This document shows positions 1-64,000 of a DNA stretch of 64,000 nucleotides, in pieces. Under the pieces are notes generated by a model, which was not told the DNA's origin, did no database searches, and saw only the letters and a list, made by a program, of their open reading frames with translations. The DNA lies in assembly GCA_003212415.1 (NCBI GenBank), contig QCPT01000002.1:37055-101054 (forward strand), in the 5' to 3' direction. Every line of letters begins with the position of its first letter. Positions within the stretch are counted from its first letter, which is position 1. Origin of the DNA: Pelagibacteraceae bacterium AG-439-F23. GTDB lineage: Bacteria; Pseudomonadota; Alphaproteobacteria; Pelagibacterales; Pelagibacteraceae. The position numbers and the translations under genes were made by a program.

Positions 1-225
1 TATAATGGCAACTAAGTTTCCTTTTGTAGTATAATCGTATGCAAGTTCAGGATTTTTTGATATTGCTTTTACTGGAGCAGCAACCCCTGGAGAATATGCT
101 AGTGCCAAATCTCTCTTTGTGGTCATAGGTTTTGACGAGATAATCTCAATCTTGCCAGATTTATTATTACTATGAAATTCTAAAGCTTCTTTATCTGAAT
201 AATGTTCAATTTTATTTTTCTTCAT
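1..225 (-). CDS. maeB: NADP-dependent malic enzyme (N-terminal part, truncated by window edge)
   Basis: Minus-strand translation from cat at 223-225: MKKNKIEHYSDKEALEFHSNNKSGKIEIISSKPMTTKRDLALAYSPGVAAPVKAISKNPELAYDYTTKGNLVAII, typical malic enzyme N-terminus; no stop before the edge. Confidence 0.85.
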   Translation of the reverse strand, partial: MKKNKIEHYSDKEALEFHSNNKSGKIEIISSKPMTTKRDLALAYSPGVAAPVKAISKNPELAYDYTTKGNLVAII

Positions 226-274
226 TTTTGTAAATATTTATACAATTAGAGCAAATTTAAGACTAATATGATTT

Positions 275-1804
275 ATGAACCTAATTAAGTCAACAAGCAC
301 ATTTGGTTTCTTTACTTTAATTAGCAGAATACTTGGATATTTAAGAGACTTATTGATAGCAATTTATCTTGGTTCCGGTCCAATTGCAGATGCTTTTTTC
401 GTAGCGTTTAGAATACCAAATACATTTAGAAGACTATTTTCAGAAGGAACTTTTAATGCTGCTTTTGTTCCAAGTTATTCTTCTGAAATGGTTTTAGGAA
501 AAATTAGATCTCAAAACTTTGCAAATAAAATATTTAATTTACTTTTAATTGGATTGTTTTTGATCATTTTACTAATTGAAATTTTTATGCCTTCATTTGT
601 TTATATTATTGCTCCTGGCTTTTCAGGTGATTCTGATAAACTTGATCTGACTATTTCTCTTACAAGAATTACTTTCCCTTTTCTGCTATTTGTTAGTTTA
701 TCTTCCTTTTTTTCTGCAATATTAAATTCACATAATAAATTTGCTGTTGCTTCAGCAGCTCCTATAATTTTAAATATATTTTTAATTTTAGTTTTACTTT
801 TTCAAAGTTATTTAAATGACCATCTGGTAGTTTATCTTTCTTATGCAGTAACATTTGCAGGTATAGTGCAATTAATTTTTTTGGTATTCTTTATAAGAAA
901 GTTTTATTTTCCCAAAATTACTTTAAAATTTAAAATTGATAATAAAGTTAAATTATTTTTTAATAAGCTTTTACCCAGTATATTTTCTTCAGGTGTTACG
1001 CAAATAAATATTTTAGTAGGAACAATTATTGCTTCCTTTCAAGCAAGTGCTGTTTCTTACCTTTATTATGCAGATAGAATTTATCAGATAAATTTGGCCA
1101 TAGCTGGTATTGCGATTGGAACGGTTCTTTTGCCAAATTTAAGTAAATATATCCAATCAAGAAATAAAAAAAAAATTGATTTTATTCAGAACAAAGCATT
1201 AGAATTAAGTTTGTTTTTAAGTTTACCTGCAACCATAGCTTTACTAATAGCATCTGAAGAAATCACTTCTTCATTATTTGGATATGGGTCTTTTACCGAA
1301 CTGAGCGTAAAAAATTCAGCTAATGCATTATTTTATTTTGCTTTAGGATTGCCGGCTTTTTCTTTCATAAAAATTTTTTCAAGCTTTTTATTTGCTAGAC
1401 ATAATACAAAGATACCATTTTACTTTTCTTTCACTTCAGTGATTATTAATATTATAATTAGTATTTATTATTTTAATAAAATAGGATTTATAATTATACC
1501 TATTGCAACAACTATATCATCGTGGTTTAATGTTATAATACTTTTGGTATATTTAACTAATAAAAAATATTATTTACTAAATTTAAATTTTATAAAATCA
1601 TTATTAAAAATATTGTTATCTACTGTTTTGACTTCATATATTTTTTATAATTTAATAAATTATTTTAGTGATAATTTAACTTATAACAGTGAATATAAAC
1701 TACTATCTATTATTCTATTAGTTATTGTAACGTTTATTATTTATATTTTGATCTCTATACTTACAAAAGCTTTTAAATTTTCGGATATTAAATTAAAGTA
1801 TTAA
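275..1804 (+). CDS. murJ: Lipid II flippase MurJ/MviN
   Basis: 509 aa polytopic protein; N-terminus [59 protein letters not shown] is characteristic of MurJ. Confidence 0.95.
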
Positions 1805-1808
1805 AATA

Positions 1809-2810
1809 ATGGGAAAAAAAATTTTTTCAGGTGTTCAACCAACTGGCAATCTTCATTTAGGAAATTATATTGGCGCTATAAAAAATTTTGTTGATCTGCA
1901 AAATCAAAAAGGAAATGAGTGTGTTTATTGCGTAGTAGATTTGCATGCAATAACAACCAAACAAGATCCAAAAATTCTTAAAAACAACATAAGAGAAACT
2001 ACTGCAGCTTTTTTAGCAAGTGGGATAGATCCTAAAAAAAGTATTATATTTAATCAATCATTGGTAGCTGCTCACTCAGAAGGATCTTGGATTTTGGGAT
2101 GTATAGCTCGTATGGGTTGGTTAAATAGAATGACTCAATTTAAAGAAAAGGCAGGAAAAGATAAAGAAAAAGCAAGTGTAGGTTTATATATATATCCAGT
2201 TTTAATGACTGCCGATATTTTATTATACGATTCAACACATGTTCCAGTAGGAGAAGATCAAAAACAGCATCTAGAACTAGCTCGCGATATTGCGCAAAAA
2301 TTTAATTTAGATTTTGATTCACCAGATTTTCTTAGGGCTCCAGAGCCTTTAATACAAAAAAATTTTTCAAGAATTATGAGTTTAAAAGATGGAACTAATA
2401 AAATGAGCAAATCCGATCCATCAGATTTAAGCAGGATAAATTTAACTGATAATAAGGATCAAATTGTGAATAAGATAAAAAAAGCAAAAACAGATAATGA
2501 TCCTTTGCCAGACGATAATAAAAATTTAAGTAAAAGACCAGAAGTCGAGAATCTATTGGGCATATACTCTAGCTTAAGTGATCAAAGTTTAAAGAATTCA
2601 ATAAATGAATTTAGTGGAAAAAATTTTTCACAATTTAAAGAAAAATTGACAGAAATAGTTGTCGAAAAAATTTCTCCAATATCTATCGAAATAAATAAAT
2701 TACTAAAAGATATTGATTATATTGACACAGTTCTGAAAGAAGGCGGTAAAAGAGCGGACTTAATTGCTTCAAAAAAAGTATTAGAAATGAAGAAATTAAT
2801 TGGATTTTAA
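1809..2810 (+). CDS. trpS: Tryptophanyl-tRNA synthetase
   Basis: [19 protein letters not shown] and KMSKS motifs. Confidence 0.97.
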
Positions 2811-2849
2811 ATTTATTTCAATTTAAAATAAAACAAATATAATTATTTT

Positions 2850-3392
2850 ATGTTTATTCAAACTCAAAAGACACCTAATCCTAATTCCTTAAAATTTTTA
2901 CCAGGAAAAAAAGTTTCAGAAGATGGACCATATGAAATATTAGACAAAAACCAGACAAATAATTTTTTAATTAGAAACATACTTTCTATAAACGGTGTAA
3001 CAGGAATTTTTTTGGGAGAGGACTTTGTATCTGTTAATAAAAAAAATAATATAGATTGGGAAAATATTAAGCATATAGTAATTTCACATATTAATGAATA
3101 TTATGCAGATGGGAATGAATCGATAATTAATAATAAAGCAAATTCTGTTGATCCTAGTGGCTTCAGTGAAATTGAAAAAAAAATTATTAATATATTGGAG
3201 ACAAAAGTAAGACCTGCTGTAGCAAAAGATGGTGGAGATATTAAATTTAAAGAATTCAAAGATGGCAAAGTTAAAGTAGAATTGCAAGGTAGTTGTTCAG
3301 GTTGTCCCTCTTCAACCTTGACGTTAAAGCAGGGCGTGCAAAATTTGCTTTGTCATTATATTCCTGAAGTCAAGGAAGTTTTAGCAGTATAA
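2850..3392 (+). CDS. NFU1/NifU-like Fe-S scaffold protein
   Basis: MFIQTQKTPNPNSLKFLPG N-terminal Nfu domain and C-terminal GSCSGCPSSTLTLKQGVQNLL CxxC NifU domain. Confidence 0.93.
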   Translation: MFIQTQKTPNPNSLKFLPGKKVSEDGPYEILDKNQTNNFLIRNILSINGVTGIFLGEDFVSVNKKNNIDWENIKHIVISHINEYYADGNESIINNKANSVDPSGFSEIEKKIINILETKVRPAVAKDGGDIKFKEFKDGKVKVELQGSCSGCPSSTLTLKQGVQNLLCHYIPEVKEVLAV

Positions 3393-3433
3393 AAATACAA
3401 AAAAATAATTATAATAAAATCCACTTAATTATT

Positions 3434-4561
3434 ATGGTAAAAAAAATTAGAAATGATGGAATTTTTGTAAAACCTGCAACCGAAAAGACTAAAAAATTAA
3501 AAAAAAATTTAAAAAAATTTAATGAGTATAAAAATTTTTATAAATTCTCAATAGTAAGTTTTTTTTTAATTTTTTCTTTTTTTTATTTACCAAACATAGT
3601 CAATTACTTTGATAATAATTTTTTTAAAAATAAAACAACAATTAATATTTCCAAAAAGAATTTTGAATTAACTCTTAATAATAAAAAATCTAAAATTAAA
3701 AAAATCGATGAAAGTAGTAACTTAGAAAATGTTTATGATGATATTGATGTATTTTCATCAAATGAGAAAAATATTAACACTACAAGACTGAGTGCTTCAA
3801 CAATTGAACAATTATTTCAAGATACAAAATATAATTTAAAAAAAGTTAAAAAAACAAAATTAGTCAACATTGGTAATTCATTGGATCATCTTCCCAAGGA
3901 AATGAAAAATATTGAAAGCACAAAAAAAAGGAAAAATTTGTTTATTCAGATTGTTTTACCTTTAATAATTGAAGAAAATACAAAAATAAAATTAGATAGA
4001 AAAAAGCTTTTTGTAATATTGAACAAAAACAATAATTCCAAATCTGATGTTGAATGGCTAAGAAATAAATTTAAACAGTATGGCGTTGTAAAAAATGATT
4101 TATCAACACTAAAAGTAAGAATGGATGAAATTCCAGTTTCTTTAGCTATTGCTCAGGCAGCCAAAGAAACTGGATGGGGAACTTCAAGATTTGCACAAAA
4201 AGGAAATGCGCTATTTGGTCAGTGGACTTGGTCGGGAGAAGGAATTAAACCAGCTGCAGCAGACAATAATTCAAAACATAAAGTTGCAAGCTTTAAAGTT
4301 TTAAAAGCATCAGTAAAAGCTTATCTAAGAAATTTAAATACTCATTCCAGCTATAAAAAATTTAGAAAAGAAAGAGCAATTCAAAGAGATAATAGTGGAA
4401 AATTAAATAGTTTAGAGTTAGTAAAATATCTAGACAAATATGCCGAAACAGGAATTGAATATACTAAAATTTTATCGAAAATTATTGAACAAAATTCTTT
4501 AACAGAATTTGATGATGTTAAGATTCTTCCTACAAGTGAAAAACTTAAAAGTTTAATTTAA
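3434..4561 (+). CDS. Membrane-anchored glucosaminidase (Bax-like/FlgJ-like)
   Basis: N-terminal TM segment; C-terminal VSLAIAQAAKETGWGTSRFAQKGNALFGQWTW lysozyme-like/glucosaminidase motif. Confidence 0.85.
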   Translation: MVKKIRNDGIFVKPATEKTKKLKKNLKKFNEYKNFYKFSIVSFFLIFSFFYLPNIVNYFDNNFFKNKTTINISKKNFELTLNNKKSKIKKIDESSNLENVYDDIDVFSSNEKNINTTRLSASTIEQLFQDTKYNLKKVKKTKLVNIGNSLDHLPKEMKNIESTKKRKNLFIQIVLPLIIEENTKIKLDRKKLFVILNKNNNSKSDVEWLRNKFKQYGVVKNDLSTLKVRMDEIPVSLAIAQAAKETGWGTSRFAQKGNALFGQWTWSGEGIKPAAADNNSKHKVASFKVLKASVKAYLRNLNTHSSYKKFRKERAIQRDNSGKLNSLELVKYLDKYAETGIEYTKILSKIIEQNSLTEFDDVKILPTSEKLKSLI

Positions 4562-5613
4562 TTTTTTATAGAAAATTGAATACCAAGCCATCTCCAACCT
4601 TCTATATCTTTCATAGAACAATTAATTCTACCTCTTCTTTCTTTAAATTTTTCCTCGAAAAAAATATTTAATCTATTATTTTCTAGTTTTATATTTGTTT
4701 TATGCCAACTATCACCCTCGTTAGAGTAACAAGATATTTTATCTAAATTCTTTTGTTCATTAAAAAAATCAATAAACATTTTTGGTGGGTTATTTAAAGA
4801 GTTTAATAATTTATCCTTAGGATTAATACTTTTGTATTGTAAAGGTAAAAATTTTACTAAATTTTCAAATCTTCTTAGATCTCCATATTTTTCATTTATT
4901 GGAAATCTTGGTAATTCATATTTATCTTTATTTAAGTCAATTACACCTGAATGTTGTCCAAAAGCAAATTTAAAATTTTTAGAAATATAATTTTTTTGTT
5001 CAAGAGAATATTCACCAAAAGGGTAAGAAAAAAATTTTGGATTATATCCAATTTCTTTTTTAAAAATATTTATTGATTTGTCGATATCATTTTTAAAATC
5101 ATTAAAATTATAATCAATTAGATATTCGTGGGAATGTGAATGATTTCCCAAAAATGCAAAATCTTCCTTTTCAATTTCTTTTATTTGACCCCAAGTCATA
5201 TATCCAAATTTTCCAACAGCCTCCGAAGAAACGAACAATATAAAAGGAATTTTATTTTTTTTTAAGTATGGCCAAGCACTTTCATAAAAAGATGAAAATG
5301 CGTCATCAATTGTAATTAAAAATCTTTTTTTAGTTTTAGGTTTATTAAATTCTTCGTCAAATTTATCTGGATTATAGAATTTAAAATTATTATTATTAAT
5401 TATCTCAATTTGGCTTTTAAAAATATCCATTTGAATATTTGTTGATGGGTATTTATTTTCATCGAATCTATGATACATTAAAGAGAGTATTCCATTATCA
5501 TTATGATAGTATTTTTTATTTACAATTTCACCATAAGCATTAAATAAAATAAAATAAAATATGAAAAATTTAATAATTGATGCAACAAAAGAAGAAGTTT
5601 TTTTTTCGGTCAT
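4558..5613 (-). CDS. Polysaccharide deacetylase family protein (secreted)
   Basis: LSLMYHRF, FLITIDDAFSSFYESAWPYL, NHSHSH deacetylase motifs. The track ORF starts at 5640; the second Met (5613, MTEKKTSSFVASIIKFFIFYFILFNAYG) gives a better signal peptide. Confidence 0.82.
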   Translation of the reverse strand: MTEKKTSSFVASIIKFFIFYFILFNAYGEIVNKKYYHNDNGILSLMYHRFDENKYPSTNIQMDIFKSQIEIINNNNFKFYNPDKFDEEFNKPKTKKRFLITIDDAFSSFYESAWPYLKKNKIPFILFVSSEAVGKFGYMTWGQIKEIEKEDFAFLGNHSHSHEYLIDYNFNDFKNDIDKSINIFKKEIGYNPKFFSYPFGEYSLEQKNYISKNFKFAFGQHSGVIDLNKDKYELPRFPINEKYGDLRRFENLVKFLPLQYKSINPKDKLLNSLNNPPKMFIDFFNEQKNLDKISCYSNEGDSWHKTNIKLENNRLNIFFEEKFKERRGRINCSMKDIEGWRWLGIQFSIKN

Positions 5614-5938
5614 TACTGATTCACAATCATATACCACCACTTATATAAACAGTAGAGAAAATTTTGATAAATGTACTGAACTTCTATTAATTTTTTTAAA
5701 AAAATATAAAATTCAAATAAAAGATATTGAAAAAATATTTGTTAATCAAGGCCCAGGAAAATTATCAAGTATAAGAATATCTATATCAATTGCAAAAGCC
5801 ATAGCTCTGTCAAATAATATTAGTTTATTTGGTTTTGATTCAATTGATTTTGATGGAAAAGATTATAAAAAAATACTGAAATTAGAGAAAAAAAATCGAT
5901 TAAATAAAGATTTGATTAAGCCTCATTATTCGAGTTAA
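5561..5938 (+). CDS. tsaB: Short TsaB-like protein (t6A biosynthesis, ASKHA fold N-terminal part)
   Basis: MKNLIIDATKEEVFFSVI start, degenerate GPGKLSSIRISISIAKAIAL (cf. GPGSFTGLRIGLATAKGLA), C-terminal KPHYSS; only 125 aa; precedes fur. Confidence 0.72.
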   Translation: MKNLIIDATKEEVFFSVITDSQSYTTTYINSRENFDKCTELLLIFLKKYKIQIKDIEKIFVNQGPGKLSSIRISISIAKAIALSNNISLFGFDSIDFDGKDYKKILKLEKKNRLNKDLIKPHYSS

Positions 5939-5945
5939 ATATAAT

Positions 5946-6359
5946 ATGTCTGAAAGTATAGAACAAAAGTGTATAGCAAAAGGAGTTAAGCTAACCGATC
6001 AAAGAAAAATTATTGCAAAAATTATGAGCGATTCCCATGATCATCCAGATGTAGATGAATTGTACAAAAGGGCATCAAAAATAGATTCAAAAATTAGTAT
6101 TGCAACTGTCTATAGAACTGTAAAACTTTTTGAAGAATCCGGAATAGTTGCTAAGCATGATTTTAAAGGCGGTAAAGCAAGATATGAAGAACTAAATGAA
6201 GGTCATCATGATCATTTAATTGATATAAAAACTGGAGAAATAATAGAATTTGTTGATGAGGAAATTGAAAAATTACAAAAAAAAGTAGCAGATAAATATG
6301 GATACAAATTGGTTGATCATAAACTTGAATTGTATGGCATAAAAAAAAATAACCAATGA
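5946..6359 (+). CDS. fur: Fur-family transcriptional regulator
   Basis: KGVKLTDQRKIIAKIM, ATVYRTVKLFEESGIV, HHDHLI metal-site motif. Confidence 0.93.
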   Translation: MSESIEQKCIAKGVKLTDQRKIIAKIMSDSHDHPDVDELYKRASKIDSKISIATVYRTVKLFEESGIVAKHDFKGGKARYEELNEGHHDHLIDIKTGEIIEFVDEEIEKLQKKVADKYGYKLVDHKLELYGIKKNNQ

Positions 6360-7687
6360 AAAAAAAAGTTTTCATTAAAACATTTGGATGTCAAATGAAT
6401 GAGTATGATTCAAATCGTATTTATGATTCAATTAGTAAAATAGGTTATCATAAAAGCGACGATCAAAATAATGTTGACTGTTATATTTTGAATACATGTC
6501 ATATTAGAGACAAGGCAAAAGAAAAAGTATTCCACGAAATTGGCAGGGTAAAAAAAATTTATAGAGGAAAAAATAAGCCAATAATGGTAGTGGCTGGCTG
6601 TGTTGCGCAAGCTGAAAATCAAGAAGTATTAAATAGGGATCCTTATATTGATATTGTTATTGGTCCACAATCATATCATAAAATGAATGATATCTTGGAA
6701 AATCACATTTTTAAAAAAAAAATTGAAGAAACAGAATTCGATTCTGTTTCTAAATTTAGATATTATGATGAAATAGAAAATAAAAATGACAATGTATCGG
6801 CATATCTAACTATACAAGAAGGTTGTGATAAGTTCTGTCATTTTTGTGTTGTTCCTTATACAAGAGGACCAGAATATTCTAGGCCATTTAATCAAATCAT
6901 AAATGAAGCAGAACAATTAGTCAAAAATGGGGTAAAAGAAATTACTTTGTTAGGACAAAATGTTAACGCGTACTATTTCAAAGCAAATAATAAAGAATAT
7001 AGAATTTCAGATTTAATCAATCATATTGATAAGTTTAATGAGATTAAAAGAATAAGATATACCACTTCTCACCCTAAAGATATGACTGATGATTTGATTG
7101 AATGTTATAAAAAAAATAAAAAACTTATGCCTTTTGTTCATTTACCAATACAAAGTGGTTCAGACAGAATATTAAAATTGATGAACCGTAAACACAAAGT
7201 TGAGGATTATTTAGAAGTTTATTTTAAAATAAAAAAATTAAATCCAGACGTAGAGTTTTCAAGTGATTTTATAATAGGTTATCCTGGAGAATCTGAAAAA
7301 GATTTTTCAGAAACAATGAAATTGTTAGAAAAGATAAGATTTGTAAATTCTTTTTCATTTATATTTAGTCCTAGACCAGGAACAACAGCATCTAATTTAG
7401 AAATGGTTGATAGCGAAATATCAAAAAAAAGACTAATTATAATCCAAGAAAAACTATTTAATAATCAAATAGAATTAAACAAATCTATGGAAGGTAAAAA
7501 AATTGAAGTGTTAGTAGAAAATAAAATGTCCGACCAAAATAAATTATTTGGCAGAAATAAATATTTATCTTCTGTAATATTTAAAGGAAGTGAAAATCAT
7601 ATTGGTAGTTTGGTAAATGTCAGAATTAATAATAGTAATCAAAATACTTTATTTGGTGAAATAGAAAAAAATATGAAGGCAGCTTAA
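6356..7687 (+). CDS. miaB: tRNA-2-methylthio-N6-dimethylallyladenosine synthase
   Basis: KTFGCQMNEYDS, EGCDKFCHFCVVPYTRGPE radical-SAM CxxxCxxC, TRAM-like C-terminus. Confidence 0.96.
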   Translation: MKKKVFIKTFGCQMNEYDSNRIYDSISKIGYHKSDDQNNVDCYILNTCHIRDKAKEKVFHEIGRVKKIYRGKNKPIMVVAGCVAQAENQEVLNRDPYIDIVIGPQSYHKMNDILENHIFKKKIEETEFDSVSKFRYYDEIENKNDNVSAYLTIQEGCDKFCHFCVVPYTRGPEYSRPFNQIINEAEQLVKNGVKEITLLGQNVNAYYFKANNKEYRISDLINHIDKFNEIKRIRYTTSHPKDMTDDLIECYKKNKKLMPFVHLPIQSGSDRILKLMNRKHKVEDYLEVYFKIKKLNPDVEFSSDFIIGYPGESEKDFSETMKLLEKIRFVNSFSFIFSPRPGTTASNLEMVDSEISKKRLIIIQEKLFNNQIELNKSMEGKKIEVLVENKMSDQNKLFGRNKYLSSVIFKGSENHIGSLVNVRINNSNQNTLFGEIEKNMKAA

Positions 7688-7688
7688 T

Positions 7689-8696
7689 TTGAGCAATATA
7701 GCTTATAAAAACTCAAAATCAGAGCTAAAATTTGTATATTCCAAAAATAATGCGCTTAGTATTATTTTTCAAAGTAACGATATTTTAATTGGAATAGTTG
7801 GAGAATTTAATAATAATCTAAAGGAATTAGAGAAAATTACTAAAACAAAAATATACTCAAGAGGAAATTCTATTCTTGTAAAAAGTGATCCTGAAAAAAA
7901 TAATTTAGTAAAGAATGCGATTGAATTTCTAACTAATCAATTTTTAAATAATGGAACTATTGAAAAAAAAGATATAATTTCTTCTGTAAATAAATTTATG
8001 ATAGATGAAAAATTAAAAAAAACAGAAAAAAATATAGAATATATTATTAAAACGCCTAAAACGTCAGTAATACCCAGGTCTGAAAAACAAAAAAATTATG
8101 TTAGAGCACTTAAAGAAAGTGAAATAATAATCTCAACTGGACCCGCTGGTACAGGAAAAACATTTTTAGCTGTTGCTGTAGCTCTTACAATGCTTTTAGA
8201 AAAAAAAATAGAAAGAATTATTTTATCTAGACCAGCAGTTGAAGCAGGTGAAAGGTTGGGTTTTTTGCCAGGAGACATGAAGGAAAAAGTAGATCCTTAT
8301 CTTAGACCTTTATATGATTCACTTTATGACTTACTTGATTTTGAAAAAATTCAAAAAAAAATCGAAGTAGGCGATATAGAAATAGCACCATTAGCTTTTA
8401 TGAGAGGAAGAACACTGAAAAATTCTTTTGCAATTCTTGATGAGGCTCAAAATGCAACGGATACCCAAATAAAAATGTTTTTGACAAGAATTGGTGAAAA
8501 CTCAAAGATTGTGATAAATGGAGATCCCTCACAGATTGATTTACCAAATAAATCTTTATCAGGTCTTAATCGTTCAAAAAATTTGCTTGGACACTTAAAA
8601 GAAATTTCAGTTGTTGATTTTGATCATAATGATGTTGTTAGACATCCTTTGGTTTCAAAAATTGTTAAAGCATATTCAGATCAAAAAACTGACTAA
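7689..8696 (+). CDS. PhoH-like ATPase (YbeZ)
   Basis: GPAGTGKTFLAVAVAL Walker A, RPAVEAGERLGFLPGD, ILDEAQNAT; TTG start. Confidence 0.95.
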   Translation: MSNIAYKNSKSELKFVYSKNNALSIIFQSNDILIGIVGEFNNNLKELEKITKTKIYSRGNSILVKSDPEKNNLVKNAIEFLTNQFLNNGTIEKKDIISSVNKFMIDEKLKKTEKNIEYIIKTPKTSVIPRSEKQKNYVRALKESEIIISTGPAGTGKTFLAVAVALTMLLEKKIERIILSRPAVEAGERLGFLPGDMKEKVDPYLRPLYDSLYDLLDFEKIQKKIEVGDIEIAPLAFMRGRTLKNSFAILDEAQNATDTQIKMFLTRIGENSKIVINGDPSQIDLPNKSLSGLNRSKNLLGHLKEISVVDFDHNDVVRHPLVSKIVKAYSDQKTD

Positions 8697-9142
8697 TGAT
8701 TAAAGCAAATGTAGTTTTGGATCATTATAAGTGGAAAAATAAGATTAAAAATCCAAGCAATTATTTTAAAAAAAAACTTAATAAATTAAATAAAATTAGC
8801 TCTTTTAAAAGAAAAAAACATGAATTTTCAGTATTTTTAACGAACAATAAAAAAATGAAAATTTTAAATTTTAAATTTAGAAAAAAAAATAAACCTACAG
8901 ATGTATTATCATTTCCATCTCAATATCTAGAAAAAAAAAGTATATATATTGGCGATATAGCCATCTCATTTGAAATTGTTAATCAAAGATCAAAAAATTC
9001 AAATTTTTTTATAGAATTAGATAAAATGTGGATACATGGATATTTTCATTTAATTGGATATGATCATAAAAAAATGACAGATTTTAAAAAGATGAATAAA
9101 AAAGAAAATTTAGTATTAAATTATTTTCACAAAGCAATTTGA
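8696..9142 (+). CDS. ybeY: Endoribonuclease YbeY
   Basis: PTDVLSFPS and HGYFHLIGYDH zinc-site motif; follows phoH-like gene. Confidence 0.92.
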   Translation: MIKANVVLDHYKWKNKIKNPSNYFKKKLNKLNKISSFKRKKHEFSVFLTNNKKMKILNFKFRKKNKPTDVLSFPSQYLEKKSIYIGDIAISFEIVNQRSKNSNFFIELDKMWIHGYFHLIGYDHKKMTDFKKMNKKENLVLNYFHKAI

Positions 9143-10668
9143 CCTCATTAATACAAAATAAATTATTCATTTATATTATACCATTTATAATCGGTTTATT
9201 AACGTCTTATAGTCTTCCGCCTTATAGTTTCTTTTTTATAAACTTTATTACATTTCCTGCATTATTTTTTTATTTATTATTTAATTATCAAAAAGGAAAA
9301 TGGATATCTTTTAAGATTGGATGGATATTTGGTTTTGGATATTTCATTTCTAATCTATATTGGATATCAAACTCTCTTACTTTTGAAGAAATTTTTAAAC
9401 CTTTAATACCATTTTCATTAATTATTATTCCTTTATTTTTGGGATTATTTTATGGGCTTATCACATTTATTAGTTCATTTTTTAATCTTAAAAAAAATTT
9501 TTCTTCAATTTTAATATTTTCATTTTTTTTTTCACTCATTGAGTATTTAAGAAGTTTTATTTTTGGAGGATTTCCATGGAACTTGATTGTCTATAGTTTT
9601 ACAGATTATTTACAATTAATTCAAATTCTTTCACTAATTGGGACTTATACATTGAACCTTTTGTGTATTACTTTATTTTTAATACCTTGTGTAATTTTTT
9701 TTAATTATAAGAAAAAGAAAAAAATTCTTTTTTTATTCTTTTCAATTTTACTTCTAACCATAAATTTTTTTTATGGAACTTCAGTAATTAAAAAATATGA
9801 AAAATTTAATAAAATAAATTTGAATTTTGTAATAAAAATTATTTCACCAAAAGTGGATATTAAAAGATTTTTTGAAAATGAACCACCAGAAGAAACAATT
9901 TTAGAATTAATAAAATTAAGTGAACCTAATTATTCAGAAAATACACTTTTTATTTTTCCAGAAGGTGTTCTTTCTAATATTTATTTACAAGATTTAAAAA
10001 ATTTTAGTTATATATTTTCAGAAAATTTTTCAGACCAGCATAAGATAATTTTAGGCATAAGTAGTTATGAAAATTCAAAAATATTTAATTCACTAATAGT
10101 TTTAGATAAAGACGCAAATATATTAGCAAAATATGATAAAAATAAACTAGTTCCTTTTGGTGAGTATCTGCCATTTGAAAACTTATTAAGTAATTTTGGT
10201 TTAAAGAAAATTACTCAAGGATATCAATCTTTTTCTTCAAGTAATGAAAGAAACATAATTAAATTTGATAAAATTAGCTTTCTTCCTTTAATTTGTTATG
10301 AAGTAATTTATTCAGGAAATATTAATAAAAATAATGAAGATTTTGATTTTATAATTAATATATCTGAGGATGGATGGTTCGGAGATTCTGTTGGTCCACA
10401 TCAGCATTTTTCTCATTCTATATTTAGATCAATAGAAGAAGGAAAAAATTTAATACGTTCGGCAAACAATGGTATTTCGGCACATATTGACGCAACAGGA
10501 AAAGTAGTAGGTAAAATAAAATCAACTGAAAAGGGATTTATAGAGATTAGAAATATTCTAAAAATAAAAAATACTTTTTTTAATTCTCATGGCAATAAGA
10601 TCTTCTTTTATTTTTTAATTTTTTATATTAGTTTGATTTTTTTTTTAAAAAAAAAGGAGAATAAATGA
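9139..10668 (+). CDS. lnt: Apolipoprotein N-acyltransferase
   Basis: Polytopic N-terminus plus CN-hydrolase motifs ([42 protein letters not shown]); TTG start overlapping the ybeY stop. Confidence 0.95.
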
Positions 10669-11828
10669 AGAAAGATTTTTTATTTACAAGCGAGTCAGTT
10701 TCCGAAGGACATCCGGATAAAGTATGTGACAGAATTTCAGACATGGTTGTTGATACATACCTAGGAATGGAGCCACAAGCTAGAGTGGCCTGTGAAACTT
10801 TAACAACTACAAACAAAGTTGTATTAGCTGGAGAAACAAGAGGACCTGATATTAATAAAGATGAATTAATTTCTAAAGTTAGAGATTGTATTAAAGATAT
10901 TGGCTACGACCAAGATGGTTTTACTTGGAGAGATGCAACTAAAATTGAAAGTCATTTACATTCACAATCAGCTGACATTGCAATGGGAGTAGACTCATCA
11001 GGAAACAAAGATGAAGGTGCAGGAGACCAAGGAATAATGTTTGGTTATGCATGTAACGAAACTGATGTTTTAATGCCAGCGCCAATTCATTACTCTCATA
11101 AAATTCTAAGATTAATGGCTGAAGATAGAAAATCAGGAAATCTTAATGGAATAGAACCAGATTCAAAAAGTCAAATTACTATTGAATATAAAGATGGTAA
11201 ACCATCAGCGGTAAAATCAGTAGTGATTTCTACACAACATTCCAAAGATGTTAACTTAGCAAAAGTAAAAGAGCTTTGTCTCCCATACATTGAGAAATCT
11301 ATTCCAAAAAATTTATTAGGAAATCTTGATGAAAATGAAATCTATATAAATCCTACTGGAAACTTTGTAATTGGTGGTCCAGATGGAGACAGTGGTTTAA
11401 CTGGTAGAAAAATTATTGTTGACACTTATGGAGGTGCAGCACCTCATGGTGGCGGTGCATTTTCAGGAAAAGACCCAACAAAAGTTGATAGATCAGCAGC
11501 ATATGCTTCAAGATATCTTGCAAAAAATGTTGTAGCTTCAGGAATTGCTGACAAGTGTCTAATTCAATTAGCATATGCCATAGGTGTTTCAAAACCTTTA
11601 TCAATTTATGTAGATTTATTTGATAATGATGAGCAAAAAAATATGCATGTTGAGAAATTGATAAATGAAAATTTTGATTTAAGCCCTAGAGGAATTAGAG
11701 AAATGCTAGGTTTAAACAAAGCAATATATCAAAAAACAGCTGCATACGGTCATTTTGGAAGAGAACCAGAATCTGATGGTTCATTTTCATGGGAAAAAAC
11801 TAATAAATCTCAGGTTTTCAATAAGTAA
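10665..11828 (+). CDS. metK: S-adenosylmethionine synthetase
   Basis: [52 protein letters not shown]. Confidence 0.98.
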
Positions 11829-11884
11829 ATAAAGTTGAATAATTAAAAAAAATACCTATATTCCAGGTACATTGTTGAAATTTC

Positions 11885-11911
11885 AAAATGGGCCTCGGCC
11901 CATTTTTTTTT
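11885..11911 (+). terminator. Intrinsic terminator/attenuator hairpin between metK and nusA
   Basis: AAAATGGGC-CTCG-GCCCATTTT 9-bp stem followed by a T tract; nusA RBS GGAG begins immediately after at 11912. Confidence 0.8.
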
Positions 11912-11922
11912 GGAGAAAATAA

Positions 11923-13476
11923 ATGTTAAATAGAAGAGCTGATAAATTAGAATTAATTAGAATTGCTGAAGCAGTAGCATTAGAGAAATCTATTGATAAA
12001 GAATTAATTATTGATTCTATGGAAACAGGAATAGCAAAAGCTGCAAAATCGAAATTTGGATCTGAAAATGAAATAATGGTACAGATTAATAGAGATAATG
12101 GAGATATTGGTATTTATAGAAAGTTATTGATCGTTAAAAATCCTGAAAATACAAATGTAGAAATAAGTCTAGAAGATGCAATAAAACTTGATAAAATAAA
12201 TGTAGATAAAAAAATTGGTGATGAAATATTACAACCTTTGCCATCTTTCGATTTTGGAAGAATTGCCGCACAAACTGCCAAACAAGTAATAACTTTTAAT
12301 GTTAGGGAAGCTGAAAGAGAAAGACAGTATAACGATTTTAAAGATAAAAAAGATACAATATTAAGTGGGATTGTTAAAAGATTAGAATTTGGAAATGTTA
12401 TTGTTGATTTAGGTCGGACTGAATCAATTATTCAAAAAAATGAAATAATACCAAGAGAAAATATTAAAGCTGGAGACAGAATTAAAGCTTATTGTTTAGA
12501 TGTTAGAAGAGAACCTAGAGGTCAACAAATATTTTTATCTAGAGCACATCATAAGTTTATGGAAAAATTGTTTATACAAGAAGTACCAGAAATTTATGAT
12601 GGTTTAATTGAAATTAAATCTTCTTCAAGAGACCCTGGAAGTAGGGCAAAAATTTGTGTTAAGGCTATTGATACATCTTTAGATCCAGTAGGTGCTTGCG
12701 TCGGAATGAGAGGAAGTAGAGTTCAAGCAGTTGTTAATGAACTTCAAGGAGAAAAAATTGATATAGTTAATTGGTCAGAAGATCCTGCAGTCGTTGTAGC
12801 AAATGCTTTATCACCAGCAGAAGTTCAAAGAGTAAATGTACATAGTGAAGAAAGAAAATTAGATGTAATTTTATCAGAAGAAAACTTAAGTAAGGCAATC
12901 GGAAGAAGAGGACAAAATGTAAGATTAGCAACAAAACTAATAAATTATGAAATAAATATTATGACAGATCAGGAGGACTCTGAAAGAAGACAATTAGAAT
13001 TTAAAGAAAAAACAGATAATTTTGTAAAAAATTTAGAACTGGATGAAACTTTAGGACAATTACTTGTTGCAGAAGGTTTTTCTTCAATTGATGATATTAA
13101 AGACAGTACTCCTGAGTTATTATCTAAAATAGAAGGTATTGAAACTGATATAGCCAGAGAATTAATTGATAGAGCCAAAGAGTTTTATCAAAAAGACCAA
13201 AAAGAAATTTCAAATAAAATTAAAGATCTTGGTTTGGAAAATGATTTAATCAATCATAAAGGATTAACCCCTGGAATGTTAGTTACGCTTGGGGAACAAC
13301 AAATATTAACATTAAGTGACTTTGCAGATTTAGCTTCAGATGAATTAACTGGTAGTTATGATGTGATTAAAGGAGAAAGAGTAAGAATTAAAGGGTACCT
13401 GGAAGATTTTGCTTTATCAAAAAAAGAAGCAGACGATTTAATTATGTCTGCCAGAGATATAGCCTATCAAGATTGA
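11923..13476 (+). CDS. nusA: Transcription termination/antitermination factor NusA
   Basis: NusA N-domain, S1, KH domains (VGACVGMRGSRVQAVVNELQGEKIDIV) and acidic helix-hairpin repeats. Confidence 0.97.
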   Translation: MLNRRADKLELIRIAEAVALEKSIDKELIIDSMETGIAKAAKSKFGSENEIMVQINRDNGDIGIYRKLLIVKNPENTNVEISLEDAIKLDKINVDKKIGDEILQPLPSFDFGRIAAQTAKQVITFNVREAERERQYNDFKDKKDTILSGIVKRLEFGNVIVDLGRTESIIQKNEIIPRENIKAGDRIKAYCLDVRREPRGQQIFLSRAHHKFMEKLFIQEVPEIYDGLIEIKSSSRDPGSRAKICVKAIDTSLDPVGACVGMRGSRVQAVVNELQGEKIDIVNWSEDPAVVVANALSPAEVQRVNVHSEERKLDVILSEENLSKAIGRRGQNVRLATKLINYEINIMTDQEDSERRQLEFKEKTDNFVKNLELDETLGQLLVAEGFSSIDDIKDSTPELLSKIEGIETDIARELIDRAKEFYQKDQKEISNKIKDLGLENDLINHKGLTPGMLVTLGEQQILTLSDFADLASDELTGSYDVIKGERVRIKGYLEDFALSKKEADDLIMSARDIAYQD

Positions 13477-13486
13477 GAGATGAAAA

Positions 13487-15709
13487 ATGGAAAAAAAAAA
13501 ATTAAAGTTATCAATTTCTGGAAGCACCAATAAAACTATTAACAGTATAGAACAAGCAAAAAATCAATCAAAAAATACTGTTGTAATTGAAAAAAAACCT
13601 AAAAGATATTTAGGAAAATCTCAGACTTCAAGACCGATTTCAAATAATGATAAACATAAAAATCAATCTTCATTTATACAAAGGAAATCTACTTATAACA
13701 AACCATCGTCAATTATTAGTTCTGATTTTGAGAAAAGAAAATTAGCCGAACAAAGAGCGACAAAAAGAATCAAAGGAGAGATTTCAACAAAAGATAGCAG
13801 AGCCAATAAACTAGCTGGCAAAAGAAGAGAATTAAAATTAACTATCTCTAGAGCCTTAAGTGAAGATGAAATGGGAACTAAATCTAGAAGTTTGGCATCT
13901 TTAAAAAGAGCAAAATTAAAAGAAAATAGAAATATAAACAAAGATGAAAACAAAGAAATTTTACAGCCAATTAAAAGAAATATTAATATTCCGGAACTAA
14001 TAACCATTAGAGAGCTGGCAAATAGAATGGCAGAACAATCAAGCAATATTATTAAACATTTATTAGGAATGGGTGTGACTGTTACTATTAATCATACAAT
14101 AGATTCAGATACTGCAGAATATCTGGTAAAGGAATTTGGCCATATCCCAATTAAAGAGGAAAAAGCAGAAGAAATAATTGAAAAAATAAAAGAAGTTAAA
14201 ACTCAAAATTTAAAAAGTAGAGCGCCGATTGTAACTGTAATGGGTCATGTCGATCATGGAAAAACTTCTGTATTAGATGTTTTAAGAAAAGCAAATGTAG
14301 TGTCTGGAGAGTTTGGTGGAATTACACAACATATTGGAGCTTATCAAATTAATCATAATTCAAGTAAAATTACTTTTATAGATACACCGGGTCACGCTGC
14401 ATTCACAGAAATGAGAGCAAGAGGATCTAAGTTAACGGATATAGTAATTTTAGTAGTAGCAGCCGATGATGGTGTTAAACCCCAAACAGTTGAATCAATA
14501 AAACATGCAAAAGCAGCAGGTGTTCCAATAGTAGTTGCTATAAATAAATGTGATCTTCCAGAGGCTGACCCTCAAAAGATCAAAAATCAATTATTAGAAT
14601 ATGAATTAATTGCGGAAGATCTTTCAGGAGATACTTTAATGGTTGAAATTTCAACTAAAACTAAACAAAATCTTGAAAAGCTTGTTGAATCTATTGTGCT
14701 TCAGGCAGAACTATTAGATCTAAAGACAGATTTTGAGACAGATGCCAAAGGTATAGTTTTAGAGTCAAAAATTGATATAGGAAGAGGACCGGTTGCAAAT
14801 GTTATAATAACTGCAGGCACTTTAAAAAAAGGAGATTTTTTTGTTAGTGGACTAAAATGGGGTAAAGTTAGAGCAATTATAAATGATCAAGGAAAAAATA
14901 TTGACATAGCTGAACCAGCAACACCGGTAGAAATTATTGGAATCAATGGCGCTTCAAAAGCCGGAGACGATTTTATAGTTTTGCCAAATGAAAAAGAAGC
15001 AAAGAATTTATGCGATGCTAGAATTCAAGAAACAAAAGAAGGTAAAAACCCATTAACATTTGTTACTCAAGATTCGGCATTTAAGGATAATACATCAGAA
15101 GAATTAAATATAATTGTAAAATCTGATGTTCATGGATCTTCTGAAGCAATTAAGAGTGCAATTAATCAAATTAAACATGAAGAGGTTAAGCCAAAAATAC
15201 TTCTTTCAGATATTGGTATGATAACCGAAACAGATGTAACTCTCGCTAAAGCTTCAAAATCAATATTAATTGCATTTAATGTAAAACCAAGCAAGGAAGC
15301 AAAAAAAAGAGCCGAACAAGAAAAGATTGATATATCTTCTTTTAATATAATTTATGAAGTATTAGATTTTATAAAAAGCAAAATGTCTGGATTATTAACA
15401 CCAGATGTTGATGAAAAAATTATTGGTACAGCTGAAATTCTTGAAATATTTAAAGTTTCTAAAGTTGGAAAAGTTGCTGGCTCAAAAGTTGTAGATGGAG
15501 AAATTACCCAAGATTCTAATGCTCGAATAATAAGAGATGGAGCAATAATATTTAACGGCAAAATTGGATCAATTTTTAGAGAAAAAAACCAAACGAAACA
15601 GGTTTCAGCAGGACTTGAGTGTGGAATAACATTAAAAGACTACGGAGATTTTCAAAAAAAAGATATTATTGAAGTTTATAACTCAACTGTGACGGAGAGA
15701 ACAATTTAA
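13487..15709 (+). CDS. infB: Translation initiation factor IF-2
   Basis: VTVMGHVDHGKTSVLD, DTPGHAAFTEMRARG, NKCD GTPase motifs. Confidence 0.98.
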   Translation: MEKKKLKLSISGSTNKTINSIEQAKNQSKNTVVIEKKPKRYLGKSQTSRPISNNDKHKNQSSFIQRKSTYNKPSSIISSDFEKRKLAEQRATKRIKGEISTKDSRANKLAGKRRELKLTISRALSEDEMGTKSRSLASLKRAKLKENRNINKDENKEILQPIKRNINIPELITIRELANRMAEQSSNIIKHLLGMGVTVTINHTIDSDTAEYLVKEFGHIPIKEEKAEEIIEKIKEVKTQNLKSRAPIVTVMGHVDHGKTSVLDVLRKANVVSGEFGGITQHIGAYQINHNSSKITFIDTPGHAAFTEMRARGSKLTDIVILVVAADDGVKPQTVESIKHAKAAGVPIVVAINKCDLPEADPQKIKNQLLEYELIAEDLSGDTLMVEISTKTKQNLEKLVESIVLQAELLDLKTDFETDAKGIVLESKIDIGRGPVANVIITAGTLKKGDFFVSGLKWGKVRAIINDQGKNIDIAEPATPVEIIGINGASKAGDDFIVLPNEKEAKNLCDARIQETKEGKNPLTFVTQDSAFKDNTSEELNIIVKSDVHGSSEAIKSAINQIKHEEVKPKILLSDIGMITETDVTLAKASKSILIAFNVKPSKEAKKRAEQEKIDISSFNIIYEVLDFIKSKMSGLLTPDVDEKIIGTAEILEIFKVSKVGKVAGSKVVDGEITQDSNARIIRDGAIIFNGKIGSIFREKNQTKQVSAGLECGITLKDYGDFQKKDIIEVYNSTVTERTI

Positions 15710-16081
15710 ATGGCCAGTCTAGGAAAACCAATTACACAAAGACAATTAAGAGTAGGAGAAATGATTAAACAAGCATTAGGAATGCTTTTTATAAGAGATG
15801 AGGCTAAATTACCCAATCTATCTACAAAAGAAATTACAGTTACAGAAGTGAGAATGTCACCAGATTTAAAATCAGCAAAAATATTTGTTATGCCGCTTGG
15901 TGGAAAAAATGCAGAAGAAATTATTGAAAAATTAAAAGAATTTTCATTTGTGATCAGAAAAGTTTTATCAAAGAAAATAGTAATGAAGTTTTTACCAAAA
16001 CTTTATTTTGTTAAGGATGATTCTTTTGATTATGCTGAAAAAATTGAAAACTTAATAAAACAAACTAATAAACAAGGATAA
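15710..16081 (+). CDS. rbfA: Ribosome-binding factor A
   Basis: RQLRVGEMIKQALGMLF..., VRMSPDLKSAKIFVMPLGG; follows infB. Confidence 0.95.
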   Translation: MASLGKPITQRQLRVGEMIKQALGMLFIRDEAKLPNLSTKEITVTEVRMSPDLKSAKIFVMPLGGKNAEEIIEKLKEFSFVIRKVLSKKIVMKFLPKLYFVKDDSFDYAEKIENLIKQTNKQG

Positions 16082-16084
16082 TAA

Positions 16085-16333
16085 ATGACAAAAAGAGCAA
16101 AAGAACTTGCAATACACGATAAAGACACAGGTTCATCAGAATTTCAGGTGGCTCAATTAACAGATAAAATTGAGAATCTGTCAAAACATATTAAACAGTT
16201 TAAAAAAGATAAACATTCATCAGTAGGTTTATTGAGAGCTGTTAATAGAAGAAAGAAGTTGTTGGACTATTTAAAGAAAAATAAATTAGATTCTTACAAA
16301 AATGTACTGTCGAAATTGAATTTAAGAAAATAG
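16085..16333 (+). CDS. rpsO: 30S ribosomal protein S15
   Basis: DTGSSEFQVAQLTDKIENLSKHIKQFKKDKHSSVGLLRAVNRRKKLLDYLKK. Confidence 0.98.
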   Translation: MTKRAKELAIHDKDTGSSEFQVAQLTDKIENLSKHIKQFKKDKHSSVGLLRAVNRRKKLLDYLKKNKLDSYKNVLSKLNLRK

Positions 16334-16350
16334 AGATCAAGATAGATAGA

Positions 16351-16370
16351 ACGAAACGAAACGAAACGAA
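16351..16370 (+). repeat. Pentanucleotide tandem repeat (ACGAA)x4 in the rpsO-pnp intergenic region
   Basis: acgaaacgaaacgaaacgaa read directly, 12-31 nt upstream of the pnp ATG; followed by related GAAAT/GGAAAT/GAAATG units. Confidence 0.95.
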
Positions 16371-16381
16371 ATGGAAATGAA

Positions 16382-18454
16382 ATGTTTAAAGTATATAAGA
16401 AAGAAATAGAAGTAGCAGGAAAGAAAATAAGTTTAGAAACAGGTAAGGTAGCAAGACAGGCAGACGGAGCAATCATCGCTTCATGTGGTGAAACAGTTAT
16501 TTTAGCAACAGTGGTAGGAGCAAAAAAAGTAAATCCAGATATGGATTACTTCCCATTATCAGTGAACTATCAGGAAAAATATTATGCTGGTGGAAAAATA
16601 CCAGGCGGTTATTTTAAAAGAGAAGCAAGACCAACTGAAAGTGAAACATTAATCTCAAGATTAATTGATAGACCAATCAGACCTTTATTTCCTGATGAAT
16701 TTAAAAATGAAGTTCAATTATTACCAACAGTAATTTCATATGACAAAGAAAACCAACCAGATATTTTAGCAATTACTGCTTCATCAGCAGCACTAGCTAT
16801 CTCAGGAATGCCATTTATGGGACCTGTAGGTGCATCCAGGGTAGGTTTTGTTAATGGCAAGTATATTCTTAATCCATCAAAAGCTGAATTAGAAAATTCA
16901 AATTTAGATTTAGTTGTAGCAGGTACTAAAGATGCAGTGCTTATGGTTGAGTCCGAAGCAAATGTTTTAACAGAAGAAGAAATGTTAAATGCAGTTAAAT
17001 TTGGACATAAAGGCTTTGTTCCAGTAATCGAAATGATTGAAGAACTTGCAAAAGAATGTAGAAAGCCCGAATGGACTGTTGAGAAAAAAGATTTATCTGA
17101 AGTTAAACAAAAACTTCAGGAAACTTTTACGGAAGACTTAAAGAAAGCTTTTGCTACAAGAGATAAGCAAGATAGATCAAATCAAATTTCAGAGATCACT
17201 GATAAAGCTAAAAAACTTTATGAAGAAAGTGAAAATTATTCTGATCTAGATGTAAGTGCAGAGCTTAAAAATCTTGAAAAATCTATAGTTAGAACAGACA
17301 TTCTTAAAAATAAAAATAGAATTGATGGTAGAAGCTTATCAGATGTAAGACCTATATCATGTGAAGTTGGCGTTTTACCAAGAGCTCATGGTTCTGCTTT
17401 GTTTACTAGAGGAGAAACCCAAGCGATTGTTGTTACTACTTTGGGTACATCTGATGATGAACAAAGATTAGAAAGTTTAGACGGACAACAAAGAGAAAGA
17501 TTTATGCTTCACTATAATTTTCCTCCTTTTTCAGTGGGTGAAACTGGGAGAATTGGAACTGGAAGACGTGAAATTGGACATGGTAAACTAGCATGGAGAG
17601 CGATTAATTCTTCACTTCCTTCAAAAGAAAGTTTTCCTTACACTTTTAGAATAGTATCTGAAATAACAGAGTCTAATGGTTCATCTTCAATGGCAACTGT
17701 TTGTGGAGCATCTTTAGCATTAATGGATGCTGGCGTTCCAATTAAAGAACCAGTTGCAGGTATTGCAATGGGTTTAATTAAAGAAGATGATGATTTTAGT
17801 GTATTATCTGACATTTTAGGTGACGAAGATCATTTAGGCGATATGGATTTTAAAGTTGCCGGAACCAAAGATGGGATTACTTCTCTTCAAATGGATATTA
17901 AAATTACAGGTATTACATTTGAAATTATGGAACAGGCTTTAAGCCAAGCTAAAGATGGAAGAATTCATATTTTAGGTGAAATGAATAAAGCATTAGATAA
18001 ATCTAGGGCAGAAGTTGGTAAACACACTCCAAAAATGGAAAAAATTACAGTTGATAAAAAAGATATCGCAGCTGTTATTGGCAAAGGTGGGGCAACAATA
18101 AGAGAAATTGTTGAACTTTCAGGTGCTAAAGTTGATGTTAATGATGAAGGTGTTGTAACAGTTGCAGCTCCTGATGAAGAATCTAGAAATAAAGCTATGC
18201 AAATGATTAAAGATATAACTGCCAAAGCTGAATTAAATAAAATTTATAACGGGAAAGTTATGAAAATTATGGAATTTGGTGCATTTGTTAACTTTTTAGG
18301 AAAACAAGATGGACTTGTTCATATCTCAGAACTAGCTGATAAGAGAGTTGCTAAGGTAACAGACGTTGTCAAAGAAGGTGATGAAGTCAAAGTAAAAGTT
18401 ATAGGATTTGATAGAGGGAAAGTTAAATTATCTATTAAACAAGCTGCTATTTAA
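16382..18454 (+). CDS. pnp: Polyribonucleotide nucleotidyltransferase
   Basis: RNase PH repeats ([39 protein letters not shown]), [12 protein letters not shown] and S1 domain. Confidence 0.98.
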
Positions 18455-18462
18455 TTAATTCT

Positions 18463-18489
18463 AGGGGCACCTGGCAACAGAACGCCCCT
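18463..18489 (+). terminator. Hairpin downstream of pnp (possible terminator or 3'-end stem)
   Basis: AGGGGC ... GCCCCT 6-bp GC-rich stem 9 nt after the pnp stop, without a strong T tract. Confidence 0.5.
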
Positions 18490-18498
18490 TAATAATTA

Positions 18499-18792
18499 TT
18501 AATTTAAAATAAAAATCAACAAATTGCTTAAAAAAGACATTGATACAATAAAACCTATAAAAAAATTACAATACATAAATGAAACTGTTCGATTTCTAAT
18601 TCTTCTTTTTCTTACAAAAATTTTATCATCAAGGTCAGAAATATCTCTTTTACCTAGAACCGGGTAATCATAAGTCCATCTCCATATAGAATTTCCATAT
18701 CTTTTATCTGTACTGTTGTAATAAACTATCCAAGCAACTATATATTTATGAAAAAAATAAAGAATTATTAAAAGTATAATGTCTAAAATCAT
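18499..18792 (-). CDS. Hypothetical small membrane protein (two predicted TM helices)
   Basis: 97 aa; hydrophobic N- and C-termini flank a charged segment (DISDLDDKIFVRKRRIRNR); convergent to pnp, not obviously a shadow ORF. Confidence 0.6.
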   Translation of the reverse strand: MILDIILLIILYFFHKYIVAWIVYYNSTDKRYGNSIWRWTYDYPVLGKRDISDLDDKIFVRKRRIRNRTVSFMYCNFFIGFIVSMSFLSNLLIFILN

Positions 18793-18839
18793 TTTAAGAT
18801 TTTATTTTATTATAGAAATTTTAATTATAAAATTAAATT

Positions 18840-19625
18840 TTAAGTAATATTTTTTGGGTCTGGCATTCCTACTTTGTTATATCCAGCATCCACGTAATGA
18901 ATTTCACCAGTAACTCCACCTCCAAGATCGCTTAAAAGGTATAAGGCTGAGTTTCCAACATCATGAATATCAACATTTCTTTTTAAAAATGAGTGATCCT
19001 CGTTCCATTTATATAGAAACTTTGCATCCCCAATTGCAGAAGCCGCTAGAGTTTTAATAGGTCCAGCACTTATAGCATTAACCCTTATTCCTTTTGCTCC
19101 TAAATCTCTTGCAAGATACTTAACACTTGCTTCAAGTGCAGATTTACAAACACCCATTACATTATAATTTGGAATAGCTTTGGTAGACTCATAAGTTAAA
19201 GTTAGCATGCTTCCACCTTCTTTCATTATTTTAGAAGCTTCTCTTGCAACTTCTGTAAATGAAAAACATGAAATTAACATACTTCTTAAAAAATTTTCTC
19301 TACTTGTATTTAAATATTCACCAGATAGTTCTGATTTATCTGAAAAAGCAACTGCATGAACAACAAAATCAATTTGTCCCCACTTAGCTTTTATATCTTC
19401 AAAAAGTTTTATTACTTCTTCTTTATTTTCAACATCACAACTAAAAGTAAGATTTGAATTTAATTTTTCTGCTAAGGGAATAACTCTTTTTTTAAGTGCA
19501 TCACCAAGATAAGTGAAAGCTAATTCAGCGCCTGCTTCTGAAAGTTTTTGAGAAATACCCCATGCTATAGATCTTTCATTTGCAACGCCCATGATTAATC
19601 CTTTTTTGCCTTTCATTAAACTCAT
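18840..19625 (-). CDS. fabI: Enoyl-[acyl-carrier-protein] reductase (NADH)
   Basis: KKGLIMGVANERSIAWGISQKL, YESTKAIPNYNVMGVCKSALEASVKYLARDLG. Confidence 0.96.
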   Translation of the reverse strand: MSLMKGKKGLIMGVANERSIAWGISQKLSEAGAELAFTYLGDALKKRVIPLAEKLNSNLTFSCDVENKEEVIKLFEDIKAKWGQIDFVVHAVAFSDKSELSGEYLNTSRENFLRSMLISCFSFTEVAREASKIMKEGGSMLTLTYESTKAIPNYNVMGVCKSALEASVKYLARDLGAKGIRVNAISAGPIKTLAASAIGDAKFLYKWNEDHSFLKRNVDIHDVGNSALYLLSDLGGGVTGEIHYVDAGYNKVGMPDPKNIT

Positions 19626-19628
19626 CGA

Positions 19629-20843
19629 TTATACTTTCTCAAATGCTAAAGTTGCATTTGTTCCACCAAAACCAAAACTGTTAGACATTATAGAATTTAG
19701 AGTAACATCTGTTTCAGTTTTAGTTATGATTGGAAATTTTTTAGCTTCATCATCCATATCACCTATATTAGCAGAAGCTGCTATAAAATTATTTTTCATC
19801 ATGATTAAACTATAAATTGCTTCATGAACAGAAGCTGCACCCAACGGATGACCTGAAAGTGATTTAGTAGAACTAATTTTAGGCACATTGTCTCCAAAAG
19901 CCTCTCCTATTGCTTTTAATTCAGTAATATCGCCAACTGGAGTTGATGTTCCGTGAGTATTCAAATAGTCGATTTTTTTATTTCTCATAGTAGCTAGAGC
20001 CATATTCATACATCTAACTGCTCCTTCTCCTGAAGGTGCTACCATATCATATCCATCAGATGTTGCTCCATAACCAGTTATTTCTGCGTATATTTTAGCT
20101 CCTCTTGCTTTAGCGTGTTCATATTCTTCAAGAACTAAAACCCCACCACCGCCAGCAATAACAAATCCATCTCTAGTTTTATCATAAGCTCTTGAAGCTT
20201 TTTCTGGAGTATTATTATACTTAGAAGATAATGCTGTCATAGCATCAAACATAGCTGTCATAGCCCAGTGCAATTCTTCACTACCACCCGAAAACATTAT
20301 ATCTTGTTTACCTGATTGTATTAGTTCCATCGAGTTTCCAATGCAGTGCCCACTAGTAGCACAGGCAGAACTCATTGTATAATTTATACCTTTGATTTTA
20401 AATGGTACCGCAAGAGTAGCTGAAGCTGTACTAGCCATGGTTCTAGGAACAATAAATGGACCCATAAGTTTTGGAGTTTTTGCTCGAGTTTTATCAGCAG
20501 CTACAATGACATTTTCTATTGACGGACCACCAGAACCCATAACTATACCAGTTTTAAAATTGCTAATATCTTTTTCTTCTAAACCCGAATCGGTAACTGC
20601 CTCTTTCATTGCTATATAATTATACGCTGAGCCAGATCCCATAAATCTTATGGTTTTTCTATCTACATGATCTTCAAGTTTTATGTTTGGTTTACCGTGA
20701 ATATGGCTTCTTAAATTATGTTCTTTATATTCTTCCGCAAAAGATATTCCAGATTTTGAATTTAAAAGAGAATCATAAACTTCATTTTGATTATTTCCTA
20801 AACAAGAAACAATTCCAATTCCTGTAATAACTACCCTTCTCAT
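19629..20843 (-). CDS. fabB: 3-oxoacyl-ACP synthase I
   Basis: [55 protein letters not shown]. Confidence 0.95.
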
Positions 20844-21343
20844 TATTTAAACAACCCCACTTTTAAACTTTCTGCTGAATATATTTTTTTGCCATCAGCT
20901 GATAATATTCCATTTGCTAAGCCTACAGTCGTTCCTTCTTTAATAAGTATCCTTTTCATATCAATTTCATATGTTGCCATTTTGACATTTTTAAGAACTT
21001 CTCCAGTGAATTTTACACTATTTACACCAAGTGCCCGACCTCTTCCTGGATTTCCTAGCCATCCTAAATAAAAACCGACTAGTTGCCACATAGCATCTAA
21101 ACCAAGACACCCAGGCATTACAGGGTCTTCTTTAAAATGACAATCAAAAAACCAAAGATTATCTTTTATATCAAGTTCTGCTTTAATTATTCCTTTATTA
21201 AAAAAACCTTTATTTTCATTTATTTCAGTTATTCTATCAAACATTAGCATTGGTGGAGAAGGTAATTTTGCGTTTCCAGGGCCAAAAAGCTCACCATTCG
21301 CACAACTTATTAATTCATCGTAATTATATGACCCTTTTTTCAT
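20843..21343 (-). CDS. fabA: 3-hydroxydecanoyl-ACP dehydratase
   Basis: [43 protein letters not shown]. Confidence 0.97.
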
Positions 21344-21415
21344 AAATTTTTATCCTTATTACTTGATATAATATCATTATAATATAGAAATTATTTAGAA
21401 TAATAATAAAATGCA

Positions 21416-21829
21416 ATGCGTTCTAGCACAGAATATATTGAAAAACTAAGAAAATCAGGCTTAAGACCAACCAAGCAAAGGATTACAATTTGTGAGCTTT
21501 TGTTTAATACTGATAAAACATTTCATTTTACAATCAATGATTTAACTAAAATTATAGAATTTAATTCTAACCAAAAAATTTCCTTAGCAACAGTTTATAA
21601 TACAATTCACGCATTTCAAAAAAAAGGATATCTTAAAGAAATAGCAATTAATTCAAGTCAAACTTATTTTGACACAAACATATCTGCTCACCATCACTTC
21701 TTTGATGAAAAAGAAAAAAAACTAATCGATTTAGAAGATGAAGATGTTTACCCAATCAAAATAAAAAAAACTATCCCAGGGAAAAAAATCAAATCAGTCG
21801 AAGTTCTTGTAAAAATCGATAAAATTTAA
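21416..21829 (+). CDS. irr: Irr/PerR-type Fur-family regulator
   Basis: LRKSGLRPTKQRITICELLF, SLATVYNTIHAFQKKGYL, SAHHHFFDE; divergent from fabA (irr next to fabA-fabB-fabI is a known alphaproteobacterial arrangement) and upstream of katG. Confidence 0.85.
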   Translation: MRSSTEYIEKLRKSGLRPTKQRITICELLFNTDKTFHFTINDLTKIIEFNSNQKISLATVYNTIHAFQKKGYLKEIAINSSQTYFDTNISAHHHFFDEKEKKLIDLEDEDVYPIKIKKTIPGKKIKSVEVLVKIDKI

Positions 21830-21832
21830 TAA

Positions 21833-21849
21833 TTTAGAAATATTCTAAA
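21833..21849. promoter_or_regulatory. ICE/Irr-box-like palindrome upstream of katG
   Basis: TTTAGAA-ATA-TTCTAAA, perfect 7+7 inverted repeat just 5' of TTGACA at 21853-21858. Confidence 0.8.
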
Positions 21850-21852
21850 CTG

Positions 21853-21879
21853 TTGACATTACTTTAGAATAATTATAAA
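21853..21879 (+). promoter_or_regulatory. Putative katG promoter (-35 TTGACA, -10 TATAAA)
   Basis: TTGACA 21853-21858 and TATAAA 21874-21879; spacer of 15 nt is shorter than ideal. Confidence 0.5.
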
Positions 21880-21888
21880 ATTGGTTAA

Positions 21889-24531
<2,643 letters not shown>

Positions 24532-24547
<16 letters not shown>

Positions 24548-25290
24548 ATACAGTTTTTTCTTTTTTTAAATAAAACTTTTTTAAAGTTTAAGTTCAAAAG
24601 ATCTAAAATTAATATATTTGATTTTAAATCTTTTCCTATATTTAATATTTTTTTTAAAACTTCGTTAGCTTGTATTGCCCCTATAATATTAGCTGTAGAT
24701 CCCAAGATTCCTTCAGATTCACAATTCAACATATCATCAGATGGTTCTGATTGATAAAAACACTTTAAACAAGGGGTTTTTCTTGAATTAAAATCAAAAG
24801 AAAAAACATGACCATCAAACTTACTAATTGCTCCAACAATTAATATTTTTTTTAATTTTAATGAAAATTTATTTAATAAAAATTTAGTTTTAAAATTATC
24901 GCTTCCGTCAACTATTATATCATATTTATTTATAATATTATTTAAATTTTTGTTATTTGCTTTTTTATTATAAATTTTAATTTCAACTTCTTTATTAATT
25001 GAATTTAATATTTTTTTAACTACATCTACTTTGAATTTATTTACATCTTTAGTTGTATAAAGAGTTTGTCTATGAATATTAGATAGGCTTATTTTATCGT
25101 AATCTATAATACCTATTTTACCTATTCCTGATCTTGCCAATAAATCAGCTACTGGACATCCTAGTCCGCCAACTCCAACTATCAATACTTTAGAATTAAG
25201 AATTTTTTTTTGTCCAATTGTTCCAATATTTTTTAATATTATTTGGCGTGAATATCTTGTTAAAGAATTTTTATTCAGATTTTTTTTCAT
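24532..25290 (-). CDS. HesA/MoeB/ThiF family adenylyltransferase
   Basis: RYSRQIILKNIGTIGQKKILNSKVLIVGVGGLGCPVADLLARSGIG, SNIHRQTLY, CLKCFY zinc motif. Confidence 0.93.
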
Positions 25291-25724
25291 TTACCAGTTG
25301 ATCCAAAACCTCCTGGTCCTCTTAAAGTTTTTGGTAAATCTTCAACTTCTTCAAATTCAGCTTTTATTATTGGCATTAATATCATTTGAGCAACTCTATC
25401 ATTATTATTTATAATAAATTCTTCTTTTCCATGATTGAATAAAATAATTTTTATTTCCCCTCTATAATCACTATCGATTGTTCCAGGCGTATTTAAAACA
25501 CTTATGTTGGATTTAGCCGCAAGGCCTGATCTTGGTCTAATTTGAACTTCTGTGTCTTCGGGAATTGCGATTGATATTCCAGTTGGAATTAATGCAGACT
25601 GATGTGGTTTAATATTAATTGGTTTTTCTATAAATGCCATTAAATCCATACCGGAAGATCCATCAGTTTTGTACTTTGGAAGTTGGACTTTAGAATTAAG
25701 TTTATTAATTAAAACTTTGACCAT
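25287..25724 (-). CDS. dut: dUTP diphosphatase
   Basis: GSSGMDLMA, RPRSGLAAK, GTIDSDYRGEI, RVAQMIL, GPGGFGSTGK. Confidence 0.97.
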   Translation of the reverse strand: MVKVLINKLNSKVQLPKYKTDGSSGMDLMAFIEKPINIKPHQSALIPTGISIAIPEDTEVQIRPRSGLAAKSNISVLNTPGTIDSDYRGEIKIILFNHGKEEFIINNNDRVAQMILMPIIKAEFEEVEDLPKTLRGPGGFGSTGK

Positions 25725-25728
25725 TAAA

Positions 25729-26928
25729 TTAGTTCAAATTTTCTATTACTCTATTAACAAGTTCTGACGCAACTAATGATTTACTCATTTTTTTAAGATT
25801 TTCATTTTTTTTATCTTTATAAAAAATTGAAATTTGATTTTCATTTGAATCAAATCCTATTGAATTGTCAGATACATCATTAGCTACTATCCAATCACAG
25901 TTTTTTTCTTCTAATTTCTTTAATGAGTTTTTTACTAAGTTATTAGTTTCTGCCGCAAACCCAATGGTTAATTTAGGTCTTAAAGAATTGTGTTTAGAAA
26001 TATTTGCAAGAATATCAATATTTTTTTCTAAAGATAAATTAAGATTTTCCTTCTTTTTTATTTTTTTGTTTTCATAATTAATAATTTTGTAGTCAGCCAC
26101 TGCAGCTGTAAATACTGCAACATCCGCTGGCAAGTTATTTATCGTTTGTTCAAACATTTCTTTAGCTGTATCTACTTTAATAAAGTTTAATCCAGATATT
26201 GGATCTAAATTAGTTTGTCCAGAAATAAGAGTTGTTTCAAAACCGTTATCTCTAAACGATTTTGCGATTTCGTATCCTTGTTTTCCGCTAGATTTATTAG
26301 TTATAAATCTAACCGGATCTATGTATTCTCGAGTTGGTCCGGCAGTTACTATAGCTTTATATTTTTTATTTTTTTTTCTATTATTAAAATATATTTCAAT
26401 TTGTTTTATTATTTCATTTGGTTCTGTCATTTTTCCTTTGCCAAATTCTCCACAAGCCATATCCCCTATTTCAGGACCAATTATTTTGTATCCAAAATTT
26501 TTTAATTTATCTATATTTTCTTTAGTTGATGGATGTTCCCACATTCTGACATTCATTGCGGGAGCTAAATAAATTTCTTTATCTGATGCCAATATTACGG
26601 TTGAAGCAAGATCATCTGATGAACCTGTGCTTAATTTTGAAATAGTGTTTGCCGTTATAGGAGCTACTAAAATTAGATCGGCCCATCTTGATAAAGAAAT
26701 ATGATCCATTTCCGATTCATTTTCAACACTAAAAATATCATCATAGACTTTTTCATGTGAAAGAGACGATATAGATAGAGGTGTTACAAATTCTTTAGCA
26801 CTTTTTGTTAATATTGTTTTTACTTGAACATTACTCTTTTTTAAAATTCTAATAATCTCTAAACTTTTATATGCAGATATTCCTCCACATATAATCAATA
26901 GAATTTTCTTATTTGATAAATTAATCAT
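25729..26928 (-). CDS. coaBC: Bifunctional phosphopantothenoylcysteine decarboxylase/phosphopantothenate-cysteine ligase
   Basis: CGGISAYKSLEIIR, APAMNVRMWEHPST, TAGPTREYIDPVRFITNKSSGKQGYEIA. Confidence 0.96.
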   Translation of the reverse strand: MINLSNKKILLIICGGISAYKSLEIIRILKKSNVQVKTILTKSAKEFVTPLSISSLSHEKVYDDIFSVENESEMDHISLSRWADLILVAPITANTISKLSTGSSDDLASTVILASDKEIYLAPAMNVRMWEHPSTKENIDKLKNFGYKIIGPEIGDMACGEFGKGKMTEPNEIIKQIEIYFNNRKKNKKYKAIVTAGPTREYIDPVRFITNKSSGKQGYEIAKSFRDNGFETTLISGQTNLDPISGLNFIKVDTAKEMFEQTINNLPADVAVFTAAVADYKIINYENKKIKKKENLNLSLEKNIDILANISKHNSLRPKLTIGFAAETNNLVKNSLKKLEEKNCDWIVANDVSDNSIGFDSNENQISIFYKDKKNENLKKMSKSLVASELVNRVIENLN

Positions 26929-26936
26929 CGTGCGAA

Positions 26937-28505
26937 TTAAAATACTAATAAACCTGCAATTACAAGCAATAATAAACCAATAATAGTTTGATTTCTAAAT
27001 GTAATCATTTCTGATTTTTTAAGATTTAGTTCATTAAAAGAATTTGAGTTTTGTGGAATTTGACCGCTTGCTAAGAAAGTTAAAGCTTGATTAGCTTTAT
27101 TCATAATTTCAGGCAAATTAGGTAATTTTTTTATAGCATCAACAGAATCTTTTAATGTCTCATTAATTGAATTTATTGGGTCTTTAGTTTCAGTTAACCA
27201 TTTTTCTAATACAGGTTTTGAAGTTTCCCAAATGTTAGTTTCAGGATTTAATTTTCTTGCTACTCCTTCCACAACAACCATGGTTTTTTGTAACATCAAT
27301 AACTGAGGCTGAGTTTGCATATTAAATTTTTCTGTAACGTCAAAAAGTTGTTTAAGAAGTTTTCCTCCAGAAATATCTTTAACTGATTGACCAAAAATTG
27401 GTTCTCCAATAGATCTGAGTGCTTGTGCCAAATCATTAACAGGAACTTCTTTTGGTACTAAACCTGCAGATAGATGAACTTCGGCTACTTTTTTATAGTC
27501 TCTTTGAATAAACCCAAATAATATTTCAGCTAAGAATCTTTGACTTAATTTATCTAATCTTCCCATAATTCCAAAATCTATAGGTACAATTTGACCATTA
27601 TTATCTATAAATATGTTTCCTTGGTGCATATCAGCATGAAAAAATCCATCTCTTATAGCATGTCTTAAAAAATGTTGAATTATGTCTGAAGCTATTTTTT
27701 TTGTATCTATGTTTCTGTTTAATAACTCTTCATTTTCTCTAATTGAAATTCCATCAATCCAATCAAGTGTCATTACATTTTCACTAGTAAAATTCCAATA
27801 AATTTTTGGAACATTAAATCCTGAATCATTTTTTGTATTATCGGCATATTCATTTGCTGCAGCTGCTTCAAATCTTAGATCCATTTCAAGATTTGTGATT
27901 TCTTTTAATAAAAAAACAACTTCTACTAATTTTAATCTTTTTGTTTTTTTAATAAATGACTCAATAAGAAAAGCCAAAAGCATAAGTGCATCAATTTCTT
28001 CATTAAAAATTTTTTTTATATTTGGTCTTAATATTTTTATAGCGACATCTTTTATCACTCCACTCTCATTAATTTGAGCTTTATGAACTTGAGCTATTGA
28101 TGCAGCGGCAATTGGTTCGCTTAAATTAATAATTGAATTAAACATTTCATTTCCCAAATCTTTTTTTATCATTTCTTTTGCTTCAGATAATGGAAATGGT
28201 GGAAGTTTATCTTGAAGGGTTTCTAATTGTTTTGACAATTCTTCTCCGATAATATCAGGCCGAGTAGCCAAAAATTGCCCAAGTTTAATGAAAGTTGTTC
28301 CCATTAATTGTAATGAAGTAGAAAGTTTTTTATTTTCATTTTCTATTTGATTAACCTTATTATTGTTTGAAAATGAAAATCCAATTATTTTAAAAAGAAT
28401 TTTAATTGCTAATGGAGGTTCGTTAAATTTTGTAGCTATTGCCAAAGCGTCTGATTTTGCTAGTTTTCTTCCTAATCTAAATAATATAAATAATTTTTTA
28501 ATCAT
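26937..28505 (-). CDS. ubiB: UbiB/AarF/ABC1 family protein (ubiquinone biosynthesis)
   Basis: KLGQFLATRPDIIGEELSKQLETLQDKLPPFP, AAASIAQVHKA, HADMHQGNIFID. Confidence 0.95.
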   Translation of the reverse strand: MIKKLFILFRLGRKLAKSDALAIATKFNEPPLAIKILFKIIGFSFSNNNKVNQIENENKKLSTSLQLMGTTFIKLGQFLATRPDIIGEELSKQLETLQDKLPPFPLSEAKEMIKKDLGNEMFNSIINLSEPIAAASIAQVHKAQINESGVIKDVAIKILRPNIKKIFNEEIDALMLLAFLIESFIKKTKRLKLVEVVFLLKEITNLEMDLRFEAAAANEYADNTKNDSGFNVPKIYWNFTSENVMTLDWIDGISIRENEELLNRNIDTKKIASDIIQHFLRHAIRDGFFHADMHQGNIFIDNNGQIVPIDFGIMGRLDKLSQRFLAEILFGFIQRDYKKVAEVHLSAGLVPKEVPVNDLAQALRSIGEPIFGQSVKDISGGKLLKQLFDVTEKFNMQTQPQLLMLQKTMVVVEGVARKLNPETNIWETSKPVLEKWLTETKDPINSINETLKDSVDAIKKLPNLPEIMNKANQALTFLASGQIPQNSNSFNELNLKKSEMITFRNQTIIGLLLLVIAGLLVF

Positions 28506-29209
28506 TGTATCTTCCAGCCAGAATGAATTGCGACTATCCCTCCAGATAAATTTCTATAATTGCAATTTTGAAAATTATTCTTTTCCATTAAATCAATTAG
28601 TTCATCTTGATTTATAAATTCATTTATACTTTTAGTAAGATATTCATATGGCTCCTTTTCCCCAGCTACAGCTTTACCTATGTATGGAATTATTTTTGAA
28701 TATCGTTTATATAAAAATTCTAAATTTGAGTTTTGTATTTTAGAAAATTCTAGGCAGAAATATCTACCACCTGGTTTTAGAATTCTGTAAGCTTCAGATA
28801 AAGATTTAGTTAAGCTTTTAGTATTTCTTAGCCCAAAACTAATAGTGTAATAATCGCATGAATTTTCTTTTAAAGATAATTTTTCTGCGGAATTAACTAT
28901 CCATTTTATATTTTTATAGTTTTTAAGCTTATTTTTCCCTTTTTCGATCATACTTTTATTTGGATCTATACAAAATATTTCATTATCCTTATTTGTAAAA
29001 TCTAAAAATAATTTACCAATATCTCCTGTTCCACAAGCTACATCTGCAAGTATTTTATTAGAAGAAGGATTCATCCAAGTTAAAAGGTTTTTCTTCCAAA
29101 TTCTATGAATTCCGAAAGACATAAAATCATTCATAAGATCATATTTATCATAGACCTTGTTGAATACATTTTCTACTAGCCCTTCTTTATTTTGAAGATA
29201 TTGTTTCAT
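28502..29209 (-). CDS. ubiE: Ubiquinone/menaquinone biosynthesis C-methyltransferase
   Basis: VFNKVYDKYDLMNDFMSFGIHRIWK, ADVACGTGDIG, ISFGLRNTKSLTKSLSEAYRILKPGGRYFCLEFSK. Confidence 0.96.
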   Translation of the reverse strand: MKQYLQNKEGLVENVFNKVYDKYDLMNDFMSFGIHRIWKKNLLTWMNPSSNKILADVACGTGDIGKLFLDFTNKDNEIFCIDPNKSMIEKGKNKLKNYKNIKWIVNSAEKLSLKENSCDYYTISFGLRNTKSLTKSLSEAYRILKPGGRYFCLEFSKIQNSNLEFLYKRYSKIIPYIGKAVAGEKEPYEYLTKSINEFINQDELIDLMEKNNFQNCNYRNLSGGIVAIHSGWKIQ

Positions 29210-29242
29210 AAAAATAATTATTTAAGATTAATATAGTATTAA

Positions 29243-30106
29243 ATGCCAGAATTGCCAGAAGTAGAAATAGTTAGACAGTCTTTAGAAAAAAAAGTTAAAA
29301 ATAAGGTTATTCAAAAAGTTATAGTAAAAAATAGAAATTTAAGGTTTAAAATAAATTCAAAATTTAAGAGAAGGTTACATAAAAAAAAAATTAAAAAAAT
29401 CGATCGATTTTCTAAGTATTTAATAATTACATTTCAGGATGAATCTGGATTTATAATACATCTAGGGATGTCAGGAACTATTCATTTGCATGATATAAAT
29501 AAAAAAAATACTTTTACAAATACAAGTTTTTATCATTCTCCAATATTACCAAAGAAACACAATCATGTAGAAATTCAATTTAATAAAATAAATTTAATTT
29601 ATAATGATCCTAGAAGATTTGGATATTTTTTAACTTTTAATAATAAAATTGAGTTAAAAAAAAAATTTAGTCATTTTGGACCTGAACCTTTTTCTAACTC
29701 ATTTAATGCTGAGTACATAATCAAATATTTAAAAAAAAAGGAGAAAAATATTAAAAATTTTTTGTTAGATCAAAAGTTTGTTTCAGGAATAGGAAATATA
29801 TATGCAAGTGAAATATTGTTTTTTTCTAAAATTAATCCTTGTACAAAAGCAAAAAATTTAAAAAAAAAGGAGTGTAGAAAAATATTATTATATTCAAAGT
29901 TAGTTTTAAAAGAAGCTATAAAAAAAGGAGGATCAAGTATTCGAGATTTTAAAAATATAAATGGAAAAAAGGGAACTTTTCAAAAAGATTTTAAAGTTTA
30001 TCAAAGAGAAAACTTAAAATGTTCAAAACCTAAATGTAGTGGTATTATCAAAAAAAAAATTATATCAAACAGATCAAGTTTCTTTTGCAATTATTGCCAA
30101 AAATAA
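29243..30106 (+). CDS. mutM: Formamidopyrimidine-DNA glycosylase
   Basis: MPELPEVEIVRQSLE N-terminus, HLGMSG, NIYASEILF, C-terminal CSKPKCSG..FFCNYCQK zinc finger. Confidence 0.97.
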   Translation: MPELPEVEIVRQSLEKKVKNKVIQKVIVKNRNLRFKINSKFKRRLHKKKIKKIDRFSKYLIITFQDESGFIIHLGMSGTIHLHDINKKNTFTNTSFYHSPILPKKHNHVEIQFNKINLIYNDPRRFGYFLTFNNKIELKKKFSHFGPEPFSNSFNAEYIIKYLKKKEKNIKNFLLDQKFVSGIGNIYASEILFFSKINPCTKAKNLKKKECRKILLYSKLVLKEAIKKGGSSIRDFKNINGKKGTFQKDFKVYQRENLKCSKPKCSGIIKKKIISNRSSFFCNYCQK

Positions 30107-30118
30107 AAAATTATTCTA

Positions 30119-30149
30119 TTGACCGTTATAAGTTCTCAATATATATAAT
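30119..30149 (+). promoter_or_regulatory. Putative rpsT promoter abutting the start codon
   Basis: TTGACC 30119-30124, TATATA/TATAAT 30142-30149, 7 nt before ATG 30157. Confidence 0.6.
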
Positions 30150-30156
30150 CGCGCTT

Positions 30157-30417
30157 ATGGCAAACACAAAATCAGCAATCAAAAGAGTCAGAAGAATTTC
30201 AAGACAAACTGTAGTAAATAAATCTAGGAAAAGTAAATTTAGATTATCATTAAAGAAAATGAATGCTCTTATAGATAAAAAAGATAAAAAAGAAGCTTTA
30301 GCATATTTACCAAAACTAAATTCTGAGTTAATGAAAATTGCAAAAACAGGTGTGATCAAAAAGCAAAATGCTTCTAGAAATGTTTCACGAATAACTAGAA
30401 AAATCAGCTCTCTTTAA
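30157..30417 (+). CDS. rpsT: 30S ribosomal protein S20
   Basis: MANTKSAIKRVRRISRQTVVNKSRKSKFR; start corrected from track position 30085 to the conserved MANTK Met. Confidence 0.96.
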   Translation: MANTKSAIKRVRRISRQTVVNKSRKSKFRLSLKKMNALIDKKDKKEALAYLPKLNSELMKIAKTGVIKKQNASRNVSRITRKISSL

Positions 30418-30508
30418 ACAACTTCAAGTAGTTAAAAAAATATATTTTTTTATTAATATTTTTATTAATAAAATTACAACCTTTAAGATATTTTAATATT
30501 ACTCATAA

Positions 30509-30581
30509 CTACATCTAATTTTTTTTTTTATAAAAGCACAAGATGTAGAAAAATTATTTTATAGTAAATTTAATTTTACTA
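30509..30581. repeat. Two inverted repeats in the rpsT-dnaA intergenic region
   Basis: CTACATCT(30509-30516)...AGATGTAG(30541-30548) and TAGTAAA(30562-30568)...TTTACTA(30575-30581). Confidence 0.7.
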
Positions 30582-30711
30582 ATTTTTTTTCTACTTAAGA
30601 TTTAAAAAAAATACAATTAAAAATTTATACAATCATAAATTTTATTTTTTTTTGTTTTTACAGATAAATTTATTGAAATAAATCACTATAAGTCTTAAGT
30701 GGGATTTCCTC

Positions 30712-32133
30712 ATGAAAAATAATTTACAAAATTCTAATATTTCAATTGAAAAAAAAATCGATTGGAAGTCAGTACAATCAACAATGAAAGAAAAACTTGG
30801 ACAGGATATTTATGAAAGTTGGTTAAAAAAAATTCAATTAATCGAAGAGTTTAATAATTATGTTTTGATATCTGTATCAACAAGATTTATAAGAGATTGG
30901 ATAACATCAAGATATTTAGATCAAATATTACAAATTATTAAAGAATATAAAAAAAATATTATAAGAATAGAATTTGTTATAGAGGATAAAAGCAATATAA
31001 AACATAAAGGTAATGAAGATAATTTAGATCAAAAAAATGAAAATTACACCAGTAACAATGTATCGTTTATTAAAGATTCTTTTCTTCAATATAATAGAAT
31101 TGATCCAAACAAAAATTTTGATAATTTTATAACTGGACATAGTAACAAGCTAGCTTTCGAAGCATCAAAGAAAGTTTCCCAAGATGTTTCACATTATAAT
31201 CCACTTTATCTCTATGGAGGTGTTGGTATGGGAAAAACACATTTATTAAATTCTATAGGTTTAAGTTTAAAGGAAAAGAATAAAGTAATGTTTATTTCAG
31301 CAGAAAGATTCATGTATCAATTTGTTAAATCAATTAAATCAAATGATATGGTTAAATTTAAAGAATATTTTAGAAATACTGACATATTATTAATTGATGA
31401 TATTCAATTTATGAATGGAAAAGAAGCAATGCAGGAAGAATTTTTTCACACTTTTAATGCATTAATAGAAAAAGGCTCTCAGGTAATAGTATCTGCTGAT
31501 AGACCACCAAATAAATTAACTAGGATACAGGAAAGAATAAAATCTAGATTTTCCGGAGGTTTGGTTGTTGATATCCAGAATGCTGATTATGAATTAAGAT
31601 ATAAAATCATTAAATCCAAAGTTGATGAGCTTGAATTATTTAATTCAAATCAGGTAAATATAACTAAGGAAATACAAGAGTTCATAAGCAATGAAGTTAG
31701 AACAAGTATTAGAGAATTAGTGGGAGCGCTAAATCGAATTGTTTCATTTTCAAGAATTTATAACAAGGTTCCAAGTATATCTGAAGTTAGAGTTATATTA
31801 AAAGATTTGCTAAATTTATCAGAAAATAAAGTTACGATTGATTTTATACAAACTATTGTATGTAAATTTTTTAAGATTAGTAAGAACGAAATGCTTTCAC
31901 CAAGACGTTCAAGATACCTTGTAAGACCAAGGCAAACAGCCATTTATTTATCTAAGATGCTAACTTCTAAATCGTTACCTGAAATAGGTAGAGCTTTTTC
32001 AAATAGAGATCATACTACCGTTATCCATTCGGTTAAAACAATTGATAAGCTAAGAAAAGAAGACAATGAGTTAAATATTAATATTGATAATTTAAAGAAC
32101 AAAATTTTATATAATCAAGAAAATGAAATTTAG
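30712..32133 (+). CDS. dnaA: Chromosomal replication initiator protein DnaA
   Basis: NPLYLYGGVGMGKTHLLNSIG, DILLIDDIQFMNGKEAMQEEFFHTFN, RPRQTAIYLSKMLTSKSLPEIGRAFSNRDHTTVIHSVKTI. Confidence 0.98.
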   Translation: MKNNLQNSNISIEKKIDWKSVQSTMKEKLGQDIYESWLKKIQLIEEFNNYVLISVSTRFIRDWITSRYLDQILQIIKEYKKNIIRIEFVIEDKSNIKHKGNEDNLDQKNENYTSNNVSFIKDSFLQYNRIDPNKNFDNFITGHSNKLAFEASKKVSQDVSHYNPLYLYGGVGMGKTHLLNSIGLSLKEKNKVMFISAERFMYQFVKSIKSNDMVKFKEYFRNTDILLIDDIQFMNGKEAMQEEFFHTFNALIEKGSQVIVSADRPPNKLTRIQERIKSRFSGGLVVDIQNADYELRYKIIKSKVDELELFNSNQVNITKEIQEFISNEVRTSIRELVGALNRIVSFSRIYNKVPSISEVRVILKDLLNLSENKVTIDFIQTIVCKFFKISKNEMLSPRRSRYLVRPRQTAIYLSKMLTSKSLPEIGRAFSNRDHTTVIHSVKTIDKLRKEDNELNINIDNLKNKILYNQENEI

Positions 32134-33235
32134 CATAAATCAGCAAGATCTTCAAAAATCGTTAAGTTACTGCCAAGGGGTTATTGAGAAAAGAAGTACA
32201 CTTCCAATTCTTTCTAATGTTTTATTAGATGTTAGTAACGGAAAATTAACAATTACAGCAACAGACTTAGATATAATTTTTATTCACCAAATATCAAATA
32301 TCGAAATATTAGAAGAAGGAAAGACAACAACTTCTTCTTCAATAATGTATGACATTGTAAGAAAATTTTCTTCAGGAAAAAAAATAAATTTTTCTAATCC
32401 AACTGACAACAAACTTCAACTGGAGTCCGAAAAATCTATTTTTAATTTAAATTGTATAAATGCCTCAGAATTTCCCTTAACTGATGAAAATTTTAATGAA
32501 AATGAATTTATAATTAAATCTAAAGAATTACTAAAATTATTAAATAAGTGCAAATTTTCAGTTTCAAATGACGAAACAAGACATTACTTAAGTGGAATTT
32601 TTTTTCATCAAACTCAAATTGAAGATAAAATATTTTTAACAGCTGCAGCTACTGATAGTCATAGAATGTCAATTTCAAAAATTAGACTAAAAAATAAAAT
32701 TGAATTTGAGCCGGTAATTCTTCCTAAAAAAACAATATTTCAATTATGCTCTATTCTTGAAGATTTTGATGGTGATATAAAAATTTCAAACATTAAATCA
32801 AAAATAAAGTTTGAGATAAATGATAGTATATTAATATCCAAATTAATTGATGGAAAATTTCCGAATTATGTTCAAGTTATTCCAAAAGAAAATCAAAAAA
32901 AACTAGAAATAGACTTAAAATTATTCTTAAACTCAGTTGATAGAGTTGCTTCAGTTTCTTTAGATAAAAAAGATGGAGTAAAATTTAGTCTTTCAAAAGA
33001 TATGCTTAACTTGTCAGTTAACAATGCAAATAGCGGAGATGGAAAAGAGAGTTTAAGTGTAAAATTTGATCATGAATTAGACATAAGTTTTAATTCTAGA
33101 TATTTAATTGATGTTGCATCACAGTTAGATGGTGAAAAAATTGAAATTTATTTAAAAGATACAGGATTGCCAGCTTTGATAAAAGATCCTTCTGATTTTG
33201 ATAGTATTTATGTAGTTATGCCAATGAAAGGCTAA
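32123..33235 (+). CDS. dnaN: DNA polymerase III subunit beta (sliding clamp)
   Basis: KRSTLPILSNVLLDVSNGKLTITATDLDI, ATDSHRMSISKIRL, ending YVVMPMKG; overlaps the dnaA 3' end. Confidence 0.96.
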   Translation: MKFSINQQDLQKSLSYCQGVIEKRSTLPILSNVLLDVSNGKLTITATDLDIIFIHQISNIEILEEGKTTTSSSIMYDIVRKFSSGKKINFSNPTDNKLQLESEKSIFNLNCINASEFPLTDENFNENEFIIKSKELLKLLNKCKFSVSNDETRHYLSGIFFHQTQIEDKIFLTAAATDSHRMSISKIRLKNKIEFEPVILPKKTIFQLCSILEDFDGDIKISNIKSKIKFEINDSILISKLIDGKFPNYVQVIPKENQKKLEIDLKLFLNSVDRVASVSLDKKDGVKFSLSKDMLNLSVNNANSGDGKESLSVKFDHELDISFNSRYLIDVASQLDGEKIEIYLKDTGLPALIKDPSDFDSIYVVMPMKG

Positions 33236-33933
33236 CTAATTATATCTAATTCAGAGTATATATTTTCTTCGATTGTTTTTATAAAATTACTAGAATCCAT
33301 CCCTGGATCAATTGGATTTAAAATTGAAATAGTTATAGATTTATTTAGTTTTAAAATATTATTTTTTTGCCATACTCGACCTGAATTAATTGCTACAGGC
33401 TGACATTTGATATTTAGCTCTTTGTAGATTCTACCAACACCTTTTTTAAATGGCTTTCTATCATCTGGAAGCACTCTAGTTGCTTGAGGAAAAATTAAAA
33501 TTGGTCTACTTGAATTATTAACTGAATTTTTGATTTTTTCTATAAGACCTAAATTATCTTTACTAATTTTATTTCTATTTACCGATATAGATCCTATTTT
33601 TTTTAAATACCAACCAAAAATAGGTATGTGTAATAGCTCGTTTTTCAATATAAATCTTGGAGAATTGAAAATTGTTTGCAAATAAAAAGTTTCAAACATT
33701 GATTGATGTGACGATGCAATGAAAAACTTTTCATTATTTATAATATTTTCTTTTCCTTTAATTATAATTTTTGTTGAAAGAAATATTCTTAAACAAATTC
33801 CAGACCAATAACCCATAACCTTACCCCCAAATAATACAATTTTTGATGGCATAAATAGAGACGGTAAAAATAGTATTGAAATAGAAATAATTCCTATGAA
33901 GAAAAAAAATAAAAATAAAAATTTTCTTATCAT
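33232..33933 (-). CDS. 1-acyl-sn-glycerol-3-phosphate acyltransferase (PlsC-like)
   Basis: ASSHQSMFETFYL (HX4D-type), FPQATRVLPDDRKPFKKGVG. Confidence 0.9.
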   Translation of the reverse strand: MIRKFLFLFFFFIGIISISILFLPSLFMPSKIVLFGGKVMGYWSGICLRIFLSTKIIIKGKENIINNEKFFIASSHQSMFETFYLQTIFNSPRFILKNELLHIPIFGWYLKKIGSISVNRNKISKDNLGLIEKIKNSVNNSSRPILIFPQATRVLPDDRKPFKKGVGRIYKELNIKCQPVAINSGRVWQKNNILKLNKSITISILNPIDPGMDSSNFIKTIEENIYSELDIIS

Positions 33934-33945
33934 TTTAACTAAAAG

Positions 33946-35160
33946 CTATATGAAGTCTTTTAACTTTTGTCTCTTTTTGGCAATAATTATTCTTGATCCT
34001 TTTATTAATATTTCTGCTGGTTTTGGTCTAAGGTTGTAGTTTGAACTTAACGAAGAACCATAAGCGCCAACATCACAAACAATTATTAAATCTTTTTCTT
34101 TTAATTTTTGAAATTTTTTAATTGATAAAAATTTATCAGTACTTTCACATATAGGTCCTACAAATTCATAAGTTTTATTTGAATATTTTTTTGTTTTATT
34201 TACCGGAATAATTCTATGCGTTGCCCCATATAATGCAGGACGCATTAAATCATTCATTCCAGCATCTAAAATTATAAAATTTTTTGATTGATTTTCCTTA
34301 ATATAAATTATTTTTGAAATTAAAATTCCAGTATTTCCAATAATTGATCTACCAGGCTCAAAAATTATTTTACTATTATATTTGCCTAAAAACTTAATAA
34401 TAGATTTTTGATAATTAGTATAATTAAATATCTTTTTATCGTTTTCATATGAAATCCCCATTCCTCCACCTAAGTCAATATAATTAAATCTAAATTTAAT
34501 TTTTGATAATATTCTATCTATAACTTTAAGCATTTTTTCATAAGGTTTATTTTCAAAAATTTGACTTCCGATATGAACACTTAAACATTTTAAATTAATA
34601 TATTTTGATTTTTTTAAATAATTTACTAATTCTATAAAAGTTTTTTGATTTACTCCAAACTTATCTCCTTTTTTACCAGTTGAAATTTTATTTAAAGTTT
34701 TTGCATCTGTATTTGGATTAAGTCTTATTCCGATATCTACAATTTTTTTTTTAGATTTTGCAATTTTTTCAATTTCCATTACTTCGCTTTTTGATTCAGA
34801 ATTTATTAATAGTATTTTTTTATCAACTGCATAATTTAGTTCAGAATAAGTTTTTCCTACTCCAGAAAATACAATTTTTTTTGGATTTATACCGGCTTTT
34901 ATTGCTTGAACTAATTCACCCTTAGAAACTACGTCTGCACCTAATCCAAGTTTTTTTATTTCTTTTATTATATTTAAATTAGAATTTGATTTAATAGCGA
35001 AACATATTAATGGATTTAATTTACTAAAATTTAATTTAAAATTATTTATATTTTTTTTTAATTTATTATAAGAATAGCAATAAAGAGGTGTATCAAACTT
35101 TTTTGTTAATTTCTGCAAATTAACTTTTTCTACAAAAAAATTATTTTTAATATATTTCAT
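33946..35160 (-). CDS. lysA: Diaminopimelate decarboxylase
   Basis: CFAIKSNSNLNIIKEI PLP-site, HIGSQI, IDLGGGMGISY, FEPGRSIIGNTG, VGPICESTDKF. Confidence 0.96.
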   Translation of the reverse strand: MKYIKNNFFVEKVNLQKLTKKFDTPLYCYSYNKLKKNINNFKLNFSKLNPLICFAIKSNSNLNIIKEIKKLGLGADVVSKGELVQAIKAGINPKKIVFSGVGKTYSELNYAVDKKILLINSESKSEVMEIEKIAKSKKKIVDIGIRLNPNTDAKTLNKISTGKKGDKFGVNQKTFIELVNYLKKSKYINLKCLSVHIGSQIFENKPYEKMLKVIDRILSKIKFRFNYIDLGGGMGISYENDKKIFNYTNYQKSIIKFLGKYNSKIIFEPGRSIIGNTGILISKIIYIKENQSKNFIILDAGMNDLMRPALYGATHRIIPVNKTKKYSNKTYEFVGPICESTDKFLSIKKFQKLKEKDLIIVCDVGAYGSSLSSNYNLRPKPAEILIKGSRIIIAKKRQKLKDFI

Positions 35161-35276
35161 TACACTTTATGTATAACGACTACATTTTGATTTGCTTTGT
35201 ATTCTGGATCTCCTTTTCTTCCACAAGAAAACAAAATAATAAAACAAAACAGTAGTAAAATTATTTTTTTTATCAT
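35160..35276 (-). CDS. lptM: Small lipoprotein of LptM/YifL type (38 aa), between argH and lysA; absent from ORF track
   Basis: MIKKIILLLFCFIILFSCGRKGDPEYKANQNVVVIHKV*: signal peptide plus lipobox LFSC followed by GRKGDPEY; start and stop each overlap neighbours as TAATG. Confidence 0.8.
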   Translation of the reverse strand: MIKKIILLLFCFIILFSCGRKGDPEYKANQNVVVIHKV

Positions 35277-36667
35277 TATAAATCTTTTTTATAGCTTCTT
35301 ATCATTTTCTTAATATTCACAAAAGAAGTTCCTCCAAATGAAGTTTTTGAATTTATTGAATATTTTAGGTCAAAAACTTTAAATACATCACTATTTAATT
35401 TTGGTTCAATTTTTTTTATTTCTTCTATTTTAAGTTCATTAAGTTTTTTCTTATTTTTTTCAGCAAAGTTAATTATTTTGGCAGTTTGTAAATATGCTTT
35501 TCTAAATGGGTAATTTAGTTCTTTAACCATATAATCAGCAAGATCAGTTGCAGTTATGTAACCCACATTAGCAAGTTCTAACATTCTTTTTTTATTTACA
35601 GAAAAATTTTTTAAAATATCGTTTAAAATAATTAAAGAATTTTTTAATTGATCAAAAGATTTAAATACTAATTCCTTATCTTCTTGAAGATCCTTAAAGT
35701 AAGATAATGGTAGACCTTTTAAAATTGTTAACATTGAAAATAAATTCCCAAATGATCCTCCAGTTTTGCCCCTTAAAAATTCTAATGGATCAGGGTTTTT
35801 TTTCTGAGGCATTATAGATGATCCAGTAACAATTTTATCACTTAAAGAAATTAAATTAAATGCATCTGAATTCCATATTATGAATTCTTCAGCTATTCTT
35901 GAAATATGAATTGAACATGCGGAGCTAGAATATAAAAAATCAATAACAAAATCTCTGTCAGAAACAGTATCAATAGAATTTTTTGTTGGTTTATTAAATT
36001 TTAGTTTTTTGGTTGTGTAAAGTCTATCAATATTAAATGAGGTTCCCGTTAAAGCCGCAACACCAAGAGGATTTTCATTTAGATTATCTAGGTTACTATT
36101 AAATCTTTTTTTATCTCTATTGAACATTTCTACATATGCCAATAGATAGTGTGCAAATGAGACAGGTTGAGCATTTTTTAAGTGTGTAAAGCCAGGCATT
36201 ATTGTTTCAACATTTTTATTTGCACTTTTTAAAATATTGTTAATCGTAATATTTAAGATTTTAATAATTTCTTTAGTTGCTTTTTTTAACCAAATTTTAA
36301 AGTCTGTAATAACCTGGTCATTTCTAGATCTAGCGGTATGAATGAAACCTGCTTCTTCACCAATTAATTCAAAAAGCCTGTTCTCAATGTTCATATGTAT
36401 ATCTTCAAGATTCTCATTAAATTGAAATTTTTTTTTTATAATTTCATTTCTTATTCTATTTAATCCCCAAACAATTTTATTTTTTATCTTAAAATTAATT
36501 AATTTTTGCTTAAATAGCATTTCGACATGAACGATAGATGCTTCTATATCTTCATTAAACAATCTTTTGTCGATTAATAATGATCCTCCAACTTTTTTAA
36601 ATAAATTTGAAGAAACTTTGCTAATTCTGGTATTCCAAATTGGTTTATTGTTTTTATTTTTACTCAT
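35276..36667 (-). CDS. argH: Argininosuccinate lyase
   Basis: HTARSRNDQV, MPGFTHLKNAQPVSFAHYLLAY, GSSIMPQKKNPDPLEFLRGK. Confidence 0.97.
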   Translation of the reverse strand: MSKNKNNKPIWNTRISKVSSNLFKKVGGSLLIDKRLFNEDIEASIVHVEMLFKQKLINFKIKNKIVWGLNRIRNEIIKKKFQFNENLEDIHMNIENRLFELIGEEAGFIHTARSRNDQVITDFKIWLKKATKEIIKILNITINNILKSANKNVETIMPGFTHLKNAQPVSFAHYLLAYVEMFNRDKKRFNSNLDNLNENPLGVAALTGTSFNIDRLYTTKKLKFNKPTKNSIDTVSDRDFVIDFLYSSSACSIHISRIAEEFIIWNSDAFNLISLSDKIVTGSSIMPQKKNPDPLEFLRGKTGGSFGNLFSMLTILKGLPLSYFKDLQEDKELVFKSFDQLKNSLIILNDILKNFSVNKKRMLELANVGYITATDLADYMVKELNYPFRKAYLQTAKIINFAEKNKKKLNELKIEEIKKIEPKLNSDVFKVFDLKYSINSKTSFGGTSFVNIKKMIRSYKKDL

Positions 36668-36690
36668 GATAATTAATTATACATTTTAAA

Positions 36691-37215
36691 ATGAAATATA
36701 AAAATTTAAATTATTTAGTATTTTTTATTTACTTAATATCATCTAGCGTCTCATATTCAATAGAACGTCCAGATATAGAAAATTTAATAATTCACAAAGA
36801 TAAGAAAAAAATTGAAAAAGCAGAATTTTTTAATTCAAAAAATAAAAAAGTAAGCTTGAATGATTATAAGTCAAATATAGTAATAATTAATTTTTGGGCA
36901 ACTTGGTGTGAGCCATGCAAAGAAGAAATGCCTCATTTAGATCAATTAAAATATAAATTCAATGACATAGAAGTTATACCCATAAATATTGCTGATGAAG
37001 AATTAAAAAAATCTAAAGAATTTTTTGAAGAATTAAATATAAATAATTTAGAAATTTTCTATGGTTCCAGTCTTGAATTAGCCAAAGAATTTAAACTAAG
37101 AGGAATTCCGACAACAATTATAGTTGATAAAGAAGGTTATGAGTTTGCAAGAATTATTGGTTTCATTGATTTTGAAAACAAATCGTTTTTGGATTGGTTA
37201 TCTAATTATTTATGA
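36691..37215 (+). CDS. TlpA-like thiol-disulfide oxidoreductase
   Basis: INFWATWCEPCKEEMPHLDQL thioredoxin-fold CxxC, signal peptide. Confidence 0.92.
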   Translation: MKYKNLNYLVFFIYLISSSVSYSIERPDIENLIIHKDKKKIEKAEFFNSKNKKVSLNDYKSNIVIINFWATWCEPCKEEMPHLDQLKYKFNDIEVIPINIADEELKKSKEFFEELNINNLEIFYGSSLELAKEFKLRGIPTTIIVDKEGYEFARIIGFIDFENKSFLDWLSNYL

Positions 37216-37871
37216 CGCTTAGCCTTAATACCACAATTATAAAACCAGAAAAGAATGAGAAAATAGAGAATGCTGTAATTTTACTTCACGGTTATGGGGG
37301 AGATGGAAAAGATATAAGTATGCTAACTTTGAATTGGAAAAGATTTTTAAAAAATACAATTTTTTTATGTCCTGATGCTCACGAAGTGTGTCAAATTAAT
37401 CCAACTGGTTTTCAATGGTTTGATCTTAACACTGAAGATGAAGATTACATTTTACATCAGTCTAAAAAAGCAGAGAATAAATTAAAACAATACATAGAAG
37501 AAATTAAATTAGAGTATAAATTAAAAAGTTCTCAGATTTGCTTATCTGGTTTTAGTCAAGGGTGTATGATGTCAATAAATGTTGGATTAACATCTAATGA
37601 AGGTTTTAATTGTATAGTTGGTTTTTCCGGAAAAATAATAGATAAGAGTGATCTTTCTTCAAGAATAAAAAATAAAACAAATATATTAATGATTCATGGT
37701 GATGCAGATCCAATTGTTCCGCCAAATAGTTTATTAGATTCAAAAGATTTTTTAATTAGACATAAAATTAATATTGAAATATTAATGATCAAAAACTGCG
37801 ATCATCAAATACCAATTGAAGCATCAAGCGCAGCATTAAATTTTATTCAAAAAAATTTAATTAATAATTAA
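37212..37871 (+). CDS. Phospholipase/carboxylesterase family alpha/beta hydrolase
   Basis: VILLHGYGGDGKD, LSGFSQGCMMSINVGL (GFSQG), HGDADPIVP. Confidence 0.9.
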   Translation: MTLSLNTTIIKPEKNEKIENAVILLHGYGGDGKDISMLTLNWKRFLKNTIFLCPDAHEVCQINPTGFQWFDLNTEDEDYILHQSKKAENKLKQYIEEIKLEYKLKSSQICLSGFSQGCMMSINVGLTSNEGFNCIVGFSGKIIDKSDLSSRIKNKTNILMIHGDADPIVPPNSLLDSKDFLIRHKINIEILMIKNCDHQIPIEASSAALNFIQKNLINN

Positions 37872-37930
37872 AAATTTAATATTAAACTTGTGTCCTTGAT
37901 ATAATAAAATAGATATTGTAGAATTATTTT

Positions 37931-38500
37931 ATGATTGAATTGTCAGATCAGAATATTTCATTAGAAAAATGTCCAGCGTTAGTTTTAAACGCAGATTATA
38001 GACCCCTAAGTTACTATCCTTTATCATTATGGAGTTGGCAAGACTCAATAAAGTCAGTTTTTTTAGACAGGGTATCTATAGTAAATTATTACGATAGAAC
38101 TATACGAAGTCCTTCTTTCAGTATGAAGCTTCCTAGTGTAATTGCACTTAAATCTTTCATAAGACCTCAATCTAATCCAAATTTTACTAGATTTAATGTT
38201 TTTTTAAGAGATAAATTTAGTTGTCAATATTGTAGCAGCAAAAATGAATTAACTTTTGACCACTTATTACCAAGATCCAAAGGTGGAAAAACTAATTGGG
38301 ATAACGTAGTTACGGCATGTTCATCTTGTAATGTAAAAAAAGGAGGAAGATTGTTAAAAAATTCAGGAATGACACTTAGTCAATGGCCTTTTCAACCATC
38401 CACAGAAGATTTACATAAAAATGGTAAAAATTTTCCACCAAATTTTTTACATGAAAGTTGGATGGATTACCTTTATTGGGACGTTGAACTTGAACCTTAA
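37931..38500 (+). CDS. HNH endonuclease family protein
   Basis: RFNVFLRDKFSCQYCSSKNELTFDHLLPRSKGGKTNWDNVVTACSSCNVKKGGR. Confidence 0.92.
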   Translation: MIELSDQNISLEKCPALVLNADYRPLSYYPLSLWSWQDSIKSVFLDRVSIVNYYDRTIRSPSFSMKLPSVIALKSFIRPQSNPNFTRFNVFLRDKFSCQYCSSKNELTFDHLLPRSKGGKTNWDNVVTACSSCNVKKGGRLLKNSGMTLSQWPFQPSTEDLHKNGKNFPPNFLHESWMDYLYWDVELEP

Positions 38501-39034
38501 TTATATTTTTTCAGATATTTTTATTGCTAATTTTGATCCAGTTTTAATAACTTTATCAAGTACTGAATAAAATCCTTTTTTACTCGCACCTTCATTATAG
38601 GCAATATCTTTGTGGTGTAATTCGTCTTCTCTAAATTTAATTATTTTATTTTTTAAATCTTTTTCATCAGATCCAATTTGATCTATTTGATTTTGATAAT
38701 GAACATCAATTACTTCTTCAACAGAAGCAGTACACAACATTGCTGCTTTTTTTCCAAGTATAGTCGAGCCAAAACCAATTCCAATTCCTAATAAATCCCA
38801 TAATGGAAGCAATTTAGTAGGTTTTATATCCCTTCTTTTAATTTCGTTTTCAAAAAAATTACAATGTACTTCCTCATGTTTTTTCATGTTCTTTATAGTT
38901 TTTTTCAAATCTTCATTCTGAACCAAAGTACTTAAAGCAAGTAGTTGTCCCTCATAAATTTTAATTGCTCCTCTCTCTCCGGCATGATCTACTCTTATAA
39001 ATTCTTCTATTTGTTTTGGGTTATTTTTTTTCAT
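38501..39034 (-). CDS. coq7: COQ7-type demethoxyubiquinone hydroxylase
   Basis: RVDHAGERGAIKIYEGQL, KHEEVHCNFFENEI, EVIDVHYQNQ, EDELHHKDIA diiron motifs. Confidence 0.94.
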   Translation of the reverse strand: MKKNNPKQIEEFIRVDHAGERGAIKIYEGQLLALSTLVQNEDLKKTIKNMKKHEEVHCNFFENEIKRRDIKPTKLLPLWDLLGIGIGFGSTILGKKAAMLCTASVEEVIDVHYQNQIDQIGSDEKDLKNKIIKFREDELHHKDIAYNEGASKKGFYSVLDKVIKTGSKLAIKISEKI

Positions 39035-39497
39035 AAAAAAATATTTTTAAAGAATAAAATACAATTAATAAAGATAAAAATAAGTTAATTCCAGCCAAAG
39101 AAATTCCAAATAATTTATAATTAACATTTTTGCAATTTGAAATATTATCCTTCAAAGATTTTAATAATTCTAATTTATCAGTAATTTTTAATGATTTAGT
39201 AGTGCATCCAGAAAATTCTTCAAAAATATTGTTTTCGATTCCAAAATGATAACCTGAGATAAGAGCACTTATTGAAAAAATTATAACAATTAAAATTAAT
39301 ATTTTATTATTTTTAAAATAGCTATAACCAACAAAGCTAATAAAAATTGCAATTATGTAGGGGACTCTTTGATATAAACATAACTTGCAAGGTTTATATT
39401 GTAAAATATATTCAACATACAGTGCAAAAAAAATTGCAAACAAAGAATAAAATAAAATAAATAAATAAAATTTTTTTTTGTTTAAAAATATGTTCAT
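39021..39497 (-). CDS. dsbB: Disulfide bond formation protein DsbB
   Basis: Four TM segments, PCKLCLYQRVPY CxxC; second periplasmic Cys pair region. Confidence 0.88.
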   Translation of the reverse strand: MNIFLNKKKFYLFILFYSLFAIFFALYVEYILQYKPCKLCLYQRVPYIIAIFISFVGYSYFKNNKILILIVIIFSISALISGYHFGIENNIFEEFSGCTTKSLKITDKLELLKSLKDNISNCKNVNYKLFGISLAGINLFLSLLIVFYSLKIFFYEKK

Positions 39498-39498
39498 T

Positions 39499-40107
39499 TT
39501 AACTGATAAAATTTATCAAAAATCTATAAATTAAATAAGCAAATATAATTAATACTATAGATAAAATTAAAGAAAATTTTAATAATTTTTTTTCTATGAT
39601 TTTTTTTATGGTTATGCCAAAATTTCCAATAAGGAAAGAAATTAAAAAAAATCTAGAACCTCTTGTTACTAAAGAAATAATTACAAAATAAATTATATTA
39701 AAATGTATAAATCCACTTGTAATAGTTAAGAGTTTAAAAGGAACTGGTGAAAAACCAGCTATAGCCAACAGGGTTATCCATGCGATTACACCCCCTTCAG
39801 AAGACATTTTATCTTTTAAAAACGATGTATTGTCGACACCATAAAGTTCAAATATTTTAATTCCTATTTCATTAAAAAAAACATATCCAATAAAATATCC
39901 CAAACATGCACCAAGAACAGATCCAATTGTGGCAATTAATGCAATTTTTTTCCAATCTTGTTTTTTTGCTATTGTCATTGGAATTATTAAAACGTCAGGT
40001 GGAATTGGAAAAACAAAACTTTCAATAAAAGATAGAATTCCTAAAATTTTTTTTGAACTTTTATGTCCTGCAAGTTTAATAGTTTTAAAGTATAATTCTT
40101 TGAACAT
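39499..40107 (-). CDS. DedA/SNARE-associated (VTT-domain) membrane protein
   Basis: IESFVFPIPPDVLIIPMTIAKKQDW, GSVLGACLGYFIGY, GFSPVPFKLLTITSG; start moved from 40260 to Met at 40107 because the upstream residues are antisense of a tRNA. Confidence 0.9.
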   Translation of the reverse strand: MFKELYFKTIKLAGHKSSKKILGILSFIESFVFPIPPDVLIIPMTIAKKQDWKKIALIATIGSVLGACLGYFIGYVFFNEIGIKIFELYGVDNTSFLKDKMSSEGGVIAWITLLAIAGFSPVPFKLLTITSGFIHFNIIYFVIISLVTRGSRFFLISFLIGNFGITIKKIIEKKLLKFSLILSIVLIIFAYLIYRFLINFIS

Positions 40108-40172
40108 ATTTTCTTTTATTATATTAAATGTTTTTATACTATAATTTAAATTATATGAAATTTGATAACCTA

Positions 40173-40259
40173 GGGCGAATGGCGGAACTGGTAGACGCGT
40201 TGGACTCAAAATCCAATAGTAGCAATACTGTGAGAGTTCGATTCTCTCTTTGCCCACCA
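40173..40259 (+). tRNA. tRNA-Leu (anticodon CAA)
   Basis: gggcgaa...tttgccc acceptor stem with encoded ACCA, long variable arm, anticodon loop ctCAAaa, TTCGATTC T-loop. Confidence 0.95.
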
Positions 40260-40267
40260 AAACAATT

Positions 40268-41998
40268 ATGAATTTAGATAAATTAAATAGTTTAGTTGAA
40301 TTGTTTTTTTATCAGGTAAATAAACAAGATAAAAAAAGTATTTTTTTGGAATGGTTAAATCCAAATAATAAAAAAACCTATACATGGGAAGAAACAAAAG
40401 TAAATATTTTTAAATTATCTAAAATTGTAAAAGAAAATATAAAAGAAGGAGACAGATGTCTTTTAGTATCAGAAAATAGACCCGAATGGTTTATATCTGA
40501 TTTGGCTATTATGTTATCTGGTGGAATTACAGTACCTGCATACACAACTTATACTGAAGAAGATTATAAGTATTTAATTGAAGATTGTGAACCCACTTTA
40601 GTTATTGTTTCCAATAACGACATGCTAAAAAAATTAAATAATACAATTAATCAAAAAGATTTTATAAAAAAAATTATAACATTAGATGAAATTGATAACG
40701 TAACAAATAATTTAAATATAGAAAGTAAAGAAAAATATTTAGACTTCAATAAGATACTAAAAAATGATTTATCTGAAAAAGATAAAGTTGAAAATAATAA
40801 TTTAAAAAGAACTTCGGCCGCTTGCATAATTTACACTTCAGGAACAGGTGGAAACCCAAAAGGTGTAATTTTAAGCCATGGTGGTATTTTAAATAATCTT
40901 GTAGGAGCATGTGAAATTATGAAACCATTAATTGATTCAAGGCCTGTATTTTTGACTTGGCTTCCTCTTTCACATTCTTATGAACACTGTTGTCAATTTG
41001 CACAAATTGCAGTTGGAGCAAAAGTTTTTTATGCAGAAAAAATAGAAAAACTTTTAGATAATATATCTGAAGCAAAACCAACTATTATGACAGCCGTGCC
41101 AAGATTCTATCAGAATCTTTATAACAAAATAAATATTAACTTGAAAAAACAAACTGGCTTAAAAGCTAAATTAATTTCGGCAACTATTCGTCTTGGTAAG
41201 AAAAAGTTATTAAAGCAAAAAATGACTTTTTTGGAAAAATTAACAAATTCATTAGTAGAGAAATTAGTGAGAAAAAAAATAAAAAATCAGTTTGGTGGAA
41301 ATTTAAAAGCTTTTATTTCTGGAGGAGGAGCGTTAGATAGAGAAATAGGAGAATTCTTAAATTCGATAGGACTACCAACTTTACAAGGTTATGGTTTAAC
41401 AGAAACCTCCCCTATAGTTAGCTGTAACCCAATACATAAAATTAAAGTAGAAACCGTTGGACCACCATTTAAAGGCAATTTGGTTAAAATAGCAGAAGAT
41501 GGAGAAATTTTGGTTAAAGGTGAAAATGTGATGATAGGATATTGGAATAAAAAAGATGAAACAGAAAAAGTAATTAAAGATGGGTGGCTTCATACAGGAG
41601 ATATAGGAGAAATAAACAACGAAGACGGTTACTTAAAAATTACAGACAGAAAAAAAGATATAATAGTTAGTGCGGGAGGAGATAATATTTCGCCAGCAAA
41701 AATTGAAAATATGATTACAAATGAACAAGAAATTGATCAATGCATGGTGTACGGAGATAAAAAAAATTATTTAGTTGCTTTAATTGTTCCAAACAAAGAA
41801 TTTTTTGGAGAAAAAGATAAAATAAATCATGTAATTGAAAATATAAATAAAAAATTAACTTTAGTAGAAAAAATAAAAAGAATTCAATTAATAGACGAAA
41901 ATTTTTCTATAGAAAATGGTTTGTTAACACCAACAATGAAAGTAAAAAGAAAAAAAGTTACAGAAAAATATAAAAAAGAATTAGAAAAACTTTATTAA
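40268..41998 (+). CDS. Long-chain acyl-CoA synthetase (AMP-binding)
   Basis: IIYTSGTGGNPKGVILSHGG, GYGLTETSPIVS, GWLHTGDIGEINNEDGYLKITDRKKD; start moved to Met 40268, since the track ORF begins in the tRNA 3' end. Confidence 0.95.
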   Translation: MNLDKLNSLVELFFYQVNKQDKKSIFLEWLNPNNKKTYTWEETKVNIFKLSKIVKENIKEGDRCLLVSENRPEWFISDLAIMLSGGITVPAYTTYTEEDYKYLIEDCEPTLVIVSNNDMLKKLNNTINQKDFIKKIITLDEIDNVTNNLNIESKEKYLDFNKILKNDLSEKDKVENNNLKRTSAACIIYTSGTGGNPKGVILSHGGILNNLVGACEIMKPLIDSRPVFLTWLPLSHSYEHCCQFAQIAVGAKVFYAEKIEKLLDNISEAKPTIMTAVPRFYQNLYNKININLKKQTGLKAKLISATIRLGKKKLLKQKMTFLEKLTNSLVEKLVRKKIKNQFGGNLKAFISGGGALDREIGEFLNSIGLPTLQGYGLTETSPIVSCNPIHKIKVETVGPPFKGNLVKIAEDGEILVKGENVMIGYWNKKDETEKVIKDGWLHTGDIGEINNEDGYLKITDRKKDIIVSAGGDNISPAKIENMITNEQEIDQCMVYGDKKNYLVALIVPNKEFFGEKDKINHVIENINKKLTLVEKIKRIQLIDENFSIENGLLTPTMKVKRKKVTEKYKKELEKLY

Positions 41999-42107
41999 TT
42001 TTATTTTTTAAAACAGTTTATTAATCGCAATTTACTTAACTTTTTTTTATAATTTTAAAATTAAAAATAAAAAATAATTTTTTAATTTATTAAGAATAAT
42101 TAAAGAT

Positions 42108-42136
42108 TTGACATAACTATTTAAAAAAAATAAAAA
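42108..42136 (+). promoter_or_regulatory. Putative sigma70 promoter of the small basic ORF
   Basis: TTGACA 42108-42113, 17-nt spacer, TAAAAA 42131-42136. Confidence 0.65.
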
Positions 42137-42146
42137 AAGGTAACTA

Positions 42147-42167
42147 AACGAATCAAAAAGATTCGTT
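42147..42167 (+). promoter_or_regulatory. 5'UTR stem-loop upstream of the small basic ORF
   Basis: AACGAATC-AAAAA-GATTCGTT perfect 8-bp inverted repeat. Confidence 0.8.
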
Positions 42168-42187
42168 AATAAAAAAGGGAGCTAAAG

Positions 42188-42268
42188 ATGGCTAAAAGAA
42201 GAAAAAAAGCTGCAAAGAAGACTAAGAAAAAAGCTAAGAAAAAAGCTAAAAAAAGAAGAAGAAGATAG
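42188..42268 (+). CDS. 26-aa highly basic peptide MAKRRKKAAKKTKKKAKKKAKKRRRR; absent from ORF track
   Basis: ATG preceded by aaaaaagggagctaaag RBS; own promoter, 5' hairpin and downstream terminator. Confidence 0.8.
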   Translation: MAKRRKKAAKKTKKKAKKKAKKRRRR

Positions 42269-42286
42269 TTACTATTCTTTTTAAAG

Positions 42287-42325
42287 AACGCTTCTCATGG
42301 CGCTTGCGTGGGAAGCGTTTTTTTA
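42287..42325 (+). terminator. Intrinsic terminator of the small basic ORF
   Basis: AACGCTTC(42287-42294)...GAAGCGTT(42312-42319) followed by TTTTTT. Confidence 0.85.
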
Positions 42326-43162
42326 TTGTGCTAATTCTATTTTTTCTTCTAAATTTTGATTTGAAGTAGTTTCCTTTGCTTTTTGAATTTGTTTTTCTAA
42401 ATTTCTTTTTAAAGCTTTATCAATTTTCTTTTGAGTATTTTCCAAATTTGAATTCATAATTATTTGAAATTCAGATAAAAGTCTATCGTACGCTTTTTCA
42501 AATAGTTGTCTTTCACTATATGATTGATCTATCATTAAATCATCGCCTTTATTTAGATCTCTGACAACTTCAGCTAAATCATAAATTTTACCTGATGAGA
42601 TTTTTGCTTCATATTCTTGAGCTCTTCTACTCCACATAGATCTTTTAATTTTTGGCTTGCTTTTTAAAATACTTATACATTTGTTAACTTGATTAATTGT
42701 AGCTAGCGGTCTTAAATGTGATTGCTTGTTTACTGGCACCATGCCATTAGCTTTATCTTTTTCAAATTTTAAAACATAGGTTTCAACATCTATTCCACCA
42801 ATGTTAATTTTTTTTATTTCAGTAATTTGTCCCACACCATGCTTTGGATAAACAACATAATCTTTTGCTTTATATTGTTTTTTTTCAGTTTCTTGTTTTT
42901 TTATTTTTTTTATTTCAGGTTTTTGTTCACTATTTTTTGATATTCTTAAAGCTTCACTTTTAGTCTCTATTTTTTCTTTTTTTATAGGTTTTGCTATTGA
43001 TATTTTTTTAGTCTTATTATTCTTAGATAATTTTTTTGATTTTATTTTTTTAGCAGTTTTACTAACTTTAGAAACTTTAGAAGTTTTTTTTGTTTTTTTT
43101 GTTTTTTTTGTTTTTTTTACTACTTTTTTTTTATTCAAGATTTTCTTTAAAATATTTTTCAT
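42323..43162 (-). CDS. carD: CarD-family transcriptional regulator with long Lys-rich N-terminal tail
   Basis: [49 protein letters not shown] CarD/CdnL Tudor-like domain; about 95-residue K-rich N-terminus. Confidence 0.93.
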
Positions 43163-43460
43163 ACTTATCTTCTACATCTTTAAATTTTTCATGATCCTTA
43201 GGAGGATCTTTTTTTTCACTTATGTTTGGCCAGATTTCAGAGTATTTTGTATTTATCTCCAGCCATTTGTCACTACTTTTTTCAGTATCTGAAATTATAG
43301 CATCAACAGGACATTCTGGTTCGCAAACGCCACAATCTATACACTCATCAGGTTTAATTACAAGCATATTTTTTCCTTCATAAAAACAATCGACAGGACA
43401 AACTTCTACACAATCTGTCAACTTGCATTTTATACACTTGTCATTAACTAGGTATGTCAT
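43131..43460 (-). CDS. fdxA: Ferredoxin, 7Fe/8Fe type (FdxA)
   Basis: [21 protein letters not shown] and [16 protein letters not shown]. Confidence 0.95.
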
Positions 43461-43878
43461 TATTTTTTTTTATAACTTTTTCCTTTATATCCCCAACAGT
43501 TTTATTATCTAAATATAATAAGCCTGACAATCTTCTCATTAGATTTGATTCATACATATCAGCATTTTCATCTGAATAAATTATGTTCCAAAGCGCCTCT
43601 ATGATGAATTTTTTTTTGTCCTCATTAATATTTTTAATTTCTCTAGTAAAATCTAAAATTTGATTTGAATCTCTTTCTCTTTTTTCAGATTCTTCAATAA
43701 TTTTGTCAATTTCATCAATTTTTGCACCCATTTCAATTAAAGCGTTTTTAATTATTTTTCTTTCTTTATCTGTGAAGTTTTCATCTATTTTTGCAGAATG
43801 CATTAAAAGAGAAGCAACTGCAATTAAGGATAAATTATTTTTTCTTTCTTTCTTATCTTTTTTAAACAAACTAAACAT
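43444..43878 (-). CDS. TerB-like tellurite-resistance family protein
   Basis: [35 protein letters not shown]..., [28 protein letters not shown]. Confidence 0.85.
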
Positions 43879-46364
43879 TATTTTAAATTTAATTCACTTA
43901 ATATTCCAAATGGATTATCTGCTTTATCAATTTGTTTTGTTCTTTTTATAAATTTTTTTTTATTTGAAATGTATTTAAAGTAAACATCTTTGTCTTTGTT
44001 GAATGTTTTATATCCCATATTTTGTAAAAGTTTTGTAAAATTTTCTTTATTTGATCCAAGCAAGTTTAACATTTCAGGTTTTAATTTTATTTCATTATTT
44101 TTATTATCTTTATTTGAGTTTAATATTAAAATAAAAAGTCTTTCTAATATATCTATTCTAACATAAAATCTATCAAATTTTTCAAATCCACAAAGCAACA
44201 TAAAATCTTTATTAATTTTATTTTTGTCTTCTAAAAAGTTAAGACCAAAGGTTGGTGGCAAAAGATTTAAATTTTTCTCGTTAAAATTTTTCCACAAAAG
44301 TATTCTCAATGAAACAGAGCTTGGTTTAAATAATTTAAATAAAAAAATATGATACCTTCCAAATTTAACACCAATTTTTCTTAACTTTTTTCTTTCTTCT
44401 TGGTTTAGTTTATCAAGATATATTGATACATCTTCTCTTTTAACTACACCATTGTTTTCATATAAATGATAAGAAAGTGCTCTAAGTTCTGAATTGGTTT
44501 CATTAATATTTTTTAAATCTATAAGACTTTTAAGTTCTATTTTTATTTTACTGTTTATCCATTTTTGTAAAAATGTATTTAATTTTGACTTTTCATCGTT
44601 TTCAATCATTTCATCAATAATTAGATGTATTTGGGGATTTAAATAGTCTGAACCAGAAATCAATTTTGCTATTGGATAATTTTTCCAGTAAATCTTAAAA
44701 TCATCTTTTAATTCAATTAATCCATTATCCATAATTTGAGAAATTCTTTTTATTATTTCTGGACTGACATTTTGTCTTGCTGCTTTTTTTAATGATTTGA
44801 TATCAGCATCTAAAGCATCTACTTTAAAATCTAATTCTAACTTTAAACCTTTTAGATGGCCTATATATTGTTGGTTAATCATAACTTTTTCTTCATCTAT
44901 TATTTGTGTATCAAACAATATATCTTGTTTTAATCCTTTTGCTAAAACACTTGCTCTTTTATCTATAAATGTTTTTGTTAATTCTTCATGCAGTCTGTCT
45001 GATAGTCTATCTTCTAAATGTTTGGTTCTTTCAATCCAATAATCTTGGTTTTCAACCCAATTAGATTTATTTGAGACATAAGCCCAGGTTCTTACATTTG
45101 CAATTCTATTTGACAAAGAGTCCACGTTCCCATCTAATTTATCTAACACTGATAACTGTTCTTTCATATATTGATTAGGAATTTTTTTAGATTTTCCTGT
45201 TAAAAATTTAAAAACTTTGCTTACCACTTCTATATGATGACCATAAGTTTTTTTAACAAAATCAGGAATTTGACAACATTCCCAAACTATTTTTAAAATT
45301 TCAGAATTATCTTCAATATTTATATTTAGTGTATTTTTTAAAAAATGTTTTAAAATTTTCTCATCTTCACATTCATTTATCCTTTTTAACCAAGTTTTGT
45401 TAGGTTTTTCATCTAGAGATTTAATTAAACTTATTTTATTATTAAAATTAAGTTTAGAGTTTCTCCAAAAAATATTTTCAATTTCAGTAAATTTGTTTTT
45501 TTCAATCACTTCTGCTTCATCAGAGCTAATTTTATCACAATCACCTGTTACTCCAAAATATCCATTATTAATATATCTCCCAGCCCTGCCTGCTATTTGT
45601 CCAATTTCATATAAATTTAATCTTCTAAGTTTTCTTCCATCAAATTTTTTTAAGCTTGAAAAATAAACATGATCTAAATCCATATTTATTCCCATCCCTA
45701 TTGCGTCAGTAGCAACAAGGTAATCAACATCACCAGATTGATATAAGTTTACCTGCGCATTTCTTGTTTTAGGACTTAAAGATCCCATTACAATAGCCGC
45801 ACCACCTTTTTGACGTCTAATTAGTTCTGCAATTGCATAAACTTCTTCAGTGGAAAAAGCTATAATTGCACTTTTTCTTTCAATTCTAGAAATTTTTTTG
45901 TACCCACTGAAAGATAATTTTGAAAATCTTTCTTTATTTATAAATTCAATATCATCATCTAATTTTTCAATTATATTTTTGATTGTATTTGAACCCATCA
46001 ACATTGTTATTTTTTCACCTCTAAGATTTAAAAGTCTATCTGTAAAAATATGCCCTCTTTCATGGTCATTACACATTTGTATTTCGTCAATCCCAACAAA
46101 CTCTAAATCTTTATCTATTGGCATAGATTCAACTGTGCATAAAAAATATTTAGCATTTATGGGAATAATTTTTTCCTCTCCTGTAATTAGTGCAACTTTT
46201 GAAGGATCAATTTTTTTTATTACTTTATCGTAAACTTCTCTTGCGAGTAATCTTAGGGGAAAACCTATCATTCCGGAGTTAAATGAAAGCATAGTTTCTA
46301 TTGCTAAAAAGGTTTTTCCAGTATTAGTTGGACCTAGCACTGCAGATATTTTATTTTTTTTCAT
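43878..46364 (-). CDS. SUV3-like DEAD/DExH RNA helicase (mitochondrial-degradosome-type)
   Basis: AVLGPTNTGKTFLAIE, FPLRLLAREVYDKVI, VGIDEIQMCNDHERGHIFTDRLL, LVATDAIGMGINMDL, GQIAGRAGRY. Confidence 0.93.
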   Translation of the reverse strand: MKKNKISAVLGPTNTGKTFLAIETMLSFNSGMIGFPLRLLAREVYDKVIKKIDPSKVALITGEEKIIPINAKYFLCTVESMPIDKDLEFVGIDEIQMCNDHERGHIFTDRLLNLRGEKITMLMGSNTIKNIIEKLDDDIEFINKERFSKLSFSGYKKISRIERKSAIIAFSTEEVYAIAELIRRQKGGAAIVMGSLSPKTRNAQVNLYQSGDVDYLVATDAIGMGINMDLDHVYFSSLKKFDGRKLRRLNLYEIGQIAGRAGRYINNGYFGVTGDCDKISSDEAEVIEKNKFTEIENIFWRNSKLNFNNKISLIKSLDEKPNKTWLKRINECEDEKILKHFLKNTLNINIEDNSEILKIVWECCQIPDFVKKTYGHHIEVVSKVFKFLTGKSKKIPNQYMKEQLSVLDKLDGNVDSLSNRIANVRTWAYVSNKSNWVENQDYWIERTKHLEDRLSDRLHEELTKTFIDKRASVLAKGLKQDILFDTQIIDEEKVMINQQYIGHLKGLKLELDFKVDALDADIKSLKKAARQNVSPEIIKRISQIMDNGLIELKDDFKIYWKNYPIAKLISGSDYLNPQIHLIIDEMIENDEKSKLNTFLQKWINSKIKIELKSLIDLKNINETNSELRALSYHLYENNGVVKREDVSIYLDKLNQEERKKLRKIGVKFGRYHIFLFKLFKPSSVSLRILLWKNFNEKNLNLLPPTFGLNFLEDKNKINKDFMLLCGFEKFDRFYVRIDILERLFILILNSNKDNKNNEIKLKPEMLNLLGSNKENFTKLLQNMGYKTFNKDKDVYFKYISNKKKFIKRTKQIDKADNPFGILSELNLK

Positions 46365-46526
46365 TTCAACCTTTAGTATGATATTTTTTTTACCTACTAT
46401 ATTTTGTTATCCAAAAAGAACAAAAATAGACTAAAACAGGTCCGAATCATTGAGGAAAAAGTTCTCATTTTAATTTTTTGTATATTAAAGGTTACCATAA
46501 ATTTAATAAATTCAATATAATTTTTT

Positions 46527-48482
46527 ATGAACAAAAAATTATGGGAGGCGTCTTTATCCATAAAGAAAAAATCGAATTTATATAAATTTGAAAAATTTAT
46601 TTCAAAAAAATTTAATTTTAAGTCAAATAAGAATTATAAAAAATTATTTAATTGGAGCGTAAAAAACTTAGATTCATTTTGGAGTTCGGTTTGGGACTAT
46701 ACAAATGTTAAAGGTAGAAAAGTTGAGAAATTTAAACATTCAAAAGAATTTATAAAAAATAAATTTTTCGTAAATTCAAAGTTAAATTTTGCAGAAAATC
46801 TTCTTTCAAAAAAAGATAACACTAAAGCTGTTACTTTCATTAGTGAGAATGGTTATAGAGAAGTAAGATCATGGAAAAAATTAAATCATAATACTTCAAA
46901 GCTAATCAATTTTTTTAATAAAAACAAAATTTCCAAAAAAGATAGAATAGCAGCTTATATGACAAATCAAATAGAAACAGTTGAATGTTTTTTGGCCGCT
47001 TCAACAATTGGCGCTATATGGTCTTCATGTTCCCCTGATTTTGGAACCCAGGGTTTAATAGAAAGATTTTCTCAAATAAAACCAAAAATATTAATTATAA
47101 CAGATAGATATTATTATAATGGCAAAGAAATAAATATTTTAGCAAGACTTCCTTTAATTTTAAATAAAATAAAATCAATAAAAACTGTCCTGATAGTAAA
47201 TTATCCTGGAAAAAAATATTTAAAGCAAAAAAGAATAAAAGGAACAAAAATCCATAATTTAAATAAAATCTATGAAATTAAATATAATGAAATTAAATTT
47301 AAAAAATTTGATTTTGATCATGAATTAGCAATTTTGTATTCAAGTGGAACTACAGGTAAACCAAAATGCATATGTCATAGATCGGGGGGTGTTTTACTGC
47401 AACATTTAAAAGAACATCAATTACATTGTGAAGTAAAACCTGGAGATAATGTATTTTATTTTACTACTTGTGGATGGATGATGTGGAATTGGCTTTTAAC
47501 GTTTCTTGCATCAAGTGCATCTATTGTTTTGTTTGATGGTTTTCCAATGTATAAAAAAGATGATCTATTGTTTAAAATTGCAGATAAAGAAAAAATTACT
47601 CTTTTTGGTGTAAGTGCAAAATACATTGACCAATTGAGAAAATTAAATATAAAAATAAATTTAAAATATAAATTAAAAAAATTAAAAACGATTTGTTCGA
47701 CAGGCTCACCTCTTTCAGGTGACAGTTTTCAATATGTTTATGATAATATTAAAAAAAATGTTCATCTAGCTTCTATAGCAGGAGGAACAGATCTAGTTTC
47801 TTGTTTTGTTTTAGGAAATATTTATTCTCCAGTTTACAAAGGTCAAATTCAAAATAATGGTTTAGGAATGAATACTGATGTTTTTTCAGATAGAGGAAAA
47901 TCATTAATAAATAAAAAAGGAGAACTAGTTTGTAAAACACCTTTTCCATCAATGCCAAAATTGTTTTGGAATGATAAAAATAACAAAAAATACAAAAATG
48001 CTTATTTTAAAAAATTTAAAAATATTTGGCATCATGGAGATTATGCAGAAAGAAAAAAAAATGGTGGATATATTATTTATGGAAGATCAGATGCTACCTT
48101 AAACCCAGGAGGAGTTAGACTTGGAACAGCAGAAATTTATTCAGTCGTGGAAAAATTTAAAAATGTAAAAGAATCTATTGTTATAGGTCAATCGTGGGAC
48201 AATGATGTAAGGATAGTATTATTTTTAGTTCTTAACAAACCTAATACACTGGATGATTATTTTATTAATAAGTTAAAAAAAACTATAAGATCAGAAGCAT
48301 CACCAAGACACGTGCCTGCAAAAATAATACAAGTCAGCGATATTCCCAGAACCAAGAATGGTAAAATCGTAGAATTGGCTGTTAAAAATGTAATTGAAGG
48401 AAATAAGATTAAAAATATTGAAGCACTAGCAAATCCAAATGTATTAAAACAATTTAAGAATTTAAAACAATTAGAAACATAA
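46527..48482 (+). CDS. aacS: Acetoacetyl-CoA synthetase
   Basis: FAENLLSKKD..., ILYSSGTTGKPKCICHRSGGVLLQHLKEHQLHCEVKPGDNVFYFTTCGWMMWNW. Confidence 0.94.
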   Translation: MNKKLWEASLSIKKKSNLYKFEKFISKKFNFKSNKNYKKLFNWSVKNLDSFWSSVWDYTNVKGRKVEKFKHSKEFIKNKFFVNSKLNFAENLLSKKDNTKAVTFISENGYREVRSWKKLNHNTSKLINFFNKNKISKKDRIAAYMTNQIETVECFLAASTIGAIWSSCSPDFGTQGLIERFSQIKPKILIITDRYYYNGKEINILARLPLILNKIKSIKTVLIVNYPGKKYLKQKRIKGTKIHNLNKIYEIKYNEIKFKKFDFDHELAILYSSGTTGKPKCICHRSGGVLLQHLKEHQLHCEVKPGDNVFYFTTCGWMMWNWLLTFLASSASIVLFDGFPMYKKDDLLFKIADKEKITLFGVSAKYIDQLRKLNIKINLKYKLKKLKTICSTGSPLSGDSFQYVYDNIKKNVHLASIAGGTDLVSCFVLGNIYSPVYKGQIQNNGLGMNTDVFSDRGKSLINKKGELVCKTPFPSMPKLFWNDKNNKKYKNAYFKKFKNIWHHGDYAERKKNGGYIIYGRSDATLNPGGVRLGTAEIYSVVEKFKNVKESIVIGQSWDNDVRIVLFLVLNKPNTLDDYFINKLKKTIRSEASPRHVPAKIIQVSDIPRTKNGKIVELAVKNVIEGNKIKNIEALANPNVLKQFKNLKQLET

Positions 48483-49708
48483 TGATTAAAAATAAAATTA
48501 AGAGCCTAAATTTATCTGCAACATTAAGGATAAATGAAATCTCAAAAAAATTAGAAAAAGAAGGAAAAGAAATTATTAAATTTGGTTTTGGAGAGTCACC
48601 TTTTCCAGTTCCAAATAAAATTGTTGAGGAACTTAAAAAAAATGCACATCAAAAAAGTTATTTACCTATCCAAGGTTTAGAGGATCTCAGAGTTTCTATT
48701 TCAAAATATGAATCAAAAAAGAAAAATAAAAATTTTTCATCAGAACAAGTAATTGTTGGACCTGGATCAAAAGAACTTATGTTTTTACTTCATATTTCTT
48801 TTTATGGAGATGTAATACTTCCTACTCCGAGCTGGGTTTCTTATAAACCTCAGTCAATCATAGCAGACAATAAATTGCATTGGATCGAAACTTTTGCTGA
48901 AAATAATTGGTACCCATCAGCAGAAAGTATTGAAAAATTAGTACTTAAAAATAAAGAAAAAAATTATTTATTAATTTTAAATTCCCCAAATAATCCGTCA
49001 GGGCAAGTATGTAAAAATCTAAAACAAATAAGTGAAATTGTAAAAAAATATAAAATAATTGTTTTATCTGATGAAATTTATTCCGAACTAACTTTTGATG
49101 AAAGTTATGAATCCATATCAAATTTTTGTCCAGAAAAAGTTATTGTTAGTAATGGACTTAGTAAATGGTGTGGTGCAGGAGGATGGAGACTTGGTTATTT
49201 TGTAATTCCAAATGAATTAAATAACCTAAAAAATTCAATGAAAGTTTTGGCTAGCGAAACATTTTCGTCAGTTAGCGCACCAATTCAATTTGCTGCATTA
49301 TCAGCGTTTAATGAAGATCATAAAGATTACATCTTAAAATCAAAAAAAATTTTAAAAGCAGTAGGAGAATATGTTTTTAATAATTTAAAATCAAACAATG
49401 TTATTATGAACAAACCAATGGGTGGATTTTATTTAATGCCAGAATTTTTAAACAAAAATTTTAAAACTTCCACGGAAATGTGTGCTGACCTTTTAAACAA
49501 AAAGGGTGTAGCAATTTTACCTGGATCTGACTTTGGATTTTCAGGCGAAAAAATGATAAGCCGCTTAAGCTATACAGATTTTGATGGAAAAAATTTCATC
49601 TCAAACATAAATTTAGATACGAAATTAGATGAAGATTTAATTAAAAAATTTGCCCCAAAAATTACAGAAGGAACAAAAAAAATTAAAGATTGGGTTGAAA
49701 AAGCCTAA
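48482..49708 (+). CDS. Pyridoxal-phosphate aminotransferase, class I/II (aspartate aminotransferase-like)
   Basis: FGFGESPFPVP, LNSPNNPSGQVC, SNGLSKWCGAGGWRLGYF. Confidence 0.92.
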   Translation: MIKNKIKSLNLSATLRINEISKKLEKEGKEIIKFGFGESPFPVPNKIVEELKKNAHQKSYLPIQGLEDLRVSISKYESKKKNKNFSSEQVIVGPGSKELMFLLHISFYGDVILPTPSWVSYKPQSIIADNKLHWIETFAENNWYPSAESIEKLVLKNKEKNYLLILNSPNNPSGQVCKNLKQISEIVKKYKIIVLSDEIYSELTFDESYESISNFCPEKVIVSNGLSKWCGAGGWRLGYFVIPNELNNLKNSMKVLASETFSSVSAPIQFAALSAFNEDHKDYILKSKKILKAVGEYVFNNLKSNNVIMNKPMGGFYLMPEFLNKNFKTSTEMCADLLNKKGVAILPGSDFGFSGEKMISRLSYTDFDGKNFISNINLDTKLDEDLIKKFAPKITEGTKKIKDWVEKA

Positions 49709-49714
49709 TATAAC

Positions 49715-49731
49715 ATTAGAATTATTCTAAT
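49715..49731. promoter_or_regulatory. ICE/Irr-box-like palindrome upstream of the TAXI-TRAP operon
   Basis: ATTAGAAT-T-ATTCTAAT, perfect 17-nt palindrome, same TTAGAA-N3-TTCTAA core as the katG site. Confidence 0.7.
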
Positions 49732-49798
49732 AAACTTCTGGACAATTTAATTAAATTTTGTTTCAATTATTTATTATAATTAACTAAAGAGAGGGAAA

Positions 49799-50803
49799 AT
49801 GAGAAAAATATTATCTACCCTATTAAGTGCTCTGGTACTTTTTGCAGCATTATTTTCATTTAATACTGTTGCTAAATCTGCAGAGTTTTTTACGATAGGA
49901 ACAGGAGGTCCAACTGGAGTATATTTCCAAACTGGTAACGCTATTTGCAAAATGTTGCATAAATCAGCTATAGCTAAAGAGCATGGAAGAAAAAAAGGTA
50001 TAGATAAAGCTTATAGATGTACGGCTCCATCAACTGGAGGTTCTAACTATAATATTGGCCAAATAAAAGAAGGCGAATTTCAATTTGGTGTTGCTCAATC
50101 TGACTGGCAATATCATGCGGTAAATGGTTCTAGCAAATGGGAAGGAAAACAGTTTAAAGGTTTAAGAGCAGTATTTTCTGTTCATAATGAACCTTTCCAA
50201 ATTTGGGCTAGTGCAAAATCTGGTATTTCAGATTTTAGTGGTCTAAAAGGAAAAGTAGTTAACATAGGTAACCCTGGGTCTGGTCAAAGAGGAACTATGG
50301 AAGAGCTTATGAAAGCAATGGGAGTTGATAACAGTTTCTTTAAATCTGTAACTGAATTAACTTCATCAGAACAAGTAAAAGCTTTATGTGATGGTAAAAT
50401 TGATGCTTATGGATATTCTGTTGGATTTCCAAATGGAGCAATGGAGCAAGCAGCTACTTGTGCTGCAAAAGCAAAACCAATTAATTTAACAGGTGGACCT
50501 GTTCAAGGATTAATTGATGGCGCTGATTACTATGCTAAAGCAGTAATTCCAGCAGGCACTTATACTGGGCAAAATTCAGATGCTACTACTTTTGGTGTAA
50601 AAGCAACTGTTGTAACGAGTAATGCCGTTGAAGCAGATCTTGTTTATTTGGTTGTAAAAGCTGTTTTTGAGAACTTTGATGACTTCAGAAAACAACATCC
50701 TGCTTTTGCTCCTCTAAAAAAAGAAGATATGATTGCTGATGGTTTATCGGCTCCTTTGCATGAAGGTGCTAAAAGATATTATAAAGAAGTTGGATTAATG
50801 TAA
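49799..50803 (+). CDS. TRAP transporter TAXI-family solute-binding protein
   Basis: Signal peptide, FFTIGTGGPTGVYFQTGNAICKML..., TGGSNYNIGQIKEGEFQFGVAQSDWQ. Confidence 0.95.
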   Translation: MRKILSTLLSALVLFAALFSFNTVAKSAEFFTIGTGGPTGVYFQTGNAICKMLHKSAIAKEHGRKKGIDKAYRCTAPSTGGSNYNIGQIKEGEFQFGVAQSDWQYHAVNGSSKWEGKQFKGLRAVFSVHNEPFQIWASAKSGISDFSGLKGKVVNIGNPGSGQRGTMEELMKAMGVDNSFFKSVTELTSSEQVKALCDGKIDAYGYSVGFPNGAMEQAATCAAKAKPINLTGGPVQGLIDGADYYAKAVIPAGTYTGQNSDATTFGVKATVVTSNAVEADLVYLVVKAVFENFDDFRKQHPAFAPLKKEDMIADGLSAPLHEGAKRYYKEVGLM

Positions 50804-50829
50804 TCTATTTAATATAAACAAATTTAAAA

Positions 50830-50861
50830 AGGCCCAATATATTTGTTGGGCCTTTTTTTTT
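50830..50861 (+). terminator. Intrinsic terminator between TAXI binding protein and permease
   Basis: AGGCCCAA...TTGGGCCT followed by TTTTTTTT. Confidence 0.92.
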
Positions 50862-50882
50862 GTAGTAATATATCTTTTTTAA

Positions 50883-53204
50883 ATGATTGAAAACAATAGT
50901 GAAAAAATTAAAAGTAAAATCCAGGAAGATTTATCGCCTACTAAAAATTTAACTGGGATACATTTAAAAATTGTTGCAGCTATTGCAATTATTTGGTCTC
51001 TATTTCAACTTTGGTATGCATCTCCTTTTCCGTTTTGGTTTAATATTGGAATGTTCAAAGGTTTGCCAGCAAGAGCCATTCATTTGGGATTTGCTTTGTT
51101 GCTTGCATTTTTAATATTTCCTTATTCAAGAGGAAAAAAAATATCATCAATAGATATATTAATTAGTGCAATAGGAACTTTTTGTTGTCTATACATTTAT
51201 TTTTTTTATGATCAATTGGTTGAAAGAGGAGGCATTCTTTTAAAAATTACGTTAACCGAAAATTTCATAATTCCGGTAGAATTAATAATTGGAATATGTG
51301 GAATTTTAATATTACTTGAAGCGACAAGAAGAGTAATAGGAGTTCCATTAGTAGTAATAGCAATTTGTTTTTTATTATTTTCATATTTTGGAAAATATGC
51401 TCCTGATATGATTTCACATGGAGGTTTATCATTAAAAAGATTAGTGGGATTTCAATGGTTTGATCAAGAAGCTATATTTGGAATTCCAATTGGTGTTTCT
51501 GTTGATTTTATTTTTTTATTTGTCTTATTTGGGGCTCTTTTAGAAACAGCTGGTGGAGGAAAATATTTTTTAGATTTAGCTTTTGCTATGGTTGGAAAAA
51601 TGAGAGGAGGGCCAGCAAAAGCAGCAATCTTAGGCTCTGGTATGACTGGATTAATCTCGGGATCATCGATTGCAAATACCGTAACAACTGGAACTTTTAC
51701 AATTCCAATAATGAAAAAAACTGGTTTTTCAAAAGAAAAAGCGGGAGCCATAGAAGTTTCATCATCAGTTAACGGCCAAATTATGCCTCCAGTTATGGGC
51801 GCCGCAGCATTTGTAATGGCAAGTTTTATCGGAGTAACATACTTTGAAGTTGTTAAGCATGCATTTTTGCCAGCAATTATTTCTTATATTGCATTGTTTT
51901 ATATTTCTCATTTAGAAGCACTAAAACTAAATCTTAAAGGAATGGATGATGAAGACGTTCCCAATTTAAAAAAAATTTTTTTTTCGGGACTTCATTTTTT
52001 AATACCAATTTTTGTTTTAATTTACTTGTTAGTTTATATGAGATTTACAGCTTCATATTCAATTTTTTATGCAACTTTATCTCTAATTTTTGTAAATTTG
52101 ATAAACAAAATTATAAAAGAAAAAGATTTTAAATATTCTTTAATAAACTGGTTTAATCAAACAATTGTTGGATTTGAAAAAGGTGCTATTAATATGGTTG
52201 GCGTAGGTATTGCTATTGCTACAGCAGGAGTAATAGTTGGTGCAGTTGGATCAACTGGTTTAAGTACCAACTTAATCATTGTTATAGAGTCAATTGCTAA
52301 AGACAATGTGATAATTCTTTTATTTTTAACTATAATTTTGTGTTTATTGTTAGGAATGGGTCTACCGACTACTGCGAATTATGTTGTTGTTGCATCATTA
52401 ATGGCAACTGTTTTAGTTGATGTAGGTAATGCTTCTGGTTTTATTTTTCCACTTATAGCAGTTCATTTGTTTGTTTTTTATTTTGGACTAATGGCCGACG
52501 TAACACCTCCAGTGGGGCTTGCATCATATGCGGCAGCAGCAATATCAGGAGGGGATCCACTTAGAACTGGTGCCCAAGCATTTTGGTATAGCCTTAGAAC
52601 TGGAATTCTTCCAATTGTATTTTTGTTTAATCATGAATTACTATTAATAGGTATTGAAAATATATGGCATGCACTTTTAGTAATTGCAACTTCCTTAATT
52701 GGTATTTTAATATTTACAGCCGCAACACAAGGATGGTTTATTAATAAACTAAGATGGTATGAAATAATTATTTTTCTTGTAATTTCAATTTCATTTCTTT
52801 CTCCAGAATTTGTTTTAAATAAATTTTATCCTAAATATAATTATCTAGAATTAGATAAAATTCAAAATATAAAATTAGATCCAAAAAAAGAAGTAAGAAT
52901 AAAAGTTACAAGAGTAAGTGAATATGGAGAAAGGTACAAATTGTTTTTGATAGAAAAAAATACTTTTGATAATCAATATAATTTAGAAGAATACGGAATT
53001 AATTTGATAAATGATGAAGATAAAATTTTAGTTGATACTATAAAATGGAATGGAAATGCAAAAAAAGCTGGAATTGAAATGGGAGATTATATTACTGAAT
53101 TTAAAATCGAAAACTCAAATAGACCAAACAAAAAATTAGTATATCCAATTGCGCTATTATTATTATTAGTTTTTGGGTATCTAAATAAAAGAAGAACTAT
53201 CTAA
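50883..53204 (+). CDS. TRAP transporter 4TM/12TM fusion permease (TAXI type) with C-terminal extension
   Basis: GSGMTGLISGSSIANTVTTGTFTIPIMKKTGFS, LGMGLPTTANYVV, ADVTPPVGLASYAAAAISGGDPLRTG; about 110-aa soluble tail with PDZ-like AKKAGIEMGDYI. Confidence 0.95.
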   Translation: MIENNSEKIKSKIQEDLSPTKNLTGIHLKIVAAIAIIWSLFQLWYASPFPFWFNIGMFKGLPARAIHLGFALLLAFLIFPYSRGKKISSIDILISAIGTFCCLYIYFFYDQLVERGGILLKITLTENFIIPVELIIGICGILILLEATRRVIGVPLVVIAICFLLFSYFGKYAPDMISHGGLSLKRLVGFQWFDQEAIFGIPIGVSVDFIFLFVLFGALLETAGGGKYFLDLAFAMVGKMRGGPAKAAILGSGMTGLISGSSIANTVTTGTFTIPIMKKTGFSKEKAGAIEVSSSVNGQIMPPVMGAAAFVMASFIGVTYFEVVKHAFLPAIISYIALFYISHLEALKLNLKGMDDEDVPNLKKIFFSGLHFLIPIFVLIYLLVYMRFTASYSIFYATLSLIFVNLINKIIKEKDFKYSLINWFNQTIVGFEKGAINMVGVGIAIATAGVIVGAVGSTGLSTNLIIVIESIAKDNVIILLFLTIILCLLLGMGLPTTANYVVVASLMATVLVDVGNASGFIFPLIAVHLFVFYFGLMADVTPPVGLASYAAAAISGGDPLRTGAQAFWYSLRTGILPIVFLFNHELLLIGIENIWHALLVIATSLIGILIFTAATQGWFINKLRWYEIIIFLVISISFLSPEFVLNKFYPKYNYLELDKIQNIKLDPKKEVRIKVTRVSEYGERYKLFLIEKNTFDNQYNLEEYGINLINDEDKILVDTIKWNGNAKKAGIEMGDYITEFKIENSNRPNKKLVYPIALLLLLVFGYLNKRRTI

Positions 53205-53671
53205 CCGCCAAATCCAGCATTGGGTAGAGGTTTTTTTAAAATTTTCCATATACCCGAAGCGGTAGCAATTAGTTTCCCTTTGCTCTCTAAATGACAAATT
53301 AAGAAAACCATACTATTTGTTACTTTTTGAATTTTTGTAAATCCAATAATTTCATCTCCTAATATTGTTGAACCTATAAATTTTATATCTAGGGAAATTG
53401 TAACACATGGTTTACCATTAGTTGATCTATGAGCTCCAGTGCCCGCTCCAGCATCAATAATGGAAGCTATATAACCACCGTGAGTAATTCCTGCCATATT
53501 TAAATGATTTTTATCTATTTTAGTTTTGAATTCGTACTCATTTTTAGAAATCTCTCTAAATAATAATCCACCGTTATGTTTCATATATCCAGACTTGGTA
53601 CTTAATTGTTCAAATTTTTTTTTCATTAGATTGATATTGTAATTAGAACTAATAATATCGACGCTATACAA
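53201..53671 (-). CDS. PaaI-type hotdog-fold thioesterase
   Basis: NMAGITHGGYIASIIDAGAGTGAH, TISLDIKFIGSTILGDEIIGFTKIQK. Confidence 0.88.
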   Translation of the reverse strand: MYSVDIISSNYNINLMKKKFEQLSTKSGYMKHNGGLLFREISKNEYEFKTKIDKNHLNMAGITHGGYIASIIDAGAGTGAHRSTNGKPCVTISLDIKFIGSTILGDEIIGFTKIQKVTNSMVFLICHLESKGKLIATASGIWKILKKPLPNAGFGG

Positions 53672-53719
53672 AAAAAATAAATTACAGATTTTTGTAAAGA
53701 TATCTTCATTTTACCTCTT

Positions 53720-53796
53720 TGGTGCGCCTGCTAGGAGTTGAACCCAGAACCTCCTGGTCCGTAGCCAAGCGCTCTATCCAATTGAGCTACAGGCGC
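53720..53796 (-). tRNA. tRNA-Arg (anticodon ACG)
   Basis: Reverse complement gcgcctgtagctcaattggatagagcgcttggctacggaccaggaggttctgggttcaactcctagcaggcgcacca folds as a cloverleaf with ACG anticodon and encoded CCA. Confidence 0.96.
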
Positions 53797-53812
53797 AAAA
53801 TATTAAATTTTA

Positions 53813-53832
53813 TTACATTATTTTTAATGTAA
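53813..53832. promoter_or_regulatory. Inverted repeat upstream of the pyruvate dehydrogenase operon
   Basis: TTACATTA-TTTT-TAATGTAA, perfect 8-bp arms, between tRNA-Arg and aceE. Confidence 0.6.
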
Positions 53833-53875
53833 ATTCATATTTTAGCAATTATTGTGTATATAATAGTCTTTATAA

Positions 53876-56800
53876 ATGAGTTCAAAATTATTAATTCCAG
53901 ATATAGGCGATTTTGACAATGTTGAGATAATAGAAATATTGGTAAAAAAAGGTCAAAAAATCAATAAAAACGATCCAGTAGTAACATTGGAAAGTGATAA
54001 ATCTAGCGTAGAGGTTCCATCAAGTCACGAAGGTCAAGTTGAAAGTATTAACGTCAAAATAGGCGATAAAGTTTCTAAGGGAGATTTAATATTAACTTTA
54101 TCTTCAAACGAAGAAAAAAGTAATGAAAAAATACCGCCGGTTACGGAAAAAATAATTCAAGAAGCTGAAAGCTCAATAGATCAAACTGACGATGTAATTG
54201 AAACAGAAGATAAAAAAATTAAATCAAAAAAATTAAAAGAAGAAGTTAAAATTGTAGCTAACAATAAGGACATTGATCCACTTGAAACAAAAGATTGGCT
54301 AGATTCTATTTCTGCTGTTCTAGAAAAAGATGGAAAACAAAGAGCGCAATTTTTATTAAAAGAATTAATTGAACATTCATATAAAGAAGGATCAGATTTA
54401 GCTCTTTCTAGAAATACTCCTTATATAAATACTATATCTCCAGAGGAGGAAGCAAAGTCTCCTGGAGACCAAAACATAGAACGTAAGTTAAGATCTTTCA
54501 TTAGATGGAATGCTGCAGCTATGGTTGTCAGAGCCAATAAAAAATTTCCAGAATTAGGCGGCCATATAGGAACTTTTGCATCTGCAGCTACTTTATATGA
54601 TGTGGGAATGAATCATTTTTGGAGAGCAAAAAACAATAAATTTGGAGGGGATTTAATTTATTTTCAAGGACATAGTGCACCAGGAATGTACGCGAGAGCT
54701 TTTTTAGAAGGAAGGCTAAGCAAAAAACAATTAGATAGTTTTAGACAAGAGGTAAAACACGGAGGACTTTCATCTTATCCTCATCCATGGTTAATGCCAA
54801 ATTTTTGGCAATTCCCAACTGTTTCAATGGGAATAGGACCAATGTTAGCAATTTATCAAGCTAGATTCATGAAATATTTAATCAATAGAGGATTAATGAA
54901 AGATGAAGGTAGAAAAGTTTGGTGTTTTCTGGGAGATGGGGAAATGGATGAACCCGAGTCACTCGGTGCGATTGGTTTAGCGGCTAGAGAAAATTTAGAC
55001 AATCTCATATTTGTGGTTAATTGTAATTTGCAAAGATTAGATGGACCGGTTAGAGGGAATGGAAAAATAATTCAAGAACTAGAAGGTATTTTTAGAGGCG
55101 CAGGGTGGAATGTTATAAAAGTAATTTGGGGCTCTTATTGGGATTCATTATTAGCAAATGATAAAACTGGTCATCTTATAAAAATAATGAATGAAACAGT
55201 TGATGGTGAATATCAAGCTTTTAAAGCGAGAAATGGATTATACGTTAGAGAAAAATTTTTTGGTAAATATCCAGAAACTCTAGAATTAGTTTCAACAATG
55301 TCTGATAAAGATATTTGGAGATTAAATCGTGGCGGACATGATCCTCACAAAGTTTATGCGGCTTATGATAAGGCTGTTAAAAACACTGACAGCCCAACAA
55401 TTATTATTGCTAAAACAATTAAAGGATATGGCATGGGAAAAACTGGAGAGAGTGTAAACACTACCCACCAACAAAAGAAACTAGATGTAGATGATTTGTT
55501 ATATTACCGAGATAGATTTGATGTTCCATTAAACGACGAACAAGTTAAAAATATTGAATATTTCAAACCAGATGAAAATTCTGAAGAAATCAAATATCTA
55601 AAAGAGAGAAGAATGAAGTTAGGAGGCTTCATACCTGAAAGAACTTCCTATTCAAAACCTATTAAAACTCCAAGTAAAGATATTTTTGATTTTATGAAAG
55701 TTTCAACTGGCGATAAAGAGATGTCCACAACTATGGCCCTGGTTAGAATTTTAACTAATTTATTAAGAGATAAAAATGTTGCTCCAAAATTAGTTCCTAT
55801 TATTCCAGATGAAGCAAGAACTTTTGGAATGGAAGGATTTTTTCAAAAGATCGGAATTTATGCACATGAAGGTCAAAAATATGAGCCAGAAGATTCTGCG
55901 CAACTTTCTTCATATAAAGAAGAAAAAAGCGGACAGGTTTTAGAAGAAGGAATTACAGAATCAGGATCAATGTCATCTTGGATAGCTGCAGGAACATCTT
56001 ATACGAACCACGATATTGAAATGATACCAATATATTTATTTTATTCTATGTTTGGGTTTCAAAGAATTGGAGATTTTGCATGGGCTGCAGGAGATAGTCA
56101 AACAAGAGGTTTTCTAATTGGCGCTACAGCTGGAAGGACAACTTTAGCAGGAGAAGGTTTACAGCACCAAGATGGCCATAGTCATATAATTTCCTCAACT
56201 ATACCAAATTGTATTTCTTATGATCCAACTTTTCATTATGAGTTGGCTGTAATTTTCAGAGAAGGACTTAGAAGAATGCACGAAAAAAATGAAAATATTT
56301 TTTACTATATTACAACTATGAACGAAAATTATCCTCATCCAGAAATACCAAAAGAAAAAAATTGTGAGGAAGGAATTTTAAAAGGCATGTATAAAATTAA
56401 AGAATATTCTAAATATAAAAAGATCAAGATTCAGCTATTAGGTTCTGGAGCTATTTTAAGAGAAATGATGGTAGCAGCTGAGGTTTTACAGAATGAATAC
56501 CAAATTGATAGTGAAATATGGAGCGTAACTAGCTTTAGCGAATTAAGAAGAGATGGTTTAGAGGTTGAAAGATATAACTTATTAAATCCAACAGAAGAAA
56601 AAAAAATTACATATCTTGAAAAATGTTTAGGTAAAACCGAAGGCCCAATTTTAGCAGCGTCAGATTATATGAGAATGAATTCTGATCAAATTAGGCCTTA
56701 TATATCAAAGAGTTTTTATTCACTAGGCACAGATGGTTATGGAAGAAGTGATACAAGAAAAAATTTAAGAAAATTTTTTGAAGTGGACAAGCAACATATA

Positions 56801-56917
56801 GTTACATATGGACTAAGTGTTTTAGCCAAAGAACAATTAATTGCATCCAAATATGCCGAAGAAGCAATAAAAAAATACAATATTGATAAAAATAAACCAA
56901 TGCCTACAAAATTATAA
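53876..56917 (+). CDS. aceE: Pyruvate dehydrogenase E1 component (homodimeric AceE type) with N-terminal lipoyl domain fusion
   Basis: aa 1-~78 lipoyl domain (LLIPDIGDFDNVEIIEILVKKGQKINKNDPVVTLESDKSSVEVPS, predicted lipoyl-Lys42); charged linker; then DIDPLETKDWLDSI...GDGEMDEPESLGAIGLAARENLDNLIFVVNCNLQRLDGPVRGNGKIIQELEGIFRGAGWNV AceE. Confidence 0.96.
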   Translation: MSSKLLIPDIGDFDNVEIIEILVKKGQKINKNDPVVTLESDKSSVEVPSSHEGQVESINVKIGDKVSKGDLILTLSSNEEKSNEKIPPVTEKIIQEAESSIDQTDDVIETEDKKIKSKKLKEEVKIVANNKDIDPLETKDWLDSISAVLEKDGKQRAQFLLKELIEHSYKEGSDLALSRNTPYINTISPEEEAKSPGDQNIERKLRSFIRWNAAAMVVRANKKFPELGGHIGTFASAATLYDVGMNHFWRAKNNKFGGDLIYFQGHSAPGMYARAFLEGRLSKKQLDSFRQEVKHGGLSSYPHPWLMPNFWQFPTVSMGIGPMLAIYQARFMKYLINRGLMKDEGRKVWCFLGDGEMDEPESLGAIGLAARENLDNLIFVVNCNLQRLDGPVRGNGKIIQELEGIFRGAGWNVIKVIWGSYWDSLLANDKTGHLIKIMNETVDGEYQAFKARNGLYVREKFFGKYPETLELVSTMSDKDIWRLNRGGHDPHKVYAAYDKAVKNTDSPTIIIAKTIKGYGMGKTGESVNTTHQQKKLDVDDLLYYRDRFDVPLNDEQVKNIEYFKPDENSEEIKYLKERRMKLGGFIPERTSYSKPIKTPSKDIFDFMKVSTGDKEMSTTMALVRILTNLLRDKNVAPKLVPIIPDEARTFGMEGFFQKIGIYAHEGQKYEPEDSAQLSSYKEEKSGQVLEEGITESGSMSSWIAAGTSYTNHDIEMIPIYLFYSMFGFQRIGDFAWAAGDSQTRGFLIGATAGRTTLAGEGLQHQDGHSHIISSTIPNCISYDPTFHYELAVIFREGLRRMHEKNENIFYYITTMNENYPHPEIPKEKNCEEGILKGMYKIKEYSKYKKIKIQLLGSGAILREMMVAAEVLQNEYQIDSEIWSVTSFSELRRDGLEVERYNLLNPTEEKKITYLEKCLGKTEGPILAASDYMRMNSDQIRPYISKSFYSLGTDGYGRSDTRKNLRKFFEVDKQHIVTYGLSVLAKEQLIASKYAEEAIKKYNIDKNKPMPTKL

Positions 56918-56918
56918 A

Positions 56919-57836
56919 ATGAATGATTTAGCTGATAAAAACAATCAAAATGTTTTAGCTAGTCCAAAAGCTAGAAAATTTGCGAGAGAATTAGGCATTA
57001 ATGTTAAAGATGTTTCTGGCAGTGAAAGATTAGGAAGAGTAATCGAAAAAGATATAAAAGAATTTATTTCTTCAAAAATAAGTAAAAAAGAAAATATTAA
57101 AATAAATAACGAATATAAACACTCAGAATTTGGTAAGGTTGAAATTCAAGAAATACCAAGAATAAAAAGAATAGCTGCACCACATTTAGTTAATTCGTGG
57201 AAAAATATTCCACATGTTACTAACCATGATGAAGCTGATATTACTGAAATGGAAGAATTTAGAAGTTCTTTAAAAGATATATATACAGGAGAAAAAAAAA
57301 AAATTACTCCATTAGCTTTTATAATTAAAGCGGTAGTATCTTCTCTGAAAAATTTTCCAAGTTTTAATTCTTCTATTGATGATATAGAAAATGGAAAAAT
57401 TACTATGAAAAAATATTATCATATTGGAATTGCTGTAGATACTTCTCATGGTTTAATGGTACCTAAAATTAGAAATGTAGATAAAAAAAACATCAATCAA
57501 ATAAGTAAAGAATTAAAAAAAGTTAGCGAAGATTGTAGAAATTTAAAAATAGATAAAAAAGAATTTTTTGGAGGATCAATTACAATAACTAGTTTGGGTG
57601 GTATTGGTGGATCTTTTTTTACACCAATTATAAATTATCCAGAAGTAGCAATATTAGGTATTGGAAGATCATATAAGAAACAATTATTTATAAATGGAAA
57701 ATTTATAACTCGCACTGTATTGCCACTTTCTTTATCTTATGATCATAGAATTATAGATGGCGCTGAAGCTGCTAGATTTAATAATGATTTAAAAGATAAT
57801 CTTGGAAGTAATTTTGCTTATAAATTAGCAATTTAA
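56919..57836 (+). CDS. Dihydrolipoamide acyltransferase E2 with peripheral subunit-binding and catalytic domains but no lipoyl domain
   Basis: VLASPKARKFARELGINVKDVSGSERLGRVIEKDIKEFI E3/E1-binding domain; SYDHRIIDGAEAARF catalytic HxxxDG; start at Met 56919, only 1 nt after the aceE stop. Confidence 0.93.
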   Translation: MNDLADKNNQNVLASPKARKFARELGINVKDVSGSERLGRVIEKDIKEFISSKISKKENIKINNEYKHSEFGKVEIQEIPRIKRIAAPHLVNSWKNIPHVTNHDEADITEMEEFRSSLKDIYTGEKKKITPLAFIIKAVVSSLKNFPSFNSSIDDIENGKITMKKYYHIGIAVDTSHGLMVPKIRNVDKKNINQISKELKKVSEDCRNLKIDKKEFFGGSITITSLGGIGGSFFTPIINYPEVAILGIGRSYKKQLFINGKFITRTVLPLSLSYDHRIIDGAEAARFNNDLKDNLGSNFAYKLAI

Positions 57837-57840
57837 TTAA

Positions 57841-58737
57841 ATGTCAAAATCTACTTCAATATTCAGTGCTTTAATTTGCACTCTTATATGGGGAACTACA
57901 TTTATAGCACAGGATACGGGAATGAAAGTTATAGGACCATATGTATTTAATGGTGTAAGGTTTTTTGTGGGGTTTTTGACATTAATTCCTTTTTATTTTT
58001 TGTTAGAAAAAAAAAATACCTATAAAGAAGTTTCTAAAGATCAAAAAAAATTTATTTATCTATCAATATTAATTGGTTTATTTTTATTTTTAGGAACACT
58101 TTTTCAACAAGTGGCTTTATTGTATACTGATGTTGCAAACGCTGCATTTTTCACGATTTTTTATGTTCCAATGGTTCCAATAATTGTTTTTTTTCTATTT
58201 AAAAAAAATATTCATTGGAGTGTATGGCCTTCAGTAATTTTATGTGTAATGGGAGGGTATTTGCTTACAAATTTTCATGATGCAACAGTTAGATTAGGAG
58301 ATACACTTGTAATTTTGGGAGCAATATTTTGGAGTCTTCATATAATTTTTATCGGTAAAATTATAAAAGAGTTTAACGCGCCTATATTGATAGGATTGAT
58401 TCAAACTATAATAGTATCACTTTGCTCAATTATTCTAGCAATTGCTTTTGAAGATATTATTATAAAAAATATATTGGAGCAAAAAATTCAAATTCTTTAT
58501 GCGGGTATATTATCAGGTGGAATTGCTTTCGTTTTGCAAATTTATGCACAAAAAAATATATCACCAGCTCCTGCCGCTATTATTTTTTCTTTAGAGGGTG
58601 TTTTTGCTACTATTGCAGCTTGGATTATTTTGAGTCAAATATTAAATATAAACAACATTCTGGGTTGTGTTTTTATTCTAGTAGGTGTTTTATTTTCTCA
58701 ATTACTACCTGAAATGAAATTATCTAAGAATAAATAA
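57841..58737 (+). CDS. EamA/DMT-family transporter
   Basis: CTLIWGTTFIAQDTGMKVIGPYVFNGVRF and second EamA repeat SLEGVFATIAAWIILSQ. Confidence 0.92.
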   Translation: MSKSTSIFSALICTLIWGTTFIAQDTGMKVIGPYVFNGVRFFVGFLTLIPFYFLLEKKNTYKEVSKDQKKFIYLSILIGLFLFLGTLFQQVALLYTDVANAAFFTIFYVPMVPIIVFFLFKKNIHWSVWPSVILCVMGGYLLTNFHDATVRLGDTLVILGAIFWSLHIIFIGKIIKEFNAPILIGLIQTIIVSLCSIILAIAFEDIIIKNILEQKIQILYAGILSGGIAFVLQIYAQKNISPAPAAIIFSLEGVFATIAAWIILSQILNINNILGCVFILVGVLFSQLLPEMKLSKNK

Positions 58738-59491
58738 TAACAAATAAAATTAATGCTAAAAATATTCTATAGTATACAAAAAATTTTAAATCAAATTTTT
58801 TTACATATATTAAAAAATATTTAATTGTTAAGTATGAAATAAACGATGAAAAAATAATTGAAAATAAAAAAATTAAATTAAAATTTATATTTGTTTCTAA
58901 AATATCTTGAATACCCAAAAAACTTGCACCTGCTAAAGCAGGAATAGATAAATAAAAAGCAATTTTTGAAGAGTCTACCCTATCAAAATTCAAGAATCTT
59001 GAAGCGGTAATAACTATTCCAGATCTACTAACTCCCGGTACTATAGCTAACATTTGAAACAAACCAATAATTAGAATACTTTTGTAATTAACGTTTACAT
59101 CTATTTTTTGTTTTATTTGAGATCTATCTGCAAAAAATAAAAGTAATCCAAATACCAAAGTAGTCCATGCTATTATTTTTAAGTTTCTAAAATAATCAAT
59201 CAATCCTGTTGTAAAAAATATATAACCTACAATTATTAATGGTAATGATCCTAATACTATTAATGAAAACAGGTTTTTATTTTTTGTAATTTTTAATAAA
59301 TCATTTCTAAAATAAAATATTATTGCAAACAAAGAACCCAAGTGAAAAGTAATATCTAGCTGCAAAGAACTAACATTAAATTTATAGATTTCTGAAACTA
59401 TTATTAAATGACCAGACGAACTTACTGGAATAAACTCAGAAAAACCTTGAATAAATGATAATATTAAAACTTCAATATATTGTGAGATCAT
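58724..59491 (-). CDS. uppP: Undecaprenyl-diphosphatase
   Basis: LILSFIQGFSEFIPVSSSGHLIIVSEIY and VPGVSRSGIVITASRFL. Confidence 0.95.
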   Translation of the reverse strand: MISQYIEVLILSFIQGFSEFIPVSSSGHLIIVSEIYKFNVSSLQLDITFHLGSLFAIIFYFRNDLLKITKNKNLFSLIVLGSLPLIIVGYIFFTTGLIDYFRNLKIIAWTTLVFGLLLFFADRSQIKQKIDVNVNYKSILIIGLFQMLAIVPGVSRSGIVITASRFLNFDRVDSSKIAFYLSIPALAGASFLGIQDILETNINFNLIFLFSIIFSSFISYLTIKYFLIYVKKFDLKFFVYYRIFLALILFVIIYS

Positions 59492-59542
59492 TAAAACAGT
59501 ATCTTGATAATCTAAAGATCTTTAAAATAAAGCAATAACTTA

Positions 59543-59664
59543 AATGCATAACAAATATGCATTATATTATAAAATCCTTTAAATATAAGGTTTTTTATAA
59601 ATATTAGTCATATATTATGACCTAATTCTGGTTTATTTGTTAAATTTATTGATATATATATCAA
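59543..59664 (+). promoter_or_regulatory. Cluster of three dyads upstream of gltD
   Basis: AATGCATA-ACAAA-TATGCATT (59543-59563), GTCATA-TAT-TATGAC (59607-59621), TTGATATATATATCAA (59649-59664). Confidence 0.6.
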
Positions 59665-59669
59665 TTTTG

Positions 59670-61103
59670 ATGACTGAAAAAATGTTGAAATTTGTGGACA
59701 TAAATCAAGAAAATCCATCAAAAAGAGATAAAATTCAGAGAAAGATTGATTTTGATGAAATATATGAGGAATTCATCAATGAAAAAGCCAGCCAGCAATC
59801 AAGCAGATGCTCACAATGCGGTGTCCCTTTTTGCCAGGTTCATTGCCCATTAAGCAATAATATTCCAGACTGGTTAAAATTAACCGCAGAAGGAAGGTTA
59901 GAAGATGCATATGAATTGTCTCAAAGTACAAATAACATGCCAGAAGTATGTGGAAGAATTTGCCCACAGGATAGATTATGTGAAGGAAATTGCGTAATTG
60001 AACAATCAGGTCATGGCACAGTCACAATCGGCTCAATTGAAAAATATATTACAGAAACAGCATGGGATAAAGGTTGGGTTAAACCTATAGATGTTGTCGA
60101 AGAACTAAATCAAAGCATTGGAATTATAGGTGCTGGTCCTGCAGGACTAGCATGTGGAGAAGAACTTAGAAAGAAAGGTTATCAAGTTACAATATATGAT
60201 CGTTATGATAGAGCGGGTGGTTTACTAATTTATGGTATTCCAAACTTTAAATTAGAAAAACACGTAGTCAATAGAAGAATTAAACTTTTAGAAGATGGAG
60301 GAATTAAATTTATTCTTAATTTTGAAGTTGGAAAAAACTTAACATTAAATCAATTAAAAGAAAAACATGATGCAATTTTAGTTGCCACTGGAGTTTATAA
60401 ACCTCGAGAAGTTAATATACCAGGAAATGATTTAAAAAATATTTTTCCAGCTATGGATTATTTAACCGCATCAAATAGGAAAGGCTTAGGTGATAAAGTT
60501 GATATGTTTGACAATGGAACGCTAGATGCTAAAGAAAAAGATGTGATAGTAATTGGAGGTGGAGACACAGCAATGGATTGCGTTAGAACTTCAATAAGGC
60601 AAAAAGCAAAATCTGTAAAATGTATTTACAGACGTGATAAAAAAAATATGCCAGGCTCTGCAAGAGAAGTTTTTAATGCCGAGGAAGAAGGTGTAGAATT
60701 TATTTGGTTAAGTAGTCCAAAAGAATTTAAAGGTAAAGATAAAGTTGAAAGTTTAGTAGTTGATAAAATTAAACTTGGCGAACCTGATGAGAGTGGAAGA
60801 AGAATGCCAGTTATACAAAAAAATTCTGAATTTGAAATTAAATCTGATATTGTTATAAAAGCATTAGGCTTTGATCCTGAGGAAGTTCCAAAATTATTTG
60901 GTGAGAAAAAATTACAAGTTACAAAATGGGGAACAATAAAAACAGACTTTGATACAATGGAAACAAATATACCAGGCGTATTTGCTGCTGGTGATATTGT
61001 AAGAGGGGCTTCATTGGTTGTATGGGCAATTAAAGACGGAAGAGATGTGGCAATATCAATAGATAATTATTTAAAATCAATTCAAAGTAAAAAAGTAGCA
61101 TAA
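59670..61103 (+). CDS. gltD: Glutamate synthase small subunit (NADPH)
   Basis: SRCSQCGVPFCQVHCPLSNNIPDWLKLTAEGRLEDAYELSQSTNNMPEVCGRICPQDRLCEGNCV, GAGPAGLACGEELRKKGYQVTIYDRYDRAGGLLIYGIPNFKL; start taken at MTEKMLKFVDI rather than the track Met at 59637. Confidence 0.95.
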   Translation: MTEKMLKFVDINQENPSKRDKIQRKIDFDEIYEEFINEKASQQSSRCSQCGVPFCQVHCPLSNNIPDWLKLTAEGRLEDAYELSQSTNNMPEVCGRICPQDRLCEGNCVIEQSGHGTVTIGSIEKYITETAWDKGWVKPIDVVEELNQSIGIIGAGPAGLACGEELRKKGYQVTIYDRYDRAGGLLIYGIPNFKLEKHVVNRRIKLLEDGGIKFILNFEVGKNLTLNQLKEKHDAILVATGVYKPREVNIPGNDLKNIFPAMDYLTASNRKGLGDKVDMFDNGTLDAKEKDVIVIGGGDTAMDCVRTSIRQKAKSVKCIYRRDKKNMPGSAREVFNAEEEGVEFIWLSSPKEFKGKDKVESLVVDKIKLGEPDESGRRMPVIQKNSEFEIKSDIVIKALGFDPEEVPKLFGEKKLQVTKWGTIKTDFDTMETNIPGVFAAGDIVRGASLVVWAIKDGRDVAISIDNYLKSIQSKKVA

Positions 61104-64000
61104 TGAAATTAAGAAAAAAAAATCTAAAACTTTTAAAAAAAAACCATATTTATGAAGACTCAATGGAACATGATTCTTGTGGAGTAGGTTTAGTAGCATC
61201 TACTGAAGGTTTAAAATCTAGAAAAGTCGTTGAGCAAGGAATTGAAGCGCTTAAAGCAGTTTGGCATAGAGGTGCAATAGATGCAGATGGAAAAACAGGA
61301 GATGGTGCAGGCATACATATAGAAATACCAGAAAAGTTTTTTATAGAAAAAATTGAAAATTACGGACGTAAATATGATGGAGGAATAATTTGCATAGGAA
61401 TGATTTTTTTACCGAGAAACGACTATAGCGCACAAGAAAAATGTAAAACATTTATTGAAACTGAACTTTTAAAAAATGATTTTACAATTTATAGATGGAG
61501 ACAGGTTCCAATTAATACCAGTGTTTTAGGTACAAAAGCAGAGTTATCAAGACCTGAAATTACTCAAATATTATTTACACCTAAAGATAAATCGTTAGAT
61601 GGAAAAGAATTAGAACGAAAACTTTATGAAACTAGAAGAAAAATAGAAAAAGAGTGTTTAAAAAATAATTTAAATCAATTTTATATTTGTTCGTTTAGTT
61701 CAATGTCTATCATTTATAAAGGAATGTTCTTAGCTGAAGCATTATCAGATTTTTATTTTGATCTAAAAGATGAGAGATTTATATCTAGATTTGCAATTTT
61801 TCATCAAAGATTTTCTACAAATACAGCTCCAAGTTGGGATCTAGCGCAGCCATTTAGAGCAATAGCACATAATGGAGAAATAAATACTTTAAAAGGAAAT
61901 CTTAATTGGATGAAAGTTCATGAAGAAGAAATGTTTAGTCCTTATTTTGAAGATATGGAAAATTTGAAACCAGTAATTCTTACAGAAAATTCAGATTCTG
62001 CATCTTTAGACAATGTATTTGAATTACTTAATATGTCCGGTCATTCTGCACCTTTAGCAAAACTTATGTTAATACCTGACGCATGGTCTAAGAAAAGCAA
62101 AATACTACCCAGAGATCACTTGCAGTTATTTAATTTTCTAAACAGTACTATGGAGCCTTGGGATGGACCAGCAGCAATTGCGGCTACCGATAATGAATGG
62201 GTTATAGTTGCTTCAGATAGGAATGGCTTAAGACCACTAAGATTTACAGTCACTAAAGAAAAGTTATTGTTTGCTGGCTCAGAAACAGGAATGGTTGATA
62301 TAGATGAAACTAAAATTGTTACTAAAGGAAGATTGGGACCGGGCGAAATAATAGGAGTTAGAATAAAAAAAGGAAAAGTTTATACTAATAATGAAATTAA
62401 AAATTATTTAGCAAAAGGATATAAGAATTTTAATAATCAAATTATAGATCTAAGTAAAAAATTTATTATTAAAAATGAAAAAAATGAATTTTCAGGACAA
62501 CAACTAAGAAACTTACAGTATTGTTTTGGTTATAGTATAGAGGATTTAGAAACAATTCTCCATCCTATGGTAGAAGAGGCAAAAGAGGCCACAGGATCAA
62601 TGGGCGATGATACACCTTTAGCAGTTCTGTCCGATAGGTATAGGCCTCTTTATCATTTTTTTAGACAAAATTTTAGTCAAGTCACAAATCCCCCCATAGA
62701 TTCTTTGAGAGAAAATAAAGTTATGAGTTTGAAAACTAGATTTGGAAATTTAGGAAATATTTTAGATTTTGATAATTTAACCAAAGAAAATATTTATGTT
62801 CTTGATGGGCCAATACTATCTAATTCTCAATTTGAAAAATTTCTTAATTATTTTGGAGAAAATTATAAAGTTTTAGATTGCACTTTTGGATTAGAAGATA
62901 ATTTAGAAAATGCATTAAACAAATTAAAAAATAAAGTAGAGCAATTTGTTAGAGAAGGAATTAAGCAAGTAGTTCTTACCGACAAACTTATATCAAAGGA
63001 AAAATTACCAATTCCAATGCTATTGTGTATTGGAGCAATAAATACACACCTAATTAACATTGGATTAAGAGGATATGTTTCAATAAACGTTCAAACAGGA
63101 GACGCGCTTGATACCCATTCTTTTGCAACATTAATTGGCGTTGGAGCAACAACTGTAAATCCTTATTTAGCCCTTGATAGCATACATCAAAGATATTCAA
63201 AAATGCTTTTTGAAAAACTGAATTTTGAAGAATGTATTTCAAGATATATTAAATCGATAAATCTTGGATTGTTAAAAATTATGTCTAAGATGGGTATTTC
63301 AGTATTAAGCTCCTATCGAGGTGGCTGTAACTTTGAGACAGTAGGTTTAAGTAGATCGCTAGTTAAAGATTATTTTCCAGGAATGCTATCAAAAATTTCT
63401 GGAATTGGATTGAATGGAATTGAGAAAAAAATAAGAAAAATTCATAAAGATGGATTTAATTCAAATTCTAATATTCTTCCAATTGGTGGGATTTATAAGT
63501 ACAGGAAGAATGGAGAAACTCATCAATATCAAGGTAAGTTAATTCATTTAATCCAAACTGCTGTTACAGAAAATTCTTATAATATTTATAAAAAATATGC
63601 TGATGGAATTTATAACCTCAAGCCAATTAACTTAAGAGACTTAATAGATTTTAAAGCAAGAAAATCGATAAGTATTGACGAAGTAGAATCAACATCAAGT
63701 ATAATGAAAAGATTTGGAAGTGGAAGTATGTCTCATGGCGCTTTATCTAAAGAGGCACATGAAACTTTGGCAATAGGAATGAACAGAATTAAAGGTGCTT
63801 CATGTAGCGGAGAAGGCGGAGAAGATGAAAAAAGATTTGAAATTATAGAAAATGGAGATAGTGCAAATTCAAGAGTAAAACAAATAGCTTCAGCTAGGTT
63901 TGGTGTAACAATAAATTATTTAAATAATTGTAATGAAATAGAAATTAAAATTGCACAAGGTGCAAAACCAGGGGAAGGAGGGCAGCTGCCTGGTTTTAAA
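61103..64000 (+). CDS. gltB: Glutamate synthase large subunit (5' part, runs off window; absent from ORF track)
   Basis: Translation from ATG 61103: MKLRKKNLKLLKKNHIYEDSMEHDSCGVGLVASTEGLKSRKVVEQGIEALKAVWHRGAIDADGKTGDGAGIHIEIP; class II glutaminase and the start of the FMN-binding domain; open to 64000. Confidence 0.95.
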   Translation, partial: MKLRKKNLKLLKKNHIYEDSMEHDSCGVGLVASTEGLKSRKVVEQGIEALKAVWHRGAIDADGKTGDGAGIHIEIPEKFFIEKIENYGRKYDGGIICIGMIFLPRNDYSAQEKCKTFIETELLKNDFTIYRWRQVPINTSVLGTKAELSRPEITQILFTPKDKSLDGKELERKLYETRRKIEKECLKNNLNQFYICSFSSMSIIYKGMFLAEALSDFYFDLKDERFISRFAIFHQRFSTNTAPSWDLAQPFRAIAHNGEINTLKGNLNWMKVHEEEMFSPYFEDMENLKPVILTENSDSASLDNVFELLNMSGHSAPLAKLMLIPDAWSKKSKILPRDHLQLFNFLNSTMEPWDGPAAIAATDNEWVIVASDRNGLRPLRFTVTKEKLLFAGSETGMVDIDETKIVTKGRLGPGEIIGVRIKKGKVYTNNEIKNYLAKGYKNFNNQIIDLSKKFIIKNEKNEFSGQQLRNLQYCFGYSIEDLETILHPMVEEAKEATGSMGDDTPLAVLSDRYRPLYHFFRQNFSQVTNPPIDSLRENKVMSLKTRFGNLGNILDFDNLTKENIYVLDGPILSNSQFEKFLNYFGENYKVLDCTFGLEDNLENALNKLKNKVEQFVREGIKQVVLTDKLISKEKLPIPMLLCIGAINTHLINIGLRGYVSINVQTGDALDTHSFATLIGVGATTVNPYLALDSIHQRYSKMLFEKLNFEECISRYIKSINLGLLKIMSKMGISVLSSYRGGCNFETVGLSRSLVKDYFPGMLSKISGIGLNGIEKKIRKIHKDGFNSNSNILPIGGIYKYRKNGETHQYQGKLIHLIQTAVTENSYNIYKKYADGIYNLKPINLRDLIDFKARKSISIDEVESTSSIMKRFGSGSMSHGALSKEAHETLAIGMNRIKGASCSGEGGEDEKRFEIIENGDSANSRVKQIASARFGVTINYLNNCNEIEIKIAQGAKPGEGGQLPGFK

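Follow-up and report, generated by a model that had tools for sequence, protein, structure and literature searches.

What links a palindrome in front of a TAXI-type TRAP transporter with a catalase–peroxidase gene lying 27.9 kb away, and could both answer to the same regulator? SAR11 bacteria, which rank with the most abundant cells of the ocean, possess few regulators. In the window analysed here (the whole stretch of DNA, 64,000 nucleotides long), the palindrome ATTAGAATTATTCTAAT lies between an aminotransferase gene and the gene for a TAXI solute-binding protein (Table 1). The first-pass annotation had drawn attention to this element, given the distance to the katG copy as 28 kb and the gap in which it lies as 90 nt, and proposed that it might be an Irr/PerR site. 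The descriptive part of this account was borne out: the palindrome was found exactly where it had been placed, its TTAGAA-N3-TTCTAA core (49716–49730) is identical to the core at the katG operator, and 90 nt separate the aminotransferase stop codon from the TAXI start codon. The arrangement of the genes is stable, since the aminotransferase gene stands directly upstream of the TAXI gene in 112 of 113 orthologous loci, the remaining locus being a contig end.

Three copies of the exact core are present in the 1,084,689-base assembly, all of them within the window: one precedes katG (21834), one precedes the TAXI gene (49716), and one falls within the 3′ end of lnt (10547). When one or two mismatches were allowed, the pattern was not in excess, whether the window was compared with shuffles or the genome with the reversed control. 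One genome alone is therefore insufficient to judge the palindrome, hence the comparison with relatives that follows.

Table 1. Coordinates and characteristics of the genes and predicted elements discussed in the text
Feature	Position	Strand	Remarks
irr promoter box TTTAGAATAATAATAA	21394..21409	+	genus consensus TTTAGAATnATTATAA
irr, Fur-superfamily regulator	21416..21829	+	best NCBIfam match Irr; PerR-type metal ligands
katG operator box 1, TTAGAAATATTCTAA	21834..21848	.	between irr and katG
katG −35 element TTGACA	21853..21858	+	
katG operator box 2, TTTAGAATAATTATAA	21863..21878	+	over −10 region; only perfect genome match of the 16-mer
katG, catalase-peroxidase	21889..24105	+	
class I/II aminotransferase	48482..49708	+	stop 7 bp ahead of operator core
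palindromic operator (predicted) ATTAGAATTATTCTAAT	49715..49731	.	16 bp invariant in G000, G313, G158, G094, G176, G101/G120
predicted −35 TGGACA	49739..49744	+	8 bp downstream of operator core
predicted −10 TTCAAT	49762..49767	+	17 bp after −35; TTAGAAT/TTAAAAT in other orthologues
TATAAT of the first-pass annotation	49775..49780	+	variable among orthologues, without −35 partner
TAXI-family TRAP solute-binding protein	49799..50803	+	TIGR02122, 297 bits, above cut-off
intrinsic terminator between binding-protein and permease genes	50826..50857	+	
fused TRAP permease, C-terminal DUF3394 ('claw')	50883..53204	+	TIGR02123, 646.7 bits, above cut-off; PF06808, PF11874

Occurrence and turnover of the palindrome in SAR11 genomes

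In an unbiased search through 399 SAR11 genomes (about 390 million bases), the perfect palindrome TTAGAATnATTCTAA turned up at 29 sites and the reversed control at about 20. Ten of these sites are TAXI promoters, in one case (G291) ahead of a truncated TAXI reading frame, and seven are irr–katG junctions. The others are coding, scattered or situated before other genes; one, G144:C10, was not read. Because the TAXI gaps make up some 10 kb of the roughly 390 million bases, ten perfect sites there are not a matter of chance. When up to one mismatch was accepted, 20 of 112 TAXI gaps contained a site against 0.27 expected from dinucleotide shuffles, a count which is inflated, since many of the orthologues are related and do not represent 20 independent events. 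The gap that separates the binding-protein gene from the permease gene served as a control; a one-mismatch site was present there in two of 54 cases, both from the near-identical genomes G101 and G120.

A close TAXI orthologue was found in 114 of the 399 genomes of the genus, and the upstream region was read in 113. Direct reading of the window's own clade (G000, G313, G158, G094, G176 and the near-identical G101/G120, counted together) showed 16 bp, ATTAGAATTATTCTAA, to be invariant, while third positions in the adjacent coding sequence differ by 19–40% across these six lineages. The probability that 16 columns would all stay invariant at the third-position rate is about 7e-8, a rough figure in which the columns are treated as independent. 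The footprinting suggested as a check in the first-pass annotation thus gave a positive result: the palindrome is kept letter for letter in this clade, with the exception of G072, and recurs in other clades. In G072, whose TAXI protein is 97% identical and in which irr is present, the box is absent through a local deletion.

The box is found in 22 of the 113 orthologues and is absent from about 80% of them; the TAXI site is lineage-specific. Relative to the promoter it adopts four recurring arrangements and one singleton (G107). Besides the arrangement in the window's clade, TTATAATAATTCTAA is placed beside the −35 element (G157, G215, G181, G256 and G122), TTTAGAATTAyTCTAGA covers the −35 element (G065, G083 and G161), and TTAGAATTGTTCTAA or TTAGAATAATTCTAA covers the −10 element (G020, G202, G156, G015, G144 and G338). 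Within this last set, as between the subclades of clade C, the box varies at its two central bases only. On a tree of 112 orthologues, on which gains and losses are not distinguishable, presence and absence of the box imply at least seven changes, four of them forced by well-supported branches. As for the regulator gene, irr was detected in 17 of the 22 box-bearing genomes; of the five in which it was not, two (G157 and G122) have contigs that break off immediately before katG, at the expected place of irr. The latter gene is present in 18 of 22 genomes with the box and in 25 of 58 without it (Fisher p 0.002 on raw counts), an association which is not significant once corrected for relatedness.

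Two other explanations have to be weighed against these data. The palindrome might have arisen by chance in A/T-rich DNA, as both the unenriched one- to two-mismatch pattern in window and genome and the many orthologues without a box would allow. However, chance would hardly keep the box invariant at the level of third-position divergence found next to it, nor place over a third of all perfect sites before TAXI genes and sites in the TAXI gaps so far above expectation. This explanation, which we regard as extremely improbable, was rejected on the basis of orthologue conservation. Alternatively, the aminotransferase gene could end in a terminator stem or another RNA element formed by the palindrome, an outcome that the first-pass annotation had named as fatal to its proposal. 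A 7-bp hairpin is indeed possible, starting 7 bp past the stop codon, but it would be a weak one, with a stem made of A/T pairs throughout and no U tract; the fold energy of the stretch has a z-score of −1.7, and the terminator scan was negative at the palindrome. Moreover, most orthologues with identical gene order lack the palindrome, and the box of clades C and D lies inside the promoter. In view of the hairpin features, the negative scan and the promoter placement elsewhere, this explanation was likewise rejected, and we give it hardly any credence.

The irr–katG locus and its regulator

The copy before katG belongs to a locus in which boxes are a general feature. A TTTAGAATnATTATAA-type box with at most two mismatches precedes the irr start codon by about 21 bp in 29 of 30 irr loci of the genus. 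The promoter that follows irr contains one or two further boxes in most loci, one just 5′ of TTGACA in many lineages and one over the −10 element nearly always. The gene served by this promoter is katG here, a peroxiredoxin gene in G072 and a rubrerythrin gene in L065, L067 and L070 (the peroxiredoxin and the rubrerythrin were identified by reading their sequences), and the boxes are retained in each case. Since TTTAGAATnATTATAA occurs across the genus both at the irr promoter and at the promoter of the next gene, the copy before katG is to be regarded as a genuine operator. The predicted box thereby marks irr together with an adjoining, exchangeable slot for peroxide defence (21416–24105 in the window; L050, L065, L067 and L070). 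In some relatives (L075 and L077), two tandem irr-like genes are apparent before katG.

Taken with the conservation described above, these observations indicate that the TAXI palindrome is very probably a functional operator shared with irr–katG. The idea of an Irr/PerR site likewise gained support, the same motif being present throughout the genus at irr and at the peroxide-defence gene next to it.

The irr product contains a PF01475 domain of the Fur superfamily (72.4 bits). Its best NCBIfam match is NF045678 (IrrA), with 132.5 bits for a cut-off of 150, and it reaches 123.4 bits with NF045677 (Irr), for which the cut-off is 170; the PerR models give 61 bits at most and Fur 38, far under the Irr scores. 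The HHH (HxH) motif is present as SAHHHFF. On comparison with the PerR sequence from the 2FE3 alignment, none of the 30 SAR11 Irr sequences deviates at H37, D85, H91, H93 or D104, the regulatory metal ligands of Bacillus PerR, and C96 and C99, the structural zinc cysteines of PerR, are replaced in all 30. The closest solved structure is also that of PerR (2FE3, E 1e-11). The Cys-Pro of the N-terminal heme regulatory motif is absent from the Irr sequence; this motif is of the Bradyrhizobium type, is lacking in many Irr proteins and does not define the family. The regulator is thus probably an Irr with a PerR-like metal site, and may work like PerR, though it is not classed as one.

The box could in principle be bound by another protein, since the genome holds three Fur-superfamily genes, and A/T-rich palindromes can be common to related members of the Fur family. 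The binder would then be the Fur/Mur-like product of the gene at 5946–6359 or the third member, encoded on contig C19, and Irr would merely be a target. The genus-wide box at the irr promoter and at the neighbouring gene rather fits autoregulation, however, and the gene at 5946–6359 has no box nearby, which makes this alternative quite improbable in our estimation. Irr itself is likely to be the protein that binds the shared box.

Promoter geometry and the proposed mode of control

In the aligned orthologues, the common −35 element reads CTGGACA, CTAGACA, CTATACA or CTGTACA and is followed about 17 bp further on by a −10 element, often TTAGAAT, TTAAAAT or TTAGATT. The TATAAT on which the first-pass annotation had relied does exist, but is probably not the main −10 element; it was set aside in favour of the conserved pair further upstream, TGGACA-17-TTCAAT. 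In clade A, about 16 bp separate the centre of the box from the −35 hexamer downstream of it; clades C and D have the box overlapping the −10 or the −35 element. Repression is the likeliest mode of control, since the box is just 5′ of the −35 element here and over the −35 or −10 element in other clades. A Rhodobacter box over the transcription start has been interpreted as repressor geometry as well (PMC3413700).

We thus propose that Irr, encoded 28 kb away beside katG, would recognize the TAXI palindrome, and that Irr dimers would occupy TTAGAATnATTcTAA-type boxes at irr, at the adjoining peroxide-defence gene and, in some SAR11 lineages, the present one among them, at the TAXI gene. With low iron or heme and no peroxide, Irr would keep katG and the TAXI gene down; inactivation of Irr by heme or H2O2 would release both. 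That Irr is the binder, in which direction it acts and what it responds to are all inferred here. As a whole, the proposal that Irr binds and represses the irr, peroxide-defence and TAXI promoters appears fairly probable, and TAXI uptake would probably be tied to the iron or peroxide state of the cell.

A different outcome would result if Irr, bound upstream of the −35 element, activated the TAXI gene, uptake then going up at low iron or heme. The single box upstream of the −35 element in clade A is compatible with activation, and dual control by Irr has reportedly been described in Bradyrhizobium, to go by the title of a 2006 paper of Rudolph et al. Nevertheless, a box over the −10 or −35 element, as in clades C and D, fits repression, as does box 2 of katG, which covers the −10 region, and activation therefore seems unlikely to us.

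It is tempting to go one step further. SAR11 Irr could be a PerR-type peroxide sensor although it is of the heme/iron branch; it would govern the slot occupied by katG, peroxiredoxin or rubrerythrin, and the TAXI operator would have been repeatedly gained, moved or lost, thereby coupling amino-acid uptake to the peroxide state. We put this forward tentatively, as a possibility with the balance somewhat against it. Gain of a box may be easy, as the frequent −10 sequence TTAGAAT is itself an Irr half-site.

The transporter, other genes with a box and known systems

The assignment to the TAXI-TRAP family stands, but the description of the substrate as unknown was too cautious, the closest solved relative of the binding protein being VcGluP (8S4J, E 6e-96), the glutamate-specific TAXI protein of Vibrio cholerae (PMC11574862). 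The TAXI-TRAP of Cereibacter sphaeroides is a sodium-dependent L-glutamate transporter (PMC12632250). As a reasonable guess, the present transporter would take up glutamate or a close analogue. The terminator between its binding-protein and permease genes is a strong one, found as the same hairpin in G094, G157 and G101, and would yield more binding protein than permease. In G101:C17 and G120:C13, a one-mismatch box, TTATAATAACTCTAA, is located immediately before the TAXI permease gene.

Several other exact intergenic sites, whose downstream genes were identified by reading their sequences, provide further observations. Exact sites precede genes for AapJ-like amino-acid-binding proteins in G061 (L100) and G318 (L349), for a PotD-like binding protein in G065 (L089) and for sugar-binding proteins in G081 and G096 (L086/L104), as well as an acetamidase-like gene in G083 (L097). 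The boxes before these other binding-protein genes suggest a wider link between the box and uptake genes in some lineages. In G206 (L337) and G264 (L341), a perfect box lies 19–20 bp before a gene for a small membrane protein which is followed by an SDR-like gene, a pair that is a possible further member of the regulon. The third exact palindrome of the window (10547–10561), in the 3′ end of lnt, lies about 100 bp before metK, and the relative G072 (L079) has an exact copy at a comparable location.

In Candidatus Pelagibacter ubique, fur and irr transcripts tracked stationary phase more than iron (PMC2864753), and a study of 2011 reported no classic Fur boxes in this organism (PMC3090418). Irr boxes have been described in Rhodobacter sphaeroides at mbfA, which encodes a rubrerythrin-like protein, and at ccpA, both oxidative-stress genes (PMC3413700), so that there is precedent for a peroxide-defence gene under Irr. 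In the literature searched, we found no description of an Irr operator in SAR11 or of Irr control of a TAXI transporter. A box shared by irr, its peroxide-defence neighbour and a transporter for carbon and nitrogen constitutes a directly testable regulon. It suggests that peroxide or iron status might set amino-acid uptake in some SAR11 lineages and not in others.

The system combines traits of several known ones. On the transporter side, it resembles VcGluP–VcGluQM (8S4J) in its binding protein, for which this is the closest solved one, and in the DUF3394 claw domain of its permease. The Vibrio system is not known to be controlled by Irr. The L-glutamate transporter of Cereibacter sphaeroides is an alphaproteobacterial TAXI-TRAP like the present one, but is set in a different gene neighbourhood. 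On the regulatory side, the iron control element (ICE, or Irr box) has the consensus TTTAGAA-N3-TTCTAAA, and the TAXI site conforms to it, being a TTAGAA-N3-TTCTAA-type palindrome at a promoter. The likeness to the Irr/ICE systems of Rhizobiales and Rhodobacterales extends to a regulator of the Fur superfamily which has an HHH motif and lacks the structural zinc CxxC, to an A/T-rich promoter palindrome and to oxidative-stress targets. The SAR11 system differs from them in its targets, namely katG, peroxiredoxin or rubrerythrin beside irr plus the TAXI transporter, and in its second half-site, which is often ATTATAA instead of ATTCTAA. The box of Bacillus subtilis PerR, TTATAATnATTATAA, is nearly identical to that of SAR11, and the two systems also have in common the five metal ligands and a katG-type target. 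Contrary to Bacillus PerR, however, the SAR11 proteins do not possess the zinc cysteines C96 and C99, and the profile scores of the present one favour Irr over PerR.
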